DNA from: Lutibacter sp. Hel_I_33_5
GTDB taxonomy: Bacteria; Bacteroidota; Bacteroidia; Flavobacteriales; Flavobacteriaceae
DNA: 64,000 bases
Direction: 5' to 3'
Assembly: GCF_007827455.1 (NCBI RefSeq)
Contig: NZ_VISM01000001.1
Coordinates: 1,155,501 to 1,219,500 of the forward strand
Both the position numbers and the translations under genes were made by a program. The notes beneath the pieces were generated by a model. It was not told the DNA's origin and did not search any database. It saw only the letters and a list, made by a program, of their open reading frames with translations. Every line of letters starts with the position of its first letter. The first letter of the stretch is position 1. Positions 1 through 64,000 of this stretch are shown here, piece after piece.

Positions 1-1
1 A

Positions 2-1606
2 GTTTCGCAAGAATTATTATCAGGTACAATACAAAATGATATTCTTAAGGAGTTTATGGTACGAAACACCTATATATATCCGCCAAAACCATCTATGAAA
101 ATTATTGCTGATATTTTTAAATATACCAGCAAAAATATGCTAAAATATAATTCAATTTCTATTTCTGGATATCACATGCAAGAAGCTGGTGCTACTCCAG
201 AAATTGAATTAGCCTATACGCTTGCAGACGGGTTAGAATACATAAAAAAAGGTATAGAGGCTGGATTAGATATCGATACTTTTGCGCCAAGATTATCATT
301 TTTTTGGGCAATAGGAATGAATCATTTTACAGAAATTGCAAAACTAAGAGCGGCAAGAATGTTATGGGCAAAAATTGTAAAACAATTCAATCCAAAAAAC
401 TCAAAATCTTTAGTTTTAAGAACACACTGTCAAACAAGTGGTTGGTCTTTAACAGCTCAAGATCCATTTAACAACGTAGCAAGAACCACTATAGAAGCAA
501 TGGCTGCAGCTTTTGGAGGCACACAAAGTTTACATACCAATGCGTTGGATGAGGCAATTGCTTTACCTACTGATTTCTCTGCAAGGATTGCAAGAAATAC
601 GCAAATATATTTACAAAAAGAAACACATATTACTAAAACGGTAGATCCTTGGGCAGGTAGTTATCATCTAGAACAATTAACTAAAGATATTGCAGATAAA
701 GCTTGGGAATTAATTAATGAAGTTTCTGAATTGGGAGGAATGACAAAAGCCATTGAAAAAGGAATTCCGAAAATGCGAATTGAAGAAGCTGCTGCAAAAA
801 AACAAGCTAAAATTGATAGCGGACAAGATGTTATTGTTGGTGTTAATAAATATCAGTTAAAAGAAGAAGAACCTTTACATATTTTAGAAGTTGATAATGA
901 AGCTGTAAGACAATCTCAAATAGAACGATTGAAGAGCTTAAAAGCTAAAAGAAATAATACAGAAGTTGAAAAATCATTGAATGATTTAATTCAATGTGCA
1001 AAATCTAATGAGGGAAATTTATTAGATTTGACTATTAAAGCTGCAAGAAATAGAGCTACTTTGGGGGAAATTTCTGATGCTTTAGAAACAGTTTTCGGAA
1101 GACATAAAGCAGTACATAAAACAATTTCTGGTGTGTATAGTAAAGAAATAAAAGACGATAAATTATTTAAAAAAGCTTCAGAATTAGCAGATAAATTTGC
1201 TGAATCTGAAGGTAGAAGACCTCGAATAATGATTGCAAAATTAGGGCAAGATGGTCATGATAGAGGAGCAAAAGTAGTTGCTACTGGATATGCCGATTTA
1301 GGTTTTGATGTAGATATTGGTTCGTTATTCCAAACACCAAAAGAGGCTACAAAACAAGCTGTAGAAAACGATGTACACATTCTCGGAATTTCTTCATTAG
1401 CTGCTGGACATAAAACATTGGTTCCTCAAGTAATCGAAGAACTAATAAAGTATGGTAGAGAAGATATTATGGTTATTGTAGGTGGTGTAATTCCAGCGCA
1501 AGATTATCAATTCTTATTTGATGCTGGTGCCGTAGGTGTTTTTGGTCCAGGAACAAAAATAGCACAAGCTGCCATAGATTTACTTACTATTTTAATTGAC
1601 GAATAA
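2..1606 (+). CDS. Methylmalonyl-CoA mutase large subunit, 5' end cut by window
   Basis: The protein is open to the left edge: the frame continues through bases 2-55, so the ATG at 56 is internal. It is the C-terminal ~535 residues of an adenosylcobalamin-dependent mutase that interconverts methylmalonyl-CoA and succinyl-CoA. The first part is the TIM-barrel ([19 protein letters not shown], then the [11 protein letters not shown] segment). The last ~130 residues are the B12-binding Rossmann-like domain with the DxHxxG lower-ligand motif ([11 protein letters not shown]) and the [10 protein letters not shown] loops. Mutase family membership is secure. The small subunit is probably upstream outside the window, as is usual in Bacteroidota. 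The stop codon lies at the foot of a palindromic element at 1605-1651. Confidence 0.95.
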
Positions 1607-1651
1607 AACCTAGATATTACTTCGAGCGGAGTCGAGATATCTTAAGGTTTT
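1605..1651. repeat. Palindromic repeat, TTCGAGCGGAGTCGAG type
   Basis: Outer arms AAAACCTAGATAT (1605-1617) and ATATCTTAAGGTTTT (1637-1651) pair apart from a small bulge, and enclose an inner ACTTCGAGCGGAGTCGAG core. The core matches elements found inside coding sequence at 17011 and 22079. It can fold into a hairpin overlapping the mutase stop codon and may aid 3' end formation. It belongs to a dispersed flavobacterial-looking repeat family; that family assignment is from recall. Confidence 0.7.
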
Positions 1652-1662
1652 TAAAAAATAAA

Positions 1663-1691
1663 AAAGAGCGATTTTAAAAAAATCGCTCTTT
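1663..1691. terminator. Bidirectional terminator hairpin between convergent genes
   Basis: Perfect 13-bp arms AAAGAGCGATTTT and AAAATCGCTCTTT around a 3-base loop, with A- and T-rich flanks. It sits between the mutase (plus) and the M16 protease (minus) and can serve both. Confidence 0.85.
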
Positions 1692-1714
1692 AAATATTCA
1701 GTAAAAAAAGGAGG

Positions 1715-4483
1715 TTAGTTTTTAACCTCTTCTTTTTTCTTCTTTATATCATTCTTAAAGTCCCCTGCATTTACTACAGACCAGTTATTAAATGTTTTAA
1801 AATATTTTTTAATTGCATTATTAACGTCTTCAACGGTTAAAGTATTCATTTTCTTTTCTAAGTTTTTCTGAAAATTAATATCTCTTTTATAATAAATATT
1901 GTTATTTATTAAACTCGAGATTTCATTATCCTTAGCTCTAGAAACTGTTTGACCTTGAATCCAACCTTTTACAGCGTTTTTCAATTCTTCTTCTGTAATA
2001 CCATCTTTAATAAAACGTGCTATTTCTTCTTTAAATCCAAGTTGAACCTTCGCTGCATTTTGTGGCGCATAAATTGCATACACAAACATTGATGAGTTTT
2101 TATCATCTTTTTGTGCATCTACATTTACACCACCTCCAGCACCATAACTTACCCCATCTTTTTGTCGTAATCTAGCAGCAATTCTTGAATTTAAAAATCC
2201 GCCACCAAAAACAGAACCTGCAACAACTAAAGCAGCATGATCGTTATCATATTGGCTAGACTCAAAAGTTAATCTACCTACTGTAAATGCATTTTTCTTA
2301 TCTGGTGTATTTAAGCTTTCATTTGTTGCTTTATTCGTTTTAAACTTATTACTTACATTAGTAAACGGTAAATTAGATTTAAAATCTCCAAACTCAGTAT
2401 CAAAATAGTTTTTCAATTTTTGCTCATCAATATTACCTATTGAAACTAAAGTAGCGCTATTAGAAATACCATAAAATTCTTTATAATATGCTTTCATTTT
2501 ATCAACAGACACATCATTAATAGCTGCTATCTCTTCCGCAATACTCATACTATATAAAGGATGCCCTTTTTTATAACGTTGATTAATTAATCCTAATTTT
2601 CTAGAAGCTAAAAATGTAGGTTCAGTTTTATTACGCTCTAAATTAGCTAAATCTTGTGTTTTTAATTTATCTAATTCGGCCTGATTAAAAACAGGGTTTT
2701 TAATTATATCTGTCATTAAATCTAACGTTGCTTGTAGGTTATCTTGCGTTGTATTAATATTAACATATGTTCTACCATTTGCTCCTCTAAAACTAACAGA
2801 AGATTTTAACTCACTTAACTTATCTTCAATATCTTGTCTAGACTTTGTTTTAGTTCCTTTATTAAGCATTCTAGCTGTATAACTAGCAATCTTACCTTTA
2901 TTCATTAAATCATTTACAGTTCCGTTTCTAAAAGCAAAAGAAAGAATGACTGTTTTACCTCTATTATCTTTTTTAATAAATCCGTAATCAATATTACTTT
3001 TAGGCAAAGTACCTGCATCTAACCTGCTTTGAATATTATCATATGAAACATCAAAAGCTTCTCCAGCTCCAAACCCTTTCTTTCCTTTGTAACTCTTAAC
3101 TAATTCTGCAACACCTTCTGTATGCGGTACTCCAACTCTAACTGGTTTTTTTGTTGGTACAAAATTACCAACTGATCTATTTGTAGGAATAAAATACTTT
3201 TTTACAGCCGCATTAACTTTATCTAAAGTCATAGCCTCTACTCTATCTCTATGAATGTAAGATAATCTCCAATCTCCAGCACCTATAAATTCACTCATAT
3301 AAGTTCCTAAATAAGAAGAGTTTCTACTAATTTGATCTATTTGTTTTAAAATATTTGCTTTAGCTCTTTTTAATTCCGCTGCAGTAATAGGATTCTTAGA
3401 TGCATCATCTAAAACTTTTAACATAGCACTTTCTGCTTCAGGTAAAGATTTATCTGAAGGAACATCTACATTAAAATACATAAATGATGGCTCTTTAGTA
3501 AAAGGTGAAAAAGACCAAAGACTAGATGCTTTCTTTTTATCAATTAATGCTTTGTATATTCTTCCAGACGGTTGATCAGTTAATATATTTTCTGCAATTG
3601 CTAAAGCTGCATAATCTTCATGAGATCCAGCAGGTGTATGATACATAGCCGCTAAAACTTGTAAATCTCCAACTCTACTTAATGTTACTCTTTTTTCTCC
3701 ATCTTGAGCAGGTTCTATTGTTGGAACATCTCTTAATGGTGTTGATGGATTCTTAATACCTCCATATTTCTTCACGATTAAAGCTAAGGTTTTTTCTGTA
3801 TTAAATTTACCTGTAACCATTAAAACTGCATTATCTGGACGATAATATTTTTTATAAAAAGCTTTTAAATTTTGAATTGGTACTCGCTCTATATCAGAAC
3901 GGTTTCCAATGGTAGACTGTCCATAATTATGCCACACAAATGCTGTACTAATTAATGTTTTCATTAATACGCTTGTTGGCGAATTTTCACCAGATTCAAA
4001 CTCGTTACGTACCACAGAAAACTCAGACTTTAAATCTTTTTCTGCGATGTAAGAGTTTACCATTCTATCTGCCTCTAAATCTAATGCCCAATCAAGATTT
4101 TCATCTGTAGCATTAAACGTTTCAAAATAATTGGTTCTATCATACCAAGTAGTTCCGTTTGGTCTAGCTCCATGTGTAGTTAACTCTTTTGGAATATCTG
4201 GATGATTAGGTGTTCCTTTAAATACTAGATGTTCTAATAAATGCGCCATCCCTTTTTCTCCATAACCTTCATGCCTAGAACCTACTAAGTAGGTAATATT
4301 CACGGTAATTGTTTGCGAAGAATTGTCTGGAAATAATAATACTTTAAGACCATTGTCTAATTTGTATTCTGTAATACCTTCTACACTTGCTGTTTTTTTA
4401 ATTTGAGCATTTGTAAAAGAAGCTGCTAAAAACAACCCAGTACAAATTAATATTGTTTTAGTAAGTTGATTAAGTTTTCTCAT
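1715..4483 (-). CDS. M16 family zinc metallopeptidase, two-domain, secreted
   Basis: A 922-residue protease of the pitrilysin/PqqL type. Residues ~1-26 look like a signal peptide ending in TNAQ. The first M16 half carries the inverted zinc motif HLLEH (in MAHLLEHLVFKGT, about residue 80) plus the downstream zinc-ligand Glu region (NEFE). The second half (from ~residue 510) has the M16_C fold features but no HxxEH, as is normal for the inactive half. The family degrades peptides in the periplasm or at the surface; the substrate here is unknown. Its promoter diverges from that of the amidohydrolase on the other strand. Confidence 0.9.
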   Translation of the reverse strand: MRKLNQLTKTILICTGLFLAASFTNAQIKKTASVEGITEYKLDNGLKVLLFPDNSSQTITVNITYLVGSRHEGYGEKGMAHLLEHLVFKGTPNHPDIPKELTTHGARPNGTTWYDRTNYFETFNATDENLDWALDLEADRMVNSYIAEKDLKSEFSVVRNEFESGENSPTSVLMKTLISTAFVWHNYGQSTIGNRSDIERVPIQNLKAFYKKYYRPDNAVLMVTGKFNTEKTLALIVKKYGGIKNPSTPLRDVPTIEPAQDGEKRVTLSRVGDLQVLAAMYHTPAGSHEDYAALAIAENILTDQPSGRIYKALIDKKKASSLWSFSPFTKEPSFMYFNVDVPSDKSLPEAESAMLKVLDDASKNPITAAELKRAKANILKQIDQISRNSSYLGTYMSEFIGAGDWRLSYIHRDRVEAMTLDKVNAAVKKYFIPTNRSVGNFVPTKKPVRVGVPHTEGVAELVKSYKGKKGFGAGEAFDVSYDNIQSRLDAGTLPKSNIDYGFIKKDNRGKTVILSFAFRNGTVNDLMNKGKIASYTARMLNKGTKTKSRQDIEDKLSELKSSVSFRGANGRTYVNINTTQDNLQATLDLMTDIIKNPVFNQAELDKLKTQDLANLERNKTEPTFLASRKLGLINQRYKKGHPLYSMSIAEEIAAINDVSVDKMKAYYKEFYGISNSATLVSIGNIDEQKLKNYFDTEFGDFKSNLPFTNVSNKFKTNKATNESLNTPDKKNAFTVGRLTFESSQYDNDHAALVVAGSVFGGGFLNSRIAARLRQKDGVSYGAGGGVNVDAQKDDKNSSMFVYAIYAPQNAAKVQLGFKEEIARFIKDGITEEELKNAVKGWIQGQTVSRAKDNEISSLINNNIYYKRDINFQKNLEKKMNTLTVEDVNNAIKKYFKTFNNWSVVNAGDFKNDIKKKKEEVKN

Positions 4484-4509
4484 TTGAATGATTTTTTTTT
4501 AATTTTCAC

Positions 4510-4517
4510 CAAATATA
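4510..4517 (-). promoter_or_regulatory. -7 promoter element of the M16 protease
   Basis: The minus strand reads TATATTTG, an exact match to the Bacteroidota -7 box TAnnTTTG, 27 bases upstream of the protease start codon. The -33 element is not clear. Confidence 0.55.
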
Positions 4518-4559
4518 ATTAATTACACAAAACAATTTCACAACAAACAATACTTCTAA

Positions 4560-4590
4560 TTGTTAAATATTTAATAATTCCTTATTTTTG
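4560..4590 (+). promoter_or_regulatory. Bacteroidota promoter of the M20 amidohydrolase
   Basis: TTG at 4560-4562 and TATTTTTG at 4583-4590 with a 20-base spacer fit the -33/-7 consensus for the Bacteroidota primary sigma factor. The ATG follows 16 bases after the -7 box, so the mRNA leader would be short. Confidence 0.65.
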
Positions 4591-4606
4591 AGAAAATCAA
4601 CTTTTC

Positions 4607-6043
4607 ATGAAAAAACAAATACTCATCTTAGTAGCCCTATTTTTATCGGTACAATTTCTACAAGCACAAAAATTAACTAAAAACAAAAAATCACTTATAA
4701 AATCTATAGAAAAGCATCAAAATGCTTTAATAGAAATAAGTGATAACATTTGGCAATTAGCAGAAACTGCGTTTGAAGAAACGCAATCTGCAAAAATATT
4801 AGCAGATTATGCAGAAAAAAACGGTTTTACTGTTGAAAGAGGTATTGCAGAAATGCCTACTGCTTTTGTTGCTTCCTACGGTAGTGGAAAACCCGTTATT
4901 AGTGTTTTAGGTGAATTTGATGCCTTGCCAGGTATTTCACAAAAAGCAAGCCCAACAAAAGATCCTTTAGTAGAAAAAGGAAATGGTCATGGATGTGGAC
5001 ATAATTTATTCGGAGCAGGAAGTCTTGGAGCAGCAATTGCCATTAAAGAACTTATTGAACAAGGAAAAATAAAAGGTACAGTGAAGTTTTTTGGCACACC
5101 TTCTGAAGAAAAATTCTTTGGCAAAATTTGGATGGTAAGAGCTGGTTTATGGGATGATGTTGATGTAAATATTAGCTGGCACCCTTCTGCTTCTATTAAA
5201 GCGGATGTACAAAGTTCTTTAGCATTGGTAGATTTTAAAATAGAATTCTTTGGACAAGCTGCACATGCTTCTGCAGATCCTTGGAATGGTAGATCTGCAT
5301 CTGATGCATTAGAATTATATACTGCAGGAATCAACTATTACAGAGAACATGTAAAACCAACAGTAAGAATGCATTACCACATTCAGGATGGCGGACAAGT
5401 TGTTAATGTGGTTCCAGATTATTCAAGACTATGGATGCGTGTTAGAGATACAAAGCGCTCTGGAATGATGCCTGTTTATAAACGTGCCATGGAAATGGCA
5501 AAAGGAGCTGCAATATTGGCTAATGTTGATTATAAAGTGTCTTTAATTTCTGGAATTTATGAAGTTTTAGTGAACAGAGCTGGTGGAGAAATTATGCAAA
5601 AAAACTTAGAATTATTAGGCCCAATAAAATACACAGAATCAGAAACCGCTTTCGGAAAAAAGATACAAGAAGTTACTGGCAAAGAGCAAGTAGGAATGGA
5701 TAGTGCTATTAATCCTTTAGAAAAAACAAAAGAACATCCAGGCGGAGGTTCTACAGATGTTGGAGATGTAAGTTGGAATGTTGCTAATATAAATTTAGGA
5801 GTAACAACCGCACCAAAAGATACACCTTGGCATTCATGGGCTGTTGTAGCCTGTGGAGGAATGAGTATAGGACACAAAGGATTAATTTATGCATCTAAAG
5901 CAATGTCTATGACCATGCTTGATTTATTTGAAAACCCAACTTTAGTTACTAAAGTAAAAGATGAATACAAATTAAGAAAAGGTGATGCAGTTTACAAAGC
6001 AATTGTTCCAGATGGACCACCACCGATTCCAAAAACTAAATAA
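4607..6043 (+). CDS. M20 family amidohydrolase (AbgB-like), secreted
   Basis: 478 residues with a signal peptide (about residues 1-20, ending LQAQ). It resembles the p-aminobenzoyl-glutamate hydrolase B/indole-acetyl-amino-acid hydrolase branch of M20. Visible motifs are the metal site GHGCGHNLFGAG (~residue 127), SEEKFFGK (~residue 168), WHPSAS, and a dimerisation-domain segment FFGQAAHASADPWNGRSA. Such enzymes cleave N-acyl amide bonds; the natural substrate cannot be told from sequence. It is monocistronic, with its own promoter and a terminator at 6051. Confidence 0.88.
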   Translation: MKKQILILVALFLSVQFLQAQKLTKNKKSLIKSIEKHQNALIEISDNIWQLAETAFEETQSAKILADYAEKNGFTVERGIAEMPTAFVASYGSGKPVISVLGEFDALPGISQKASPTKDPLVEKGNGHGCGHNLFGAGSLGAAIAIKELIEQGKIKGTVKFFGTPSEEKFFGKIWMVRAGLWDDVDVNISWHPSASIKADVQSSLALVDFKIEFFGQAAHASADPWNGRSASDALELYTAGINYYREHVKPTVRMHYHIQDGGQVVNVVPDYSRLWMRVRDTKRSGMMPVYKRAMEMAKGAAILANVDYKVSLISGIYEVLVNRAGGEIMQKNLELLGPIKYTESETAFGKKIQEVTGKEQVGMDSAINPLEKTKEHPGGGSTDVGDVSWNVANINLGVTTAPKDTPWHSWAVVACGGMSIGHKGLIYASKAMSMTMLDLFENPTLVTKVKDEYKLRKGDAVYKAIVPDGPPPIPKTK

Positions 6044-6050
6044 ACAATTT

Positions 6051-6076
6051 AAGCTGAGAAAATTCTCAGCTTTTTT
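6051..6076 (+). terminator. Rho-independent terminator after the amidohydrolase
   Basis: Stem AAGCTGAGAA / TTCTCAGCTT with a 2-base AA centre (effective loop larger), followed by a T run. Confidence 0.85.
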
Positions 6077-6113
6077 ATGGATAAAACTAAACCATATTTA
6101 AGTTATTTATCCG

Positions 6114-6121
6114 TAAATTTG
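6114..6121 (+). promoter_or_regulatory. -7 promoter element of ccsBA, decides the start codon
   Basis: TAAATTTG matches TAnnTTTG exactly. Transcription would begin around 6127-6129, downstream of the ATG at 6123. This favours the ATG at 6147 as the real start. Confidence 0.6.
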
Positions 6122-6146
6122 CATGACTTTAACAGACCAAATTGAG

Positions 6147-9100
6147 ATGAAAAATATCTTCAACATCCTCTACTCTACACGTTTAATGGCAGTATTATTT
6201 ATACTATTTGCTACCGCCATGGGAGTAGCTACTTTTATAGAAAACGATTACGGAACACAAACCTCTAAAGCATTAGTATACAATACTTGGTGGTTTGAAG
6301 CTATTATGGTATTTTTTGTTATTAATTTCTTTGGTAATATTTTTAGATATCGATTGTACAAAAAAGAAAAATGGGCGGTTTTAATGTTTCACATTTCCTT
6401 TCTTTTTATTTTAATTGGAGCTGGTATCACACGTTATGTAGGATATGAAGGAATTATGATGATTAATGAAGGTGAATCTACTAATACTTTTTTATCAGAG
6501 ACTACGTATCTTAATGCTATAGTAGACGACAACAATGAACAAAAAACTACGCATGACAAAATGCTACTTTCAGCTTGGGGTGAAAACTCATGGTCTACTG
6601 AAAATAATTTTCGAGGAAAAAAATATTCAATAAAACTTGTTGATTATATTCCTTGGGCGAAGAAAGAATTGGTTGAAGATGAAAACGGAATAGAGCATTT
6701 GCATTTTGTAGAAAGTTCTAGCGGAAGTAGACACGATCATTATATCAAAAAAGGAACAGTTCAGAACATCCATAATCTTTTAATTGGTTTTGGTGTAAAA
6801 GACAACAATGCATCCATCAACTTTTTTTATGAAGATGATAACCTAAAAATGCAATCTAAGGCTGATGGAGATTGGTTTAGAATGGCAGATCAAAAACGTG
6901 GTAAAATTGTTAAAGACTCTGCTCAATATTTTCAACTATTAACACTACATACTATAAACGGACTTCAATTTGTTGTTCCTAAACCAGCAATTAAAGGCGA
7001 AGTAAAAACCGTAAGCGGTGATAAAGATCCTGAAAAATCTGATGTCGTAGTTTTTGATATTAAAACTGATAAAGAAACTAAACGTGTTGAACTTGCTGGC
7101 GGACAATATAATGTAGAAAATTCAAAAGAAGTAACTGTTGACGGACTTAACTTTAGATTATTATATGGTTCTAAGATTTTAGAAACTCCATTTAATGTTA
7201 AATTGAATGATTTTCAGCTAGAAAAATATCCGGGTTCAGAAAATGCAGCTTCCTATGCTAGTGAAGTTACAGTTATAGATACAAAAGAAACTTTTGATTA
7301 TAGGATATATATGAATCATATTTTAGATCATAATGGTTATAAATTTTTTCAGTCTAGTTATGACTTAACAGGTAAAGTTGAACAAACACATCTATCTGTA
7401 AATCATGATTTTTGGGGAACTTTGGTCACATATATTGGTTACTCATTATTATATACTGGCTTAATTTGCATGCTATTTGCTAAAAACACGCATTTTGATG
7501 ATTTAAAACGTCATCTTAAAAAAATCAGAGCTAAGAAACAGACATTATCATTAATCTTTGGATTCTTATTTATAAGTTTTGGAACGGCACAACATCAACA
7601 AAATCATACAAAACAAAGAATTAGTGATGTTAAAATTGATTCAATTTTAAAAGCAAACTTGGTCGCTGTTTCTCATGCTGAAGAATTTAACAGGTTGGTT
7701 ATACAAGATGCTGGTGGTCGTATGAAACCAGCACATACTTTTGCTTCTGAATTAGTTAGAAAAGTTGCTTATACAGATACATTTAAAGATATGACGCCAA
7801 GTCAGGTTTTACTTTCAATTATAGAAAGTCCAAGGCTCTGGTTTGATGTTCCTGTAGTATATTTAGAGGAAGGGAACACAAAAATTAGAGAAATTTTAGG
7901 TGTTGCAAAAGACGCTACACATGCTAGATTATCAGACTTTTACACAAACACTGGTGTTTCTAAAGTAGATTCTCATATTGTAGAAGCACAGAAGAAAAAT
8001 GTACAAAATAAGTTTGAGAAGGATGTCATAAAAATTAGTAGAAGAACTTGGTTATTATCCAGAGCGCTTAGTGGTAATGTTCTTAGAATATATCCAATAC
8101 CTAATGATGAAAATAACACATGGGTATCTCAACCTGAAACCTCTCAAGCACCATTTAAAGGTGTTGACTCTGTTTTTGTAAGACAATCTTTACCTGTTTA
8201 CATTCAACTTTTACAAACTTCAAAAAAATCTGGTGATTATACTGAAGCTAATAATGTTTTAAAAGGGATTAAAAAGTTTCAACAAAAATTCGGAAAAGAA
8301 GTAATTCCTACAAAAAAGAAAATTGATTTAGAGATCACATATAATAAAGTTAGCATTTTTGAACAACTTTCTAAACTTTACGGCTTTGTAAGTTTATTTT
8401 TAATTGTATTTGTAATTCTTCAAATTTTTAATGATAAAAAATGGATTAATACTATTGTAAAAGTATTAATTGGAGTAACCATCCTTCTATTTATCACACA
8501 TCTTCTAGGGTTAATAGCACGTTGGTATATTAGTGGTCATGCTCCTTGGAGTAATGCATATGAATCTATTATTTATGTTGCTTGGGCAACCATGTTGTTT
8601 GGATTATTTTTAGGTAGAAAATCGGCATTAACAATTGCAGCTACTACTTTTTTAACGGCGATAATTTTAGCTTTTGCTCATCAAAACTGGCTCGATCCAG
8701 AAATTGCAAACTTACAACCTGTATTAAATTCTTGGTGGGTTTTAGTACATGTATCAATTATTGTTGCGAGTTACGGTCCCTTTTCTTTAGGGATGATATT
8801 AGGTATTGTTTCACTAAGTTTAATGGTTTTTACAACGACAAAGAATAGAGAAAAAATGTACCTCAACATAAAAGAATTAACCATTATTAATGAAATGGCT
8901 GTAACGGTTGGTTTGGTGATGCTTACGATTGGAAATTTTTTAGGCGGTATGTGGGCTAATGAAAGTTGGGGTCGTTATTGGGGTTGGGATCCAAAAGAAA
9001 CTTGGGCATTAATTTCTATTATGATTTATGCGTTTGTTTTACACATGCGATTAATTCCAGGATTACGTGGAAGATTTACATTTAACCTTTGGTCTATAAT

Positions 9101-9278
9101 TGCCTATGCATCTATTATGATGACATATTTCGGTGTAAATTTTTACTTATCTGGATTGCATTCTTATGCTAGTGGAGATCGTGTAGTTACACCTACTACA
9201 GTATTTTATTCAGTAGGTTTTGTTATTGTTTTGGGGTCTTTAGCTTGGTTTAAATACAAGAAATATTATAAGAAGTAA
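6147..9278 (+). CDS. ccsA: Cytochrome c biogenesis protein CcsBA (ResB-ResC fusion)
   Basis: About 1043 residues from the ATG at 6147 (MKNIFNILYSTRL). An in-frame ATG at 6123 is disfavoured because a -7 box sits directly before it. The N-terminal ~460 residues are ResB/CcsB-like: three membrane segments near the start, a large extracytoplasmic region, then one membrane segment. The C-terminal part is CcsA/ResC-like with several membrane helices and the haem-handling tryptophan motif (ESWGRYWGWDPKETW, about residue 940). A histidine-bearing stretch (AFAHQNW, VLVHVS) precedes it. Known role: system II haem delivery and attachment to apocytochromes c in the periplasm. Fused ResB-ResC proteins are known in Bacteroidota and epsilonproteobacteria. 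Confidence 0.93.
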   Translation: MKNIFNILYSTRLMAVLFILFATAMGVATFIENDYGTQTSKALVYNTWWFEAIMVFFVINFFGNIFRYRLYKKEKWAVLMFHISFLFILIGAGITRYVGYEGIMMINEGESTNTFLSETTYLNAIVDDNNEQKTTHDKMLLSAWGENSWSTENNFRGKKYSIKLVDYIPWAKKELVEDENGIEHLHFVESSSGSRHDHYIKKGTVQNIHNLLIGFGVKDNNASINFFYEDDNLKMQSKADGDWFRMADQKRGKIVKDSAQYFQLLTLHTINGLQFVVPKPAIKGEVKTVSGDKDPEKSDVVVFDIKTDKETKRVELAGGQYNVENSKEVTVDGLNFRLLYGSKILETPFNVKLNDFQLEKYPGSENAASYASEVTVIDTKETFDYRIYMNHILDHNGYKFFQSSYDLTGKVEQTHLSVNHDFWGTLVTYIGYSLLYTGLICMLFAKNTHFDDLKRHLKKIRAKKQTLSLIFGFLFISFGTAQHQQNHTKQRISDVKIDSILKANLVAVSHAEEFNRLVIQDAGGRMKPAHTFASELVRKVAYTDTFKDMTPSQVLLSIIESPRLWFDVPVVYLEEGNTKIREILGVAKDATHARLSDFYTNTGVSKVDSHIVEAQKKNVQNKFEKDVIKISRRTWLLSRALSGNVLRIYPIPNDENNTWVSQPETSQAPFKGVDSVFVRQSLPVYIQLLQTSKKSGDYTEANNVLKGIKKFQQKFGKEVIPTKKKIDLEITYNKVSIFEQLSKLYGFVSLFLIVFVILQIFNDKKWINTIVKVLIGVTILLFITHLLGLIARWYISGHAPWSNAYESIIYVAWATMLFGLFLGRKSALTIAATTFLTAIILAFAHQNWLDPEIANLQPVLNSWWVLVHVSIIVASYGPFSLGMILGIVSLSLMVFTTTKNREKMYLNIKELTIINEMAVTVGLVMLTIGNFLGGMWANESWGRYWGWDPKETWALISIMIYAFVLHMRLIPGLRGRFTFNLWSIIAYASIMMTYFGVNFYLSGLHSYASGDRVVTPTTVFYSVGFVIVLGSLAWFKYKKYYKK

Positions 9279-9314
9279 TTTACAGAATGATTCAGAATTT
9301 TGAATAGAAAAATG

Positions 9315-9322
9315 TACTTTTG
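9315..9322 (+). promoter_or_regulatory. -7 promoter element of the TPR-like membrane protein
   Basis: TACTTTTG, an exact TAnnTTTG match 26 bases before the ATG at 9349. A TTTTG lies upstream at 9298-9302 but is too close to be an ideal -33 box. Confidence 0.5.
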
Positions 9323-9348
9323 TCTCTCAATTTTATTAAGAAAAAAAC

Positions 9349-9864
9349 ATGTTTCATAAAAATATAAAATTAGTATTAGCTGCTTTAATCACTGCGTGGG
9401 CAGTGTATGAATTTTCCCAAGGTCATATAGGTAATGGAATTGCAATTCTTTTATTGGCTGGGATTTTTGTTCTACTATACTTTAAAAACGAATTTATCTT
9501 ATTAGCTTTCTTACAATTAAGAAAACAAAATTTTGCAGGTACACAAAAATGGCTTAGCTATATTAAAAACCCTTCTGCTGCTTTAATACAAAAACAAGAA
9601 GGATATTATAATTACTTACATGGTATTATTTTATCTCAAACTAATATTACTCAAGCTGAAAAATATTTACGCAAAGCTGTAAAATTAGGCTTAGCTATGA
9701 ATCATGATTTAGCTATGGCTAAATTACAATTAGCTGGTATTGCCATGACAAAACGTAGAAAACGTGAAGCAACTAATTTAATGGCTGAAGCTAAAAAATT
9801 AGACAAACATGGTATGCTAAAAGAGCAAATGCAGATGATGAAACAGCAAATGAAAAAGATTTAA
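9349..9864 (+). CDS. Small membrane protein with TPR-like tail
   Basis: 171 residues, not assigned to a named family. Two adjacent hydrophobic segments at about residues 8-25 and 31-55 form a hairpin anchor. The rest is helical and soluble with TPR-like pattern (YYNYLHGIILSQTNITQAEKYLRKAVKLG, then a second pair), ending in a Lys/Met/Gln-rich tail. It has its own promoter and a terminator, so it is probably a single-gene unit. The function is unknown; a scaffold role at the inner membrane is only a guess. Confidence 0.75.
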   Translation: MFHKNIKLVLAALITAWAVYEFSQGHIGNGIAILLLAGIFVLLYFKNEFILLAFLQLRKQNFAGTQKWLSYIKNPSAALIQKQEGYYNYLHGIILSQTNITQAEKYLRKAVKLGLAMNHDLAMAKLQLAGIAMTKRRKREATNLMAEAKKLDKHGMLKEQMQMMKQQMKKI

Positions 9865-9892
9865 TCTCAATAAATCTTTTTCCATAAAATTT

Positions 9893-9924
9893 AAAACCTA
9901 CTTTTAATTAAGTAGGTTTTTTTT
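9893..9924 (+). terminator. Rho-independent terminator
   Basis: Stem AAAACCTACTT / AAGTAGGTTTT with a 6-base loop TTAATT, continuing into T residues. Confidence 0.85.
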
Positions 9925-10055
9925 ATGGAATTTCATTTTAAAATATTGATTAACAAGAACATACATCAAACTCTCTATTATATTAACGTCAAAATAAAAT
10001 GTTAAAAAAATGTTAATTATAGTACTATGCATTGCATAATACCTTTTTAAAGATA

Positions 10056-10063
10056 TATATTTG
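10056..10063 (+). promoter_or_regulatory. -7 promoter element of the DUF4870 gene
   Basis: TATATTTG, an exact -7 consensus. It places transcription start near 10070, which excludes any start codon upstream and supports the ATG at 10095. Confidence 0.6.
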
Positions 10064-10094
10064 CATAAGAAAGTATTATACAAATCATTTTACT

Positions 10095-10535
10095 ATGTCA
10101 AGAAATAACGAAAATACCAACGCATTCTTAATACACATATCTGCATTTGCAGGTTTAATGTTTCCTTTTGGAAATATAATTACACCATTAATTGCATGGC
10201 AAACTTTAAAAGATAGAAGTCAATATTTAGATGAACAAGGTAAAGAAGCGGTTAACTTTAATATCAGTTATACATTATATGTATTTATTTTAACCATCAG
10301 TTTTATACCCTTTGCAATTGGTTCAATTTTTAATAATAATCACAATGTTTTTAACAGGCACAATTTTAACTTTGACTTTGATTTAGATATTGGCAATGCA
10401 TTTGGATTTATAGGTATTGGTTCTTTAGCAGGAATCATTTATATCATAGGAATTGCATTGGTAATTATTGCATCATTAAAGGCAAACAAGGGAGAAAATT
10501 ACAAGTATCCGTTTACTATAAAATTTATAAAATAA
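10095..10535 (+). CDS. DUF4870 (Tic20-like) small membrane protein
   Basis: 146 residues starting MSRNNENTNAFLIHISAFAG. The DUF4870 pattern is clear: a first helix with LMFPFGNIITPLIAWQTLKD, the EQGKEAVNFNISYTLY motif, and further hydrophobic helices. An Asn/Asp/Phe-rich loop (residues ~85-115) separates the last two. A TTG-initiated extension of the frame to 10032 is rejected because it would begin upstream of the -7 box. It lies nine bases before padR and probably shares its transcript with padR and the PspC gene. The molecular function is not established. Confidence 0.85.
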   Translation: MSRNNENTNAFLIHISAFAGLMFPFGNIITPLIAWQTLKDRSQYLDEQGKEAVNFNISYTLYVFILTISFIPFAIGSIFNNNHNVFNRHNFNFDFDLDIGNAFGFIGIGSLAGIIYIIGIALVIIASLKANKGENYKYPFTIKFIK

Positions 10536-10544
10536 CACCACAGA

Positions 10545-10886
10545 ATGAAGATAGAAAACACAAAAGCACAAATGCGTAAAGGTGTTTTGGAGTATTGCAT
10601 CTTATCCATTTTACAACATGGAGATGCGTACACTTCAGAAATACTAAACACATTAAAAATTGCAGAAATGATTGTGGTTGAAGGCACGATTTATCCATTA
10701 TTAACTCGCCTAAAAAACGCAGGTTTATTAAGCTATCGATGGGAAGAATCAACCTCTGGACCACCAAGAAAATATTACGTTTTAACAGAAAACGGCGGCA
10801 TGTTTTTAAAAGAATTAGACAAAACATGGAGTAATTTAGTAAATGCAGTAAACCAAGTAACAAGTACAAAATCAACTAAAAAATGA
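10545..10886 (+). CDS. PadR family transcriptional regulator
   Basis: 113 residues, the size of a minimal PadR protein: winged helix (MRKGVLEYCILSILQHGDAYTSEILNTL ... EGTIYPLLTRLKNAGLLSYRWEE ... GPPRKYYVLTENG) followed by a short dimerisation helix. It binds DNA as a dimer and usually represses its own operon. Its stop overlaps the start of the PspC gene by four bases (ATGA), so the two are translationally coupled. The pairing PadR-PspC-head GIN protein recurs in Bacteroidota and suggests an envelope-stress unit, with the ligand unknown. Confidence 0.92.
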   Translation: MKIENTKAQMRKGVLEYCILSILQHGDAYTSEILNTLKIAEMIVVEGTIYPLLTRLKNAGLLSYRWEESTSGPPRKYYVLTENGGMFLKELDKTWSNLVNAVNQVTSTKSTKK

Positions 10887-12574
10887 ATAAGACAATCAAT
10901 ATAAATTTAGGCGGCTTCTTTTTTCATATAGATGAAGTAGCCTATAAGAAACTAAGAAGGTATTTAGATACTATTTCTAAATCTTTAAGTGATGATCCAC
11001 AGGGTAAAAATGAAATCATTGCAGATATAGAAGCTCGTATTTCTGAACTTTTATCAGAAAAAATAACAGATGCAAGACAAGTTGTAAATGAAGGTGATAT
11101 TGAAGAGATCATCAAAATAATGGGACAACCAGAAGATTATGCAGATGTGGACGAAAGTTATTCTGAATCTAGCTATTCTTACCAAAGAAATAACGCTAAT
11201 TCTAAAAAACTTTATAGAGATAGTGACGATAAATTTTTAGGAGGAGTTTGTTCTGGAATTGGACACTATTTTAATGTAGATGTTATCTGGATTAGACTTG
11301 CTTTTATCATCTTATTATTTAGTGGATTCTCTCCATTAATCTACATTATTCTTTGGGTTTTATTGCCAGAAGCAAGAACGACAGCTGAAAAATTACAAAT
11401 GGAAGGCGAAGATGTAAATATTGATAATATTGAAAAAAAAATTAGAAAAGAGTTTACCAATATATCAGAAAATGTAAAAGAAACAGCTAATAGAGCATCA
11501 GACATGATAAAAGATGGTGCTAATGAAATTAGCGAAAAAGTAAATTCATCTTTTAGAGGAAAAAAAAATAACGGTTTTCAGGATTTTCTTGATGCTCTAG
11601 GTAAGATTATTCTAGCATTTTTTAAAGTGATAGGGAAATTTATCGGAGTGCTTTTAATCATTGTTGCCGCTTCAGTAATCATCTCATTAATTATTGGTGG
11701 TTTTTCTGTTGGGAGTATAGAGATTTTAAATATTGATAGCGATTTTATACAGTATCCTCCATTCTTTTATGATGCAACACTACCTAGATGGTTATTAACT
11801 TTAAGTGGTGTGGCTTTAGTAGGAATTCCGTTTTTAATTTTATTCATTTTAGGATTAAGAATTCTATCAAGCAGCGTCAGAAAATTAAATAAAGCTACCT
11901 CATTAACTTTGTTAGGAATCTGGATTTTAGCTTTGTTAGCTATTGTTTTTACAGGTATTGAGTTCGGATCTTCATATGCTAATAGTGGAAAAAGTAATGT
12001 TAAAGAGAGAATCAATTTATCAGAAAATGATACGCTTAAAATAAAAATGATTAATGATGATAATATCTATTATACTCATAATCTAAGAAGGAGTTCTAGA
12101 AAACATGAAACTGAAATAAATGATGTAAAAAAAGTATACTCTAACTACGTTTTTGTCGATGTAGAAAAAAGTAATTCAGAAGAAGCCTATATAGTAGTTT
12201 CGAAAGAATCTGAAGGTAGAAATAAATTTAAAGCAAAGGGTAATGCTAAAGATATTGAGTATAAATACACAATAGACGGCAATGAAATTTCTTTAGATGC
12301 TTATTATTTATCAAGCTATAAAAATTTATGGAGAGATGAAGAAGTAAGAGTAACTATTCATCTACCAAAAAATACAAATATCTATTTTGACAATACCACT
12401 AAGAACTTTTTATATCGCATAAAAAACACCTCAGATTTATACGTAAACGACATGGTTAAACACAATTTCCTAATGACAGAAAATGGATTAGACTGTACAG
12501 ATTGTGAGGAAGAAAAAGTAATTGAAGAAGAACTAAAAGAAGAGAAAAAAGTTTCAATAGAATCCGAATTCTAA
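10883..12574 (+). CDS. PspC domain envelope-stress membrane protein
   Basis: 563 residues. Residues ~1-92 form the N-terminal helical region typical of Bacteroidota PspC proteins (INLGGFFFHIDEVAYKKLRRYLDTISKSL). The PspC domain follows at ~108-168 (KLYRDSDDKFLGGVCSGIGHYFNVDVIWIRLAFIILLF). A charged amphipathic stretch (~170-220), several membrane segments (~235-370) and a C-terminal beta-rich extracytoplasmic region complete it. PspC proteins sense or respond to membrane stress. It overlaps padR by four bases and precedes the head-GIN lipoprotein by 95 bases. Confidence 0.88.
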   Translation: MNKTININLGGFFFHIDEVAYKKLRRYLDTISKSLSDDPQGKNEIIADIEARISELLSEKITDARQVVNEGDIEEIIKIMGQPEDYADVDESYSESSYSYQRNNANSKKLYRDSDDKFLGGVCSGIGHYFNVDVIWIRLAFIILLFSGFSPLIYIILWVLLPEARTTAEKLQMEGEDVNIDNIEKKIRKEFTNISENVKETANRASDMIKDGANEISEKVNSSFRGKKNNGFQDFLDALGKIILAFFKVIGKFIGVLLIIVAASVIISLIIGGFSVGSIEILNIDSDFIQYPPFFYDATLPRWLLTLSGVALVGIPFLILFILGLRILSSSVRKLNKATSLTLLGIWILALLAIVFTGIEFGSSYANSGKSNVKERINLSENDTLKIKMINDDNIYYTHNLRRSSRKHETEINDVKKVYSNYVFVDVEKSNSEEAYIVVSKESEGRNKFKAKGNAKDIEYKYTIDGNEISLDAYYLSSYKNLWRDEEVRVTIHLPKNTNIYFDNTTKNFLYRIKNTSDLYVNDMVKHNFLMTENGLDCTDCEEEKVIEEELKEEKKVSIESEF

Positions 12575-12669
12575 CAGTTCGGTTAAAAAAATCAACAATT
12601 CGGTAACTATAATTTAAAAAATTGCGTCTATATAGTAACCTTTGATGAATCAATTAAAAAACCAATATT

Positions 12670-13395
12670 ATGAAAACAACAATTTCAAAAATCGCAGTAC
12701 TACTTTTTTTAGCAACATTAACTACCTCTTGTTTTGTAGATGGTTTTAATAAAATTAATGGAGACAGAAATGTAATTACAGAAGAAAGAAGCGTAACAGA
12801 AAGCTTCACTAAAGTTAGAACAAGTAGTGGTATAGACGTTTATATTACACAAGGTGATAAAGAAGAAATTACAATTGAAGCTGATGAAAACTTACATAGA
12901 CATATTAAAACAGAGATTGAAAACGGAACGTTAAAAATCTATTCTAAGAGAAATATTTGGAGAGCAAAAGCTAGAAAAGTTCATGTAACAGTTAAAACGA
13001 TAGAAGGTATAACTGCTACGAGCGGAAGTGATGTATATTCTGAAAACACCTTAAAGTCAGATACTTTTAAAGCATCAACCAGTAGTGGAGCAGATATGAA
13101 ACTTAGCATTGACGCAAACTCAGTTACCTCAAAATCTACAAGTGGATCTGATTTAAAATTATTAGGTAAAGCAGAAGAATATTCAGCAAGTGCTTCTAGT
13201 GGAAGCTCTACAAATTCATTTGGTCTACATAGTAAAAATGTTACTGTGAGAGTTTCTAGCGGTGCAGATATAAATGTATATGCATCAAATAGTATAGATG
13301 CTAAAGCAAGTAGCGGAGGAGATATAGATTATAAAGGAAATCCTGAAAAAGTAAATAAAAGAAAATCATCTGGCGGAAGTATTTCGTCATATTAA
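12670..13395 (+). CDS. Head GIN domain (DUF2807) lipoprotein
   Basis: 241 residues. A lipoprotein signal peptide ends at about Cys21 (LTTSCFVDG). The remainder is the DUF2807 beta-helix-like domain with recurrent Ser-Gly-(Ser/Ala/Gly)-Asp turns: SSGIDVYI, TSGSDVYS, SSGADMKL, TSGSDLKL, SSGADINV, SSGGDIDY. The family is annotated as a putative autotransporter-adhesin-like head domain, but its role is not known. Position after padR-pspC suggests it is the surface or periplasmic part of the same response. Confidence 0.87.
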   Translation: MKTTISKIAVLLFLATLTTSCFVDGFNKINGDRNVITEERSVTESFTKVRTSSGIDVYITQGDKEEITIEADENLHRHIKTEIENGTLKIYSKRNIWRAKARKVHVTVKTIEGITATSGSDVYSENTLKSDTFKASTSSGADMKLSIDANSVTSKSTSGSDLKLLGKAEEYSASASSGSSTNSFGLHSKNVTVRVSSGADINVYASNSIDAKASSGGDIDYKGNPEKVNKRKSSGGSISSY

Positions 13396-13432
13396 ATTTA
13401 ATAACCAAAAATCAACAACTAACCAACACGCT

Positions 13433-13936
13433 ATGAAAGAATTTTTAACAATATTTAAAGATAATATTGCCATTCAATTTATCTTATATGTCTTAGCATT
13501 TTTTATTACCTGGTTTTCTAATGCTCAAACGAATGAGATTCAAAAATACAAACCCGTTAATCTAAAATTGTATAATGAAATTATAAAAATGGATAGTGTT
13601 TATTTTTCAGCTTATAATAAATGTGACATGAAAACTCAGGCTGATATATATGAGAAAAATATAGAATTTTTTCATGATAAAGGCGGCTTAGAAACCAATA
13701 AAGATAAACTTGTACAATCTATAAAAGATAATATCTGTAATAAAGTAACTAGAACATTAATAGAAGGTAGTGTAGAAGTATATCCAATACATAATTATGG
13801 AGCTGTACAAATTGGATATCATAAGTTTTTCAACAAGCTAGAACCTAATCAAAAATCTATTCCTAGTAAGTTTATTGTTATGTGGAAAAATATAAAAAAC
13901 AGTTGGAAAATAACAAAAGTTATTAGCCTTCATTAA
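13433..13936 (+). CDS. NTF2-like (DUF4440/SnoaL-type) protein with N-terminal signal or anchor
   Basis: 167 residues. A hydrophobic segment at ~residues 13-30 is followed by WFSNAQT, so it is either cleaved or an anchor. The rest fits the cone-like NTF2/SnoaL fold: DSVYFSAYNKCDMKTQADIYEKNIEFFHDKGG, then beta strands ending SKFIVMWKNIKNSWKITKVISLH. These domains bind small ligands or act as enzymes; no catalytic assignment is possible. It ends the plus-strand cluster and is followed by a terminator at 14026. Confidence 0.7.
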   Translation: MKEFLTIFKDNIAIQFILYVLAFFITWFSNAQTNEIQKYKPVNLKLYNEIIKMDSVYFSAYNKCDMKTQADIYEKNIEFFHDKGGLETNKDKLVQSIKDNICNKVTRTLIEGSVEVYPIHNYGAVQIGYHKFFNKLEPNQKSIPSKFIVMWKNIKNSWKITKVISLH

Positions 13937-14025
13937 ATAAAAGTTGTAATCCCAACTTAAAAACATTAGATAGCAGTTAAATAGCTAACTTAACGCTACT
14001 AATACTTGGTTTTATTAGTTTACTT

Positions 14026-14069
14026 GGTAAGAGTCTGTTTCTAAAAGAAATAGCTCTTACCTTTTTTTT
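14026..14069 (+). terminator. Terminator hairpin after the NTF2-like gene
   Basis: Stem GGTAAGAG / CTCTTACC encloses a 20-base loop with an inner TTTC/GAAA pairing and is followed by an eight-base T-rich run. Confidence 0.8.
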
Positions 14070-14070
14070 A

Positions 14071-14147
14071 TACTGAACTTGTTTCAGTATCTCATAATTC
14101 ATTCCCTTGCTCCCGATAAATAAACTCGTTTTGATATCTCACATCTA
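14071..14147. repeat. Two diverged palindromic repeat units upstream of the dipeptidase
   Basis: A perfect 7-bp inverted repeat TACTGAA-N5-TTCAGTA (14071-14089) leads into GTATCTCA. About 52 bases later a related AAACTCGTTTTGATATCTCA copy follows (14128-14147). Both resemble the dispersed palindromes common between flavobacterial genes. They fill most of the gap before the M15 gene and leave about 40 bases for its promoter. Confidence 0.6.
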
Positions 14148-14189
14148 CTCTACCCTTTTTTTGTTATTTTGCAGTACAAATATTTAAAG

Positions 14190-14855
14190 ATGAAAAATAT
14201 ACTATTCTTTTTTTTGTTGATTACACTTACGCTAAGTTCACAAGAACTTCCTAAAGGATTTGTGTATTTATATGATATTGATAATTCTATTCAAACTGAA
14301 TTACGATATCTTTCATCGAATAATTTTATAGGAAAGCCAATTGATGGTTATAATAAAGATTGTTTAATTGTAAGCAAATCAACAGCTTTATCGTTAAAAA
14401 AAATTCAAGAAAAATTACATAAAGAAGGATTAAGTCTAAAAATTTTTGATGCCTATAGACCACAAATGGCTGTCAATCATTTTGTCCGCTGGGCAAGAGT
14501 AATAAATGATACTGTTATGAAACATAAATTCTACCCTAATGTAGCAAAATCTAAATTATTTAAACTAGGTTACATATCCTCTAAATCTGGACATAGTAGG
14601 GGAAGTACAGTTGATTTAACCATCATAAATACTAAAACTGGAAAAGAATTAGATATGGGAAGTATCTATGATTTCTTCGGACATCAATCGCACCCGTTTT
14701 ATAAAAAACTAACAGAGAATCAACAAAAAAACAGAATGCTATTACGCAAAATAATGCTTGATCATAATTTTAGACCTTATGATAGCGAATGGTGGCATTT
14801 TACATTAAGAAACGAACCGTTTCCAAAAACTTATTTTAATTTCCCTGTAGATTAG
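14190..14855 (+). CDS. M15 family D-alanyl-D-alanine dipeptidase (VanX/DdpX-like), secreted
   Basis: 221 residues from the ATG at 14190 (MKNILFFFLLITLTL). A TTG extension to 14169 is rejected because a -7-like TATTTTG lies at 14165-14171. A signal peptide covers ~residues 1-18. The zinc/catalytic motifs of M15D are present: the FDAYRP motif, SGHSRGSTVDLT (His and Asp ligands) and EWWHF (catalytic Glu and third His). The family hydrolyses D-Ala-D-Ala; a periplasmic, non-resistance form would recycle peptidoglycan peptides. There is no van cluster nearby, so a resistance role is unlikely. Confidence 0.9.
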   Translation: MKNILFFFLLITLTLSSQELPKGFVYLYDIDNSIQTELRYLSSNNFIGKPIDGYNKDCLIVSKSTALSLKKIQEKLHKEGLSLKIFDAYRPQMAVNHFVRWARVINDTVMKHKFYPNVAKSKLFKLGYISSKSGHSRGSTVDLTIINTKTGKELDMGSIYDFFGHQSHPFYKKLTENQQKNRMLLRKIMLDHNFRPYDSEWWHFTLRNEPFPKTYFNFPVD

Positions 14856-14898
14856 TAAGATTTAACAAATAACTAAGACAAAAATTACAAATCGGCAC

Positions 14899-14906
14899 TA
14901 TCTTTG
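14899..14906 (+). promoter_or_regulatory. -7 promoter element of the secreted hypothetical gene
   Basis: TATCTTTG matches TAnnTTTG exactly, 17 bases before the ATG at 14924. Confidence 0.5.
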
Positions 14907-14923
14907 ATTCGTTATATTTTTAG

Positions 14924-15583
14924 ATGAAAAAACTATATTCTCTTACTACAATTTTAATACTTTTTATAAGTCTACAAGGTTTTGCACAGTTGGATAATTC
15001 AACAACAAAGAAGAAAAAAAACACTTCTTTAAATTTATTTTCAACACCTACCAAATTAGAAAAACCAAAAAGCGTAACTAACACAAGTTCTGGTTTTAAA
15101 TCTGCTTATCAAAAAGAACAAGAACGCTTAAAAACTGAGCGAAAAGAATTTGCTTTAAAATATAAAGGCATTATTACACCTGCCGTATTAAGAAGGATTT
15201 CAGCACAAAAAAATTATGAAAAAAACAATCTAAATATCCCTATGATTGATAAAGATTTAGGGGTTTTCAGAACTAAAACAAAGTATTTGTATTTTGCTGG
15301 TATAGATTATGGTATAATAGATGGTGATATTATTAGTGTATATAAAAATGGGGTAGCTGTACTTGAAAATTATAAGTTAAATGAATTTGCTAAAAAATAC
15401 GCTATTCCTATTGAATTAGGTTTTAATAAAGTAGAAATAATAGCAATTAATCAAGGTGAACTTGGAGCTAATACTGGTGCTTTCAGTGTTTTAGATGGAA
15501 AAGACAGAGTTGTAATCTCAGATTATTGGGCTTTAGCAAAAGGTGCAAAAGTTATTGCTTTAGTCATTAGAGAAGAAGAATAA
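14924..15583 (+). CDS. Secreted hypothetical protein
   Basis: 219 residues, not recognised. A signal peptide (~residues 1-21, ending GFAQ) is followed by a Lys/Thr/Ser-rich linker, then a region with KEQERLKTERKEFALKYKGIITPAVLRRISAQKNYE. A C-terminal beta-rich domain contains YFAGIDYGIIDGDIISVYKNGVAVLENYKL and a GANTGAFSVLDG segment. The second half could be a small carbohydrate-binding-like beta sandwich, but that is a guess. It stands alone between the dipeptidase and pdhA, with its own promoter. Confidence 0.7.
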   Translation: MKKLYSLTTILILFISLQGFAQLDNSTTKKKKNTSLNLFSTPTKLEKPKSVTNTSSGFKSAYQKEQERLKTERKEFALKYKGIITPAVLRRISAQKNYEKNNLNIPMIDKDLGVFRTKTKYLYFAGIDYGIIDGDIISVYKNGVAVLENYKLNEFAKKYAIPIELGFNKVEIIAINQGELGANTGAFSVLDGKDRVVISDYWALAKGAKVIALVIREEE

Positions 15584-15653
15584 AATTTCCTTCGAAAACG
15601 TTTGAGTTAGAAACTAAATAATCCTCTTTTTTATTCTCCAGAAAACAGTTATT

Positions 15654-15688
15654 TTTGTGCTTGGATTCTATATTATAGAATATATTTG
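15654..15688 (+). promoter_or_regulatory. pdhA promoter with a 17-bp palindrome in the spacer
   Basis: TTTG at 15654-15657 (or TTG at 15661-15663) and TATATTTG at 15681-15688 form a -33/-7 pair. Between them lies the perfect palindrome ATTCTATATTATAGAAT (15665-15681), which touches the -7 box. This is a good position for a repressor operator over the pyruvate dehydrogenase genes. Confidence 0.6.
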
Positions 15689-15714
15689 CAAAAACAAAAC
15701 AACAAGATTCACAA

Positions 15715-16704
15715 ATGGAAAAAATTACCAAGCAAACCTATTTAGATTGGTACAAAAACATGCTTTTTTGGAGAAAGTTCGAAGACAAATTAGCAGCTGT
15801 TTACATTCAACAAAAAGTTAGAGGTTTCCTACATTTATACAACGGTCAAGAAGCTGTTTTAGCTGGTGCGTTACATGCCATGGATTTAACCAAAGACAAA
15901 ATGATAACTGCATATCGTAATCACGTTCAGCCAATTGGTATGGGAGAAGATCCAAAACGTGTGATGGCAGAATTATACGGAAAGGTTACTGGAACATCTC
16001 AAGGAATGGGTGGTTCTATGCATATTTTTTCTAAAGAACATCGTTTTTATGGAGGTCATGGAATTGTTGGAGGTCAGATTCCTTTAGGAGCTGGACTTGC
16101 TTTTGGAGATAAATACAAAGGTAATGATGCTGCAACTTTATGTTATTTTGGTGATGGAGCAGCTAGACAAGGTTCTTTGCATGAAACTTTTAACATGGCA
16201 ATGAACTGGAAATTACCAGTTATTTTTATTTGTGAAAATAATGGGTATGCCATGGGAACTTCTGTAGAACGTACGGCAAACCATGAAGATATTTGGAAAC
16301 TTGGTTTAGGATATGAAATGCCATGTGGCCCTGTTGATGGAATGAATCCAATAAAGGTTGCAGAAGCAGTTGATGAAGCAATCCAAAGAGCAAGACGTGG
16401 TGATGGACCAACATTCTTAGAAATGAAAACCTATCGTTATAGAGGTCATTCTATGTCAGATGCACAACACTACAGAACAAAAGCAGAAGTAGAAGAATAC
16501 AAGAAAATAGATCCTATCACTCAAGTTTTAGACATAATTAAAGAAAATAATTATGCATCAACTGATGAAATTGAATCAATCAATAAAGGTGTAAAAGATT
16601 TAGTAAAAGAATGTGAGCAATTTGCAGAAGATTCTCCATACCCTGAATTAAATCAATTACATGACATGGTATACGAACAAGAAGATTATCCTTTTATAAG
16701 TTAG
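15715..16704 (+). CDS. pdhA: Pyruvate dehydrogenase E1 component alpha subunit
   Basis: 329 residues, the expected size for the alpha chain of the heterotetrameric E1. The thiamine diphosphate motif is complete (GDGAARQGSLHETFNMAMNWKLPVIFICENN) and the phosphorylation-loop-like RYRGHSMSDAQHYR segment is present. With E1 beta it decarboxylates pyruvate and acetylates the E2 lipoyl groups. The E2 gene follows after two bases. The E1 beta gene is not in the window; in Bacteroidota it is often elsewhere. Confidence 0.95.
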   Translation: MEKITKQTYLDWYKNMLFWRKFEDKLAAVYIQQKVRGFLHLYNGQEAVLAGALHAMDLTKDKMITAYRNHVQPIGMGEDPKRVMAELYGKVTGTSQGMGGSMHIFSKEHRFYGGHGIVGGQIPLGAGLAFGDKYKGNDAATLCYFGDGAARQGSLHETFNMAMNWKLPVIFICENNGYAMGTSVERTANHEDIWKLGLGYEMPCGPVDGMNPIKVAEAVDEAIQRARRGDGPTFLEMKTYRYRGHSMSDAQHYRTKAEVEEYKKIDPITQVLDIIKENNYASTDEIESINKGVKDLVKECEQFAEDSPYPELNQLHDMVYEQEDYPFIS

Positions 16705-16706
16705 AT

Positions 16707-18311
16707 ATGGCAATAATTGTAAACATGCCTAGATTAAGCGATACCATGGAAGAAGGTGTTGTGGCAAAATGGTTAAAACAAGTTGGAGATAAAATTGAGG
16801 AAGGCGATATTTTAGCTGAAATTGAAACGGATAAAGCAACAATGGAGTTCGAATCGTTTAACGAAGGAACTTTATTACATATTGGTGTTCAAGAAGGAGA
16901 AACTTCTCCAGTAGATACATTATTAGCTATTATTGGTGAGGATGGTGAAGATATTTCTGAACTATTAAATGGAGCTGTAACAACTTCTGAAGCTTCTGTA
17001 GAAGATGTTATCCCGAGCGCAGTCGAGGAATCTCAAGAAACAAACGAATCTCAAGAAATACCTGAAGGTGTAATAGTTGTTACCATGCCACGTTTAAGTG
17101 ACACCATGGAAGAAGGAACTGTAGCTTCTTGGTTAAAAAATGTTGGAGATACTGTTGAAGAAGGCGAAATTTTAGCAGAGATAGAAACAGATAAAGCAAC
17201 TATGGAATTCGAATCGTTTAATGCTGGAACTTTATTGTTTGTAGGATTAAATGAAGGTGAAACTGCAAAAGTAGATTCTCTATTAGCTATTATAGGCCCT
17301 GCTGGAACTGATGTTTCAGATATTGCTAAAAACTTTACAACAAAAAGTTCTGATGTAAAAGCTGAAGCTAAAGAAACACCAAAAGTTGAAGCTGTTATCA
17401 CTTCAAGCGAAGCTGAGAAGTCTCAACCTAAAATTCAAACTAATACTGCAAACGGAAGACTATTCATTTCTCCTTTAGCGAAGAAAATGGCTGAAGAAAA
17501 AGGAATAAATATTTCCCACATAACTGGCTCTGGAGAAAACGGAAGAGTTATTAAAAGAGATATCGAGAATTATGTACCTGCTGCAAGTAATCAATCTGCA
17601 ACTGCTGTAAAATTTGTAGCTACAGGTCAAGAAGATTTTGACGAGAAACCAAACTCTCAAATGCGTAAAGCAATTGCTAAGAGTTTAACGAAGTCTAAAT
17701 TCTCTGCTCCACATTATTATTTAAATGTAGAGTTTGATATGGAAAATGCCATAGCATTTAGAGCGCAATTCAATTCAATTCCTGACACAAAAATATCTTA
17801 TAATGACATGATTGTTAAAGCATGTGCTTTAGCATTACGTCAACATCCACAAGTTAATTCTCAGTGGTTTGATGATAAAATGAAATTGAACAATCACGTA
17901 CATATTGGTGTTGCTGTAGCTGTAGAAGACGGATTAGTTGTTCCTGTTGTAAAATTTGCAAACGAACAAAGTTTACCACAAATTGGTGCTGCTGTTAGAG
18001 AATATGCAGGAAAATCTAGAAGTAAAAAATTAACGCCAGATGAAATGTCGGGTAGTACATTTACTATTTCTAATTTAGGGATGTTTGGTATCGAAAGTTT
18101 TACTTCCATTATCAATCAACCAAATTCAGCAATTTTATCTGTTGGAGCTATTGTACAAAAACCAGTGGTAAAAAATGGTGAATTAGCTGTAGGAAACACA
18201 ATGAAATTAACCTTAGCATGCGATCACAGAACTGTTGATGGCGCTACAGGTTCTTTATTTTTACAAACATTAAAAGGATTCATTGAGAATCCAGTTACAA
18301 TGCTAGTTTAA
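16707..18311 (+). CDS. Pyruvate dehydrogenase E2, dihydrolipoamide acetyltransferase, two lipoyl domains
   Basis: 534 residues. Lipoyl domains lie at about 2-77 and 122-198, each with the lysine motif ETDKATMEFE. A peripheral subunit-binding domain follows at ~253-288 (ISPLAKKMAEEKGINISHITGSGENGRVIKRDI). The acetyltransferase core covers ~305-534 with the catalytic CDHRTVDGATG motif near the end. It is the core of the pyruvate dehydrogenase complex and makes acetyl-CoA. Oddity: both linkers after the lipoyl domains contain sequence of the dispersed palindromic repeat family (17011-17035 and 17399-17425), read in the same frame as PSAVEESQ and SSEAEKSQ. Confidence 0.95.
   Translation: MAIIVNMPRLSDTMEEGVVAKWLKQVGDKIEEGDILAEIETDKATMEFESFNEGTLLHIGVQEGETSPVDTLLAIIGEDGEDISELLNGAVTTSEASVEDVIPSAVEESQETNESQEIPEGVIVVTMPRLSDTMEEGTVASWLKNVGDTVEEGEILAEIETDKATMEFESFNAGTLLFVGLNEGETAKVDSLLAIIGPAGTDVSDIAKNFTTKSSDVKAEAKETPKVEAVITSSEAEKSQPKIQTNTANGRLFISPLAKKMAEEKGINISHITGSGENGRVIKRDIENYVPAASNQSATAVKFVATGQEDFDEKPNSQMRKAIAKSLTKSKFSAPHYYLNVEFDMENAIAFRAQFNSIPDTKISYNDMIVKACALALRQHPQVNSQWFDDKMKLNNHVHIGVAVAVEDGLVVPVVKFANEQSLPQIGAAVREYAGKSRSKKLTPDEMSGSTFTISNLGMFGIESFTSIINQPNSAILSVGAIVQKPVVKNGELAVGNTMKLTLACDHRTVDGATGSLFLQTLKGFIENPVTMLV
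17011..17035 (+). repeat. Palindromic repeat element inside the E2 linker, copy 1
   Basis: CCGAGCGCAGTCGAGGAATCTCA is the same core as the intergenic element at 1619-1640, translated here as PSAVEES between the two lipoyl domains. Confidence 0.7.
17399..17425 (+). repeat. Palindromic repeat element inside the E2 linker, diverged copy 2
   Basis: CACTTCAAGCGAAGCTGAGAAGTCTCA keeps the spacing of the family consensus but has several substitutions. It is translated as TSSEAEKS between lipoyl domain 2 and the subunit-binding domain. Confidence 0.5.
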
Positions 18312-18331
18312 TAAAACAAACATATTTATTT

Positions 18332-18362
18332 AAAAAGCTCGCATTTATTGCGAGTTTTTTTT
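18332..18362 (+). terminator. Rho-independent terminator of the pdhA-E2 operon
   Basis: Stem CTCGCA / TGCGAG with loop TTTAT and a long T run; an A run upstream extends the pairing. Confidence 0.85.
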
Positions 18363-18376
18363 ATCTTAAATTTTGA

Positions 18377-19063
18377 ATGAAGAATTTAGAAGACATATTA
18401 AAAAATCCTGTTTGGTTTTCGTTAAAAGAAACTCATAAAAAATTTGCAATTGAGTTTGACGGTGTTCAATTTTATCAACCAGATGTTTGTTCATTTGGAG
18501 CTTTTTACGATGCTTCTAAAACTAAAAAAGCATTAAACTCTTATGCGAAAATTGCAGATAGCTTTTTTCTCGTTACAGAAGATCTTACACCAATCATAGA
18601 TACTGATTTTATTGAATTAGAGAAAAAAATTAATGGTTGTCAAATGGTTTTAGACACATTAATTGATGTCGAGATAACAGAAAAAATTGTACCACTCACT
18701 GAAAAATATATCAACCAAATTTACGAATTAGTTTGGTTAGTAATGCCAGGGTATTATCAAAAAAGAGGTTTTGAAATGGGGAAATTTTACGGCATTTTTA
18801 AAGACAATAAATTAGTTTCCATTTCAGGTCAACGTATGCAAACTAATGACTTCATTGAAGTTAGCTCTGTTGTTACGCATCCTGAATATACAAGACAAGG
18901 ATTTGCTAAACAACTAGTTGTACATACAACTAAAGAAATTTTAAAAGAAAATAAACTACCCATTTTACACACAAACAAAGGAAACCCAGCTATTGGACTT
19001 TATGAAAAATTAGGCTATAAAGTAACTAGAGATATGAATTGGTGGTATTATCGAAAAAAATAA
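18377..19063 (+). CDS. GNAT family N-acetyltransferase (FR47-like)
   Basis: 228 residues. The N-terminal ~115 residues are a poorly conserved alpha/beta half. The C-terminal half has the acetyl-CoA pyrophosphate loop region (VSSVVTHPEYTRQGFAKQLVVHTTKEIL) and the motif B segment HTNKGNPAIGLYEKLGYKVTRDMNWWYY, typical of FR47-like acetyltransferases. The substrate is not predictable. It follows the E2 terminator and a further ~200-base AT-rich gap separates it from the next gene, so it is probably monocistronic. Confidence 0.85.
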   Translation: MKNLEDILKNPVWFSLKETHKKFAIEFDGVQFYQPDVCSFGAFYDASKTKKALNSYAKIADSFFLVTEDLTPIIDTDFIELEKKINGCQMVLDTLIDVEITEKIVPLTEKYINQIYELVWLVMPGYYQKRGFEMGKFYGIFKDNKLVSISGQRMQTNDFIEVSSVVTHPEYTRQGFAKQLVVHTTKEILKENKLPILHTNKGNPAIGLYEKLGYKVTRDMNWWYYRKK

Positions 19064-19261
19064 AATTTCAACAAAATTATCAAGCTTTTATTATTTATAT
19101 TTTTCTATCTTTAAAAATTAATTCTCATTAATCAGTTCATTTTGAACAAACTGTACTTTGAATAGAAATTATATAATAGCCCTCTTTTTAGAATAAAAAA
19201 CCCCCCTCATCTTACATAGAAAAGTCATTATTTAGCTATAAATAATTTAAAAAACTAACCT

Positions 19262-20950
19262 ATGTTAAAGACTAAAAAAAAACTTAAAACAATTGCCCGA
19301 ATAAAATTTCTATTTATAATTTTCTTAACAACAATTGTTCAAGAAAGTCAAAGTCAGCCAAAAGCTAAAGATTCTAACCTAACAATTACTAAATACATTA
19401 GTGTTAAAAACGCAGCTTCAAGTATCGGTTATGATCCAATTTCAAAATCTATTTTTTACACAACAGTTTCTGGAAATGTATATCGCGTTATAGAAGGTAC
19501 ACCTAATAGTGACATACTAATGTTTGATGTTACAGACCATAAAATTAAGCACCTCCAAGGAATGCATTTTTCTGACAATTCGTTATTTCTAGTTGGTAAT
19601 GATTGGACAGATGGAACTCAAGGAATTGGATTAATAAAAAAAGGGACCCTTCAAGGAAATGATGGAAGTAGAAATTGGTCTACTGTCATAGAAACAGCTT
19701 TATATCCTGCAACTAAAGCAGCATTTGATCATGGATTTAGCGGTATTACTATTGATCGTGAAAAAAAATATCTTTATTTAAGTAGTGGTTCTAGAACTGA
19801 CCATGGAGAACTTCAAGAAGTTAATGGGTTATTTAAAGGAATTAGGGAAGTTCCGTTAACCTCGGCAATATTTAGATTTCCTATAGATTCCGAAAACTTA
19901 ATGATACCTAACAATTTAGCAATAATAAACACTAATGGGTGGTTATTTGCAGATGGAACAAGAAATAGTTTTGGACTTGCTTTTAACAGTAAAGGAGATT
20001 TATTTGGAGTTGACAATAGTGGTGATCGTGATGATCATGAAGAGTTGAATCATATTCAAAAAGATCATCATTATGGGTTTCCATGGAAGATGGGAACAAA
20101 TGATAATCCACAACAATTTCCTGGGTATGATCCTGATAAGGATTTATTAGTAAATAAAAATTCTAAAGCATATAAACGTGGATTATACTATGATGATAAT
20201 ACTTTTCCAAAACCTCCGGCAAATGTTACTTTTACAGATCCAATTGAAAATATGGGGCCTGATGCAAATTATTATCGTGATCCTTCGGATGGAAAAGTTT
20301 ATAAGAGCAAGGATGGAGAATCTTTAGGGACATTTACAATGCACCGCTCACCACTTGGATTGGTTTTTGACCAAGGTAATATATTAAAAACTCCATATAC
20401 AGGAAGTGGATTTACACTTTCATTTACCCAAGGAAAAGGTGATGAGAATGGATATCTTTCAAATTCTATTTGGAGATTACCAGTTGTTCCTATTGATGGA
20501 AGTCAAGATTTAATTCATCTTGACATCATTTATGATCAAAATAACAAACCAATAAAAGTTAAATCTACAGTTATTGCAGATGGTTTTAACTTCCCTGTAG
20601 GTTCTGTTCTTGTTGATAATAATTTATATGTGCTTGAATATGGAACAAGAGGTAATCGATTTATATGGAAAATAGAATTACCTAAATCAAATACAACTAG
20701 TGTTAAAGATGATAGTAGAAACAACTTAACTCATATTCTTTACCCTAATCCTGTAAATCAAAAAATCAGCATCAAAAAAAGTAATTCAAAAATTAATTAC
20801 ATAAAAATATTAGATATTACAGGGAAACTTGTTACTAAGGTGAACTCAGTTTCTAATGATATTGATGTATCAAAATTATCGAAAGGAATATACTTTATGC
20901 AAATATTTACAGAAAAATCAATACTTACAAGAAGGTTTGTTAAAAATTAA
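19262..20950 (+). CDS. Glucose/sorbosone dehydrogenase-like beta-propeller protein with T9SS sorting tail
   Basis: 562 residues. A signal peptide spans ~residues 1-32 (hydrophobic FLFIIFLTTIV, then QSQ). The middle resembles PQQ-dependent aldose/sorbosone dehydrogenases: HGFSGITIDREKKYLYLSSGSRTDHGE, RNSFGLAFNSKGDLFGVDNSGDRDDHEELNHI and HHYGFPWKMGTND. The final ~75 residues are a type A sorting domain (LYPNPVNQKISI ... ITGKLVTKVNS ... LSKGIYFMQIFTEKSILTRRFVK). It is therefore probably exported by the type IX system to the surface. Whether it keeps quinoprotein activity is not certain. Confidence 0.85.
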   Translation: MLKTKKKLKTIARIKFLFIIFLTTIVQESQSQPKAKDSNLTITKYISVKNAASSIGYDPISKSIFYTTVSGNVYRVIEGTPNSDILMFDVTDHKIKHLQGMHFSDNSLFLVGNDWTDGTQGIGLIKKGTLQGNDGSRNWSTVIETALYPATKAAFDHGFSGITIDREKKYLYLSSGSRTDHGELQEVNGLFKGIREVPLTSAIFRFPIDSENLMIPNNLAIINTNGWLFADGTRNSFGLAFNSKGDLFGVDNSGDRDDHEELNHIQKDHHYGFPWKMGTNDNPQQFPGYDPDKDLLVNKNSKAYKRGLYYDDNTFPKPPANVTFTDPIENMGPDANYYRDPSDGKVYKSKDGESLGTFTMHRSPLGLVFDQGNILKTPYTGSGFTLSFTQGKGDENGYLSNSIWRLPVVPIDGSQDLIHLDIIYDQNNKPIKVKSTVIADGFNFPVGSVLVDNNLYVLEYGTRGNRFIWKIELPKSNTTSVKDDSRNNLTHILYPNPVNQKISIKKSNSKINYIKILDITGKLVTKVNSVSNDIDVSKLSKGIYFMQIFTEKSILTRRFVKN

Positions 20951-20993
20951 TTTTTATTAAAATAAAGACATACTACTCAACCTTGCATAAAAC

Positions 20994-21025
20994 ATAAGAC
21001 GCTTGAAGTTTTTCAAGCGTCTTAT
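20994..21025. terminator. Strong bidirectional terminator between convergent genes
   Basis: Perfect 14-bp arms ATAAGACGCTTGAA / TTCAAGCGTCTTAT around loop GTTT. It lies between the T9SS-tagged dehydrogenase-like gene (plus) and the E2 gene (minus). Confidence 0.85.
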
Positions 21026-21046
21026 ATTTTATATAATATTTTGGTT

Positions 21047-22387
21047 TTAAAAATCTTGGTTTACATCCCAAGCTTCTAGAGTTTCTTTTAGTGTTTTAAT
21101 AAACATGCCACCTAAAGCACCATTTACGACTCTGTGATCATAAGAATGTGATACAAACATCTTTTGTCTAATTCCTATAAAATCGCCTTCAGAAGTTTCT
21201 ATAACCGCTGGTACTTTTCTAATAGCTCCTAACGCTAAAATTGCTACTTGTGGTTGATTAATAATTGGTGTCCCCATCACAGAACCAAAACTACCAACAT
21301 TGGTCACCGTATAAGTTCCATCTTGAATCTCATCTGGTTTCAACTGATTATTTCTAGCTCTATTGGCTAAATCGTTAATAGATTTAGTCATACCCACTAA
21401 ATTCAATTGGTCAGCATTTTTTATTACAGGCACAATTAAATTTCCATCAGGTAAAGCTGCTGCCATCCCTAAATTAATATTTTTCTTCTTAATGATTGAA
21501 TCACCATCAATAGCAATATTAATCATTGGAAACTTCTTTATGGTAGAAGCAACCGCTTGCATTAATATTGGTGTAAAGGTTAGCTTCTCTCCTTCTCTAG
21601 CAAAATATGCGTCTTTTACTTTCTCTCTCCATTTTACAATGTTTGTAACATCAATTTCTATAAAAGACTGTACATGTGCAGAAGTTTGTATAGAGTTTAC
21701 CATATGTTTAGCAATGAGTTTACCCATTCTAGACATTTCAATGATTTCATCTTCACCATTTACAGAAATTGGTGTAGCTTTCGTTATTGCTGTATTAGTT
21801 TGATTAGGTTGAGATGGTTTAACTTCGCTCAACTTAACATTAGGAGTATTTACTGGAGTCTTATCTTTATTTTCTAAATAAGCTAATATATCATTCTTGG
21901 TAACTCTACCTTCTTTTCCAGAACCAGCAATAGCATCTAATTCTTCCATAGAAACATTCTCTTTTTGAGCAATATTCCTTACTAAAGGCGAAAAGAATTT
22001 CCCACTTTCGGAGTTCTTGCTAATTGGAGATATAGTTTCTTTTACAGTTTCAATAGTATCTTCTAATTCTTCTATTGAAGACTTCTCGACTGTGCTCGAA
22101 TTGACATTCTGTTTTTCAATTTCTTCTTTTTCCTTAACATCTTCTCCCTCAGTTTCTATCACAGCAATAGTATCTCCTACTTGCACTACAGAATCTTTAT
22201 CAAAAAACACTTCAATAAGCTTCCCTTCTACCTCACTTGGTACTTCAGAATCTACTTTATCTGTTGCAATTTCTACAACTGGCTCATCTAATTCTATAGT
22301 ATCACCAACTTCTTTTAACCAAGATGTTATCGTTGCTTCTGCAACACTTTCACCCATTTTCGGTAATTTTAGTTCGAATTTTGCCAT
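21047..22387 (-). CDS. 2-oxo acid dehydrogenase E2 subunit, probably branched-chain type
   Basis: 446 residues from the ATG at 22387 (MAKFELKLPKMGESVAEA); a longer frame to 22420 is rejected because this is the family N-terminus. It has one lipoyl domain (ATDKVDSEVPSEVEG), a subunit-binding domain at ~140-175 (FFSPLVRNIAQKENVSMEELDAIAGSGKEGRVTKNDI) and a catalytic core. The KVDSEV lipoyl motif is typical of branched-chain 2-oxoacid E2 in Bacteroidota. Oddity: the active-site motif reads DHRVVNGA where DHRxxDG is expected, so the conserved Asp is Asn. A dispersed palindromic repeat is embedded in its linker at 22079-22101. Confidence 0.9.
   Translation of the reverse strand: MAKFELKLPKMGESVAEATITSWLKEVGDTIELDEPVVEIATDKVDSEVPSEVEGKLIEVFFDKDSVVQVGDTIAVIETEGEDVKEKEEIEKQNVNSSTVEKSSIEELEDTIETVKETISPISKNSESGKFFSPLVRNIAQKENVSMEELDAIAGSGKEGRVTKNDILAYLENKDKTPVNTPNVKLSEVKPSQPNQTNTAITKATPISVNGEDEIIEMSRMGKLIAKHMVNSIQTSAHVQSFIEIDVTNIVKWREKVKDAYFAREGEKLTFTPILMQAVASTIKKFPMINIAIDGDSIIKKKNINLGMAAALPDGNLIVPVIKNADQLNLVGMTKSINDLANRARNNQLKPDEIQDGTYTVTNVGSFGSVMGTPIINQPQVAILALGAIRKVPAVIETSEGDFIGIRQKMFVSHSYDHRVVNGALGGMFIKTLKETLEAWDVNQDF
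22079..22101 (-). repeat. Palindromic repeat element inside the second E2 linker
   Basis: The minus strand reads TTCGAGCACAGTCGAGAAGTC, translated as NSSTVEKS just after the lipoyl domain. The frame is the same as in the pyruvate dehydrogenase E2 copies. Confidence 0.7.
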
Positions 22388-22628
22388 CAATATTTTCTTT
22401 AATCGAGTGCGAAAATACAAAATATTGATGATTTTTTATGATAAAAAATGATGAAATTTATAAAAAAAATATTCAACATTTTATTTTATTCTTAAAATAT
22501 AAATAAAATAACATTATAAAATTACATATTACCTATAAAAAATAGCTATTTAATAAGAATAATTAAAATTAATTGATTAAGCAATTTAACATCAAAAACA
22601 ATTTTATTTTATTGAGTATTCTGTAAAT

Positions 22629-24827
22629 TTATTTAATATCAAGCGTTAGTATATTAAGTTTTTTATTTAAATCTACTAAAGAAATTATCTTTTCTTCTTT
22701 AGTTTGATTTGCTTTTCCAAAATTATGATATACTGTAATTCTAAAATAAGTGGGTACATTATTATTTCCTGTTAATTTTCCTAGATAAGAAATGTTAAAA
22801 ATCCACTTACCTATATCTTTAGATGTTATAAAAAACTCTTCTAAACCATACCCATGATTCTTTTCATTTTCAAGCCGTATTTTTTCGTCTTTTTCGGTAT
22901 GCAACCAATTAAAATATCTTTTTTGCGGATTCACAATTTGCAAATCAAATTCAGCATCAAATTCATTCCACTCAAAAACAATTCTGGTTTTATAGGTAAT
23001 ATTATCTTTAAAAAAAGGTCTAACTAGATTAAGCTGAATACTATCTTTATTTAATGCAACTAGGTTTTTGTATTCATAATTTATCGATTTTAAAAGTCCA
23101 GAAAAGTCACTCGCTTTTTTATACAAGTTTCTATCGATATTATTATAAACATTCTGAGCTTCTTTAAATTGCCCATTCCTTTTATAAGCAATCGCTAAGT
23201 TTCTATATAATTGCGTTACTTTTGGGTTATACTCTACCAATCTTTTATATAAAACTATTGCTTCACTATATAGATGATTTTCTTCATATTTATAAACCAA
23301 TGCTAATAAAGTTGAAAAATCATTTTTAGAAACCAATTCTAATACGTTTGATAAAATTCTTTTTAATAAATATTCATTACCCCAATTTTTGAAATATGTT
23401 GCTACATTAAAAAAGAAATCTACATTCGTTTTATTTAATTTACGTTGATCTAAATAAATATTAAAAGCCTCATCAATATTTTTTGCCTTAATCAATTTAG
23501 ACATATAAGGAAGATTGTTAGATATCGCTACAACATCTTCATTATAAGTTGGTGTTGTCCCTAACTTAATTTTCTTTTTAGAGTTAACTCCATTATCTGG
23601 AGAACCCGTTTTTGTTGTTATTAATAAAACACCATTTACTCCAAGAGTACCATATTTATTTGTTGCAGCTAATCCTTTTAAATAAGTAATACTTTTTACA
23701 TTATCAGGATTAATATGTGTTGTTTTATCTACAAACTGAGTTTTAGATATAATTCCTTTAGAACCATTACCAGAATTTCCAATTCCTGAATCGGTTTCAG
23801 AAATTATAATTCCGTCCATCACTATTAACCCATATTGATTCCCTAAAATGGACATATTATTACCTCTTCCTAAAAACTGACTTAAATCCACATCATCAGT
23901 TGCTGTGTTATTCTGTATTTTTAAACCAGAAAATTTACCTTTTACAGCTCGTTTTACATCTGTATCTAAATGAGAAATATCCTCCTCTCCAATAGACTGT
24001 GTAGAATATCCAATTTTATCTTTATTCTCTAACCTATTCCCTGTATTCACCATTTCTTTTCGTTCAGACACAACAGTAACCTCATCTAAAACCCCTCTTC
24101 CATCTGTTAATAACACATTCTTAGTCTTTGATTTTAAAGCTTTAACTCTTAATGTATTTTTCCCTATATATCTAAATTCAACTATGTCACCTTTTGTAAT
24201 TGTAATCTCATATTCTCCTTTTTCATTTGTTACAGTATTCACTCTTTCTTGTTTAGAAATAACAGTAACATTTGATAACGGACCAGAAATATCTTCAACA
24301 ACACCTTTTAATGAAACCCTATTACTTACTTCAACTATTTGTTCATTGCTCAAATCAATAAACTGACCATTTGAAAGTTTTGCTATTTTTTTTAATTTAG
24401 AATTTTCCGCTTTTCCTGTGCTAGAAATTATTTGAACAGGATTTGAAAAAAAGGCTGGAAAATCATCGATAGATTCATTTCCATCTGTAAAAAATAATAT
24501 CTCATCACCTTTTACATTTAATAAATTGTTGAATGAAGAAACTCCATCATAAATTGAATTAAAAAGTTCATTTTTTAATCGTTCCCATTTACCCTCTTTA
24601 ATATCAAAAGATTCATTTAAAATCACTTCATTACTAAACTTTATTAATTGTACTGATGTATTCGGGTTTTTGGAAAAATATGTATTTAAAAAATGTATCT
24701 CTTTAGATATATTTTTATCAATCATACTATAAGAAGTATCCCAAATAAGAGTTGTTTTCTTTTTAGTCTGTGAAGTAACAGAAAAAGAAACAACAAAAAA
24801 ACTGATAACAAACATGCATTTTTTCAT
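22629..24827 (-). CDS. Secreted VWA-like / carboxypeptidase-regulatory / TonB-plug / TPR protein
   Basis: 732 residues with an unusual domain order. After a signal peptide (~1-20) a von Willebrand A-like domain starts with the metal-site motif DTSYS (residues 30-34) and FFTDGNES. It is followed by a carboxypeptidase regulatory-like domain (~175-250), a TonB-dependent-receptor plug-like domain (~285-405: GLIVMDGIIIS, NPDNVKSITYLKG, ATNKYGTLGVNGVLLITTKTG) and TPR-like repeats (~450-580). The C-terminal ~130 residues are beta-rich. No outer membrane barrel follows the plug, so it is not a normal TonB receptor. The role is unknown; surface assembly or binding is a guess. Confidence 0.75.
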   Translation of the reverse strand: MKKCMFVISFFVVSFSVTSQTKKKTTLIWDTSYSMIDKNISKEIHFLNTYFSKNPNTSVQLIKFSNEVILNESFDIKEGKWERLKNELFNSIYDGVSSFNNLLNVKGDEILFFTDGNESIDDFPAFFSNPVQIISSTGKAENSKLKKIAKLSNGQFIDLSNEQIVEVSNRVSLKGVVEDISGPLSNVTVISKQERVNTVTNEKGEYEITITKGDIVEFRYIGKNTLRVKALKSKTKNVLLTDGRGVLDEVTVVSERKEMVNTGNRLENKDKIGYSTQSIGEEDISHLDTDVKRAVKGKFSGLKIQNNTATDDVDLSQFLGRGNNMSILGNQYGLIVMDGIIISETDSGIGNSGNGSKGIISKTQFVDKTTHINPDNVKSITYLKGLAATNKYGTLGVNGVLLITTKTGSPDNGVNSKKKIKLGTTPTYNEDVVAISNNLPYMSKLIKAKNIDEAFNIYLDQRKLNKTNVDFFFNVATYFKNWGNEYLLKRILSNVLELVSKNDFSTLLALVYKYEENHLYSEAIVLYKRLVEYNPKVTQLYRNLAIAYKRNGQFKEAQNVYNNIDRNLYKKASDFSGLLKSINYEYKNLVALNKDSIQLNLVRPFFKDNITYKTRIVFEWNEFDAEFDLQIVNPQKRYFNWLHTEKDEKIRLENEKNHGYGLEEFFITSKDIGKWIFNISYLGKLTGNNNVPTYFRITVYHNFGKANQTKEEKIISLVDLNKKLNILTLDIK

Positions 24828-24868
24828 AGAAAATAATTTTTATTCTACTAAAAATACAAAAAAAAACA

Positions 24869-25771
24869 TTAAACCCAGTCAATCGGATTTCTTAATAACT
24901 CCAACAACTTAACTTCTTCAGAATTTTCTTCAGGTTGATGATTATAAACCCACTGAACTTTTGGTGGTAAACTCATTAAAATACTTTCTATACGTCCGTT
25001 TGTTTTTAAGCCAAAAAGCGTACCTCTATCGTGTACTAAATTAAATTCCACATAACGTCCACGTCTAATTTCTTGCCAATCTTTTTGTTCTTGATTATAT
25101 GTATATTCTTTTCTTTTTTCTACAATAGGCACATAACTTTCTAAAAAGCTATTCCCAACTTCAGTGACAAAATTAAAACGATCTTGCATAGAAAAGCCAT
25201 CAGTTTCTTTTAAATAATCAAAGAATAAACCTCCAATTCCGCGAGCTTCGTTTCTGTGAGTATTCCAGAAATAGTTGTCGCAAGTTTCTTTGAATTTTTT
25301 GTAAAAACCGTCATTATAACGATCGCAAGCTGATTTACATACTGTATGAAAATGAGTTGCATCTTCTTCAAAAAGGTAATACGGAGTTAAATCTTGTCCA
25401 CCACCAAACCATTGTGTTACAATATTTCCTTTATCATCATACATTTCAAAATAACGCCAATTTGCATGTACAGTTGGTACAAATGGATTGTTTGGATGTA
25501 AGACTAAACTCAATCCACAAGCAAAAAAGTTACCTTCTTCTACTTTAAACTGTTTTCTTAATGCTTCTGGTAATTCTCCAAAAACTTTAGAAATATTTAC
25601 ACCACCTTTTTCGAATACTGCTCCGTTTTCTATAACTCTTGTTCTTCCGCCACCACCTTCTTTTCTTTGCCAAAGATCTTCTTTAAATGTAGCTTTACCA
25701 TCTATTTCTTCAATTTTAGAAGTAATAACATTTTGTAAATTTTCTATATATTTATAAAACTGATCTTTCAT
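24869..25771 (-). CDS. hemF: Aerobic coproporphyrinogen III oxidase
   Basis: 300 residues, normal for HemF. Family motifs are plain: GGGGRTRV near residue 37, FFACGLSLVLHPNNPFVPTVHANWRYFE, WFGGGQDLTPYYLFEEDATHFH, and RRGRYVEFNLVHDRGTLFGLKTNGRIESILMSLPP. It oxidatively decarboxylates coproporphyrinogen III to protoporphyrinogen IX using O2. Its start overlaps the 3' end of the EI24 gene by 20 bases, placing it last in the minus-strand haem operon. Confidence 0.96.
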   Translation of the reverse strand: MKDQFYKYIENLQNVITSKIEEIDGKATFKEDLWQRKEGGGGRTRVIENGAVFEKGGVNISKVFGELPEALRKQFKVEEGNFFACGLSLVLHPNNPFVPTVHANWRYFEMYDDKGNIVTQWFGGGQDLTPYYLFEEDATHFHTVCKSACDRYNDGFYKKFKETCDNYFWNTHRNEARGIGGLFFDYLKETDGFSMQDRFNFVTEVGNSFLESYVPIVEKRKEYTYNQEQKDWQEIRRGRYVEFNLVHDRGTLFGLKTNGRIESILMSLPPKVQWVYNHQPEENSEEVKLLELLRNPIDWV

Positions 25772-26507
25772 TTTCTAGATTTAATAACGCTACCGTTTTT
25801 ACAGATGCTGCTGTTACAGATAAAGGTAAAACAATGATAATTCCTAAAACAGGAATTAATAAACACAGCATAAAAACAATACCATTTCCGATAGAAATGC
25901 CTTTATGTCTGCCAACAAAATTGATACTTTCCTTATAATTTAAGTGTCTTTCTAACGTATAATCCATATTCCCAAAACCTGCATAATAAGATTGTAGTAA
26001 AAACAATAAAATAGTAGAAAATATATTTACTAATGGAATAAATTTAAGTAATAAAATAGGAATAGTAATCAGTAATTCTTTTCCTAAATTTCTAAAATTA
26101 ATTCGAATTCCTCTTATTAATTGTTCTTGAAAACTTGTTTTTCTATGTTGATGTGATAACTTTCCATTTATTGCAATCTCTATTTTTTCTGAAACAGGAC
26201 TCATAAATGGCGCTGATAATGCTAAAACTATATGTTTATAAAGTATTAATCCAATAACTAAAACAAAAACAGCTCCTATAAAAGAAGTAATAGTTGTAAT
26301 AGTTTGCTTTCCCCAATCCCAAATCCAAATTTTTGCTAAAAACCGACCAATATCATCAGATAAACCATACGCCGTAAAACCAATGACTGTTGCAGTTACA
26401 ATGCTTATTAGAATTGGAATTGCAAAATATTTCCATAGCTTTAGTTTAGAAATTAAACTAAAAGCACCTGCGTAGGCTTGCACTCCTAAAAATATATTTT
26501 TAATCAT
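25752..26507 (-). CDS. EI24 / CysZ-like membrane protein in the haem operon
   Basis: 251 residues from the ATG at 26507 (MIKNIFLGVQAYAGAFSLI); a TTG extension to 26531 is rejected. There are about four to five hydrophobic segments. The EI24/CysZ pattern appears in LSAPFMSPVSEKIEIAINGK and YYAGFGNMDYTLERHLNYKESINFVGRHKGISIGNGIVFMLCLLIPVLG. CysZ in other bacteria transports sulfate, but EI24 proteins in Bacteroidota are uncharacterised. Its position between hemE and hemF, overlapping hemF, suggests an envelope or transport task tied to haem synthesis; this is inference. Confidence 0.85.
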   Translation of the reverse strand: MIKNIFLGVQAYAGAFSLISKLKLWKYFAIPILISIVTATVIGFTAYGLSDDIGRFLAKIWIWDWGKQTITTITSFIGAVFVLVIGLILYKHIVLALSAPFMSPVSEKIEIAINGKLSHQHRKTSFQEQLIRGIRINFRNLGKELLITIPILLLKFIPLVNIFSTILLFLLQSYYAGFGNMDYTLERHLNYKESINFVGRHKGISIGNGIVFMLCLLIPVLGIIIVLPLSVTAASVKTVALLNLENERSVL

Positions 26508-26521
26508 TTTCCTATCCTTAC

Positions 26522-26540
26522 TCCTTTCCAAAGGAAAGGA
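26522..26540. repeat. Short palindrome between hemE and the EI24 gene
   Basis: TCCTTTCC-AAA-GGAAAGGA, perfect 8-bp arms. It lacks a T run on either side, so it is not a classic terminator. Confidence 0.55.
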
Positions 26541-26569
26541 AATTCAAGTTTTTCTTCCCTTTAGAAAGA

Positions 26570-27601
26570 TTAAGATGGGCTTTTATATTCTTTTACAGCA
26601 TCTATAAATGCTTTCGCATTATCTAACGGAATGTTTGGTAAAATACCGTGACCTAGATTTACAATGTATTTGTCTTTACCGAATTCGTTAATCATTTGAT
26701 GCACCATTTTTTTGATTTCTGCCGGTGGCGATAACAAACGTGATGGATCAAAATTACCTTGTAATGTAATATTCCCGCCAGATAAATAACGAGCATTTCT
26801 AGCCGAACACGTCCAATCTACACCTAACGCAGCAGCGCCAGATTTAGACATCTCATTTAAAGCAAACCAACATCCTTTACCAAATGCAATAACTGGAGCA
26901 TCGTCTTTTAAAGCATCAATTATTTGCTGAATATATTGCCATGAAAACTCTTGATAATCTACTGGAGATAACATTCCGCCCCAAGAATCAAAAACCTGAA
27001 CAGCATTAACACCCGCAATAACTTTTGCTTTTAAATAAGCAATAGTTGTATCTGTAATTTTCTGTAATAATTGATGTGCAGCAATCGGATTTGTAAAACA
27101 AAATTCTTTTGCTTTGTCAAAGTTTTTAGAGCCTTGACCCTGCACCATATAACATAAAATTGTCCATGGTGAACCCGCAAAACCGATTAACGGAATTTCG
27201 TTATTTAATTTTTCTTTGGTAGCTTTTATTGCTTGATACACATAATCTAATTCCACATTTACATCAGGAACAATTACATTATCTACATCTTTTTGAGTTC
27301 TGATTGGATTTGGTAAGTAAGGTCCAAAATTTGGTTTCATTTGCACCTCAACATTCATTGCTTGTGGAATCACCAAAATATCACAGAATAAAATTGCAGC
27401 ATCCATTCCGTATCTTCTAATTGGCTGTACTGTAATTTCTGAGGCTAATTCTGGAGTTCTACAACGTGTAAAGAAATCGTACTTTTTTCTGATTTCTATA
27501 AACTCTGGTAAATACCTTCCTGCTTGACGCATCATCCACACTGGTGGACGGTCTACAGTTTCTCCCTTTAATGCTCTTAAAAATAAATCGTTTTTTATCA
27601 T
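26570..27601 (-). CDS. hemE: Uroporphyrinogen decarboxylase
   Basis: 343 residues. The N-terminal signature [17 protein letters not shown] and the substrate-site segment [14 protein letters not shown] are intact, as are [13 protein letters not shown] and the C-terminal GHGILPNIP. It decarboxylates the four acetate side chains of uroporphyrinogen III to give coproporphyrinogen III in the cytoplasm. It sits in the minus-strand haem gene row between hemL and the EI24 gene. Confidence 0.97.
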
Positions 27602-27610
27602 TGCTTTCTT

Positions 27611-27684
27611 ACGTCATTGCGAATGTAATGAAGCAATCTATTTTTTGGTAAAAAGATTACTTCGTCATTCTTCCTCGTAATGAC
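27611..27684. repeat. Imperfect inverted repeat between hemL and hemE
   Basis: A left arm at 27611-27639 (starting ACGTCATTGCGAATG) and a right arm at 27654-27684 (ending CTCGTAATGAC) are imperfect reverse complements with a short AT-rich loop. The GTCATTGCGA...GAAGCAATCT form looks like a dispersed intergenic palindrome family. It fills nearly the whole gap. Confidence 0.7.
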
Positions 27685-27695
27685 ATTTTTTTATT

Positions 27696-28982
27696 TTATA
27701 ATTTTGAAACAGCTAACATTCCTGCATCAATAGCTTTACTAATTTTCTCTAAATCTTTATCTTTTAATGTTGATGATAAAAACCACGCCTCAAACTGACT
27801 TGGCGGTAAAAACACACCATTTTTTATCATTTCCCAGAAGAAAGTTGCAAATTTATTTGTATCGCAGGTTTGAGCGTCTTCAAAATTTATCACTTCTTTA
27901 TTCGTGAAAAACGGATTAATCATAGAACCAAATCTATTTACCTTAATTTCTACACCATATTTTTTAGCTGATTCTAATAAAAACACTTCTAAAATTGAAG
28001 CTGTCTCATTAAATTGATCATAAGGATTTTGCTTCTTCAACTCTGTTAAAGTTGCAATTCCACCAGCCATCGCAATTGGATTTCCAGATAATGTTCCTGC
28101 TTGGTACATTCCGCCTAAAGGCGCAACCATTTCCATAATTTCATTTCTTGCTCCGTAAGCTCCAACTGGAAAACCTCCACCAATCACTTTTCCTAAACAA
28201 GTAATATCTGCTTCTACATCAAATAATTCTTGAGCTCCACCAAATTTAGAACGGAAACCAGTCATTACTTCATCAACAATTAATAACGCATTTTTAGATG
28301 CAAGATATGTTTTTAACTCTTTTAAGAAATTATCTTTAGGAGTAACAACACCCATATTTCCTGCAACTGGCTCAATAATTACCCCGGCAATATCATCATG
28401 TTTTTCAAAATGTGCTTTTACACTTTCTAAATTATTGTATTCAGCAATTAACGTATTTTTCACAGCACCTTCAGGCACTCCTTTAGAACCTGGCAAACTT
28501 AAAGTTGCCAACCCAGAACCAGCAGCAACTAATAATGCATCTTGATGCCCATGATAACAACCCGAAAACTTAATGATTTTATCTTTTCCTGTATAGGCTC
28601 TTGCTAAACGAATTCCGCTTAAAACAGCTTCAGTACCCGAATTTACAAAACGAACTTTATCCATTCCTGGGAAAGCTTCACATACAATTTTTGCTAATTT
28701 GATTTCGTTTTCTGTGGATGCTCCAAATGAATATCCATTCTTTAACGATTTTGTAATTGCTTTTTGTACTTTTTTATGACGATGTCCTAAAATCATTGGG
28801 CCATAAGACAATACTAAATCTACATATTCATTATTATCAACATCTACAATTTTAGATCCTTTTGCCTTTTTGATAAACAACGGATTTCCACCAACGGAAG
28901 AAAAAGCTCTCACAGGAGAGTTTACTGCTCCAACTAAGTTTACTAATCCTTTTTTATATAATTTTTGTGATTTTTTAAACAT
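27696..28982 (-). CDS. hemL: Glutamate-1-semialdehyde 2,1-aminomutase
   Basis: 428 residues. It is a class III PLP aminotransferase fold; the PLP lysine lies in CLGKVIGGGFPVGAYG (about residue 265). Other family segments are GPMILGHRHKKV, FVNSGTEAVLSGIRLARAYTGKDKIIKFSGCYHGHQDALLV and DEVMTGFR. It converts glutamate-1-semialdehyde to 5-aminolevulinate, the second step of the C5 pathway, working with HemA encoded in the same row. Confidence 0.97.
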   Translation of the reverse strand: MFKKSQKLYKKGLVNLVGAVNSPVRAFSSVGGNPLFIKKAKGSKIVDVDNNEYVDLVLSYGPMILGHRHKKVQKAITKSLKNGYSFGASTENEIKLAKIVCEAFPGMDKVRFVNSGTEAVLSGIRLARAYTGKDKIIKFSGCYHGHQDALLVAAGSGLATLSLPGSKGVPEGAVKNTLIAEYNNLESVKAHFEKHDDIAGVIIEPVAGNMGVVTPKDNFLKELKTYLASKNALLIVDEVMTGFRSKFGGAQELFDVEADITCLGKVIGGGFPVGAYGARNEIMEMVAPLGGMYQAGTLSGNPIAMAGGIATLTELKKQNPYDQFNETASILEVFLLESAKKYGVEIKVNRFGSMINPFFTNKEVINFEDAQTCDTNKFATFFWEMIKNGVFLPPSQFEAWFLSSTLKDKDLEKISKAIDAGMLAVSKL

Positions 28983-29001
28983 AATGTGTAATTGTGTATT
29001 T

Positions 29002-29040
29002 GTTTAATCGTGTAATTGTTAAATAGTTACACAATTAAAC
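29002..29040. repeat. Inverted repeat between hemB and hemL
   Basis: Arms GTTTAATCGTGTAA (29002-29015) and TTACACAATTAAAC (29027-29040) pair with one mismatch around an 11-base loop. A further GTGTAATTGT copy precedes it at about 28986. Confidence 0.65.
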
Positions 29041-29043
29041 ACT

Positions 29044-30009
29044 TTAACGTTTTAACAAAACTCTTGCAGCTTCCTTAGCAAAATAAGTAATAATAATATC
29101 TGCTCCAGCTCTTTTCATTGAGAGCAAACTCTCCATCATTACTTTTTCACCATCAATCCAACCTTTTTCTGCTGCGGCTTTAACCATGGCATATTCTCCA
29201 CTTACATTATAACATGCAATTGGACGATCAAAATTATTTTTTAAATCTCTAATAATATCTAAATAAGACAAGGCAGGTTTTACCATTAAAATATCAGCTC
29301 CTTCTTGGTCATCAAAAGTTGCTTCTCGCATTCCTTCATCTCTATTTGCAGGATCCATTTGATAGGTTCTTCTGTCTCCAAATGTAGGAGCAGAATCTGC
29401 AGCATCTCTAAAAGGTCCGTAAAAAGCTGAAGCGTATTTTACAGAATAAGCCATAATTGGCAAGTTTACAAAACCTGTATTATCAAGTGATTGACGAATC
29501 ATATCTATCGTTCCATCCATCATTCCTGATGGTGCAACCATATCAACTCCAGCTTTTGCATGCGATACAACCTGTTTTGCAATATTTACTAATGTTGCAT
29601 CATTATCAACATCATTATCATGAATAATTCCACAATGACCATGTGAAGTATATTCGCAAAAACAAACATCAGTAATTACATATAAACTTGGATAATTTTT
29701 CTTGATAAAACGAATTGCTTGTTGCTTAATTCCATTATCATTCCAAGTTTCTGTTCCTTCATCATCTTTCTTTGCTGGAATCCCGAATAATAAAACAGCT
29801 GGAATATTTAACGCAACAACTTCATCTAATTCTGTAGAAATTTTATCCAAAGAAAAACGCTTGATTCCAGGCATAGAAACAATTTCTGTTTCTATATTTT
29901 CTCCTTCTTCAATAAACAACGGATATACAAAATCGTCTACAGAAAGTTTAGTTTCTCTAACTAACCTTCTTATTCCTTCTGATTTACGTAATCTTCTTGT
30001 TCTAAACAT
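29044..30009 (-). CDS. hemB: Delta-aminolevulinic acid dehydratase (porphobilinogen synthase)
   Basis: 321 residues. The zinc-binding cysteine motif [14 protein letters not shown] is present, so this is the zinc-dependent class rather than the magnesium-only class. The two Schiff-base lysines lie in [15 protein letters not shown] and [14 protein letters not shown]. It condenses two 5-aminolevulinate molecules into porphobilinogen. It is seven bases from the hemCD gene and in the same transcript direction. Confidence 0.97.
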
Positions 30010-30016
30010 CGTTAAA

Positions 30017-31609
30017 TTATTCTTTTACAAAATGATTATTCACCATTTCTAAAACACTATCTACACTAGGTAAATTAGCAACTTCTACATTTTTAAAATG
30101 TTTTCTAGCTTCTACTGCTGTCGTTTCACCGATACAGAAAGCTATTTTATCAGCTTCGTTTTCTTCTAAATAACTTGTAATTCCTGAAGGACTATAAAAT
30201 AACACACCATTAACAGCAGCATCTATTTTAGTAGAACTCACCATATTTTTATAAGCTTCAATTTCGTTTACCACTATCTCTTTAGCTTGTAAATATGCTG
30301 GAAGCACATCTAATCTCACATCACTACAAAAATAACTAACTTCCTTAACATCAGTTTCTTTTGATATATATTCCGCTAATTTTAAGCCGTTTTTAGCTAC
30401 ATGAGTTACAGAACCAATTCTATTTTCAATTAATTTTTTAGTTCTTCTACCAACGCAAAAAATATTTTTGAATTTTATTTCATCCTTAGTAAAAGAATTT
30501 AATATTGCTTCTACTCCATTCTGACTTGTAATCACCACATTTTCATGCTCAGTTTTCATCACCTTTGTTGAAATTCTATTAAATCTAATTTTAATAAAAT
30601 CGCTATCTTCAATTTTAATCGTTCTATCTAATATTTCCTTTTGACTTTCAGATAACTTTTTAGTTGAATACACTAAAAAGCCTGTCGTTGCTTCAACATC
30701 AATATCGTCAATCATTAATTGTTTTCCGCCACGATTTATCACATAATCTGCACAATCTTTTGCTAAATATCTATGTCTACCAACTTTTGCTGTTTTGGTA
30801 ACAGTAATTTTCTTTTTTCCGTCTTTACTTAATAAAATCCCTTTAAAATTAATTTCTTCAGTTTTTTCATCAATATAAGCCAAAGCCCCAATTGGCGCTG
30901 TACATCCACCTTCTAAAAGGTTTAAAAATGTACGTTCTACCCCCACACAAACTTGTGTTTCATAGTGATTTAATTGTTCGCAAGCATCTTTCACATAATC
31001 ATCTTCATCTAAAGCAGCAATCATAATTGTACCTTGTGCTGGCGCTGGAATCATCCAAGAAAGATTAACCGCTCCTGCTGGTCTTTGTCCGATACGTTCT
31101 AATCCTGCAGCTGCAAAAACAGCTCCGTCCCAATCATTCGTATCTAACTTTTCTAAACGCGAATTTACATTTCCACGTAAATCAACTACCGTATGGGTTG
31201 GATATCTATTTAACCACATAGCTTTTCTCCGCAAACTTCCTGTAGCAATTGTTGCTTCTTTTTGTGCAAAAAACTCTTCAGTATCTTTTAATACAAGAAT
31301 ATCATTATAATTTGCACGTTTTAAAACCGCAGCTTGTATAATACCTTCTGGTAAAACCGTTGGTACATCTTTTAAAGAATGAACCGCAATATCAATATCT
31401 TTATTAAGTAAAGCAATATCAAGATTTTTAGTGAAAATTCCTGTAATCCCCATTTCGTATAATGGCTTGTCTAACACTAAATCTCCAGTAGATTTTATAG
31501 GAACTATTTCTGATTCGTACCCTAATACCTCCAATTCTTTGCGCACTTTATTGGCTTGCCATAAAGCTAATTGGCTATCGCGAGTTCCTATTTTTATTAT
31601 TTTGCTCAT
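30017..31609 (-). CDS. hemC: Fused hydroxymethylbilane synthase / uroporphyrinogen-III synthase
   Basis: 530 residues, about 220 more than HemC alone. Residues ~1-300 are porphobilinogen deaminase: [44 protein letters not shown], and the dipyrromethane-cofactor cysteine in [14 protein letters not shown] (about residue 236). Residues ~300-530 match HemD ([54 protein letters not shown]). One polypeptide thus makes hydroxymethylbilane and closes it to uroporphyrinogen III. HemC-HemD fusions occur sporadically in bacteria. It is nine bases from hemA. Confidence 0.93.
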
Positions 31610-31619
31610 TGATTTTTTG

Positions 31620-32855
31620 TTAGGCTTTAAACACCTTTTCTATCACTTGAATACTTTGATTAACTGTAGTTTCTTCTTCTTTTAAATGTTTCACAAACTG
31701 TGTTGTGATTTTTTGAATCATTCTAGAAGTTATAATTTCAGCTTGATCTTCATCAAAGTTTTTGATTTTCTTTTTCTGAAAAGCAATTTCATCTTTTTTG
31801 ATAGATTCTAAAGATTCTTTTAAGGTAGTAATTGCGGGTGTAAATCTTCTATGATTTAACCAATCTCTAAATTCGTTTTTATAAATATTAATGATCTTTT
31901 CTGCAGTCGGAATTTCTTGTTGTCTTACCGCTAAAGTTTCGTCTGTAATTTTTGATAATTCATCAACATTTACCAATGTAATTCCATCAAAACCTGACAC
32001 CTCTTTATCAACATTTTCTGGCACTGATAAATCTAAAACAAGTAATTCTTTATTTGAAGAAATATGATCTTTAGTAATTGTTGGATTCTCTGCACCTGTA
32101 GAAACAATTAACACATCTGCTTTTTCTACTTCTTCTGTAAGATTATCAATCGTACTAATTCTTAACGATTTAAAATCTTTACCGAATTCTTCTGCCTTAT
32201 TTTGTGTTCTATTGATTAAACAAACCGAAGTATTATTTGTGTATTCTGCTAAGTTTTTACAGGTATGTTTCCCCATTTTACCCAAACCGAATACTAAAAT
32301 ATTCTTACTATTATAATCTGGTAAATTTTTGATAATATATTGAACTGCCGCATAAGAAACAGATGTTGTACCTGAACTTAATTTAGTTTCGTTTTTAACT
32401 TTTTTGCTAGCTTGCATCACGTTATTTAACAAACGTTCTACATATGCATTGGTTGTCTTATATTTTTTTGCCAACTTATAAGATTGCCTTAATTGACCAA
32501 CAATTTCATAATCTCCTAAAATCTGGCTTTCTAATCCTGTTCCAATTCTAAACAAATGATGAATGGCTTCTTGATTTTTATACAGATTAGAAATCCGAGC
32601 AAACTCTTCTACAGTTCCTTCAGAAAACTGACACAACAATTGAATTAATTGATACGGGTGCTCTGCAAAACCATTGATTTCTGTTCTATTACAAGTTGAT
32701 AAAACAAAAACGCCTTGAAACCCTTTTTGCTTAGCATCTTGAATCAATAAAGCCTGATTCTCTTTTGATAGCGAGAATTTTCCACGCGTTTGTGCATCAG
32801 CTTTCTTATAGCTAACGCCAATATTGTAAAAATATGTTTGCTTCTCTTCTATCAT
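31620..32855 (-). CDS. hemA: Glutamyl-tRNA reductase
   Basis: 411 residues. The catalytic cysteine is in VLSTCNRTEI (Cys55). The NADPH-binding domain is seen at LVFGLGKMGKHTCKNL, with NRTQNKAEEF and VLIVSTGAENPTI, and the C-terminal dimerisation helices follow. It reduces glutamyl-tRNA to glutamate-1-semialdehyde and commits glutamate to tetrapyrroles. It is the first gene of the minus-strand haem operon, with a -7 promoter box at 32873 and a divergent AraC gene beyond. Confidence 0.97.
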   Translation of the reverse strand: MIEEKQTYFYNIGVSYKKADAQTRGKFSLSKENQALLIQDAKQKGFQGVFVLSTCNRTEINGFAEHPYQLIQLLCQFSEGTVEEFARISNLYKNQEAIHHLFRIGTGLESQILGDYEIVGQLRQSYKLAKKYKTTNAYVERLLNNVMQASKKVKNETKLSSGTTSVSYAAVQYIIKNLPDYNSKNILVFGLGKMGKHTCKNLAEYTNNTSVCLINRTQNKAEEFGKDFKSLRISTIDNLTEEVEKADVLIVSTGAENPTITKDHISSNKELLVLDLSVPENVDKEVSGFDGITLVNVDELSKITDETLAVRQQEIPTAEKIINIYKNEFRDWLNHRRFTPAITTLKESLESIKKDEIAFQKKKIKNFDEDQAEIITSRMIQKITTQFVKHLKEEETTVNQSIQVIEKVFKA

Positions 32856-32872
32856 GAAATATAAAAACAGGT

Positions 32873-32880
32873 CAAAAGTA
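32873..32880 (-). promoter_or_regulatory. -7 promoter element of the hemA operon
   Basis: The minus strand reads TACTTTTG (TAnnTTTG), 17 bases upstream of the hemA start. No convincing -33 TTG lies at the usual distance, which would fit a promoter that needs an activator. Confidence 0.55.
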
Positions 32881-33047
32881 AAAACTTCTAATTGATAAAA
32901 ATGTCGCTAGAAGTACTTTTTATAACGCTATACATCCTTTTAGCTAAAAAGGGGTGTTTACACCTGTTTTACTGCATTAATAACATATCGACCGACATTT
33001 ATACAGAACCATTCTAAATAAAAAAATAACTATTTTAGCGTTTAATT

Positions 33048-33932
33048 ATGATAAAAAACATCGGTAAAAGTACTTTTGAAGAAATAAATCTTGAAGAAGG
33101 TTTTTATTTACTTCATTTCCAGAACCAAAGTAATGAAAATCAAAATTTTAACAGAAATATTGATAGTACTTTTATACAAATACATTTTTGTGTAAAAGGG
33201 GATGCAAAATTTTTGTTTAACAATAGTTCTTATACTTTTGATGTTCTTGATAATAGATCTATTCTATTATACAATCCACAGAGAGAATTACCCATCAATT
33301 TAGATATTAGGCCAAAAACAACATTGGTTTCTTTATTGATTTCAATAGAAAAATTTCATTCATTATTTTCTAAAGAAGCAGGTTACATTCCTTTTTTAAG
33401 TGATGAAAATAGCAATAAAAAATATTATGATGACACTGAAATTAAACCAACAGTAGCTATAGTTTTACAACAAATTATCAACTCGAATATCAATAGCTCA
33501 ATTAGAGATTTATACATCAAAGGAAAAATTTATGAATTACTAAGTTTACATTTTCAAAAAGATGAAACTGCCGATGGTGAATATTGTCCGTTTTTAGTTG
33601 ATGAACAAAACGTAATTAAAATCAGAAAAGCTAAAGATATTATTATTGCAAGAATGTCTGAACCACCGAGTTTACAAGAATTAGCAAACGAAATCGGTTT
33701 AAACATTAAAAAATTAAAAGAAGGGTTTAAACAAATTTATGGTGATACCGTCTATAGTTTTTTGTTTGATTATAAAATGGAGCATTCTAGACGATTATTA
33801 GAAAGTAATCAATACAACGTAAATGAAGTCGGATTAAAAGTTGGATATAGCACTGCAAGTCATTTTATCGCTGCTTTTAAAAAGAAATTTGGCACAACGC
33901 CTAAGAAATATGTGATGAGTTTGAATCAGTAA
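33048..33932 (+). CDS. AraC family transcriptional regulator
   Basis: 294 residues. The N-terminal ~180 residues are cupin-like and presumably sense a ligand. The C-terminal two helix-turn-helix motifs of the AraC/XylS family are clear: PSLQELANEIGLNIKKLKEGFKQIYGDTVYSFLFDYKMEHSRRLLESNQYNVNEVGLKVGYSTASHFIAAFKKKFGTTPKKY. It is transcribed away from hemA across a 192-base gap. That makes it the best candidate regulator of the haem genes. Its stop codon lies inside a long 7-bp tandem repeat. Confidence 0.92.
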   Translation: MIKNIGKSTFEEINLEEGFYLLHFQNQSNENQNFNRNIDSTFIQIHFCVKGDAKFLFNNSSYTFDVLDNRSILLYNPQRELPINLDIRPKTTLVSLLISIEKFHSLFSKEAGYIPFLSDENSNKKYYDDTEIKPTVAIVLQQIINSNINSSIRDLYIKGKIYELLSLHFQKDETADGEYCPFLVDEQNVIKIRKAKDIIIARMSEPPSLQELANEIGLNIKKLKEGFKQIYGDTVYSFLFDYKMEHSRRLLESNQYNVNEVGLKVGYSTASHFIAAFKKKFGTTPKKYVMSLNQ

Positions 33933-34019
33933 TCAGTAATCAGTAATCAGTAATCAGTAATCAGTAATCAGTAATCAGTAATCAGTAATCAGTAATCAGT
34001 AATCAGTAATCAGTAATCA
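33924..34019. repeat. Heptanucleotide tandem repeat (AATCAGT) x 13.7
   Basis: 96 bases of near-perfect 7-bp units. The AraC stop codon (33930-33932) lies across the first two units, and every frame of the repeat soon meets TAA, so copy number changes would not alter the protein. Confidence 0.97.
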
Positions 34020-34042
34020 AAATTAAAAAATTCCACAATTCT

Positions 34043-34073
34043 AACTTTTTAACTTTTTAACTTTTTAACTTTT
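34043..34073 (+). repeat. Octanucleotide tandem repeat (AACTTTTT) x 3.9
   Basis: Four successive 8-bp units directly upstream of the methyltransferase start. The last unit makes TAACTTTTG, one base longer than a -7 box. Confidence 0.85.
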
Positions 34074-34086
34074 GGCTAATAAAAGA

Positions 34087-34599
34087 ATGAAACAACTAAC
34101 ACATTACGATATCAACAACAAGCAACAACAATTTCCGATTACTATTGTTTGTGATGCAATCAGAACACCAGAAAATATTGGTATGTGTTTTAGGATTTCT
34201 GAAAGTTTTGGTGTGGAGAAAATTTATTTTCATGAAACATCACCAAATACTGAAAATAGAATTGTAAAGAAAACAGCAAGAAGTACTGTAGAGCAAATTA
34301 AGTATGATTTTTATACTAATTTTGAAGTGATTATCAATCAATTAAAAAAAGAAGGGAACACAATTATTGGTATAGAAATCACTGATAAAAGTATCAATAT
34401 TCAAGATTTTGATTTTAAAAATCATGAGAAAATCGTATTACTTTTAGGGAGTGAACGAAATGGAATTGAGAACATCAACTTATTAGATTATAGTATCGAA
34501 ATACCGATGTATGGAAGAAATTCTTCTATGAATGTTATTCATAGTTTAGCAATTTCCTTATATGAAGTTACGAATCAGTTAGTAAATTATAAAGATTAA
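34087..34599 (+). CDS. TrmH/SpoU family RNA methyltransferase
   Basis: 170 residues from the ATG at 34087 (MKQLTHYDINNKQQQ); a TTG extension to 34072 is rejected. The SPOUT knot motifs are present: TIVCDAIRTPENIGMCFRISESFGV (motif 1), VLLLGSERNGIEN (motif 2) and IPMYGRNSSMNVIHSLAISLYEV (motif 3). It uses S-adenosylmethionine to 2'-O-methylate a ribose in RNA; whether the target is tRNA or rRNA cannot be told. It is short because it lacks the N-terminal substrate-binding extension of TrmH. Confidence 0.88.
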   Translation: MKQLTHYDINNKQQQFPITIVCDAIRTPENIGMCFRISESFGVEKIYFHETSPNTENRIVKKTARSTVEQIKYDFYTNFEVIINQLKKEGNTIIGIEITDKSINIQDFDFKNHEKIVLLLGSERNGIENINLLDYSIEIPMYGRNSSMNVIHSLAISLYEVTNQLVNYKD

Positions 34600-34666
34600 C
34601 AGCAAATAAATAATCAAAAGTTTTCTTTTTTCAACTTTGAAATTTTAAGACTTTGAAACTTTAAAT

Positions 34667-35716
34667 ATGAAAGGAGTTTTATTAGTAAACTTAGGATCAC
34701 CAGATAGTACAGATCCAAAAGATGTAAAAAAATATTTAGGCGAATTTTTAATGGACGAACGCGTTATTGACGTTCCTTATTGGTTTCGTTCTTTTTTAGT
34801 AAAAGGAATCATATTAAATACAAGACCAAAAAAATCGGCAGCAGCCTATCAAAAAATTTGGTGGAAAGATGGTTCTCCGTTAATTGTTTTATCAGAAAGA
34901 TTACAAGAAAAAGTACAAGCTAAAACTGATATTCCGGTTGGATTAGCAATGCGTTACGGAAGTATGTCGTTAAAAAAAGGAATGCAAGAGTTGTATGATA
35001 AAGGTGTAAGAGATTTACAACTTATCCCTTTATATCCGCAATTTGCAATGGCTACAACGGAAACGATTGTTGTTTTAGCGGAGGAATTACAAAAAGAGTT
35101 TTTTCCTGACATGAAAATCACTGATGTTCCTGCTTTTTATAAAAAACCAGAATACATCAAAGCTTTATCTAACAGTATAAAAGAATATTTAGCTGATAAA
35201 GATTATGATCATGTTTTGTTTTCCTATCATGGAGTTCCAGAACGTCATATAAGAAAATCAGATATTACTAAATCTCATTGCAAACCAGAAATTGCTGGCG
35301 AAGCAAGTTGCTGCAACACACCTTCTAAAGCACATGAGTTTTGTTACAAACATCAGTGCTTTGAAACTACAAAAAATGTGATTGCAGAATTGGGTTGGGA
35401 TAAAGAAAAAGTTTCTACATCGTTTCAATCTCGCTTAGGAGTTGACCCTTGGCTACAACCTTATACGGATAGAACTATTGTAAAAAAAGCCGAAAAAGAA
35501 GGCATTAAAAAACTTGCCATCGTTACACCCGCTTTTGTTTCTGATTGTTTAGAAACTTTAGAAGAAATTGCCATGGAAGGAAAACATGAATTTTTAGAAG
35601 CTGGCGGCGAAGAGTTTTATACAGTTCCTTGTATCAATGATAATAATGAATGGGTAAATGTTTTAACTGGATGGATTAATGAGTTTAACAATGAACAATT
35701 ATCTGTAAACAATTAA
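34667..35716 (+). CDS. hemH: Ferrochelatase
   Basis: 349 residues. Active-site segments include LLVNLGSPDSTDPKDVKKYLGEFLMD, the catalytic His in FSYHGVPERHI and the C-terminal DCLETLEEIAMEG Glu. It inserts ferrous iron into protoporphyrin IX. Between ~residues 206 and 232 there are five cysteines (HCKPEIAGEASCCNTP ... FCYKHQC), a pattern that could hold an iron-sulfur cluster, as known for some bacterial ferrochelatases. That ligand role is inference. It is followed by a heptamer repeat and the hemJ-like gene. Confidence 0.96.
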   Translation: MKGVLLVNLGSPDSTDPKDVKKYLGEFLMDERVIDVPYWFRSFLVKGIILNTRPKKSAAAYQKIWWKDGSPLIVLSERLQEKVQAKTDIPVGLAMRYGSMSLKKGMQELYDKGVRDLQLIPLYPQFAMATTETIVVLAEELQKEFFPDMKITDVPAFYKKPEYIKALSNSIKEYLADKDYDHVLFSYHGVPERHIRKSDITKSHCKPEIAGEASCCNTPSKAHEFCYKHQCFETTKNVIAELGWDKEKVSTSFQSRLGVDPWLQPYTDRTIVKKAEKEGIKKLAIVTPAFVSDCLETLEEIAMEGKHEFLEAGGEEFYTVPCINDNNEWVNVLTGWINEFNNEQLSVNN

Positions 35717-35719
35717 CAA

Positions 35720-35754
35720 TAACTGATAACTGATAACTGATAACTGATAACTGA
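35720..35754. repeat. Heptanucleotide tandem repeat (TAACTGA) x 5
   Basis: Five perfect 7-bp units between the hemH stop and the hemJ-like start, ending five bases before its ATG. Read as CTGATAA it is nearly the reverse complement (CTGATTA) of the repeat at 33924. Confidence 0.95.
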
Positions 35755-35759
35755 ATATT

Positions 35760-36350
35760 ATGGATTTTTTATACGTAAAGTCACTACACATCATTTTTGT
35801 AATTACTTGGTTTGCTGGGTTATTTTATATTGTTCGTTTGTTTATTTATCATGTAGAAGCAGAAAAAAAAGAACAACCTGCAAAAGACATTTTGCAAACT
35901 CAATATAAATTGATGAGTAAACGCTTGTGGTATATTATTACGTGGCCTTCTGCAATTTTAGCAAGTATTTTTGCTTTTTGGATGCTCTATAAAAATCCTG
36001 TTTTTTTAGAAATGCCTTGGATGCATGTTAAGCTTGCCTTTGTTTTAGCTTTATATTTTTACCATTATTCTTGTCACAGAATATTTAGCCAGCTACAAAA
36101 AGATATTGTAAAATATTCTGCTTTAAAACTGAGAATGTTTAATGAAATTGCAACTATTATTTTATTTGCTATTGTATTTTTAGTTACGTTACAAAGTGCC
36201 ATAAATTGGATTTGGGGTGTTGTAGGAATCATCATTTTTGGAATTATCATGATGTTAAGTATCAAACTATATAAAAGAATTAGAGAACAAAAAAGTTGGG
36301 ACAAACATGAAAAAGAATTATTAAAAGAAGATAAAAAGAATAAAAACTAA
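35760..36350 (+). CDS. hemJ: HemJ-like protoporphyrinogen oxidase, membrane protein
   Basis: 196 residues with about five hydrophobic segments. The HemJ/CopD-like signature appears: [28 protein letters not shown] near the N-terminus, with a conserved His, and [26 protein letters not shown] in the middle. HemJ oxidises protoporphyrinogen IX to protoporphyrin IX in the membrane. No hemG or hemY gene lies in the window, so this would complete the pathway between HemF and HemH. Its length, a little above the ~140-180 typical, reflects a charged C-terminal tail. Confidence 0.88.
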
Positions 36351-36358
36351 CACCTTTA

Positions 36359-37579
36359 ATGAGCAAAAACAAAAAGCAAGCGGCATTAGGTTTTATCTTT
36401 ATTACCATGCTAATTGATGTGATTGGCTGGGGAATTATTATTCCCGTTATTCCAGCATTAATAGAACAATTAATTGATGGTGACATCAGCGAAGCTGCTA
36501 AAATTGGTGGTTGGTTAACGTTTGCGTATGCTATTACTCAATTTATATTTGCACCTTTAATTGGTAATCTTAGCGACAAGTTTGGGAGAAGACCAATTAT
36601 CTTAATTTCACTCTTTGCTTTTACATTAGATTATATTTTATTAGCATTTGCACCCACAATTACTTGGTTATTTATCGGTAGAGTAATTGCTGGAATTACT
36701 GGCGCAAGTATTACTACTGCATCCGCATATATTGCAGATATTAGTACTCCAGAAAATAGAGCTAAAAACTTTGGAATGATTGGCGCTGCATTTGGTTTAG
36801 GCTTTATTATTGGACCAGTTATTGGCGGATTACTTGGTCAATATGGAGCTAGAGTTCCGTTTTATGCAACTGCCATTTTATGTTTCATCAACTTTTTATA
36901 TGGTTATTTTATTTTACCAGAATCTTTATCAAAAGAAAACAGAAGGGCTTTTGATATTAAAAGAGCAAATCCGATTGGAAGTTTTTTACGCTTAAAAAAA
37001 CATCCTAAATTAATAGGTTTAGTAATCGCTATGTTTATTTTATATACGGCATCACATGCTGTACATAGTAATTGGAGTTATTTTACCATGTATCAATTTA
37101 ATTGGGATGAAAAAATGGTTGGATTATCGTTGGGGATGATTGGATTAATGGTTGCTTTAGTGCAAGGTGTTTTAATACGTTGGGTAAACCCTAAGTTAGG
37201 AAACGAAAAAAGTATTTACTCAGGTTTCTTTTTATATAGTTTAGGAATGTTCTTATTTGCTTTTGCTACAGAAAGCTGGATGATGTTTGCTTTTTTAATT
37301 CCGTACTGTTTAGGTGGAATTGCTGGTCCTGCATTGCAAGCAGTAATTTCGAATCAACTTCCTGCAAATGAACAAGGCGAAATTCAAGGTACCTTAGCCA
37401 GTTTAATGAGCGCTTCAGCAATTGTTGGCCCACCTTTAATGACAGGAATATTCTATTACTTCACTCATAATGAGGCTCCTTTTAAATTTGGTGGCGCACC
37501 TTTCTTATTGGGTGGGATTTTAATGTTGATTAGTGCGATTATTGCTTATTATTCAATTAGGAAATCCTCAACCAAATAA
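36359..37579 (+). CDS. MFS transporter, TCR/Tet-like
   Basis: 406 residues and twelve predicted membrane segments. The major facilitator motif A is seen at [16 protein letters not shown], and [53 protein letters not shown] resembles tetracycline/H+ antiporters. The substrate is unknown; a drug or metabolite efflux role is likely. It starts eight bases after the hemJ-like gene, so it may be cotranscribed with hemH-hemJ. It runs up to convergent recR with only an eight-base gap. Confidence 0.88.
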
Positions 37580-37587
37580 TATATTAG

Positions 37588-38205
37588 CTAAGCCTTCAAA
37601 CTATTTTCAAAAGGAATTCTATTAACGATTGATCTACCTAAAGTAACTTCATCAGCATATTCTAATTCATCACCCACAGAAATTCCACGGGCAATAGTTG
37701 ATGTAGTAATATCAAATTGCTCTATTTGTTTATAGATATAAAAGTTGGTAGTATCACCCTCCATTGTTGAACTTAAAGCAAAAATGAGTTCTTTAATTTC
37801 TCCGTTTGAAACTTTATTTACTAAAGACTCTATTTCTAAATTTTGTGGACCAATTCCTTCGATTGGTGAAATTTTACCTCCTAAAACATGGTACAATCCT
37901 TTAAATTGTAGCGTACTTTCAATAGCCATTACATCACGGATATCCTCCACTACACAAACAATTTCTGGGTTTCTTTTCGGGCTATTACAAATATCACACA
38001 GAACAGTATCAGAAATATTATGACATTTCTCACATGACTTTACATCATTTCTTAAATGCAACAATGCTTCCGATAAATAACCTGTATTTTCTTTCGGTTG
38101 TTTTAGCAAATGCAGCACTAAACGCAGGGCAGTTCGTTTTCCAATTCCAGGTAAACGAGACACTTCATTTACTGCGTTTTCTAATAATCTAGATGAGAAA
38201 TCCAT
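37588..38205 (-). CDS. recR: Recombination mediator protein RecR
   Basis: 205 residues. It has the N-terminal helix-hairpin-helix ([17 protein letters not shown]), the four-cysteine zinc finger ([16 protein letters not shown]) and the Toprim segment ([15 protein letters not shown] ... YHVLGG). RecR with RecO helps load RecA on gapped DNA. A single gene, convergent with the MFS gene and divergent from the symporter gene. Confidence 0.97.
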
Positions 38206-38213
38206 GAATGTAA

Positions 38214-38302
38214 AATTACTAATTATGAATTACGATTTATTAATTTTCAATTAAAATTTTAAAAAACTTATATTCGTAATTCATAATTCCAAATTAGTAA
38301 TT
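38214..38302. repeat. Interrupted inverted repeat between recR and the symporter
   Basis: A left arm at 38214-38235 (AATTACTAATTATGAATTACGA) is not listed in full here beyond its key features: it pairs with 38274-38302, which carries an extra seven bases. Loop about 38 bases, very AT-rich. It fills nearly the whole intergenic space. Confidence 0.65.
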
Positions 38303-38307
38303 CACCC

Positions 38308-39741
38308 ATGCAACCACTTCATGTTTTATTTTTAATCATTGGCTATTTCGCAGTGTTGATATTCATTTCTTACATCACTGGAAAATCTGCTAATAACGAA
38401 ACTTTCTTTAAAGCAAACAACTCGTCGCCTTGGTATTTAGTGGCTTTCGGAATGATTGGCGCATCACTTTCTGGTGTCACATTTATTTCTGTTCCTGGTT
38501 GGGTAGAAGCACAAAGTATGAGTTATATGCAAATGGTTTTGGGGTATATTGTTGGATATGCAATTATCGGCTTGGTGCTACTCCCACTCTATTACAGATT
38601 GAATTTAACTTCTATTTACACCTATTTACAAGACCGTTTTGGAAATTATTCTTATAAAACTGGCGCCTCATTTTTCTTATTATCAAGAACAATTGGTGCT
38701 GCTTTTCGATTATTTTTAGTCGCAAACGTCTTACAATTATTATTGTTTGACGCGTATGGAATTCCGTTTTGGGCAACCGTTACGATTACTATTTTACTGA
38801 TTTGGCTATATACTTTTAAAGGAGGAATAAAAACGATTGTTTGGACAGACACCTTACAAACCTTATTTATGTTAATCGCCGTAGGAGTTTGTATTTATAC
38901 TATTTCTGGCGAATTACAAATCAGTAATTTATTTTCTTATGTAGCCGATAGCGAATTATCTAAAACCTTCTTTTTTGATGACTGGAAAACTGGAAATTAC
39001 TTTTGGAAACGATTTTTTGCTGGTGCTTTTATAGCAGTAGTTATGACAGGCTTAGATCAAGATATGATGCAAAAAAACTTGACATGCAGAAATTTAAAAG
39101 ATGCGCAAAAAAACATGTTTTGGTTTACTATCGTTTTGGTAGTTGTTAACTTTTTCTTCTTAGCACTAGGTATTTTATTAACCGATTACGCTCAAAAAAA
39201 CGGAATCGATGCTCATAAAGATTTATTATTTCCAACCATTGCTGGTAAAGGGTATTTAGGATTATCTGCTGCTTTATTCTTTTTATTAGGATTGATTGCT
39301 GCTGCGTATTCTAGTGCAGATTCTGCTTTAACGTCTCTTACCACTTCTTTTAGTATTGATATTTTAGAAATTGATAAAAAAGAAGACAAAGCACAACAAG
39401 AAAAGTCAAGAAAAAAGATTCATGTATTATTTTCTTTTGTTTTAATAGCTACTATTTTAATATTTAAATACTTTATTGCTGATGAAAGTGTGATAGCAAA
39501 AATCTTCACATTTGCAGGATACACTTATGGTCCTTTATTAGGCTTATATGCTTTTGGATTGTTTACAAAACTAAACGTAAAAGACAAACTGGTTCCTTTA
39601 ATATGTATCCTTTCTCCTTTTATTTCATTCGGAATAAATGAATTCACTAAAGCATCTTTTGGGTTTGATTTTGAATTTTTCATTCTAGTATTGAATGGCT
39701 TACTTACTTTTATTGGATTATATTTGATTAAAAAGAAATAA
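38308..39741 (+). CDS. Sodium:solute symporter family protein
   Basis: 477 residues with about thirteen membrane segments. The SSS family shows in SSPWYLVAFGMIGASLSGVTFISVPGWVEAQSMSYMQMVLGYIVGY, the KGGIKTIVWTDTLQTLFML segment and MTGLDQDMMQKNLTCRNLKDAQKNM, followed by the sodium-site-like AAAYSSADSALTSLTTSF. It takes up a small solute with sodium; the substrate is not predictable (sugars, amino acids and anions are all possible). It appears to be a single gene. Confidence 0.92.
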   Translation: MQPLHVLFLIIGYFAVLIFISYITGKSANNETFFKANNSSPWYLVAFGMIGASLSGVTFISVPGWVEAQSMSYMQMVLGYIVGYAIIGLVLLPLYYRLNLTSIYTYLQDRFGNYSYKTGASFFLLSRTIGAAFRLFLVANVLQLLLFDAYGIPFWATVTITILLIWLYTFKGGIKTIVWTDTLQTLFMLIAVGVCIYTISGELQISNLFSYVADSELSKTFFFDDWKTGNYFWKRFFAGAFIAVVMTGLDQDMMQKNLTCRNLKDAQKNMFWFTIVLVVVNFFFLALGILLTDYAQKNGIDAHKDLLFPTIAGKGYLGLSAALFFLLGLIAAAYSSADSALTSLTTSFSIDILEIDKKEDKAQQEKSRKKIHVLFSFVLIATILIFKYFIADESVIAKIFTFAGYTYGPLLGLYAFGLFTKLNVKDKLVPLICILSPFISFGINEFTKASFGFDFEFFILVLNGLLTFIGLYLIKKK

Positions 39742-39803
39742 TAGATAAACTTAATCTTGGCATAAAACTTCAATAATAAAGTTATGTGATAGCTTTAAAA
39801 AAA

Positions 39804-39819
39804 TGGCATAATTCTTGCA
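39804..39819 (+). promoter_or_regulatory. Sigma-54 type (-24/-12) promoter
   Basis: TGGCATAATTCTTGCA is a full match to the sigma-54 consensus TGGCAYRNNNNTTGCW. It lies 35 bases before the ATG at 39855, giving a leader of about 25 bases. A weaker TGGCATAAAACTTCA lies upstream at about 39759. No Bacteroidota -7 box is evident here. Confidence 0.65.
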
Positions 39820-39854
39820 GATATTTTAAGAAATAATTAACAAAAGCAAAAACT

Positions 39855-40517
39855 ATGAAAAGAAATGTCACTTACCTTGTTATTTTATCAATCATGATTT
39901 CTTCATGTTCTGCTAAAAAAGAAATTGCTCAAAATTTTAATGAAAATTTTCACATAAGTCAATTTATTTCTAAAATTGATGGAGAAAAACAAATACTAAA
40001 TGAATTAGTTTTTGGAACAAATTACATTAAAAAACCTACAGATATACAAAAAGCACTCTATGATAAATTCGGCAAATGGAATACCAAAACTTATATAAAA
40101 AACACTAATGAACCAATATTAATTTGGGAAAACATCTCTTTATTTGACCATCTAGATAGTAAATTTACTATAGCATCTTATGGAGGAATAAGTTTAAATA
40201 AAAAAGTGGCTTCAGTTATCATTTTAAATAAAAACAGAGCAGATATCTTATCTGAAAAATCACCGATTAGAAACCAAGTAGCTTATGAGTTTTCTAAGCT
40301 GCTAAGAAATAAAAAATCGAGTAATGAATTTTTAAATATTTACTTAAGTGAGTTTCACCCTAATATAAAAGATAAATCAATCTATGTTTACGGAACTAAT
40401 TATAAGAGATTTGATTATATAAACGCTAGAAAAGGAAATTTTGACTTACCTGCTAAAACTATAGTTTACACATATGACAACTACGGATTTAACATTAATG
40501 AAAATACAAACTATTAA
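39855..40517 (+). CDS. Small lipoprotein, first of a tandem paralogue pair
   Basis: 220 residues, family not recognised. A lipoprotein signal ends at Cys18 (ISSCSAKKEIAQ). Up to about residue 174 it aligns without gaps to the next gene at roughly four in five identical residues. After that the C-terminal ~45 residues are unrelated (NYKRFDYINARKGNFDLPAK). The conserved part contains GKWNTKTYIKNTNEPILIWENISLFDH, and a mixed alpha/beta domain is likely. It is the first gene after the sigma-54 promoter. Confidence 0.75.
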   Translation: MKRNVTYLVILSIMISSCSAKKEIAQNFNENFHISQFISKIDGEKQILNELVFGTNYIKKPTDIQKALYDKFGKWNTKTYIKNTNEPILIWENISLFDHLDSKFTIASYGGISLNKKVASVIILNKNRADILSEKSPIRNQVAYEFSKLLRNKKSSNEFLNIYLSEFHPNIKDKSIYVYGTNYKRFDYINARKGNFDLPAKTIVYTYDNYGFNINENTNY

Positions 40518-40535
40518 TAATTTTAATTAATCATT

Positions 40536-41243
40536 ATGAAAAAAAAGATCTCTTACCTTGTTATTTTATCAATCATGATTTCTTCATGTTCTGCTAAAAA
40601 AGAAATTGCACAAAATGTAAACGAAAACTTCTATATAAATCAGTTTACATCTAAAACTGAAGGAGGAAAACAAATACTAAATGAATTAGTTTTCGGAACA
40701 AATTACATCAAAGAACCTACTGATATACAAAAAGTACTTTATGATAAGTTTGGTAAATGGAATACCAAAACTTATATAAAAAACACTAATGAACCAATAT
40801 TAATTTGGGAAAACATCTCTTTATTTGACCATATAGATAGTAAATTTACAATAGCATCTTTTGGAGGAATGAGTTTAAATAAAAAAATTGCTTCTGTAAT
40901 TGTTTTAAATAAAAATGGAGCAGATATCTTATCAGAAAAATCTCCAATTAAAAACCATATTGCGTATGAATTTTCAAAGTTACTTAGAAATAAAAAAACT
41001 TCTAATAAGTTTATTAAAGAATATATAAATGAATTCCACCCATATTTAAAAGACAAAAGTAAATATGCAGGTGGATTGCTTAAAATGTATGTTCATCCTA
41101 ATGGTAATAAAATTTCAACAATTTCTGACAACTATCTTCAAGTAAATTATTCTACATGGCCACAAATAACTTACAACAAAGGAGGTAAGGCAACTGTACA
41201 TTCCTTACTAGCAGGAAATTTAGGTGGTTTTTTGGGGAATTAA
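40536..41243 (+). CDS. Small lipoprotein, second of a tandem paralogue pair
   Basis: 235 residues with the same lipobox as its neighbour. DNA is identical to the first copy over 58 bases (40552-40609) in the signal peptide and 78 bases (40755-40832) in the middle, including silent sites. Its C-terminal ~60 residues differ completely and end Gly-rich (TVHSLLAGNLGGFLGN). Eighteen bases separate it from copy one. The function is unknown; duplication with a swapped tail suggests a common anchoring part and a variable effector or binding part. Confidence 0.75.
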   Translation: MKKKISYLVILSIMISSCSAKKEIAQNVNENFYINQFTSKTEGGKQILNELVFGTNYIKEPTDIQKVLYDKFGKWNTKTYIKNTNEPILIWENISLFDHIDSKFTIASFGGMSLNKKIASVIVLNKNGADILSEKSPIKNHIAYEFSKLLRNKKTSNKFIKEYINEFHPYLKDKSKYAGGLLKMYVHPNGNKISTISDNYLQVNYSTWPQITYNKGGKATVHSLLAGNLGGFLGN

Positions 41244-41289
41244 TTAAACTTTATACATTTCTATTTAACAGACAAGTATATAAATCAGT

Positions 41290-41715
41290 ATGAAAAAAAG
41301 AATTATTTTAATACTACTACTTACATCAACCACTACGTTTAGCCAATTAAAAATTACAGGGTATTTTGATGCCAAAATTGGATTAAATTATGCTTTTACA
41401 GATAATTTTCAAGTTGAACTAAGTGCTAACGATAATTTAAACAGTGAATTTGGTGTAAATTTAAGCATACTCTATAAAATCATCAACAAAGAAGATTATA
41501 ATCTTAATTTTGGAGCTGGAATAACAACGTTTCCGTTTCATTCGAAATTCCTTCCTTTTTACGAGAGTGCTTTTTTACCTTTACAAATAGAAATCACACC
41601 TTTTAAAGAATTACGAAATTTTGGATTAGTTGTAGAAACTGCCTATCATTTTTCTGAACTAAATGGTAAATCTGGAATTCGTAATTCAGTTGGTATTCGA
41701 TATATTTTTGATTAA
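41290..41715 (+). CDS. Small secreted beta-rich protein, possibly outer membrane
   Basis: 141 residues, not recognised. The signal peptide ends TTFSQ at about residue 19. The remainder alternates hydrophobic and polar residues (ITGYFDAKIGLNYAFTDNFQVELSAND ... GVNLSILYKI ... LNFGAGITTFPF) and ends in an aromatic strand (SVGIRYIFD), like a small outer membrane barrel. It is 46 bases after the second lipoprotein and may share its transcript. Confidence 0.7.
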   Translation: MKKRIILILLLTSTTTFSQLKITGYFDAKIGLNYAFTDNFQVELSANDNLNSEFGVNLSILYKIINKEDYNLNFGAGITTFPFHSKFLPFYESAFLPLQIEITPFKELRNFGLVVETAYHFSELNGKSGIRNSVGIRYIFD

Positions 41716-41735
41716 ATTTATCGGAAATCTAAATC

Positions 41736-42272
41736 ATGTACAAAAAATCATTTATTATAATCGCTTGCTGTGTTTTATTTTCTTGCGGAAGCGGACGAAG
41801 TTTTCAATCTTTTTTTAATCAACATAAAAATGATATTGGCGTAACCGCTTTTCAGGTTCCAAATTTTATGCGCGCCTTAGTGAGAACTATCTCTCCAGAA
41901 ATTAATACGCTTTTTGGAAATGTAAGAGATTTTAAATTCATCACTTTTAATGATATTTCAAAAATGAAACAAACTGAATTAATTACAGAAATAAATGCAG
42001 TTACAGCAAATAAATTTACTGATGTCTTAAGAAAAAATACCTTAGAAAAAACCAAAATAGTTTCTGTAAAAGAAGATGGTGATGTTGTAACCCAAGCCAT
42101 CATTTTTAATTCAACCTTAGAAAAAACGACTGCTTTCTATTTAAAAGGAAGGTTTGACCCTAATCGTATTAAATCATTATCAGAAACCAATCAATTTGAA
42201 AATTTATCAAATAAGCTCATTCAGAATTATCAATCTACACCTTTAATACCTGGATTTAATCCAAATAATTAA
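41736..42272 (+). CDS. Lipoprotein, DUF4252-like
   Basis: 178 residues with lipobox LFSCGSG at about Cys17. The body (FFNQHKNDIGVTAFQVPNFMRALVRTISPEINTLFGNVRDFKFITFNDIS) resembles DUF4252 proteins, which are short Bacteroidota lipoproteins of unknown role. The match is from memory of the family pattern, so it is tentative. It lies 20 bases after the small secreted protein and two bases before the DUF1684 gene. Confidence 0.7.
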   Translation: MYKKSFIIIACCVLFSCGSGRSFQSFFNQHKNDIGVTAFQVPNFMRALVRTISPEINTLFGNVRDFKFITFNDISKMKQTELITEINAVTANKFTDVLRKNTLEKTKIVSVKEDGDVVTQAIIFNSTLEKTTAFYLKGRFDPNRIKSLSETNQFENLSNKLIQNYQSTPLIPGFNPNN

Positions 42273-42274
42273 TC

Positions 42275-42889
42275 ATGAAAAAGATATATTTATTATGCTT
42301 CTTAACTGTATGCATTTCTTGTAATTCTCAAGACAAAAGAGCTTTGGTCGGAGAAACCGAATATCAACAGAAAGAAAATAGTAGGTTTAAAGATGCTTCG
42401 AAATCACCTTTAGATAAGAAAGATTTAAAAAACTTTAAAGGTTTAGAATTCTTTCCAATAGATTCAACCTTTATTGTAAATGCTACCTTTACTAAAATTG
42501 TTGATGCTCCTATTTTTGAAATGGCTACTACTACTGATAGAAAACCATTATATAAAAAATATGGGGTATTAAATTTTATAATTAATGGAAAAGAATTACA
42601 ACTTACCATTTATCAAAGTCAAAGTAATTTAGCCAGTGAAGAATATGAAGATTATTTGTTTTTACCTTTTACGGATGACACTTCAGGAGAAGATTCTTAT
42701 GGTGGTGGACGTTATATGGATGTAATGATTTCTGATATTAATAAAGACGGTACTGTTGCCTTAAACTTTAACAACACATACAATCCTTATTGTGCTTATA
42801 GCGATCGTTACTCTTGTCCGTTAACGCCAAGAAAAAATCATTTAGACATTGAGATTAACGCAGGAATTAAGGTTTTTAAGAAGCATTAA
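42275..42889 (+). CDS. DUF1684 lipoprotein
   Basis: 204 residues with lipobox CISCNSQ (about Cys16). The DUF1684 features are LKNFKGLEFFPIDSTFIVNATFTK, YGVLNFIINGKELQLTIYQSQ, YLFLPFTDDTSGEDSYGGGRYMDV and the C-terminal NFNNTYNPYCAYSDRYSCPLTPRKNHLDIEINAG motif. The domain is common but uncharacterised; the conserved Cys-Ala-Tyr-Ser and Cys-Pro positions suggest a functional site. The last gene of the five-gene envelope set. Its 3' end overlaps the convergent crotonase gene by 14 bases. Confidence 0.87.
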   Translation: MKKIYLLCFLTVCISCNSQDKRALVGETEYQQKENSRFKDASKSPLDKKDLKNFKGLEFFPIDSTFIVNATFTKIVDAPIFEMATTTDRKPLYKKYGVLNFIINGKELQLTIYQSQSNLASEEYEDYLFLPFTDDTSGEDSYGGGRYMDVMISDINKDGTVALNFNNTYNPYCAYSDRYSCPLTPRKNHLDIEINAGIKVFKKH

Positions 42890-43580
42890 TAGAAATATTA
42901 CCAGCGCTATCTAATTCAATTGCTTTTTCTAAAGCATCTAAATGTGGTTTTCTAACTTTTAATTTTGTTTCTGCATGTGCTTTTCTGTTTAACTTAGCAG
43001 ACATTTCTGCTACTTTAATTGCAGTGGGTAACAAATGGTTTTCTGGTACAATAATATCAAAGAAACCTGCTTTTATCGCATCCTTAGGGTTAAAGATTTC
43101 AGCATTATTCACACACCTGTTTAAATACACTTCTGATAATCGAGATTTAGCAATAGCAATTCCAGCATGATGCATCGTCATTCCAATCATCACTTCATTT
43201 AAACCGATTTTAAACTCACCTTCTACCCCTATTCTATAATCTGAAGACAGTAATAAAAAAGCACCTTTAGCAATTGCATGACCAGAGCATGCTATGATAA
43301 TTGGTTTTGGAAAAGACAACATTCTCAATGAAAGTAGAGAACCTTTTGTGACTAATTCTTTTGCAGATTCAGGCGATTTTGTCATCACTTTCAAATCAAA
43401 TCCAGCAGAAAAAATCCTAGGTTGCCCAGTTAAAATCACAACTTTATTATCTTCTTCAGCTTTGTCAAAACTAGTATTTAATCCCTCAATAACTTCATGA
43501 GAAATAGCGTTTGCTTTTCCGTTATTAATGGTAATTATTGCATAATTTTCTTCTGACTGATATTTTACTGCTTCGTTCAT
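42876..43580 (-). CDS. Enoyl-CoA hydratase/isomerase family protein
   Basis: 234 residues, a short crotonase. The fold motifs are AIITINNGKANAIS, the oxyanion-hole segment PRIFSAGFDLKVM, and CSGHAIAKGAFLLLSSDYRIG. The catalytic glutamates of classic enoyl-CoA hydratase are not clearly placed, so isomerase, hydrolase or other acyl-CoA chemistry is possible. It is followed (in its own direction) by the convergent DUF1684 gene and preceded by crcB across a 69-base gap. Confidence 0.88.
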   Translation of the reverse strand: MNEAVKYQSEENYAIITINNGKANAISHEVIEGLNTSFDKAEEDNKVVILTGQPRIFSAGFDLKVMTKSPESAKELVTKGSLLSLRMLSFPKPIIIACSGHAIAKGAFLLLSSDYRIGVEGEFKIGLNEVMIGMTMHHAGIAIAKSRLSEVYLNRCVNNAEIFNPKDAIKAGFFDIIVPENHLLPTAIKVAEMSAKLNRKAHAETKLKVRKPHLDALEKAIELDSAGNISINAS

Positions 43581-43628
43581 TATGTTATCTTAATTATGTG
43601 TTCTCTATAAAAATTTATTCATCCTTCA

Positions 43629-43646
43629 TAAATTCACTCGAAATGA
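43629..43646. repeat. Fragment of a dispersed palindromic repeat
   Basis: TTCACTCGAAATGACGTT resembles one end of the GTCATTTCGAGTG-type flavobacterial intergenic repeat. Only one arm is recognisable here. Confidence 0.35.
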
Positions 43647-43649
43647 CGT

Positions 43650-44021
43650 TTATATAAATTTAACCAAATACATTCCTGTAAAAACTGCTAAAAATCCTAC
43701 TGCAAAACTTGCAATGGTATAGATTGCAAATGTTGCGAAATCTCCTGTCTTTAATAACTGATGATTCTCATAAGCAAAGGTTGAAAATGTAGTAAAACCT
43801 CCACAAAAACCTGTTGCTAGCAGCAAGGTTGATCCTTGAGAAAGTGTTTCATTTTTTGCTGCCATTCCTAAGATAATCCCTATTAATAAACTTCCTAGAA
43901 TATTTACTGTAAATGTTCCGTAAGGAAAACCTCCATTAGCATTGGTTAACCATTTTCCGACTAGAAAACGAAGTGCACTTCCAAATCCACCTCCAACAAA
44001 AACTAATAATAGTTGTTTCAT
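43650..44021 (-). CDS. crcB: Fluoride efflux channel CrcB/Fluc
   Basis: 123 residues and four membrane segments. Family motifs are GGGFGSALRFLVGKW at the N-terminus, NILGSLLIGIILG (with the Asn of the pore) and the phenylalanine-rich GFCGGFTTFSTFAYE. It exports fluoride as a dual-topology dimer. It overlaps the preceding DoxX gene by one base (TAATG), so it is part of the DUF1599 operon; no fluoride riboswitch is visible upstream. Confidence 0.95.
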   Translation of the reverse strand: MKQLLLVFVGGGFGSALRFLVGKWLTNANGGFPYGTFTVNILGSLLIGIILGMAAKNETLSQGSTLLLATGFCGGFTTFSTFAYENHQLLKTGDFATFAIYTIASFAVGFLAVFTGMYLVKFI

Positions 44022-44983
44022 TAATACGTTATTTTATCAGCATCAATCCAATTGTATTTTTGTGTAACAGTTCCTTTATTCAAAATCATAATTCCTGGAT
44101 TTCCTCTAATCATTGTTTTTAAAGTGGTTTCATCACAGAAAAGGAATTCAAAAGATAAGTTATGTTTTTCTTGTGCAAGTAACAAATCGTCCGAAAAAGA
44201 AGCGGAAACACCATAAACAGTATATCCTTTCTGTTTGGCTTTATTAGCAACCTCATTGATTTTAGGAAATCCTTCAACATCAGATTTTCCTAGATTATAT
44301 ACAATTATTAACATCACTTTTTCTTTTGCTAATAATTCTGGAGCTAAATCGTTTTGAGAATCTTCTAAAGAAAAATCATGTACAGGCGGAATTTTACCAT
44401 CGTTCTTATACTCCATTCCTTCATTAATATTTTTACCAACAGCATACGCTCTAAAATCTATTATAGGTAGATGAGTTAGTACATGATACGTAATGTATAA
44501 GGAAACAAACAGTGAAAGATACGTTATAATAGTTGCAAAACTCTTTGAGAAAATTGGTTTAATATCTGAAATTCTAAAGGTTAAAAAGACTATTAAAATT
44601 GTTAAAATAACATCTTTATAAAAGGATTCCCAAGGTGATAATTTTATTGCATCACCAAAGCAGCCACAATCTGTAACTTTATTATAATAAGCAGAATACC
44701 AAGTTAGAAATAAGAAAACAATGATTAAAATTAGTAAGCTCCAAACTGTTAATTTGGATCTCCAACCAACCAAAATTGCAAATCCTAACACAATTTCTGC
44801 TACAATTAAAAGAATAGCAAATGGCAAAGCATAGGGTATTAAAAACTCTATATCTAAAACTGTTTCAGAAAAATATTCTTGAAATTTGTATTGAGAACCT
44901 ATAGGATCAACCAATTTTACAAAACCAGAAAAAATGAATAAGCCACCTACTATAATTCTTGCGATTTGAACTAGTATTTTCAT
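44021..44983 (-). CDS. DoxX/MauE-type membrane protein with C-terminal thioredoxin-like domain (BT_3928 family)
   Basis: 320 residues. The first half has four hydrophobic segments in DoxX order (RIIVGGLFIFSGFVKLVDPIGSQYKFQEYF, IVAEIVLGFAILVGW, and YYNKVTDCGCFGDAIKLSPWESFYKDV with a paired cysteine motif). A fifth segment precedes a periplasmic domain of thioredoxin-like character (KVMLIIVYNLGKSDVEGFPKINEVA ... GVSAS ... IMILNKGTVTQKYN) with no CxxC. In Bacteroidota this family is commonly linked to DUF1599 genes. It may handle quinone- or thiol-linked electrons; that is inference. Confidence 0.85.
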   Translation of the reverse strand: MKILVQIARIIVGGLFIFSGFVKLVDPIGSQYKFQEYFSETVLDIEFLIPYALPFAILLIVAEIVLGFAILVGWRSKLTVWSLLILIIVFLFLTWYSAYYNKVTDCGCFGDAIKLSPWESFYKDVILTILIVFLTFRISDIKPIFSKSFATIITYLSLFVSLYITYHVLTHLPIIDFRAYAVGKNINEGMEYKNDGKIPPVHDFSLEDSQNDLAPELLAKEKVMLIIVYNLGKSDVEGFPKINEVANKAKQKGYTVYGVSASFSDDLLLAQEKHNLSFEFLFCDETTLKTMIRGNPGIMILNKGTVTQKYNWIDADKITY

Positions 44984-45141
44984 TTATATTTATTTATTAA
45001 TATTATTAAAATGTCTAAAAAAAGAACAGCTATAGATATCAAAAAAATAGTAATAGCTAAAGAATAATTATCAAAAAATGCAAAGAACACTCCACAAAGT
45101 ATTGCTATAAAACAAATTGCATAAAAAATAATTTTATTCAT
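44980..45141 (-). CDS. 53-residue two-helix membrane protein, tightly coupled in operon
   Basis: The minus strand from 45141 encodes a 53-residue protein beginning MNKIIFYAICFIAILCGVFF and ending in INKYK. It has two hydrophobic stretches (about 4-22 and 28-50) joined by FDNY. Its start is four bases after the DUF1599 stop and its stop overlaps the DoxX start as ATGA. This spacing at both ends, and the two-helix composition, support a real gene although no homologue is recognised. A role as a partner of the DoxX protein is inferred from coupling only. Confidence 0.75.
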   Translation of the reverse strand: MNKIIFYAICFIAILCGVFFAFFDNYSLAITIFLISIAVLFLDILIILINKYK

Positions 45142-45145
45142 TCTG

Positions 45146-45679
45146 TTAATCTAAATGAATCATAGCAAAAACAGCATAATTAATCATATCTTGGTAATTA
45201 GCATCAATTCCTTCAGAAACTATAGTTTTCCCCTTATTATCTTCTATTTGCTTTACACGCAATAGTTTTTGAATAATTAAATCTGTTAAACTAGAAACAC
45301 GCATATCTCTCCATGCTTCACCATAATCATGATTCTTATTTAACATTAATTCTTTGGTAATCTTACTATGCTTGTCGTATAATTTTGTTGCCTCTTCTGT
45401 AGATAAATCAGGGTTTTCTACAACACCTAATTCTAACTGAATTAACGCCATAATAGAATAATTTATAATACCGATAAATTCAGACTTTTCTCCTTCATCA
45501 ACTTTTCTAACTTCATTTTCTTGCAATTGACGGATTCTTTGTGCTTTAATAAATATCTGATCGGTTAAAGATGGTAAGCGTAAAATTCGCCAAGCAGAAC
45601 CATAATCAGACATTTTTTTTATAAATAAACTCCTACATGCTTTTATTACAGCATCGTATTGTTCTTTTGTTTTTTGCAT
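45146..45679 (-). CDS. DUF1599 protein with internal duplication
   Basis: 177 residues. Two similar halves are visible: MSDYGSAWRILRLPSLTDQIFIKAQRIRQLQ ... INYSIMALIQLEL and NHDYGEAWRDMRVSSLTDLIIQKLLRVKQIE ... INYAVFAMIHLD. This is the DUF1599 pattern (nucleotide modification associated domain). The repeated Asp-Tyr-Gly-x-Ala-Trp motif suggests a nucleotide or metal site. The biochemical function in cellular Bacteroidota is not established. First gene of the DUF1599-small protein-DoxX-crcB operon. Confidence 0.88.
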   Translation of the reverse strand: MQKTKEQYDAVIKACRSLFIKKMSDYGSAWRILRLPSLTDQIFIKAQRIRQLQENEVRKVDEGEKSEFIGIINYSIMALIQLELGVVENPDLSTEEATKLYDKHSKITKELMLNKNHDYGEAWRDMRVSSLTDLIIQKLLRVKQIEDNKGKTIVSEGIDANYQDMINYAVFAMIHLD

Positions 45680-45763
45680 TTTTTAGTAAAAAGTATTTGT
45701 GTAAAAATAGTAAAACTTCAACGCATTTCATTTATTTTTACTGTGAATTTATCAATCCTTCTA

Positions 45764-46345
45764 ATGAAAAAAATAGTTGTTTTTTGTGGATCTAGCTTAG
45801 GGTTTAATCCTATCTATAAAAATGCTGCAATAACATTAGGAAATCACTTTGCAAAAAACAATATCGCTTTAGTTTATGGCGGTGGTAAAATTGGAATGAT
45901 GGGCACTTTAGCGGATACAATTCTTGCTCAAAATGGAGATGTCATTGGTGTAATTCCGAAGCTTTTGGAAAAGGAAGAAGTTATTCATACTGGTGTTGAA
46001 GAAATGGTTGTGTGCAAAAACATGAGTGAACGCAAAGTGATTATGAGTAAATTAGTGGATGGATACATTACACTTCCTGGTGGTTTTGGAACTTTAGATG
46101 AACTTTTTGAAGCCTTAACATTAGGACAATTACACATTGAACAAAAACCGATTGGACTTCTAAATATTAATGATTTTTTTGACGCTACTTTACAACAATT
46201 AGATAAAATGGTTGAAGAAGGGTATTTAAAACAAAAAAACAGAGAAATGCTTTTAGTAGATTCAACTGTAGATGGATTAATGCTAAAAATGAACACTTAT
46301 AAAGCACCTAAAATCACTTCAATAATTAACAAAGTTGTTAGCTAA
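45764..46345 (+). CDS. LOG family protein (cytokinin riboside 5'-monophosphate phosphoribohydrolase type)
   Basis: 193 residues from the ATG at 45764 (MKKIVVFCGSSLGFNPIY); a non-ATG extension to 45659 is rejected because the family starts here. The Rossmann-like fold motifs are VFCGSSLG, LVYGGGKIGMMG, the catalytic Arg/Lys region (MSERKVIMSKLVDGYITLPGG) and PGGFGTLDELFE. Members hydrolyse AMP or N6-substituted AMP to free base and ribose phosphate. Its stop overlaps the folP start by one base. Confidence 0.93.
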   Translation: MKKIVVFCGSSLGFNPIYKNAAITLGNHFAKNNIALVYGGGKIGMMGTLADTILAQNGDVIGVIPKLLEKEEVIHTGVEEMVVCKNMSERKVIMSKLVDGYITLPGGFGTLDELFEALTLGQLHIEQKPIGLLNINDFFDATLQQLDKMVEEGYLKQKNREMLLVDSTVDGLMLKMNTYKAPKITSIINKVVS

Positions 46346-47166
46346 TGACCATAAATTGTAACGGAAAATTTATTGATCTATCTTTTCCTAAAGTAATGGG
46401 GATTCTAAATATTACTCCCGACTCTTTTTTTGATGGCGGTAGTTATAAGAACAATAAAGACATCCTTAAACAAACTGAAAAGATGTTAACCGAAGGTGCA
46501 ACATTTATAGATGTTGGCGCATACTCTTCTAGACCAGGAGCTACACATATTTCTGAAGATGAAGAGCTAAAAAGAATTGTTCCGATTATTGAATTACTGA
46601 TTAAAAGTTTTCCAGACATTATTATTTCTGTGGATACCTTTAGAAGTAACGTTGCTAAAGAAACTATAAATATAGGCGCAGCAATTATCAATGATATTTC
46701 TGGCGGAAAAATGGATAACAACATGTTTACAACTGTTGCAGAATTACAAGTTCCGTATATTTTAATGCATATGTTGGGTACACCACAAAACATGCAAAGA
46801 AACCCTGAATACAAAAATGCAACTACAGAACTTATTTCTTTTTTTACTGAACAACTCTATAAACTTCGTCAATTAAAATTGAATGATGTTATTATTGATG
46901 TTGGTTTTGGTTTTGGAAAAACCATAGAACATAATTTTGAATTGCTTAAAAACTTAGCACTCTTCAAAAATTTAGATGCACCCATTTTAGCAGGAATATC
47001 TAGAAAATCTATGCTGTATAAAACCTTAGATATTTCTGCACAAGAAGCTCTTAACGCGACTACTTCTGCCAATACTATTGCATTATTAAGTGGCGCTAAC
47101 ATATTACGTGTTCATGACGTGAAAGAAGCTATGGAAGCAATTAAAATTGTTGAGCAGCTAAAATAA
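46345..47166 (+). CDS. folP: Dihydropteroate synthase
   Basis: 273 residues. The pterin-binding signatures are VMGILNITPDSFFDGG and INDISGGKMDNN, with GATFIDVGAYSSRPGAT, SVDTFRSNVAKE, and GFGFGKTIEHN before the ISRKSM phosphate-binding loop. It joins 6-hydroxymethyl-dihydropterin diphosphate and p-aminobenzoate in folate synthesis and is the sulfonamide target. It is one-base-overlapped with the LOG gene and 34 bases from cdaA, an arrangement common in Bacteroidota. Confidence 0.97.
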   Translation: MTINCNGKFIDLSFPKVMGILNITPDSFFDGGSYKNNKDILKQTEKMLTEGATFIDVGAYSSRPGATHISEDEELKRIVPIIELLIKSFPDIIISVDTFRSNVAKETINIGAAIINDISGGKMDNNMFTTVAELQVPYILMHMLGTPQNMQRNPEYKNATTELISFFTEQLYKLRQLKLNDVIIDVGFGFGKTIEHNFELLKNLALFKNLDAPILAGISRKSMLYKTLDISAQEALNATTSANTIALLSGANILRVHDVKEAMEAIKIVEQLK

Positions 47167-47200
47167 TATTTAGTATTTTTACGCAAACATCAAACTTTTA

Positions 47201-47980
47201 ATGTTAGACTTTATAGAATTTTCTTTTTTGGATGTACTAGATATTTTATTAGTAGCCATTCTACTCTATTATATTTATAAGCTTTTAAAAGGTACCGTTG
47301 CCATTAATATTTTTATTGGAATAGCACTTATTTTTATTATCTGGAAAACAACACAGGTACTTAAAATGGAAATGCTAAGCGGAATATTAGGTTACCTACT
47401 TTCTGGAGGTGTAATTGCTTTAATTATTGTATTCCAACAAGAAATTAGGAAATTCTTATTAATGATTGGTACCACAAATTTTTCTACTAAAAGAAATTTT
47501 TTAAAACAGCTAAAATTCTTAAAATCAGAAATTAGTTCAGAAATCGATAGTGATACAATAGTAGATTCTTGTAGAAAACTGTCTAAATCAAAAACTGGTG
47601 CTTTAGTTGTTATTGAACGTACAAATAGTTTAGATTTTTTAATTAATACTGGTGATAAAATGAATGCGTTGGTAAACGATGCAATCTTACAAAGTATCTT
47701 TTTTAAAAATAGCCCGTTACACGATGGAGCCACTATTATTAGAGATAATTATGTGGTAGCAACACGAGTTGTTTTACCGATTTCTGACAGCACAAAAATT
47801 CCTGCAAGATTTGGATTAAGACATAGAGCTGCAATTGGTGTAACTGAAAAAACAGATGCTGTTTGTTTACTAGTGTCAGAAGAAACAGGAGAAATATCGT
47901 ATATAAAAGATGGAGAGTTTGAATTATATGCAGATTATAACGAACTCAGCGAAAAACTTAGAAGTGATTTATCTTCATAA
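47201..47980 (+). CDS. cdaA: Diadenylate cyclase CdaA
   Basis: 259 residues. Three N-terminal membrane segments (about 10-85) precede the DisA_N catalytic domain, with its DGA motif (NSPLHDGATIIRDN) and RHR motif (FGLRHRAAIGV). It makes cyclic di-AMP from two ATP at the membrane; the messenger governs potassium and turgor or wall homeostasis in other bacteria. Neither the CdaR regulator nor glmM lies beside it, unlike Firmicutes; the folP neighbour is the Bacteroidota pattern. A terminator follows. Confidence 0.95.
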   Translation: MLDFIEFSFLDVLDILLVAILLYYIYKLLKGTVAINIFIGIALIFIIWKTTQVLKMEMLSGILGYLLSGGVIALIIVFQQEIRKFLLMIGTTNFSTKRNFLKQLKFLKSEISSEIDSDTIVDSCRKLSKSKTGALVVIERTNSLDFLINTGDKMNALVNDAILQSIFFKNSPLHDGATIIRDNYVVATRVVLPISDSTKIPARFGLRHRAAIGVTEKTDAVCLLVSEETGEISYIKDGEFELYADYNELSEKLRSDLSS

Positions 47981-48008
47981 AAAATGCGCTCATAGAGCGC
48001 ATTTTTTT
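47981..48008. terminator. Bidirectional terminator after cdaA
   Basis: Stem AAAATGCGCT / AGCGCATTTT with loop CATAG and a T run, between convergent cdaA and the lipoprotein gene. Confidence 0.9.
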
Positions 48009-48029
48009 ATCATTTTAAAAGACTTCAAC

Positions 48030-48464
48030 TTATTTAGCTGGTGCCATTTTAGATTGAATAGCACTCATAACTCCTTTAAATTTAGATGCATCATCAGCAC
48101 TTAAAGAACCTAATAAATCTTTTCCTTTAGCTGCTAATTGAATTCCTTTTTTAGCTAAAGAAGCATTTTTAAGTACATCGCCTTTTGCAGCAATATAATC
48201 ATTAGCATACGAAGCATAATTCTGTAAATGCTTAGTTACCTCAGCATTTTCGAAATTAGGAATTGATACACCTGCTAAAGCAGACTCAACTTTCTCTACA
48301 ACCGTTTTAGCAGCTTCCTTAACTTCTGTAACAGCTTCTTTGGTTACTTCTTTCGCTTCAGTTACAACTTCTGTCGCTGCTTCCTTAGCTTCTTTTTTCT
48401 CACTTTTACAACCAGTAACTAATAACGCTCCAACTGCAAACACAGATAAAATTAATTTTTTCAT
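48030..48464 (-). CDS. Lipoprotein with Lys/Glu/Ala/Val repeat linker
   Basis: 144 residues from the ATG at 48464 (MKKLILSVFAVGALLVTGC). The lipobox cysteine is residue 19. Residues ~22-60 repeat a KEAxxEV-like unit, likely a continuous amphipathic helix or coiled coil. A folded helical C-terminal domain follows (EVTKHLQNYASYANDYIAAKGD ... SKFKGVMSAIQSKM). Not assigned to a named family. A longer frame to 48497 is rejected because it would bury the signal peptide. Probably periplasm-facing and spacing the C-terminal domain away from the membrane. Confidence 0.8.
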   Translation of the reverse strand: MKKLILSVFAVGALLVTGCKSEKKEAKEAATEVVTEAKEVTKEAVTEVKEAAKTVVEKVESALAGVSIPNFENAEVTKHLQNYASYANDYIAAKGDVLKNASLAKKGIQLAAKGKDLLGSLSADDASKFKGVMSAIQSKMAPAK

Positions 48465-48530
48465 TTTTTTGATTTTTATGTTATATGATTTACACAAAGT
48501 TAACGGAATAATGGTGACTTACCAAATTAA

Positions 48531-50300
48531 CTACGAAGCTATTTCTAAACTAAACTGCTTGTCGTACAGGTTTTTATAATATCCATCAACTTTTTCTAGT
48601 AGTTCTTGATGACTTCCTTCTTCCACAATCAATCCATCATCCATCACAATAATCTTATCTGCTTTTTTTATTGTAGCTAATCTATGTGCGATAACAATAG
48701 AAGTTCTCCCTTTAGTAATTGTATCTGTTGCATATTGAATCATTTGTTCTGCATGAGAATCTACAGACGATGTGGCTTCATCTAAAATTAAAATACTTGG
48801 TTTACTTACATACGCTCTTAAAAAAGCAATTAATTGCCTTTGACCCGAAGATAACATTGCTCCACGTTCTTTCACATTATAGTGATAGTTCTTTGGTAGC
48901 GACATTATAAAATCGTGAATACCAATTTTCTTTGCGGCGTCTTGTACTTCCTCTAAAGTTATAGTTGGATTTTTTAAAGTGATATTATTTAGGATTGAAT
49001 CTGAAAACAAAAATACATCTTGCAAAACAATAGCAATTTGCTCTCTTAAAGATGCAAGTTCATAATCTTCTACTTTAGTTCCATCAACAGAAATAGTTCC
49101 ACTATCAATTTCATAAAAACGATTTATTAGATTAATAATAGTCGATTTTCCTGCCCCAGTAGCTCCAACAATGGCAACAGTTTGTCCTTTTTTAACTTCT
49201 AAAGAAATCCCTTTTAAAACCTCTTCATTTTTTATATAACTAAAACGCACATCTTTAAAACTGATATCTCCTTGTAAATTTTGCGCAATAACAGTTCCTT
49301 TATTTTCAATATTACTCTCTGTATCAATCACTTTAAAAACGCGTTCACCGGCAACGATACCCATTTGTAATTGATTAAATTTATCGGCAATTTGACGCAA
49401 AGGTCTAAACAACATTTGAGACATTCTTACAAAAGCAATAATTCCTCCAACTGTTGCTGCTTCTCCGGCAATAACCTGTAAACCACCATACCAAACAATT
49501 AAACCGATGGCTATTGATGATAAAATTTCTGCAATAGGAAAGAAAAAAGAGTAATACCAAATAGTTTTTATATAGGCTTTTTTATGCTTGTTATTGATTT
49601 CTTTAAAATTCTGATATTCAATTTTTTCTCTATTAAATAACTGAACTATTTTCATACCAGTAACACGTTCTTGCACAAATCCATTTAAGTTAGCAACCTC
49701 ATCTCTAACTTGTTGAAATGTTCCTTTTATGGCAACTTGAAAAATTTTGGTTGCGTAAATTAAAATAGGTAGAACGGTAAGCGCAATTAAGGTAAGTTTC
49801 CAGTTCATAAAGAACATCACACAAATTACTACTAACATTTTTAAAATATCACTTACAATATTAAAAACACCATTCGTAAAAAATGCTGAAATAGTTTCTA
49901 AATCAGAAACTACTCTAGTTACTAATTTACCTACCGAAGTAGTATCGAAATACCCCATTTTAAAATGTAATATTTTCCTAAATGTTTTTGCTCTAATATC
50001 TCTAACAATATGTTGTCCAACCCAACTAGAATAATATGTAAACAACAGTTGAAAAACAAATTCTGTTAATGTAAGCGCAAACAAAATTTTCATATAATAC
50101 ATCAGTGTATTAACGTCTTTTGTATCTACAAAACTATTGATGGTTTTTGACAGTATATAGGGATTTATTGCAGAAACTAAGGATAATAAAATAGCAGAAG
50201 ATGATGCCACAAAAAAGATCAATCGATATCTTTTTGCAAAACTCATTAGTCTTGAAAAAATCTTTACATCAAATGCCTTACCTGTTATTTTTTTGCTCAT
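48531..50300 (-). CDS. ABC exporter, fused membrane and ATPase domains
   Basis: 589 residues. Residues ~20-315 are a six-helix type IV ABC transmembrane domain, and ~340-589 the nucleotide-binding domain with Walker A GATGAGKST, signature LSSGQRQLI, Walker B ILILDEATSSVD and the switch IVIAHRLATI. It is a half-transporter that works as a dimer, of the MsbA/multidrug type. The substrate is unknown (lipids or drugs). It begins two bases after truA on the same strand, so the two are cotranscribed. Confidence 0.93.
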   Translation of the reverse strand: MSKKITGKAFDVKIFSRLMSFAKRYRLIFFVASSSAILLSLVSAINPYILSKTINSFVDTKDVNTLMYYMKILFALTLTEFVFQLLFTYYSSWVGQHIVRDIRAKTFRKILHFKMGYFDTTSVGKLVTRVVSDLETISAFFTNGVFNIVSDILKMLVVICVMFFMNWKLTLIALTVLPILIYATKIFQVAIKGTFQQVRDEVANLNGFVQERVTGMKIVQLFNREKIEYQNFKEINNKHKKAYIKTIWYYSFFFPIAEILSSIAIGLIVWYGGLQVIAGEAATVGGIIAFVRMSQMLFRPLRQIADKFNQLQMGIVAGERVFKVIDTESNIENKGTVIAQNLQGDISFKDVRFSYIKNEEVLKGISLEVKKGQTVAIVGATGAGKSTIINLINRFYEIDSGTISVDGTKVEDYELASLREQIAIVLQDVFLFSDSILNNITLKNPTITLEEVQDAAKKIGIHDFIMSLPKNYHYNVKERGAMLSSGQRQLIAFLRAYVSKPSILILDEATSSVDSHAEQMIQYATDTITKGRTSIVIAHRLATIKKADKIIVMDDGLIVEEGSHQELLEKVDGYYKNLYDKQFSLEIAS

Positions 50301-50302
50301 TA

Positions 50303-51043
50303 TTATTCCTTAATGTAATCGTATGAAACCTTTGCTAAAAATAATCCTTTTGCAGGAACTGACAATCCAGCGTTAGATCTATTTTTACTTTCAATTATTT
50401 TCCTAAATTCCTCTACTGTTGTTTTTCCTAAACCTACATCTACTAAAGTCCCTACAATTGCTCTAACCATATTTCTTAAAAATCGATTTGCAGAAATATA
50501 AAACCTCAAATCTTTTCCATCTAATTTCCAAACTGCATTTGTAACTGTACAATTGTATGTATAGACTTCTGTTTTAACTTTAGAAAAACACTGAAAATCT
50601 TCGTATTCTAATAAAAGTGAAGCCGCTTTATTCATCAGCTCAATATTTAATAGCTGTGAATGTATTTGCCATGAAAAGTCTAAGTTAAACGGACTCCTAC
50701 CCAACCAAATTTTATACTCATAGCTTCGTTGTGTAGCGTCAAATCTAGCATGTGCATCATCAGTAACTAAAAACACTTTAGAAACTACAATATCTTCTGG
50801 CAACATTGAATTTAACTTAAAACTAAAATTATCTTCAATTTTAGTTTCTACATCAAAATGTGCAAAAAGTTGTTTTGCATGTACACCAGCATCTGTTCTT
50901 CCTGCACCAACGACATCAATTTCTGTTCTTAAAATAGTACTTAATACTGTATTTAATTTTTCTTGTACAGAAGTTGCATCTGGTTGTTTTTGCCAACCGT
51001 GATAATTTTTTCCGTGATAAGAAAATTCTATAAAATACCTCAA
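50303..51043 (-). CDS. truA: tRNA pseudouridine synthase A, TTG start
   Basis: 246 residues. The catalytic aspartate is in VGAGRTDAGVHAKQ, with the family N-terminus MRYFIEFSYHGKNYHGWQ and the C-terminal FLRNMVRAIVGTLVDVGLGK. It converts uridines 38-40 in the tRNA anticodon arm to pseudouridine. The start is TTG: an in-frame TAA stop lies only a few codons upstream and no ATG intervenes, while the family begins exactly here. Operon with the ABC exporter. Confidence 0.94.
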   Translation of the reverse strand: MRYFIEFSYHGKNYHGWQKQPDATSVQEKLNTVLSTILRTEIDVVGAGRTDAGVHAKQLFAHFDVETKIEDNFSFKLNSMLPEDIVVSKVFLVTDDAHARFDATQRSYEYKIWLGRSPFNLDFSWQIHSQLLNIELMNKAASLLLEYEDFQCFSKVKTEVYTYNCTVTNAVWKLDGKDLRFYISANRFLRNMVRAIVGTLVDVGLGKTTVEEFRKIIESKNRSNAGLSVPAKGLFLAKVSYDYIKE

Positions 51044-51107
51044 AAAAAGTGCGCTTTAGTAAACAGTAAAATTACGGATTTTATTTTGTTATTAGTACTT
51101 TCGTTCT

Positions 51108-51605
51108 GTGAAGAAAATCTTATTACTTTCCGATACTCATAGTTTTATTGATGATCAAATTTTAAAGTTTGTAAAACAAGCTGATGAAGTTTGGCATGCT
51201 GGCGATATTGGAGATTTAAAGGTAACCGATACTATTAAAAAACTAAAACCCCTACGTGCCGTTTATGGAAATATTGACGGAGCAGACGCTCGTTCAGAAT
51301 TTCCTTTGGATAATAAATTTGACCTTGAATGTGTTTCTGTTTGGATAACACATATCGGTGGCTATCCAAATAAATACAATCCTAGAGTTAGAGAAGCATT
51401 ACAAAAAGAATCTCCCAAACTCTTTATTTGTGGGCATTCTCATATTTTAAAAGTTCAGTTTGATAAAAAACTAAATTTATTACATATAAATCCTGGTGCA
51501 GCTGGTAATCATGGATTTCATAAAGTAAGAACCATGGTTCGTTTCACTATAGATAAGGGTGAAATAAAAAACTTGGAAGTTATAGAACTAGCTACAAGAG
51601 GTTAA
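51108..51605 (+). CDS. YfcE/MJ0936-type metallophosphoesterase, GTG start
   Basis: 165 residues. The calcineurin-like metal ligands are all visible: LSDTHSF, WHAGDIGD, YGNIDGAD, WITHIGGYP and CGHSHILK. These small enzymes hydrolyse phosphodiesters in cytosolic substrates not yet fixed for this subfamily. Start is GTG at 51108, with TACTTTCG (-7-like) at 51096-51103 only five bases upstream, so the mRNA may be leaderless unless the TATTTTG at 51082-51088 is used instead. Its end overlaps the convergent histidine kinase gene by 14 bases. Confidence 0.9.
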   Translation: MKKILLLSDTHSFIDDQILKFVKQADEVWHAGDIGDLKVTDTIKKLKPLRAVYGNIDGADARSEFPLDNKFDLECVSVWITHIGGYPNKYNPRVREALQKESPKLFICGHSHILKVQFDKKLNLLHINPGAAGNHGFHKVRTMVRFTIDKGEIKNLEVIELATRG

Positions 51606-53433
51606 TAGGTTCTCTTTCAATTATTGGTACATCTATAGTTACTTTAGTACCATTTTTATTATTTGAATCTATAAAGAATTCACCCTTCATTACTTGCACC
51701 CGTGCATCGACTTGGTTAATACCTAAACCATTTTTTTTAATAATATTTTTCTTATTAAAACCAATACCATTATCTGTAACATCTATAAATAACCGATTGT
51801 CCCTTTCTTCTAAATGAATTGTTGCTTTGGTAGCTTTACTATGCTTTAAGATATTATTGAACAGTTCTTGTATAATGTTATAGGTTTTAATTTCAAAACC
51901 TTCATTATATCGTTGTATATTTTTAATAGAAGTTTTAAAAGTAATTTCAGAATTAGAGTATTTATCGGCAATATCATTTACAGCATAACGCAAACCAAAT
52001 TTCAATAAAATTGACGAAACCAATGTATGTGATAAATCTCTAATTTTTTTAGAAGCCTCTGAAATAATAACTTGTGTTTTATCTATCTCTTCCGGAGTTT
52101 GTCCGTTAAAGTGTTTTTTGGTAGCTTGTAAATGCATACTTGCAGAAGATAACAATGCACTTACATTATCATGTAAGGTTTCAGAAATCAATTTACGTTC
52201 TTCAGATTTACCATCTAGTGTAGCATTCAACACTCGAATTTGAGAATCTGAACGCAATTTTTCTATTTTTCTTTTCTGTATTAACTCTTTTTGAGCCAAT
52301 TCTAAGCCTAGATTCTTTTGTTTAAGCTTATAGGTTTTAAGGAAATATAATAAAGTAAGGATTAATAATGTTGCTATTGCTCCAACAACCCAAAAAGTTT
52401 GTTGTGCTTTAAGGCGCTTAGTTTCTTCTTGTTGTACTCCAAGCAATTTCCCTATTTCAAAATTCTTTTCGGCACTAATTTTTTCTACAAATTTCCTCAG
52501 TTCATTTTCTCCAAGTTTATCACTAATATCATATGATTTTTGCTGATATTCATATGCTTTAAAATCTTCTAACTTATACATTGCATATGCCAAATTAAAA
52601 TACAAATCTGCTTTATATCTGTCTATTTTTAAGCCTTTAACATTTTCAATAAATTTTAAAGCTTTCAAAGTAGTTTGCTTTGATCTTTTTAAATCTTTTT
52701 TAAATAAATATATGTTTGCTAAATTTCCATAGGCGCCTGCTAAATCATAAAAATTATTTGTGAAATTTTTTTCAATATCTATTGAAATATTAGCATAATT
52801 TTCAGCTTTTACAAAAAGACTATCGTGTAAATGTAAATTCGACAAATTGCTATATGCTTTAGATTTTAACTTTAGAACAGTATTTTTTAATGAACCCGAG
52901 TTTATAACTCTATTATAATAATGAACTGCACTATCTTTAAAAAAAGTGATACTATCATTATTTTCAAGCAACCTATGATAAGCAACTCCTATTTTAAAGT
53001 TGTTTTCTACAATTTTAAAATTATCATGCAAACTTGTTATACCTTCTTTTAAACTAACATTATTTTCATCAATAGAAAACAGCATTAAACTTTTCTTAAA
53101 ATACTTTACAGCTTTTTTATATGATTTTGTTTGATACCATATTTTAGCTAACAAATAATTTGCTGAAGCATATATATTTTTTTCTTGTTTATCCTTAGCA
53201 TCATGTAAAACTTCTGTTGCTATTTCTATTGACTTTTCATATTTTTTTTCATTAAATAAGCTATCAGCCTTTTCATATTTTTTTATTAAAACACTATCAA
53301 TATTTTGTCCATACATGTAAACAACTAAAGAAGTTTTGTTGATTAACAAAACTTCTTTAGTTGTTTTAGAATTAACTTTTACACAAAAAATTATTGTATA
53401 AAAAAATATTATTATTTTTATTATGCTCTTCAA
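51592..53433 (-). CDS. Sensor histidine kinase with TPR sensor region
   Basis: 613 residues. A signal peptide (~1-22) is followed by a periplasmic TPR array (~45-320; ADSLFNEKKYEKSIEIATEVL, SYKKAVKYFKKSL, AYGNLANIYLFKKDL). One membrane segment lies at ~345-365 and then a coiled coil. The HisKA_3-type box (EERKLISETLHDNVSALLSSA, His about residue 421) and a HATPase domain (ELFNNILKHSKATKA, DVTDNGIGF, NGLGINQV) complete it. This partners LuxR-type regulators such as the one two genes upstream. A 46-base perfect hairpin lies inside codons 23-38. Confidence 0.93.
   Translation of the reverse strand: MKSIIKIIIFFYTIIFCVKVNSKTTKEVLLINKTSLVVYMYGQNIDSVLIKKYEKADSLFNEKKYEKSIEIATEVLHDAKDKQEKNIYASANYLLAKIWYQTKSYKKAVKYFKKSLMLFSIDENNVSLKEGITSLHDNFKIVENNFKIGVAYHRLLENNDSITFFKDSAVHYYNRVINSGSLKNTVLKLKSKAYSNLSNLHLHDSLFVKAENYANISIDIEKNFTNNFYDLAGAYGNLANIYLFKKDLKRSKQTTLKALKFIENVKGLKIDRYKADLYFNLAYAMYKLEDFKAYEYQQKSYDISDKLGENELRKFVEKISAEKNFEIGKLLGVQQEETKRLKAQQTFWVVGAIATLLILTLLYFLKTYKLKQKNLGLELAQKELIQKRKIEKLRSDSQIRVLNATLDGKSEERKLISETLHDNVSALLSSASMHLQATKKHFNGQTPEEIDKTQVIISEASKKIRDLSHTLVSSILLKFGLRYAVNDIADKYSNSEITFKTSIKNIQRYNEGFEIKTYNIIQELFNNILKHSKATKATIHLEERDNRLFIDVTDNGIGFNKKNIIKKNGLGINQVDARVQVMKGEFFIDSNNKNGTKVTIDVPIIEREPINLL
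53320..53365. repeat. Perfect 21-bp inverted repeat inside the kinase gene
   Basis: Arms at 53320-53340 and 53345-53365 are exact reverse complements with a 4-base loop GATT. In the mRNA it lies 68-113 bases after the kinase start codon and spells TKEVLLINKTSL. It is not followed by a T run. Confidence 0.9.
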
Positions 53434-53445
53434 ATACTTTATAAG

Positions 53446-54132
53446 TTAATCTCTTATTATAGCTCTCGGAACTCTAGATGTTGTACTTGAAGCAATTCTT
53501 GACGAACTACTTCCATAGTGATTAACAAAAGTGATCAACAAATCTTCTCCATCTTCTTTAACAAAATTCTCTGAAAAATTCTTTCCATTTCCTTTTCCTT
53601 TACGCAAATGTATTTCATATTCATTTGTATCAGCGTTATAAATGGTATTTACATCAATTTTCTCTTTAACTTTAAAATCTAAAGTATATACATTATCTGC
53701 ATTACCTTCTATACTATATTCTTTTAAATATTTATTGCCATTATCAACTCTTGCGTTTGTAGCCAATTTAATATTATCATCTATAATAGTGAAATTATGA
53801 GCTCTTTTATTGGTTCTTGTATCAACAAAACCTATTTTTAATCCTTCACCATCTAACTCTACGTTTCTGTTATAAGATGTTTTAGTTGTATTCTTAGTCG
53901 AATATAAGTAAATTTCGTTAGTTTTTGTATCTGTATTCTTAACTAATTCTGCTCTTGTATTATTAGAAACACCGTAATCTATAGAGTATGCACCTGATGC
54001 ATCTCTTTTTACTCTAAATGATTTAAGTGAATTTTCTTCTGCTGTTAGATCTTCAGTTAACGTTTCAGTAGTACATGATGTGAATCCTACAACTAGTAGT
54101 ATAGCTAGTACTTTAATTTTTAAAAATTTCAT
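53446..54132 (-). CDS. Two-repeat lipoprotein between regulator and kinase
   Basis: 228 residues from the ATG at 54132 (MKFLKIKVLAILLVVGFTSC, lipobox Cys20). An upstream ATG at 54333 is rejected because it would hide the signal peptide and overlap the regulator gene. Two internal repeats of ~55 residues are visible: YSIDYGVSNNTRAELVK ... TNEIYLYS ... ELDGEGLKIGFVD and YTLDFKVKEKIDVNTIY ... TNEYEIHL ... KEDGEDLLITFVN. A Ser/Arg-rich tail follows. Family unknown. Its stop is 12 bases from the kinase start, so it may be a periplasmic partner of the kinase sensor region; this is inference from position. Confidence 0.78.
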   Translation of the reverse strand: MKFLKIKVLAILLVVGFTSCTTETLTEDLTAEENSLKSFRVKRDASGAYSIDYGVSNNTRAELVKNTDTKTNEIYLYSTKNTTKTSYNRNVELDGEGLKIGFVDTRTNKRAHNFTIIDDNIKLATNARVDNGNKYLKEYSIEGNADNVYTLDFKVKEKIDVNTIYNADTNEYEIHLRKGKGNGKNFSENFVKEDGEDLLITFVNHYGSSSSRIASSTTSRVPRAIIRD

Positions 54133-54236
54133 GAGTTTAGTTTTGTAAGGGATTATTGAGGGATTTGTTTTTGAATTTTTATTATAAAAATAAAGCAAGC
54201 TTTCAATGTATGCATAAAATATATAGATTGTGGGGC

Positions 54237-54272
54237 AAATATCTCTTTTAAAGTGATTTAAATAGGGGCAAA
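54237..54272 (-). promoter_or_regulatory. Possible promoter of the lipoprotein-kinase pair with repeated ATTTGCCCC
   Basis: On the minus strand ATTTGCCCC occurs twice (54266-54274 region and 54233-54241 region), 33 bases apart. The TTTG parts fall at 54272-54269 and near 54240-54237 (GATATTTG), with a 24-base spacer, so they could be -33 and -7 elements. It implies a ~95-base leader for the lipoprotein. Confidence 0.4.
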
Positions 54273-54307
54273 TTAAAATCTTTTTAGAGTACTTATTAGG
54301 GGGTAGT

Positions 54308-54970
54308 CTATATAATTTTATGTTTAACCGCATACATTGCTAAGCCTACTGAATTTTTTACATTTAATTTTTTTAATAATTTTTGTCTATGTGTTTTAAC
54401 TGTATTTTCACTTACATTAATTTTTTTAGCAATTTCAGATGTATTCAATTCTTTTGCTATTAACCGAAGTACTTCTACTTCTCTATCTGTTAACTCTTCT
54501 GAAATAAAAAAGCCCTTTGGGAAATCTCCCTCTACAGCTTCTTCACCTGTAAAAACCTTAAATAAGTTTTCTTTTATATCGTCACTAAAGTAAGTACCTC
54601 CATTTGCAACTTTCAAAATGGCATTTACAATGTGCTCTCCAGCATTGTTTTTAGAAATATATCCTTTTGCTCCAATTTCCATAATTTCTTTAACAAAATT
54701 TGGGTCATCAAAACTAGATAGGATAATTGTTTTTTGCTCTATTCCTTTTTCTTTAAAATATCGCAAAACTTCAATTCCTCCAACTTCTGGCATGCTTATG
54801 TCTAATATTAAAACATCAGCAGAATTTTTCTCTAACCATTTAATTACTTTCGTACCGGTCTGAGAATATCCTTTTACCTCAATGCTACTTTCCGTATTTA
54901 TTACTGCAATGACTCCTTCGATTACTATCTTATGATCATCTGCAATGTGAACTTGAACTTTTCTCTTCAT
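54308..54970 (-). CDS. LuxR/NarL-type response regulator
   Basis: 220 residues. The receiver domain has Asp11, Asp12 and the phospho-acceptor Asp57 (DVLILDISMPEVGG), the IILSS switch Ser and the Lys in AKGYISK. The C-terminal helix-turn-helix is standard LuxR type (LTDREVEVLRLIAKELNTSEIAKKINVSENTVKTHRQKLLKKLNVKNSVGLA). It is read first in the regulator-lipoprotein-kinase row. A strong promoter and a long palindrome precede it, suggesting autoregulation. Confidence 0.95.
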   Translation of the reverse strand: MKRKVQVHIADDHKIVIEGVIAVINTESSIEVKGYSQTGTKVIKWLEKNSADVLILDISMPEVGGIEVLRYFKEKGIEQKTIILSSFDDPNFVKEIMEIGAKGYISKNNAGEHIVNAILKVANGGTYFSDDIKENLFKVFTGEEAVEGDFPKGFFISEELTDREVEVLRLIAKELNTSEIAKKINVSENTVKTHRQKLLKKLNVKNSVGLAMYAVKHKII

Positions 54971-54984
54971 CTTTCTTAACGTTA

Positions 54985-55015
54985 CAAATATATGGTCACT
55001 TTATAAATCTCACAA
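54985..55015 (-). promoter_or_regulatory. Promoter of the response regulator
   Basis: The minus strand has TTG (55015-55013), a 20-base spacer and TATATTTG (54992-54985). This is a full Bacteroidota -33/-7 match, 15 bases upstream of the start codon. Confidence 0.7.
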
Positions 55016-55032
55016 TCACCCTTTATGATGAA

Positions 55033-55086
55033 ATTGCCCTCATTATAAATGATGAGGGAGGCCTCATCATTTATAATGAGAGCAAT
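55033..55086. promoter_or_regulatory. 54-bp near-perfect palindrome upstream of the regulator promoter
   Basis: Core arms CTCATTATAAATGATGAGG (55039-55057) and its exact complement (55062-55080) flank GAGG. Pairing continues outward through ATTGC/GCAAT after one mismatch, giving 25-bp arms. It lies 18 bases upstream of the -33 element and could bind a dimeric regulator, or form a long hairpin. Confidence 0.7.
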
Positions 55087-55194
55087 ATATTAAAAATTTG
55101 ATAGTCAACAAGTTAATTGTTTTTATTTTTAAAAAAAACTACTGTTTTATAAAAATATTTAATTTGGTTAAAATTCTTAAAAATGTCTAAAATT

Positions 55195-55226
55195 AAAAAA
55201 ACCGAGAAATTTTCCCGGTTTTTTCT
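55195..55226 (-). terminator. Terminator after the DUF4293 gene
   Basis: ACCGAGAAA / TTTCCCGGT pairs with one A-C mismatch, flanked by an A run (T run on the minus strand). It ends the DUF4293 transcript. Confidence 0.75.
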
Positions 55227-55248
55227 ACACTAAATATACTAGTTAGGT

Positions 55249-55680
55249 TTATCGTAATCTATCTACAGATTTTACAAGATCTTCATCCTTCTTAATTGCT
55301 TTATTTGCTAAAACTAAAAGCAAAACCACAACAAGCGGTAAAAACATCCCAATACCCTTCTTAGAAACAGCAGCTTCTCCAGATAATGTTAGTGATACAT
55401 ATACTAATATTCCTAATAAAAAAAAGTTAATCAAAATAACAATGCGTCCTAATACAAATTGTAATTGCCTATTCTTAAACAGAAAAATAGTACAAAAACT
55501 AATGATTGCTGATACTATAAAAAGAACAGGGATTATTTTTTTTAATAATTCTGACTCATTAAACAAATCTATAGCAAAAACATTAGTTGTTAAAGACGAC
55601 CATAAGTTACACACAAAAATCAACCCACCAGCTACTGCGGATGCTAGTATTAAATAGATTGATTGTATTCTTTGTATCAT
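55249..55680 (-). CDS. DUF4293 membrane protein
   Basis: 143 residues from the ATG at 55680 (MIQRIQSIYLILASAVAGG). Four hydrophobic segments and the family N-terminus MIQRIQSIYL are typical of DUF4293, found next to rho across Bacteroidota. A TTG extension to 55701 is rejected because it overlaps the -7 box. The function is unknown. It diverges from rho over a 204-base shared control region. Confidence 0.9.
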   Translation of the reverse strand: MIQRIQSIYLILASAVAGGLIFVCNLWSSLTTNVFAIDLFNESELLKKIIPVLFIVSAIISFCTIFLFKNRQLQFVLGRIVILINFFLLGILVYVSLTLSGEAAVSKKGIGMFLPLVVVLLLVLANKAIKKDEDLVKSVDRLR

Positions 55681-55698
55681 ACTTATATAATAGGTGAG

Positions 55699-55706
55699 CA
55701 AAAGTA
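55699..55706 (-). promoter_or_regulatory. -7 promoter element of the DUF4293 gene
   Basis: The minus strand reads TACTTTTG (TAnnTTTG), 18 bases upstream of the ATG at 55680. Confidence 0.6.
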
Positions 55707-55733
55707 AACTTTTCTTTTTTAAAAGAAAAGTTT
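55706..55733. promoter_or_regulatory. 13-bp-arm palindrome between divergent promoters
   Basis: AAACTTTTCTTTT and its exact complement flank a 2-base TT centre. It spans from the -7 box of the DUF4293 gene to the -33 TTTG of rho. Confidence 0.6.
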
Positions 55734-55760
55734 GTAAATCAAAATAATTATATATATTTG
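55731..55760 (+). promoter_or_regulatory. rho promoter
   Basis: TTTG at 55731-55734 and TATATTTG at 55753-55760 with an 18-base spacer. The leader to the ATG is about 117 bases and includes the dyad ATTGTAGAACGTTTTACAAT (55790-55809), room for leader-based autoregulation of rho. Confidence 0.65.
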
Positions 55761-55884
55761 TTACTATTAAGCAACTACGCCCAATATTATTGTAGAACGT
55801 TTTACAATATTTAAATCATAAAAATTTATCAAAAACCATTAATCAATAATTCTACGATTAATATTATAACTTAATATAAAATAC

Positions 55885-57492
55885 ATGTTCGAAATCTCGG
55901 ATCTTAAGGCTAAAACTTTAGCTGATTTACAAGAAATAGCCAAAAAAGTAGGCCTTACCAAAACCAGTCAATTAAAAAAATTAGATTTGGTTTATAAAAT
56001 ACTAGATATTCAGGCTGCTAATCCAACAACTAGTGAGCCTAAGAAAACTGAAAAGCCAAAAAGAAAACGAGTGGCTAAAAAACCTACTGGTGAAAATGTT
56101 ACTACCAACAAACCAGTAGAAAGTAAAAAACAACCTGTTGTTGAAAAAGTTGAAACTACTAAAGTTAAAACACCTAAAGCAGAAGCTACAAAAGAGGTTT
56201 CAAAACCTAAAGAAAGTGTATCAGAAAAAAAAGCTGAAGTTCCTGTAAAAAATAATCCTCAACAAAATAAAGGTAATAACAAGAACAACAATCAATCTAA
56301 AAATAATCACCAAAGAAATAATAACAACAATAGAAATCCAAAAAACGGAAATCGATATAGAGATCCTGATTTTGAATTTGATGGAATTATAGAAAGTGAA
56401 GGTGTTTTAGAAATGATGCCAGACGGTTATGGTTTTTTACGTTCATCGGATTACAACTATTTATCATCTCCAGATGATATTTATGTATCGCAATCTCAAA
56501 TTAAATTATTTGGTTTAAAAACTGGTGATACAGTTAAAGGAAATGTGAGACCTCCTAAAGAAGGTGAAAAATACTTTCCTTTAATTAGAGTTTCAAAAAT
56601 TAACGGACTAAATCCTAATATTGTTAGAGATAGAGTTTCTTTTGAGCATTTAACGCCGTTATTTCCTCAAGAAAAATTCAATTTAGCAGAAAAAGGAAGT
56701 TCACTTTCTACACGAATTATCGATTTGTTTTCTCCTTTAGGAAAAGGACAACGTGGTATGATTGTAGCACAACCTAAAACTGGTAAAACAATGTTATTAA
56801 AGGATGTTGCCAATGCAATTGCATCGAATCATCCAGAAGTATATCAAATTGTTTTATTAATTGATGAACGTCCAGAAGAAGTTACAGATATGCAGCGTAG
56901 TGTACGTGGTGAAGTAGTTGCTTCTACTTTTGACGAACCTGCGGATAAACATGTACGTGTTGCCAACATTGTTTTAGAAAAAGCAAAACGTTTGGTTGAA
57001 TGTGGTCATGATGTTGTAATTCTTTTAGATTCTATTACACGTTTAGCTAGAGCCTATAATACTGTCGCTCCTGCTTCTGGAAAAATTCTTTCTGGTGGTA
57101 TAGATGCAAATGCTTTACATAAACCAAAACGTTTCTTTGGTGCTGCACGTAACATAGAAAATGGTGGTTCTTTAACGATTATTGCTACCGCACTTACAGA
57201 AACTGGTTCTAAAATGGATGAAGTAATCTTTGAAGAATTTAAAGGTACTGGTAATATGGAACTACAATTAGATAGAAATATTTCTAATAGAAGAATCTAT
57301 CCAGCAATTGATTTAATTAAATCTTCTACTAGACGTGACGATTTATTATTAGATGCTAAAACTGTACAAAGAATGTGGGTATTACGTAAATACTTAGCAG
57401 ATATGAACCCTATTGAAGCAATGGAATTTATTAACGAACGTATTAAGTTCTCTAAAAATAACGATGAGTTTTTAATCTCTATGAACGGATAA
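55885..57492 (+). CDS. rho: Transcription termination factor Rho with disordered N-terminal insert
   Basis: 535 residues, about 115 longer than E. coli Rho. The N-terminal SAP-like Rho_N helix pair (residues 1-40) is separated from the RNA-binding fold (~168-240, [15 protein letters not shown]) by a Lys/Pro/Glu-rich then Asn/Lys/Arg-rich insert (~45-160) with no fold. The ATPase has P-loop QPKTGKT, Walker [17 protein letters not shown] and the RNA loop. Rho terminates RNA as a hexameric helicase. Disordered inserts are known for Bacteroidota Rho proteins. Confidence 0.97.
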
Positions 57493-57514
57493 AAATCAAT
57501 TCTTAATTCAAACT

Positions 57515-57546
57515 AAAAAAGGCACTCAATTTGAGTGCCTTTTTTA
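57515..57546. terminator. Bidirectional terminator between rho and the foldase gene
   Basis: Stem GGCACTCA / TGAGTGCC with a 3-base loop, flanked by AAAAAA and TTTTTT, between convergent genes. Confidence 0.9.
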
Positions 57547-57568
57547 ATATATTAATATTTTTTATTAA

Positions 57569-59707
57569 TTAAATTCCGTAGAAATTAGATCTTTCATCTT
57601 TAATTTCTGTAGCTTTTTTAACAGCTTCATACATGCTAAATGTCTTATTCCTTAGTTGCTCAGACATTCTTTTTCTTTCAGCATCATAATTAGGTAATAA
57701 GGTAGGTAATTCTTTAGTGTTTACTACAAAAGCAAATACTCCTTTTGTTCCTTCAATTTTATTATATAATTGATTTTCTTTAGCGTTAATCATTGCTCCA
57801 ACAACTTTTGGCGAAGCACCTACACCAGTTAATGTTGGCGTTTTTAATGTAATACCAGACGCTTGTCTAACAGAAGTGTTATTAGCCTTACTTAATTCAG
57901 CTAAATTACCTCCAACCATTTTTTCCATAATGATTTGTGCTTTCTTTTCGTTTAACAGAATTGGTTTTACTCTTCCGTTTGCTTTTTCTGGAGACAACAA
58001 CCCTTTTTCTAAATTCTTAGTAAGGATAGCTACAACATGCTTACCTTCTAAATCAAACCTTTTATAAGAACCTATTTTTGTATCTCTATTAAATGCCCAA
58101 GAAACAATTTGACGTTGATTTCCTAAACCAGGAACATTTTCATCTAACACTTTTAAACCAATAGCAGGTTTTGGTGAATAATTTTTCTCCTTAGAAATAG
58201 TTAAGTAATTTTTCACATCTTTAGAAATTGCTTGTGCGTAATTTTCCGATTCTTGAAAAACTGCGTTTTCTGTAGCCTCTGATGCTATTATTTTTCTACC
58301 AAATGTTGATAGCTTTACAGCATTTTGATAATTCTTTTGATCTTCAATTTTAATTACATGAAATCCAAATGCTGTTTTAGCAATACCAATAGTTCCTTTT
58401 TTGTTTTGGAAAGCAAAGTCTCTAAACTCAGGTACCATTCTAGAGTAATTAAACCAATCTAATTCACCACCTTTATCTGCATTCGATTTATCTGCAGAAA
58501 GCTCTTTTGCTAAAGCAGTAAACTTTCTACTATTTCTTTTTAAAACACTAACTAAACTATCAGCAGTTTTTTTAGCTTGTTCTTCTGTTTGTTTTGTTTC
58601 TGCTGTTGCAGATCTAGAGCCAATAAATGGAATTAATATATGACTTGCTTTTACAGAGTCTGGCATGCTTACAACTTCTGTTATTTTAGAAATCTTAAAA
58701 AAACCAGCATCTTTATAAGGCCCAAAAACATCTCCTAATTTACCATTAGAAACTCCTTCAGCAATTTCGCTAGAAAGTTGATTCTTAAATTTAAAGTTAG
58801 TATCTAAATTAACGTCAGAAGGGTTTTCTGATAAAAACTCAGCTACATTATCCGTATTTCTAAATCCTTTTACTATAACCTGACCTTTAGTAACAGTACT
58901 AAATTCTTCTTTATCTTCTAATAATTTAGCAACCTCTGCTTTAATTGTTTCTTCATCTGCTGCTGTTGGAGAAATATCAAATTGCATATAAGCAAGATCT
59001 CTTGTAGCTTCAGTTTTAAATTCGTTTTGATGACTATTTATATATCCTTTAATCTCACTATCAGAAACTGTTACTAAGCTATCTGCAATAGAAGTATAAG
59101 GTACATACACATATTGTGCACTCAACTTTGTGTTTTCACTTACATACTTAGTTTCTCCTTCTTTTAAAGAAGCTCCTAGACCAGCAGAAACAAGGTTATT
59201 ATAAATAGTTATCTTAGAATTATCTCTAAGTTGATTCATATACTTTGTCCAGGCAGTAAAAAGTTGTGGATTGTTTGTTTCAGCATCTTTTAAGAATTGC
59301 TTAAACTTATCTGCATCAAAAATTCCAGCTTCATTTTGATATTCAGGATTGTTTTTGATATTAGGAATATTAACCATTTGTCTCCAAACATCTTCTTCAC
59401 CAACACTAACACCAGCATCTTCTAAAAGATTTTTGTAAATTTTCTTCTTTACCAATTCATCCCAAACATTTTTAGCTGCTTGCATTTCAGAACCTCTATT
59501 TCCAGTTCTTGTTTTATAGTCTTCTATTTCTTGCGCAAACTCCTGTCTAGTAATGGTTTCTCCATCTACTTCACCTATTTCGTTTACTTTACTTGAGTTA
59601 AAAAAATCTCCTATCGTAGAAGGGTCTAAAACAAATGCAAAAAGTGCTAAACCAATTACAAGTATTAAGAACATTGAACGTTCTCTAATTTTAGATAAAA
59701 TTGCCAT
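57569..59707 (-). CDS. PpiD/SurA-like periplasmic foldase (peptidyl-prolyl isomerase)
   Basis: 712 residues. One N-terminal membrane anchor (~11-27) is followed by a SurA_N-like helical region (EVDGETITRQEFAQEIEDYKTRTG) and a parvulin PPIC domain at ~355-460 (VKASHILIPF ... FTALAKELSADKSNADKGGELDWFNYSRMVPEFRDFAFQNKKGTIGIAKTAFGFHVIKI). A second, degenerate region completes it. It assists folding of exported and outer membrane proteins. It has its own promoter (CGAAGATA, i.e. TATCTTCG on the minus strand, at 59734-59741). Confidence 0.92.
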   Translation of the reverse strand: MAILSKIRERSMFLILVIGLALFAFVLDPSTIGDFFNSSKVNEIGEVDGETITRQEFAQEIEDYKTRTGNRGSEMQAAKNVWDELVKKKIYKNLLEDAGVSVGEEDVWRQMVNIPNIKNNPEYQNEAGIFDADKFKQFLKDAETNNPQLFTAWTKYMNQLRDNSKITIYNNLVSAGLGASLKEGETKYVSENTKLSAQYVYVPYTSIADSLVTVSDSEIKGYINSHQNEFKTEATRDLAYMQFDISPTAADEETIKAEVAKLLEDKEEFSTVTKGQVIVKGFRNTDNVAEFLSENPSDVNLDTNFKFKNQLSSEIAEGVSNGKLGDVFGPYKDAGFFKISKITEVVSMPDSVKASHILIPFIGSRSATAETKQTEEQAKKTADSLVSVLKRNSRKFTALAKELSADKSNADKGGELDWFNYSRMVPEFRDFAFQNKKGTIGIAKTAFGFHVIKIEDQKNYQNAVKLSTFGRKIIASEATENAVFQESENYAQAISKDVKNYLTISKEKNYSPKPAIGLKVLDENVPGLGNQRQIVSWAFNRDTKIGSYKRFDLEGKHVVAILTKNLEKGLLSPEKANGRVKPILLNEKKAQIIMEKMVGGNLAELSKANNTSVRQASGITLKTPTLTGVGASPKVVGAMINAKENQLYNKIEGTKGVFAFVVNTKELPTLLPNYDAERKRMSEQLRNKTFSMYEAVKKATEIKDERSNFYGI

Positions 59708-59733
59708 AGTTTGTTTAATTTATTTACAGTTGG

Positions 59734-59765
59734 CGAAGATACAATTTGGCTTTTAATAATGCAAC
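59734..59765 (-). promoter_or_regulatory. Promoter of the PpiD-like gene
   Basis: The minus strand has TTG (59765-59763), a 21-base spacer and TATCTTCG (59741-59734), one base off the -7 consensus, 27 bases before the ATG. Confidence 0.5.
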
Positions 59766-59792
59766 ATAAATAAGTAACGATATTGTGTTGCT

Positions 59793-61058
59793 CTAGCCCT
59801 CTATTGGCAACACTTTTAAATAAAGTGTATCTATTTTAGACGAACTGACCTTTAAGATTTTAATTACAAAATTCTCTATAGTAATTTCTTGGTCTTGCTC
59901 TGGAATATTTTCTGTTTGATGAATGATAAATCCTCCTAAAGTTTCATAGGCTTCCTCTTTCGGAATATTTAAATCATATTCTTCATTTAAATAATCCACT
60001 TCTAATCGTGCAGAAAAATGATATTCTGTTTCATTAATTTTTTCTTCCAGAAAGTCTTGAGTATCATGTTCATCTTCTATTTCTCCAAATAATTCTTCCA
60101 CAACATCTTCAACTGTAATGATTCCTGAAGTTCCACCATATTCATCAATAACAACAGCAATACTTTTTCGCTTTTTTATCAAACTATTTAAAACATCATT
60201 AATCATCATAGATTCTGGAACGATTTCTACAGGCAATAAAATTGACTTAATCGTTTTTGGTTTTTTAAACAGTTCAAATGCATTTACATAACCAATAATT
60301 TCGTCTAACGAATTTTTATAAACCAAAATTTTAGAATACCCAGTCTCTATAAAGAGTTGTTTTAAATTTGTTACTGTTTCATGAACTTCAACAGCCATAA
60401 TCTCAGTTCTTGGAACCATAACCTCTCTAGCTTTCACATTTTGAAACTCTAAAGCATTTTGAAAAATTTGAATTTCTGAATCTACTTCTTCATCTTCATT
60501 ACCCGTTTCTAATTGCTCAGAAATATAATTCCCCAATTCCTCTTTACTAAATTCTGTCTGCTCCTTATCTGCATCTGTTTTAAAGAAAATCTTTAAACAA
60601 AAATCAGATATTAATGTTATAAATTCAGAAATAAAATGAAACAATATATAAAAGAAATAAGCTGGTAACGCAAATATTTTTATAACTTGATTTGCATAGA
60701 CTCTAAAAATTGCTTTAGGTAAAAACTCTGCAGTAATTAATATTATTAACGTAGAAATTAATGTTTGAAATAATAAAATTGTAAACTCATTAAAGCTACT
60801 TAATGGTAAAAACTTAACAAGTAACTTCCCCATAAAATAACTATAAATCACCAAAGAAATATTATTACCCACTAACATTGTGGTTATAAATTTGGATGAC
60901 TTTTGTGTAATTTTAGAAAGAACTTTAGAAAGAAATCCTTTCTTTTTTTTCTCTAATTCTAAATGAAGTTTATTGGCAGATACAAATGCAATCTCCATCC
61001 CCGAAAAGAATGCAGATAAGATAATCGATATGATTATGACAATGATTTGTATTTCCAT
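59793..61058 (-). CDS. CNNM/CorC-type hemolysin family protein
   Basis: 421 residues. A DUF21/CNNM membrane domain (~5-165, four segments) is followed by paired CBS domains (REVMVPRTEIMAVEVHETVTNLKQLF ... SIAVVIDEYGGTSGIITVEDVVEELFGEI, ~205-340) and a CorC_HlyC transporter-associated domain at the C-terminus. These proteins are linked to divalent cation, especially magnesium, transport. GldE of gliding motility belongs to the same family, but no gld genes adjoin here, so that label is not used. It lies 14 bases after the small membrane protein gene. Confidence 0.92.
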   Translation of the reverse strand: MEIQIIVIIISIILSAFFSGMEIAFVSANKLHLELEKKKKGFLSKVLSKITQKSSKFITTMLVGNNISLVIYSYFMGKLLVKFLPLSSFNEFTILLFQTLISTLIILITAEFLPKAIFRVYANQVIKIFALPAYFFYILFHFISEFITLISDFCLKIFFKTDADKEQTEFSKEELGNYISEQLETGNEDEEVDSEIQIFQNALEFQNVKAREVMVPRTEIMAVEVHETVTNLKQLFIETGYSKILVYKNSLDEIIGYVNAFELFKKPKTIKSILLPVEIVPESMMINDVLNSLIKKRKSIAVVIDEYGGTSGIITVEDVVEELFGEIEDEHDTQDFLEEKINETEYHFSARLEVDYLNEEYDLNIPKEEAYETLGGFIIHQTENIPEQDQEITIENFVIKILKVSSSKIDTLYLKVLPIEG

Positions 61059-61072
61059 TAGCTACAGAGAAA

Positions 61073-61273
61073 CTATTTGTTTGAGCTGTTTCTCTTTTCT
61101 ACTTTTTTTCTAAAATGTCTTTTAAATAGAAATACTAAGGTAATAATAATTGCGAAAACTAAAAATAAGTACGCTCTTTCCCTATCTGAATTCCAACGTA
61201 AAAACACTTCTATTAAGCAAATAATTGCTACTATTAAGTATCCGTACTGAAAAAATTTCCAAAGTTTGTTCAT
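61073..61273 (-). CDS. Small two-helix membrane protein
   Basis: 66 residues. Two hydrophobic segments (~9-24 and 33-50) surround a charged loop (LRWNSDRERAYLFLVF), and the C-terminus is Lys/Arg-rich (FKRHFRKKVEKRNSSN). It overlaps the lptC stop by four bases (ATGA), indicating coupling. Small membrane proteins in this position are seen next to lptC in Flavobacteriaceae. The function is unknown. Confidence 0.8.
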   Translation of the reverse strand: MNKLWKFFQYGYLIVAIICLIEVFLRWNSDRERAYLFLVFAIIITLVFLFKRHFRKKVEKRNSSNK

Positions 61274-61836
61274 TGTTCTGTTGTTTCTAAGTTTCCTGAA
61301 ATATTTTTAGACACCCATTTACTTAAATCTTCTTTAGACTCAAAACCAACACCTCTAATGGTATCATTTTGTTTCATAAAAGTAAACGGTTTCTCCGAAA
61401 CAAAATATTGGGTATTTTGATCCCAAAACATTTGTTCTGTTTCTAATCTTGAGTTTTCTGTATGATTTAGTACAACTACATTTCCTTTAATTTCTGAAAT
61501 GGCTGTTTTAGAATATGACAACGCATAATCACCTAAAATAGTTACAGAATCTTTTCCATCATTTTCAAAATTGATGATTTTTAAACCTTTTGGAAACTCG
61601 TTATATGGATGTTTATCCCTGTTACTAAAATCATGTAAAAGAGGTGTGATTAATTTTGATGTTACTTTACCGGAGTCCTTATAAACATGAAAAGCATTTT
61701 TTGCCACACCGATAGGTAAATTTTTGTCCGCTAGAAAATCTCTAACTTCTTTATTGGTATTTGTACAAGAAAAAAACATTGCTATTGAACAAACAATAGC
61801 AATGCTTTTAAATAATATCTTGATATGTTTTACCAT
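61270..61836 (-). CDS. lptC: LPS export protein LptC
   Basis: 188 residues. A lipoprotein-like N-terminus (IAMFFSCTNTN, lipobox Cys about residue 24) precedes a beta-jellyroll-like body with the LptC pattern: NFENDGKDSVTILGDYALSYSKTAISEIKGNVVVLNHTENSRLETEQMFWDQNTQYFVSEKPFTFMKQNDTIRGVGFESKEDLSKW. It passes lipopolysaccharide from the LptBFG extractor toward the outer membrane. Start is two bases after the TPR gene stop, so the genes form one operon. Confidence 0.9.
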   Translation of the reverse strand: MVKHIKILFKSIAIVCSIAMFFSCTNTNKEVRDFLADKNLPIGVAKNAFHVYKDSGKVTSKLITPLLHDFSNRDKHPYNEFPKGLKIINFENDGKDSVTILGDYALSYSKTAISEIKGNVVVLNHTENSRLETEQMFWDQNTQYFVSEKPFTFMKQNDTIRGVGFESKEDLSKWVSKNISGNLETTEQ

Positions 61837-61838
61837 TC

Positions 61839-63194
61839 TTAGTTATTTGGTACTCTAGCAGATTCTCCAATCCAACAACCAATTCTATGAGAACTTCCTG
61901 GAGCTATACCTTCTGTAAAAATCAATTTTTTAGAAGGTGCTTGTTTCATATAACTTCTTGCATACCTATTTGCTTTTGCAGAAATACTTGGATCTATAGC
62001 TGCTGCTCTTCTCGCTTTGTTAGCCGCTGCAACATATACCATTCTTTTAGCAAATTCATTTTTACCACAAGAGTTTGCACTAGAAGCATACATCCCCGCA
62101 ATAAATAAATATGCTTTTCCTAGGTTAGGATTAAATTGTAATGCTTCCATTGCCAATCTTCTTGCCTGTCCTTTTCTACCTTTATCTTTTGCATTCTGAG
62201 CAAATTTCAACTTAAATTTAGCTTTCTTAAAAGGATCAGTTTCTAAGTCAAATGCTTTTTGACGCATTGCATCAGCTTCTGATGATTGTCCGTTTTTATC
62301 TAAAACTCCAGCTAAGAAACTATATGCATCCGCAGATGGAGAAGCTTCGGCATATGCCTGTGCTAACTCTGCATATAATGGATCTGATTGACATCCTTTA
62401 TTGTGCATTCTAGATACTGCTCTTTTCAACCATTGTCCATTCCCTTTATTAGCATCTAAGTCTCTTCTATATAATGGAACTAATCTTTCACAAGTAGCAA
62501 TTTCAGATAAAATTCTATCAAACTGCCCTTCAACTGTACCCAAAGCTTTAGAATTTACACTATAAATTCTTTTCTTTCTTTTTTCTGATTTAGATAACGT
62601 TTTAGTAGAATCTAATAATGGTACTAACTTTTTAGTATAGTCATCTAATTTTTCCTGAACAGACTCCATTACATCATCATATGTATCAAATACCTTCTGA
62701 GGATTTGTATCTTTATTTCTATCAGTTATTCCTTGAAAATATTTGTAAATATTTTTTACACCCATTTTAGTTGGGTCAATTTCATATGCTTTTTGCAATA
62801 AGTTAAAAACTTCATCTTTTGAAGCTAATTTATTAGCATCTAAAAAAGTAGCATAATCACTGTGTACTTTTGCAGGATTCTTTTTTGGAAACCATTTTAA
62901 TCTTTGATCGTAAATTCTTTTTACAAATTTAAAAGCTTCATCTTTATTGGATGCGTTTTTAAATCTAGCTTTAGCTATTTTATCTCCTTTTTGATAAACA
63001 CTTACATAATTGCTTGCACAATTATCTAAAAGGTAAATAAGGTTAACATAGGCATCATCATATTTCTTTGAACCATAATCCCCATTAAAAAGGTTAGCCT
63101 TTAAAGCACACTGTTGATCTGCCTGTGCATTTGTTTTTGTTGTTGTAGCTACTAATAATATAGCTGCTAATAAAAACGTAACTTTTTTCATCAT
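61839..63194 (-). CDS. Secreted TPR-repeat protein
   Basis: 451 residues with a signal peptide (~1-24, ending TNAQA). The body is all-helical with TPR-like repeats at two clusters (~40-150 and ~270-390; SDPLYAELAQAYAEASPSADAYSFLAGVLDKNG, ARRLAMEALQFNPNLGKAYLFIAGMY). Cysteines at CALKA, NCASN, TCERL, KGCQSD, NSCGKN and GCWIG may form disulfides. The C-terminal ~20 residues form a separate conserved-looking motif (TEGIAPGSSHRIGCWIGESARV). Such proteins sit beside lptC in Flavobacteriaceae; the function is not established. Confidence 0.85.
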   Translation of the reverse strand: MMKKVTFLLAAILLVATTTKTNAQADQQCALKANLFNGDYGSKKYDDAYVNLIYLLDNCASNYVSVYQKGDKIAKARFKNASNKDEAFKFVKRIYDQRLKWFPKKNPAKVHSDYATFLDANKLASKDEVFNLLQKAYEIDPTKMGVKNIYKYFQGITDRNKDTNPQKVFDTYDDVMESVQEKLDDYTKKLVPLLDSTKTLSKSEKRKKRIYSVNSKALGTVEGQFDRILSEIATCERLVPLYRRDLDANKGNGQWLKRAVSRMHNKGCQSDPLYAELAQAYAEASPSADAYSFLAGVLDKNGQSSEADAMRQKAFDLETDPFKKAKFKLKFAQNAKDKGRKGQARRLAMEALQFNPNLGKAYLFIAGMYASSANSCGKNEFAKRMVYVAAANKARRAAAIDPSISAKANRYARSYMKQAPSKKLIFTEGIAPGSSHRIGCWIGESARVPNN

Positions 63195-63208
63195 TTATCT
63201 GTTTTTTA

Positions 63209-64000
63209 TTAATCAATCTTTCTTTTCTGGAACCAAGCTTGACCTGAAAAGGCATTTAAGGATAAACTTAACCTAAAATTGAAATAACTTTCTTTAATTA
63301 AATTATTGTTAGTAGTTCCTTTCTGCCCATATTCAAAACCAATATTCAAATTAGACAACTTGTTTCCCAGTGGTAGACCTAATCCAAAAGACATGCCAAA
63401 GTCGTTTATGGTCTCAAAATTATTTCCTGTCCCAGTACCATCTATCTGTAAACCAGTCTTTTCAAAACGTAATCCTGTTCTATAAGTAACTCTTTTCCAA
63501 TAGCCGTTAATTGCATTTACTCTAGGAATATAAAAACCACCTAAAGAAAACCTAGTTGAATTTTCATATGAAAATGAATTTGTAGTGTTATTTAAAAAAC
63601 CAGCAAATTGCAATGCATCTCTAGATTTATATTCCAATCCTGCATACCATTTATTTTCTACACCAATTCCACCTCCTATAGTTGTTTCAAGAGGTAATTT
63701 ATAAAACCCAGAAATTGTTCCTGAAGAAATTGTATCTCTTGGAATTTCTGCACCAGTTACACCAAGTGTTAGTGAATATAAATTTTCTTCACCATTTGCT
63801 GAAATGTCTGTTCCTAATTTATAGGAAGCTCCAAATCCTAAATCAACTTTATTTTTTAATTTCTTTTTGTACAAAGCACCTAATTTCACAGAACCTCCTC
63901 TAGTAATAATATCTTCACTGTGTTTGGAAGCCAAGGTTACATTTATTCTTCTGTTAAGCACACTATTTTCGAGCCTCCCAAAAGAATAATCGGCTTCAAT
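63209..64000 (-). CDS. Outer membrane beta-barrel protein, 5' end cut by window
   Basis: The minus-strand frame is open from base 64000 to the stop at 63209; a GTG at 63961 is only an internal codon. About 263 C-terminal residues are visible. They alternate strands and turns in porin-like style (VNVTLASKHSEDIITRG-type segments, GSVKLGALYKKKLKNKVDLGFGASYKLG, TIGGGIGVENKWYAGLEYKS, SLGGFYIPRVNAINGYWKRVTYRTGLRFEKTGLQIDGTG, KLSNLNIGFEYGQKGTTNN) and end with aromatic strands (YFNFRLSLSLNAFSGQAWFQK). It is upstream of the TPR gene by 14 bases in one operon. Confidence 0.85.
   Translation of the reverse strand: MEADYSFGRLENSVLNRRINVTLASKHSEDIITRGGSVKLGALYKKKLKNKVDLGFGASYKLGTDISANGEENLYSLTLGVTGAEIPRDTISSGTISGFYKLPLETTIGGGIGVENKWYAGLEYKSRDALQFAGFLNNTTNSFSYENSTRFSLGGFYIPRVNAINGYWKRVTYRTGLRFEKTGLQIDGTGTGNNFETINDFGMSFGLGLPLGNKLSNLNIGFEYGQKGTTNNNLIKESYFNFRLSLSLNAFSGQAWFQKRKID

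Follow-up and report, generated by a model that had tools for sequence, protein, structure and literature searches.

A candidate RpoN promoter before an inserted pair of lipoprotein genes in a flavobacterial genome

Introduction

Does a perfect match to the sigma-54 consensus mark a working promoter in this flavobacterial genome and, if so, which genes would it serve? The match lies in a stretch of 64,000 nucleotides (the window), ahead of five genes for small envelope proteins, which a preliminary description had proposed to be an undescribed sigma-54-regulated envelope operon. To our knowledge, most RpoN promoters in Bacteroidota are predicted ones.

The gene set and its surroundings

The features of the locus are as follows.

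38308..39741, + strand: sodium:solute symporter gene (SSF, PF00474), the upstream neighbour
39758..39773, + strand: TGGCATAAAACTTCAA, degenerate second copy of the candidate site, 46 bp upstream of TGGCATAATTCTTGCA, with two mismatches and without TTG
39804..39819, + strand: TGGCATAATTCTTGCA, candidate sigma-54 -24/-12 promoter (from the pattern match, the fit to the genus core TGGCA-N6-TTG and a grpE-like distance to the ATG)
39855..40517, + strand: lipoprotein 1, 220 aa, with its own C-terminal tail; no Pfam entry for the family
40536..41243, + strand: lipoprotein 2, 235 aa, paralogous to lipoprotein 1 and in tandem with it
41290..41715, + strand: small outer-membrane beta-barrel-like protein, 141 aa (name taken from the source annotation of two relatives)
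41703..41710, + strand: TAnnTTTG element TATTTTTG, within the end of the barrel gene and 33 nt before the DUF4252 gene
41736..42272, + strand: DUF4252 lipoprotein (42.3 bits, cut-off 23.9)
42275..42889, + strand: DUF1684 lipoprotein (154.8 bits, cut-off 25), partner of DUF4252 in 18 relatives

The preliminary description of the genes holds: the sequence and its open reading frames give five same-strand genes with gaps of 18, 46, 20 and 2 nt, the first two are paralogous (81% identity over the first 180 residues), and the fourth and fifth match DUF4252 and DUF1684 in Pfam above the cut-offs. For the barrel protein Pfam gives no match at E = 1 or below, and none of the five proteins reaches an NCBIfam cut-off.

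The candidate site and chance

TGGCATAATTCTTGCA agrees with TGGCAYRNNNNTTGCW without mismatch, having GG at -24 and GC at -12 at the fixed spacing (TGGCA-N6-TTGCA); no second perfect match occurs in the window. The ATG at 39855 stands 35 nt past the end of the site; position, full match and distance are thus as first described. The rarity claimed for the match fares less evenly. Arithmetic from the 30.1% GC content predicts 0.03 perfect matches per window, so the earlier estimate of a few per hundred windows was fair, but it also predicts about 1.3 per genome, and the whole 3.1-Mb genome holds two, the second of which is intragenic. Because this count is close to what composition predicts, a perfect match carries little weight by itself, and we rejected it as proof of a promoter. 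With up to two mismatches allowed, the window contains 30 matches, compared to 25.6 expected.

The leader before lipoprotein 1 is 113 nt long and AT-rich, and contains no TTG-N17-23-TAnnTTTG. A generic sigma-70 scan of 39600-43000 gives 16 matches, against 20.8 expected, and a simple scan of the same region found no terminator-like site.

RpoN and its activators

The genome encodes rpoN in one place (PF04552, E 1.3e-50) and two activators, so that both the sigma factor and an enhancer-binding protein, which the preliminary description had proposed to look for, are present. The complete activator (407 aa) is a single-domain protein that carries a GAFTGA loop in addition to Sigma54_activat and Fis-type HTH domains, lacks a receiver domain and is encoded in a miaB-EBP-lptE-TPR-secG-groES cluster. 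The other, an NtrC-type response regulator, is split into two frames.

RpoN sites in the genus

Stronger support than the perfect match gives is found by comparison across the genus. In the genus of the compared genomes, which we infer to be Polaribacter, TGGCA-N6-TTG stands upstream of lon in 30/30 genomes, of grpE in 29/29 loci and of the gene of a 300-aa lipoprotein in 27/27 loci (in one of these, L300, the site lies at -48 and the contig end cuts the locus). The invariance of the core in these 86 sites is by construction, since they were found with the pattern, yet there is one in each locus examined. A stricter first pattern was present before grpE in 14 of the 29 loci in which the native one occurs; the start codon of grpE is uncertain in a few loci. 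In the native consensus the C of the -12 GC is usually lacking (present in 14/86 sites). Beyond A/T runs, no 7-mer that could be a shared enhancer motif is common to the grpE, lon and lipoprotein promoters.

TGGCATAATTCTTGCA has the core of these genus sites (TTGGCA-N6-TTG), and differs in the base before TGG, which is A here and is T in 82 of the 86 conserved sites, A in three and G in one. Among 12 sites of its own genome, this base is T in eight, A in two (including the 39804 site), G in one and C in one.

The genome has 107 TGGCA-N6-TTG sites in all. Of the 100 listed, 12 are intergenic and lie 20–70 nt before a start, where intergenic means not within any ORF of 130 aa or more (the site listing used ORFs of at least 55 aa). 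Counted with ORFs of at least 90 aa, there are 10 such sites among the matches listed, compared to 0.97 expected by chance, a value computed with genes of at least 90 aa. In the range of 34–42 nt, picked after the data had been seen, the matches listed include seven sites (five by the 90-aa rule), against 0.18 expected. The distance from TTG to the start is 37 nt for lipoprotein 1, 37 for grpE, 38 for CspA and 34 for the 300-aa lipoprotein.

The 16-bp core of the 39804 site scores 10.3, 13.4 and 14.9; the corresponding medians for held-out grpE, lon and lipoprotein sites are 8.3, 10.8 and 9.3. At the core-only score, 0.5 chance sites are expected per 64 kb, and two other places in the window score higher; when the base before TGG is included, 1.8 are expected and four other places score higher. 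With the flanks (24 columns), 13–17 chance sites per 64 kb reach the score of the 39804 site, and 14 other places in the window exceed it.

The native consensus, drawn from three gene families with a -24/-12 site at every locus examined in the genus, is a by-product of this work, and yields a short target list for testing the role of RpoN in marine flavobacteria.

The lipoprotein pair

The two lipoprotein genes resemble each other at the DNA level from about 10 nt upstream of the ATG onward, and the duplication of lipoprotein 2 therefore did not include the promoter. No close copy of the pair was found in 194 genomes, and among 5.8 billion proteins a single-sequence search recovered the two lipoproteins themselves and nothing else. 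A profile search collected 22 proteins, the two lipoproteins among them, and no Pfam domain is present in any; the best relatives are 24–44% identical. Scanning Genome_contigs with lipoprotein 2 gave one distant locus. None of 16 loci of distant homologues is preceded by a -24/-12 site (they are the 18 relatives' loci minus L053 and L057, which gave no BLAST match, and two of the 16 have an unusable start or masked upstream sequence), and no orthologue was found.

The predicted structure of lipoprotein 2 has a mean pLDDT of 68.2 and a pTM of 0.67; residues 31-170 are mostly at pLDDT 76-92, and the tail (179-235) is below 50. The PDB sequence search with the lipoprotein profile gave nothing up to E = 1. 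The fold matches of the model are weak, with a BamC-like one among them. Should this match be borne out, the two proteins would serve as accessory lipoproteins of outer-membrane assembly, produced under folding stress.

Gene order in relatives

In two relatives the barrel gene follows the symporter gene directly, after 2 and 14 nt, and it is at this place that the lipoprotein pair sits in the present genome. The place behind the symporter gene has many different followers. The DUF4252-DUF1684 genes of 18 relatives (of 21 matches; the three weak ones, L079-L081, were left out) have neither a symporter nor a barrel gene within 1.5 kb on each side. TAnnTTTG occurs within 70 nt of the DUF4252 gene in 10/18 of them; a perfect -24/-12 site occurs in the 300 nt before it in 0/18, and one-mismatch sites in 2/18, at -141 and -295. 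A site with up to two mismatches precedes the barrel gene in one of eight relatives, L310, a 32% match whose one-mismatch site overlaps the end of the preceding gene.

The order of the five genes is thus not that of the relatives, and a conserved five-gene operon is not supported by the sequences compared. The proposal of a sigma-54 envelope operon survives in part: rpoN and activators exist, the site fits the genus core and start distance, and the leader is free of TTG-N17-23-TAnnTTTG, but the five genes are no conserved unit and its parts lie apart in relatives.

Which genes does the site serve?

We infer, with a probability of roughly 0.6, that 39804-39819 is a working RpoN promoter for the inserted lipoprotein pair. 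The barrel gene is perhaps also under this predicted site. Against a working promoter stand the A before TGG, the scores with flanks, the absence of a site before any of the 16 homologue loci, the want of a common enhancer motif and the splitting of one activator. The pair and its site look like a recent recruit to the relatives' regulon, rather than a conserved envelope operon.

In such a scheme, the RpoN holoenzyme would form a closed complex on the TGG and TTG boxes, which would be opened by an AAA+ activator, most likely the single-domain protein of the miaB-EBP-lptE-TPR-secG-groES cluster; the split NtrC-type regulator is the alternative. The lipoprotein pair, perhaps with the barrel gene, would thereby join a genus-wide RpoN regulon comprising lon, grpE, probably groES and the conserved lipoprotein, while DUF4252-DUF1684 probably retains its own vegetative promoter.

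It is unlikely that the match is fortuitous and that transcription of the lipoprotein genes starts at an unrecognised vegetative promoter or reads through from the symporter gene. The two perfect matches of the genome are about the chance number and the other one is intragenic, A replaces T before TGG, the score with flanks is weak, no orthologue of the pair was found on which conservation could appear, and the simple scan of 39600-43000 gave nothing like a terminator, all of which would agree with chance or read-through. However, position and core fit the native set, where the background is low (0.97 expected against 10–12 found), and the leader has no vegetative TTG-N17-23-TAnnTTTG. The proposal of the preliminary description, one RpoN-dependent transcript of all five genes with a common envelope function, draws on their shared strand, on gaps of 2–46 nt without terminator-like sites between the genes, and on the flagging of all five proteins as exported by a crude rule. 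We nevertheless find it doubtful: the unit is put together from parts that are separate in relatives, the DUF4252-DUF1684 pairs have no perfect site and often a nearby TAnnTTTG, and TATTTTTG is kept here at -33.

The least probable reading is that the insert merely displaced the barrel gene, the symporter promoter still being the main source and the 39804 site giving a minor transcript at most. Co-transcription of symporter and barrel gene, suggested by the 2 and 14 nt that separate them in two relatives, would favour it, as would the result of the terminator scan, whereas a 113-nt AT-rich leader with a -24/-12 site at native spacing argues against it.

If the predicted use of the site is true, the finding is that of a lineage-specific gene pair entering the RpoN regulon of the genus. 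A wider reading, which we put forward as a tentative and rather improbable one, is that the RpoN regulon of marine flavobacteria grows by insertion: accessory lipoprotein cassettes landing behind the conserved symporter would bring or acquire a -24/-12 promoter, which would subject the cassette and its old barrel neighbour to the same control as lon, grpE and the conserved envelope lipoprotein.

Comparison with known systems

PspF is the activator of the phage-shock response. The complete activator of this genome resembles it as a single-domain AAA+ protein without receiver domain, but scores 266.7 bits, below the NCBIfam TIGR02974 cut-off of 443.55, and its neighbours are miaB, lptE, secG and groES. 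BamC is a lipoprotein of the outer-membrane barrel assembly machine, to which lipoprotein 2 was compared by fold only, with a weak match.

A literature search for Polaribacter and sigma-54 gave nothing related, and nothing on this locus among the matches listed. In the available part of one study, RpoN-dependent promoters are predicted for proteostasis genes of Flavobacteriia, including those of GrpE and ATP-dependent proteases (PMC12316311). The boxes and target classes are alike, lon and grpE of the genus carrying a site in each locus examined. The difference is that the 39804 site precedes an accessory lipoprotein pair; that part of the study, which reports by COG family, names no such genes.

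Sigma-54 has been described as controlling the exterior of the bacterial cell (PMC3162934, as far as its available text goes). The present data differ in showing no significant enrichment of exported proteins among the sites (6 of 12 own-genome sites, compared to 20 of 56 window genes, P = 0.51). The crude export rule behind these counts overlooked 530194, a protein likely to be secreted, and marked as exported some ORFs of the window that probably are not. The data agree with that view in that lipoprotein genes lie behind sigma-54 sites, one of them in 27/27 genus loci.

The -24/-12 site and its frequency

A candidate sigma-54 (RpoN) -24/-12 site lies between a symporter gene and five genes of the same strand, with the sequence, position, 35-nt spacing and gaps reported in the preliminary description:

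38308-39741, +, sodium:solute symporter gene
39804-39819, +, TGGCATAATTCTTGCA, candidate -24/-12 site
39855, +, ATG, starting 35 nt downstream of the site, of the first of five genes (paralogous lipoproteins 1 and 2, barrel gene, DUF4252 lipoprotein, DUF1684 lipoprotein), with gaps of 18, 46, 20 and 2 nt

The site is probably a newly found RpoN promoter. The window covers positions 1155501-1219500 of contig C1 (G000) in a genome of 3,101,420 bases, in which the site pattern has two perfect matches when about 1.3 are expected (our own arithmetic from 30.1% GC); the other one falls within a 300-aa lipoprotein gene. With up to two mismatches, the window contains 30 matches for 25.6 expected. With at most one mismatch, the genome contains 104 matches, compared to 29 for the reversed pattern used as a control, which indicates that the site pattern as such is enriched. 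Since the number of perfect matches is near chance, support must rest on the position of the site and on the native RpoN sites of the organism.

Native RpoN sites

The pattern TGGCA-N6-TTG is found upstream of lon in 30/30 genomes of the genus, of grpE in 29/29 loci (grpE was not matched in one of the 30 genomes) and of a 300-aa lipoprotein gene in 27/27 loci, 42-50 nt from the ATG (the gene is present in 27 of the 30 genomes); each set includes the own genome as one of its loci. The lipoprotein (G000:C1:1784172-1785071 in the own genome, loci L011 and L275) belongs to no Pfam family and is, from its upstream sequence, a strong candidate RpoN target. The base 5' of TGG is T in 82 of 86 conserved sites, and only 14 of the 86 carry C in the -12 GC dinucleotide. 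The groES gene of the own genome has the variant TGGCA-N6-CTG (TGGCACAATTACTGAC) 68 nt upstream of its ATG. The motif GTGTCAA, a possible regulator site, occurs within 220 nt upstream of the -24/-12 site in 79% of the grpE loci (L145-L173).

The own genome contains 107 copies of TGGCA-N6-TTG, compared to 73 for the reversed pattern. Among 100 listed sites of the 107, 25 fall outside ORFs of 130 aa or more, which is a crude rule, and 12 of these 25 are 20-70 nt upstream of an ATG. Genes lacking a Pfam domain were named by eye.

Genes preceded by the 12 sites
1-4: CspA type; grpE; secreted 279-aa protein; ClpC-type ATPase (Clp_N, AAA)
5-8: lipoprotein 1 (the site at 39804); DUF3575 protein; 300-aa lipoprotein; further lipoprotein (1785673)
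9-12: small membrane protein (1988845); 87-aa lipoprotein; QueA-like protein; DUF547 protein

Counted with ORFs of at least 90 aa, 10 of the 12 sites remain, for 0.97 expected. Seven sites (five by the latter rule) are at 34-42 nt, a range chosen after the data were seen, for 0.18 expected. The distance from TTG to the start is 37 nt both here and for grpE. The excess of exported proteins among the sites is not significant (6/12 versus 20/56 window genes, P = 0.51).

A 24-column matrix was trained on the lon, grpE and 300-aa lipoprotein families, own-genome rows excluded. The site at 39804 scores 10.7, a level that about 13 sites per 64 kb would reach by chance; the grpE, lon and 300-aa lipoprotein sites of the own genome score 18.6-22.7. 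With eight more own-genome sites in the training set, about 17 chance sites are expected and the site ranks below 14 other window positions. Much of the low 24-column score comes from the AAAA which precedes TGG. Over the 16-bp core, the site exceeds the held-out medians of grpE (10.3 versus 8.3), lon (13.4 versus 10.8) and the 300-aa lipoprotein (14.9 versus 9.3). The core alone leads to 0.5 expected sites per 64 kb, two other window places scoring higher; adding the base before TGG leads to 1.8, with four others higher. These scores point to a probable member of the native RpoN sites, which is not a typical one.

Organization of the five genes

The symporter gene is conserved in 53/58 genomes (E up to 1e-150), and the genes that follow it vary widely across 30 loci (L311-L340, the own genome and 29 relatives); the place behind it (window 39741) looks like an insertion spot. 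The barrel gene, present in 9/104 genomes including the own one (two homologues of the barrel protein carry the names Polaribacter pectinis and P. porphyrae), directly follows the symporter in 2/29 relatives, with spacings of 2 and 14 nt. In the own genome they are separated by 1.55 kb containing the site and the lipoprotein pair, with 25.0% GC versus 30.1% in the window. Among the 30 loci, TGG..TTG within 220 nt of the symporter end is found only in the own genome, except for a loose match inside the barrel gene of L312.

DUF4252 and DUF1684 are adjacent in 18 relatives, where neither the symporter nor the barrel gene was found within 1.5 kb on each side (0.5 kb upstream at one locus). None of the 18 has a perfect -24/-12 site before the pair, and 10 have TAnnTTTG within 70 nt upstream. 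The pair of the window retains such an element, TATTTTTG, at -33; TTG is absent 17-23 nt upstream of it. The two genes probably have their own transcription start. Because the insert splits the symporter from the barrel gene, and DUF4252-DUF1684 lies apart in relatives, the five genes are, judging from gene order, a mosaic of this lineage rather than the single set first described.

Activators and proposed working

The genome has the rpoN gene and enhancer-binding proteins sought after the preliminary description: one rpoN (Sigma54_DBD, E 1.3e-50) and two genes that match the sigma-54 activator domain strongly, the remaining matches to this domain being weak (20-37 bits).

G000:C1:2285000-2295000 (L274), miaB, small ORF, activator, lptE, TPR-like protein, secG, groES (LptE from Pfam, others by eye)
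G000:C1:1139488-1139989 (L003, L004), split NtrC-type activator, broken just 3' of the GSFTGA loop

The complete activator (407 aa) has an AAA+ domain from residue 13, a GAFTGA loop seen in its sequence and a C-terminal Fis-type HTH; the domain search found no receiver domain. Copies 81-85% identical occur in 12/28 genus loci compared. Its identification as PspF was rejected (NCBIfam 266.7 bits, below the cut-off of 443.55). The second activator, an NtrC-type response regulator, is in two overlapping frames in the own genome as assembled, and in one frame in 13/28 genus loci, 84-95% identical to both pieces. Near the activator cluster, a 698-aa secreted protein (L274:7841-9937, G000:C1:2292840-2294936) shows, by eye, repeats resembling lectins and a part resembling phospholipase C.

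At the promoter of the lipoprotein pair, RpoN would most likely be switched on by the single-domain enhancer-binding protein encoded with lptE, secG and groES, and the pair would be transcribed whenever lon and grpE are induced; gene content suggests protein-folding or envelope stress. Both lipoproteins would be exported, then anchored in the envelope, and transcription may continue into the barrel gene. A role of the pair in barrel assembly is a weak lead.

Relation to known sigma-54 promoters

In Flavobacteriia, predicted sigma-54 promoters are enriched for GrpE and related chaperones, ATP-dependent proteases and TonB, according to PMC12316311, which also cites sigma-54-dependent transcription of grpE in Flavobacterium psychrophilum and Bacteroides thetaiotaomicron. 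Sigma-54 has been proposed to control the bacterial exterior, including lipoproteins (PMC3162934). Of the undescribed sigma-54 envelope operon first suggested, the probable RpoN site stands, the five-gene unit being a mosaic. Promoters of this type, also in front of lipoprotein genes, were already known; this probable member is new.
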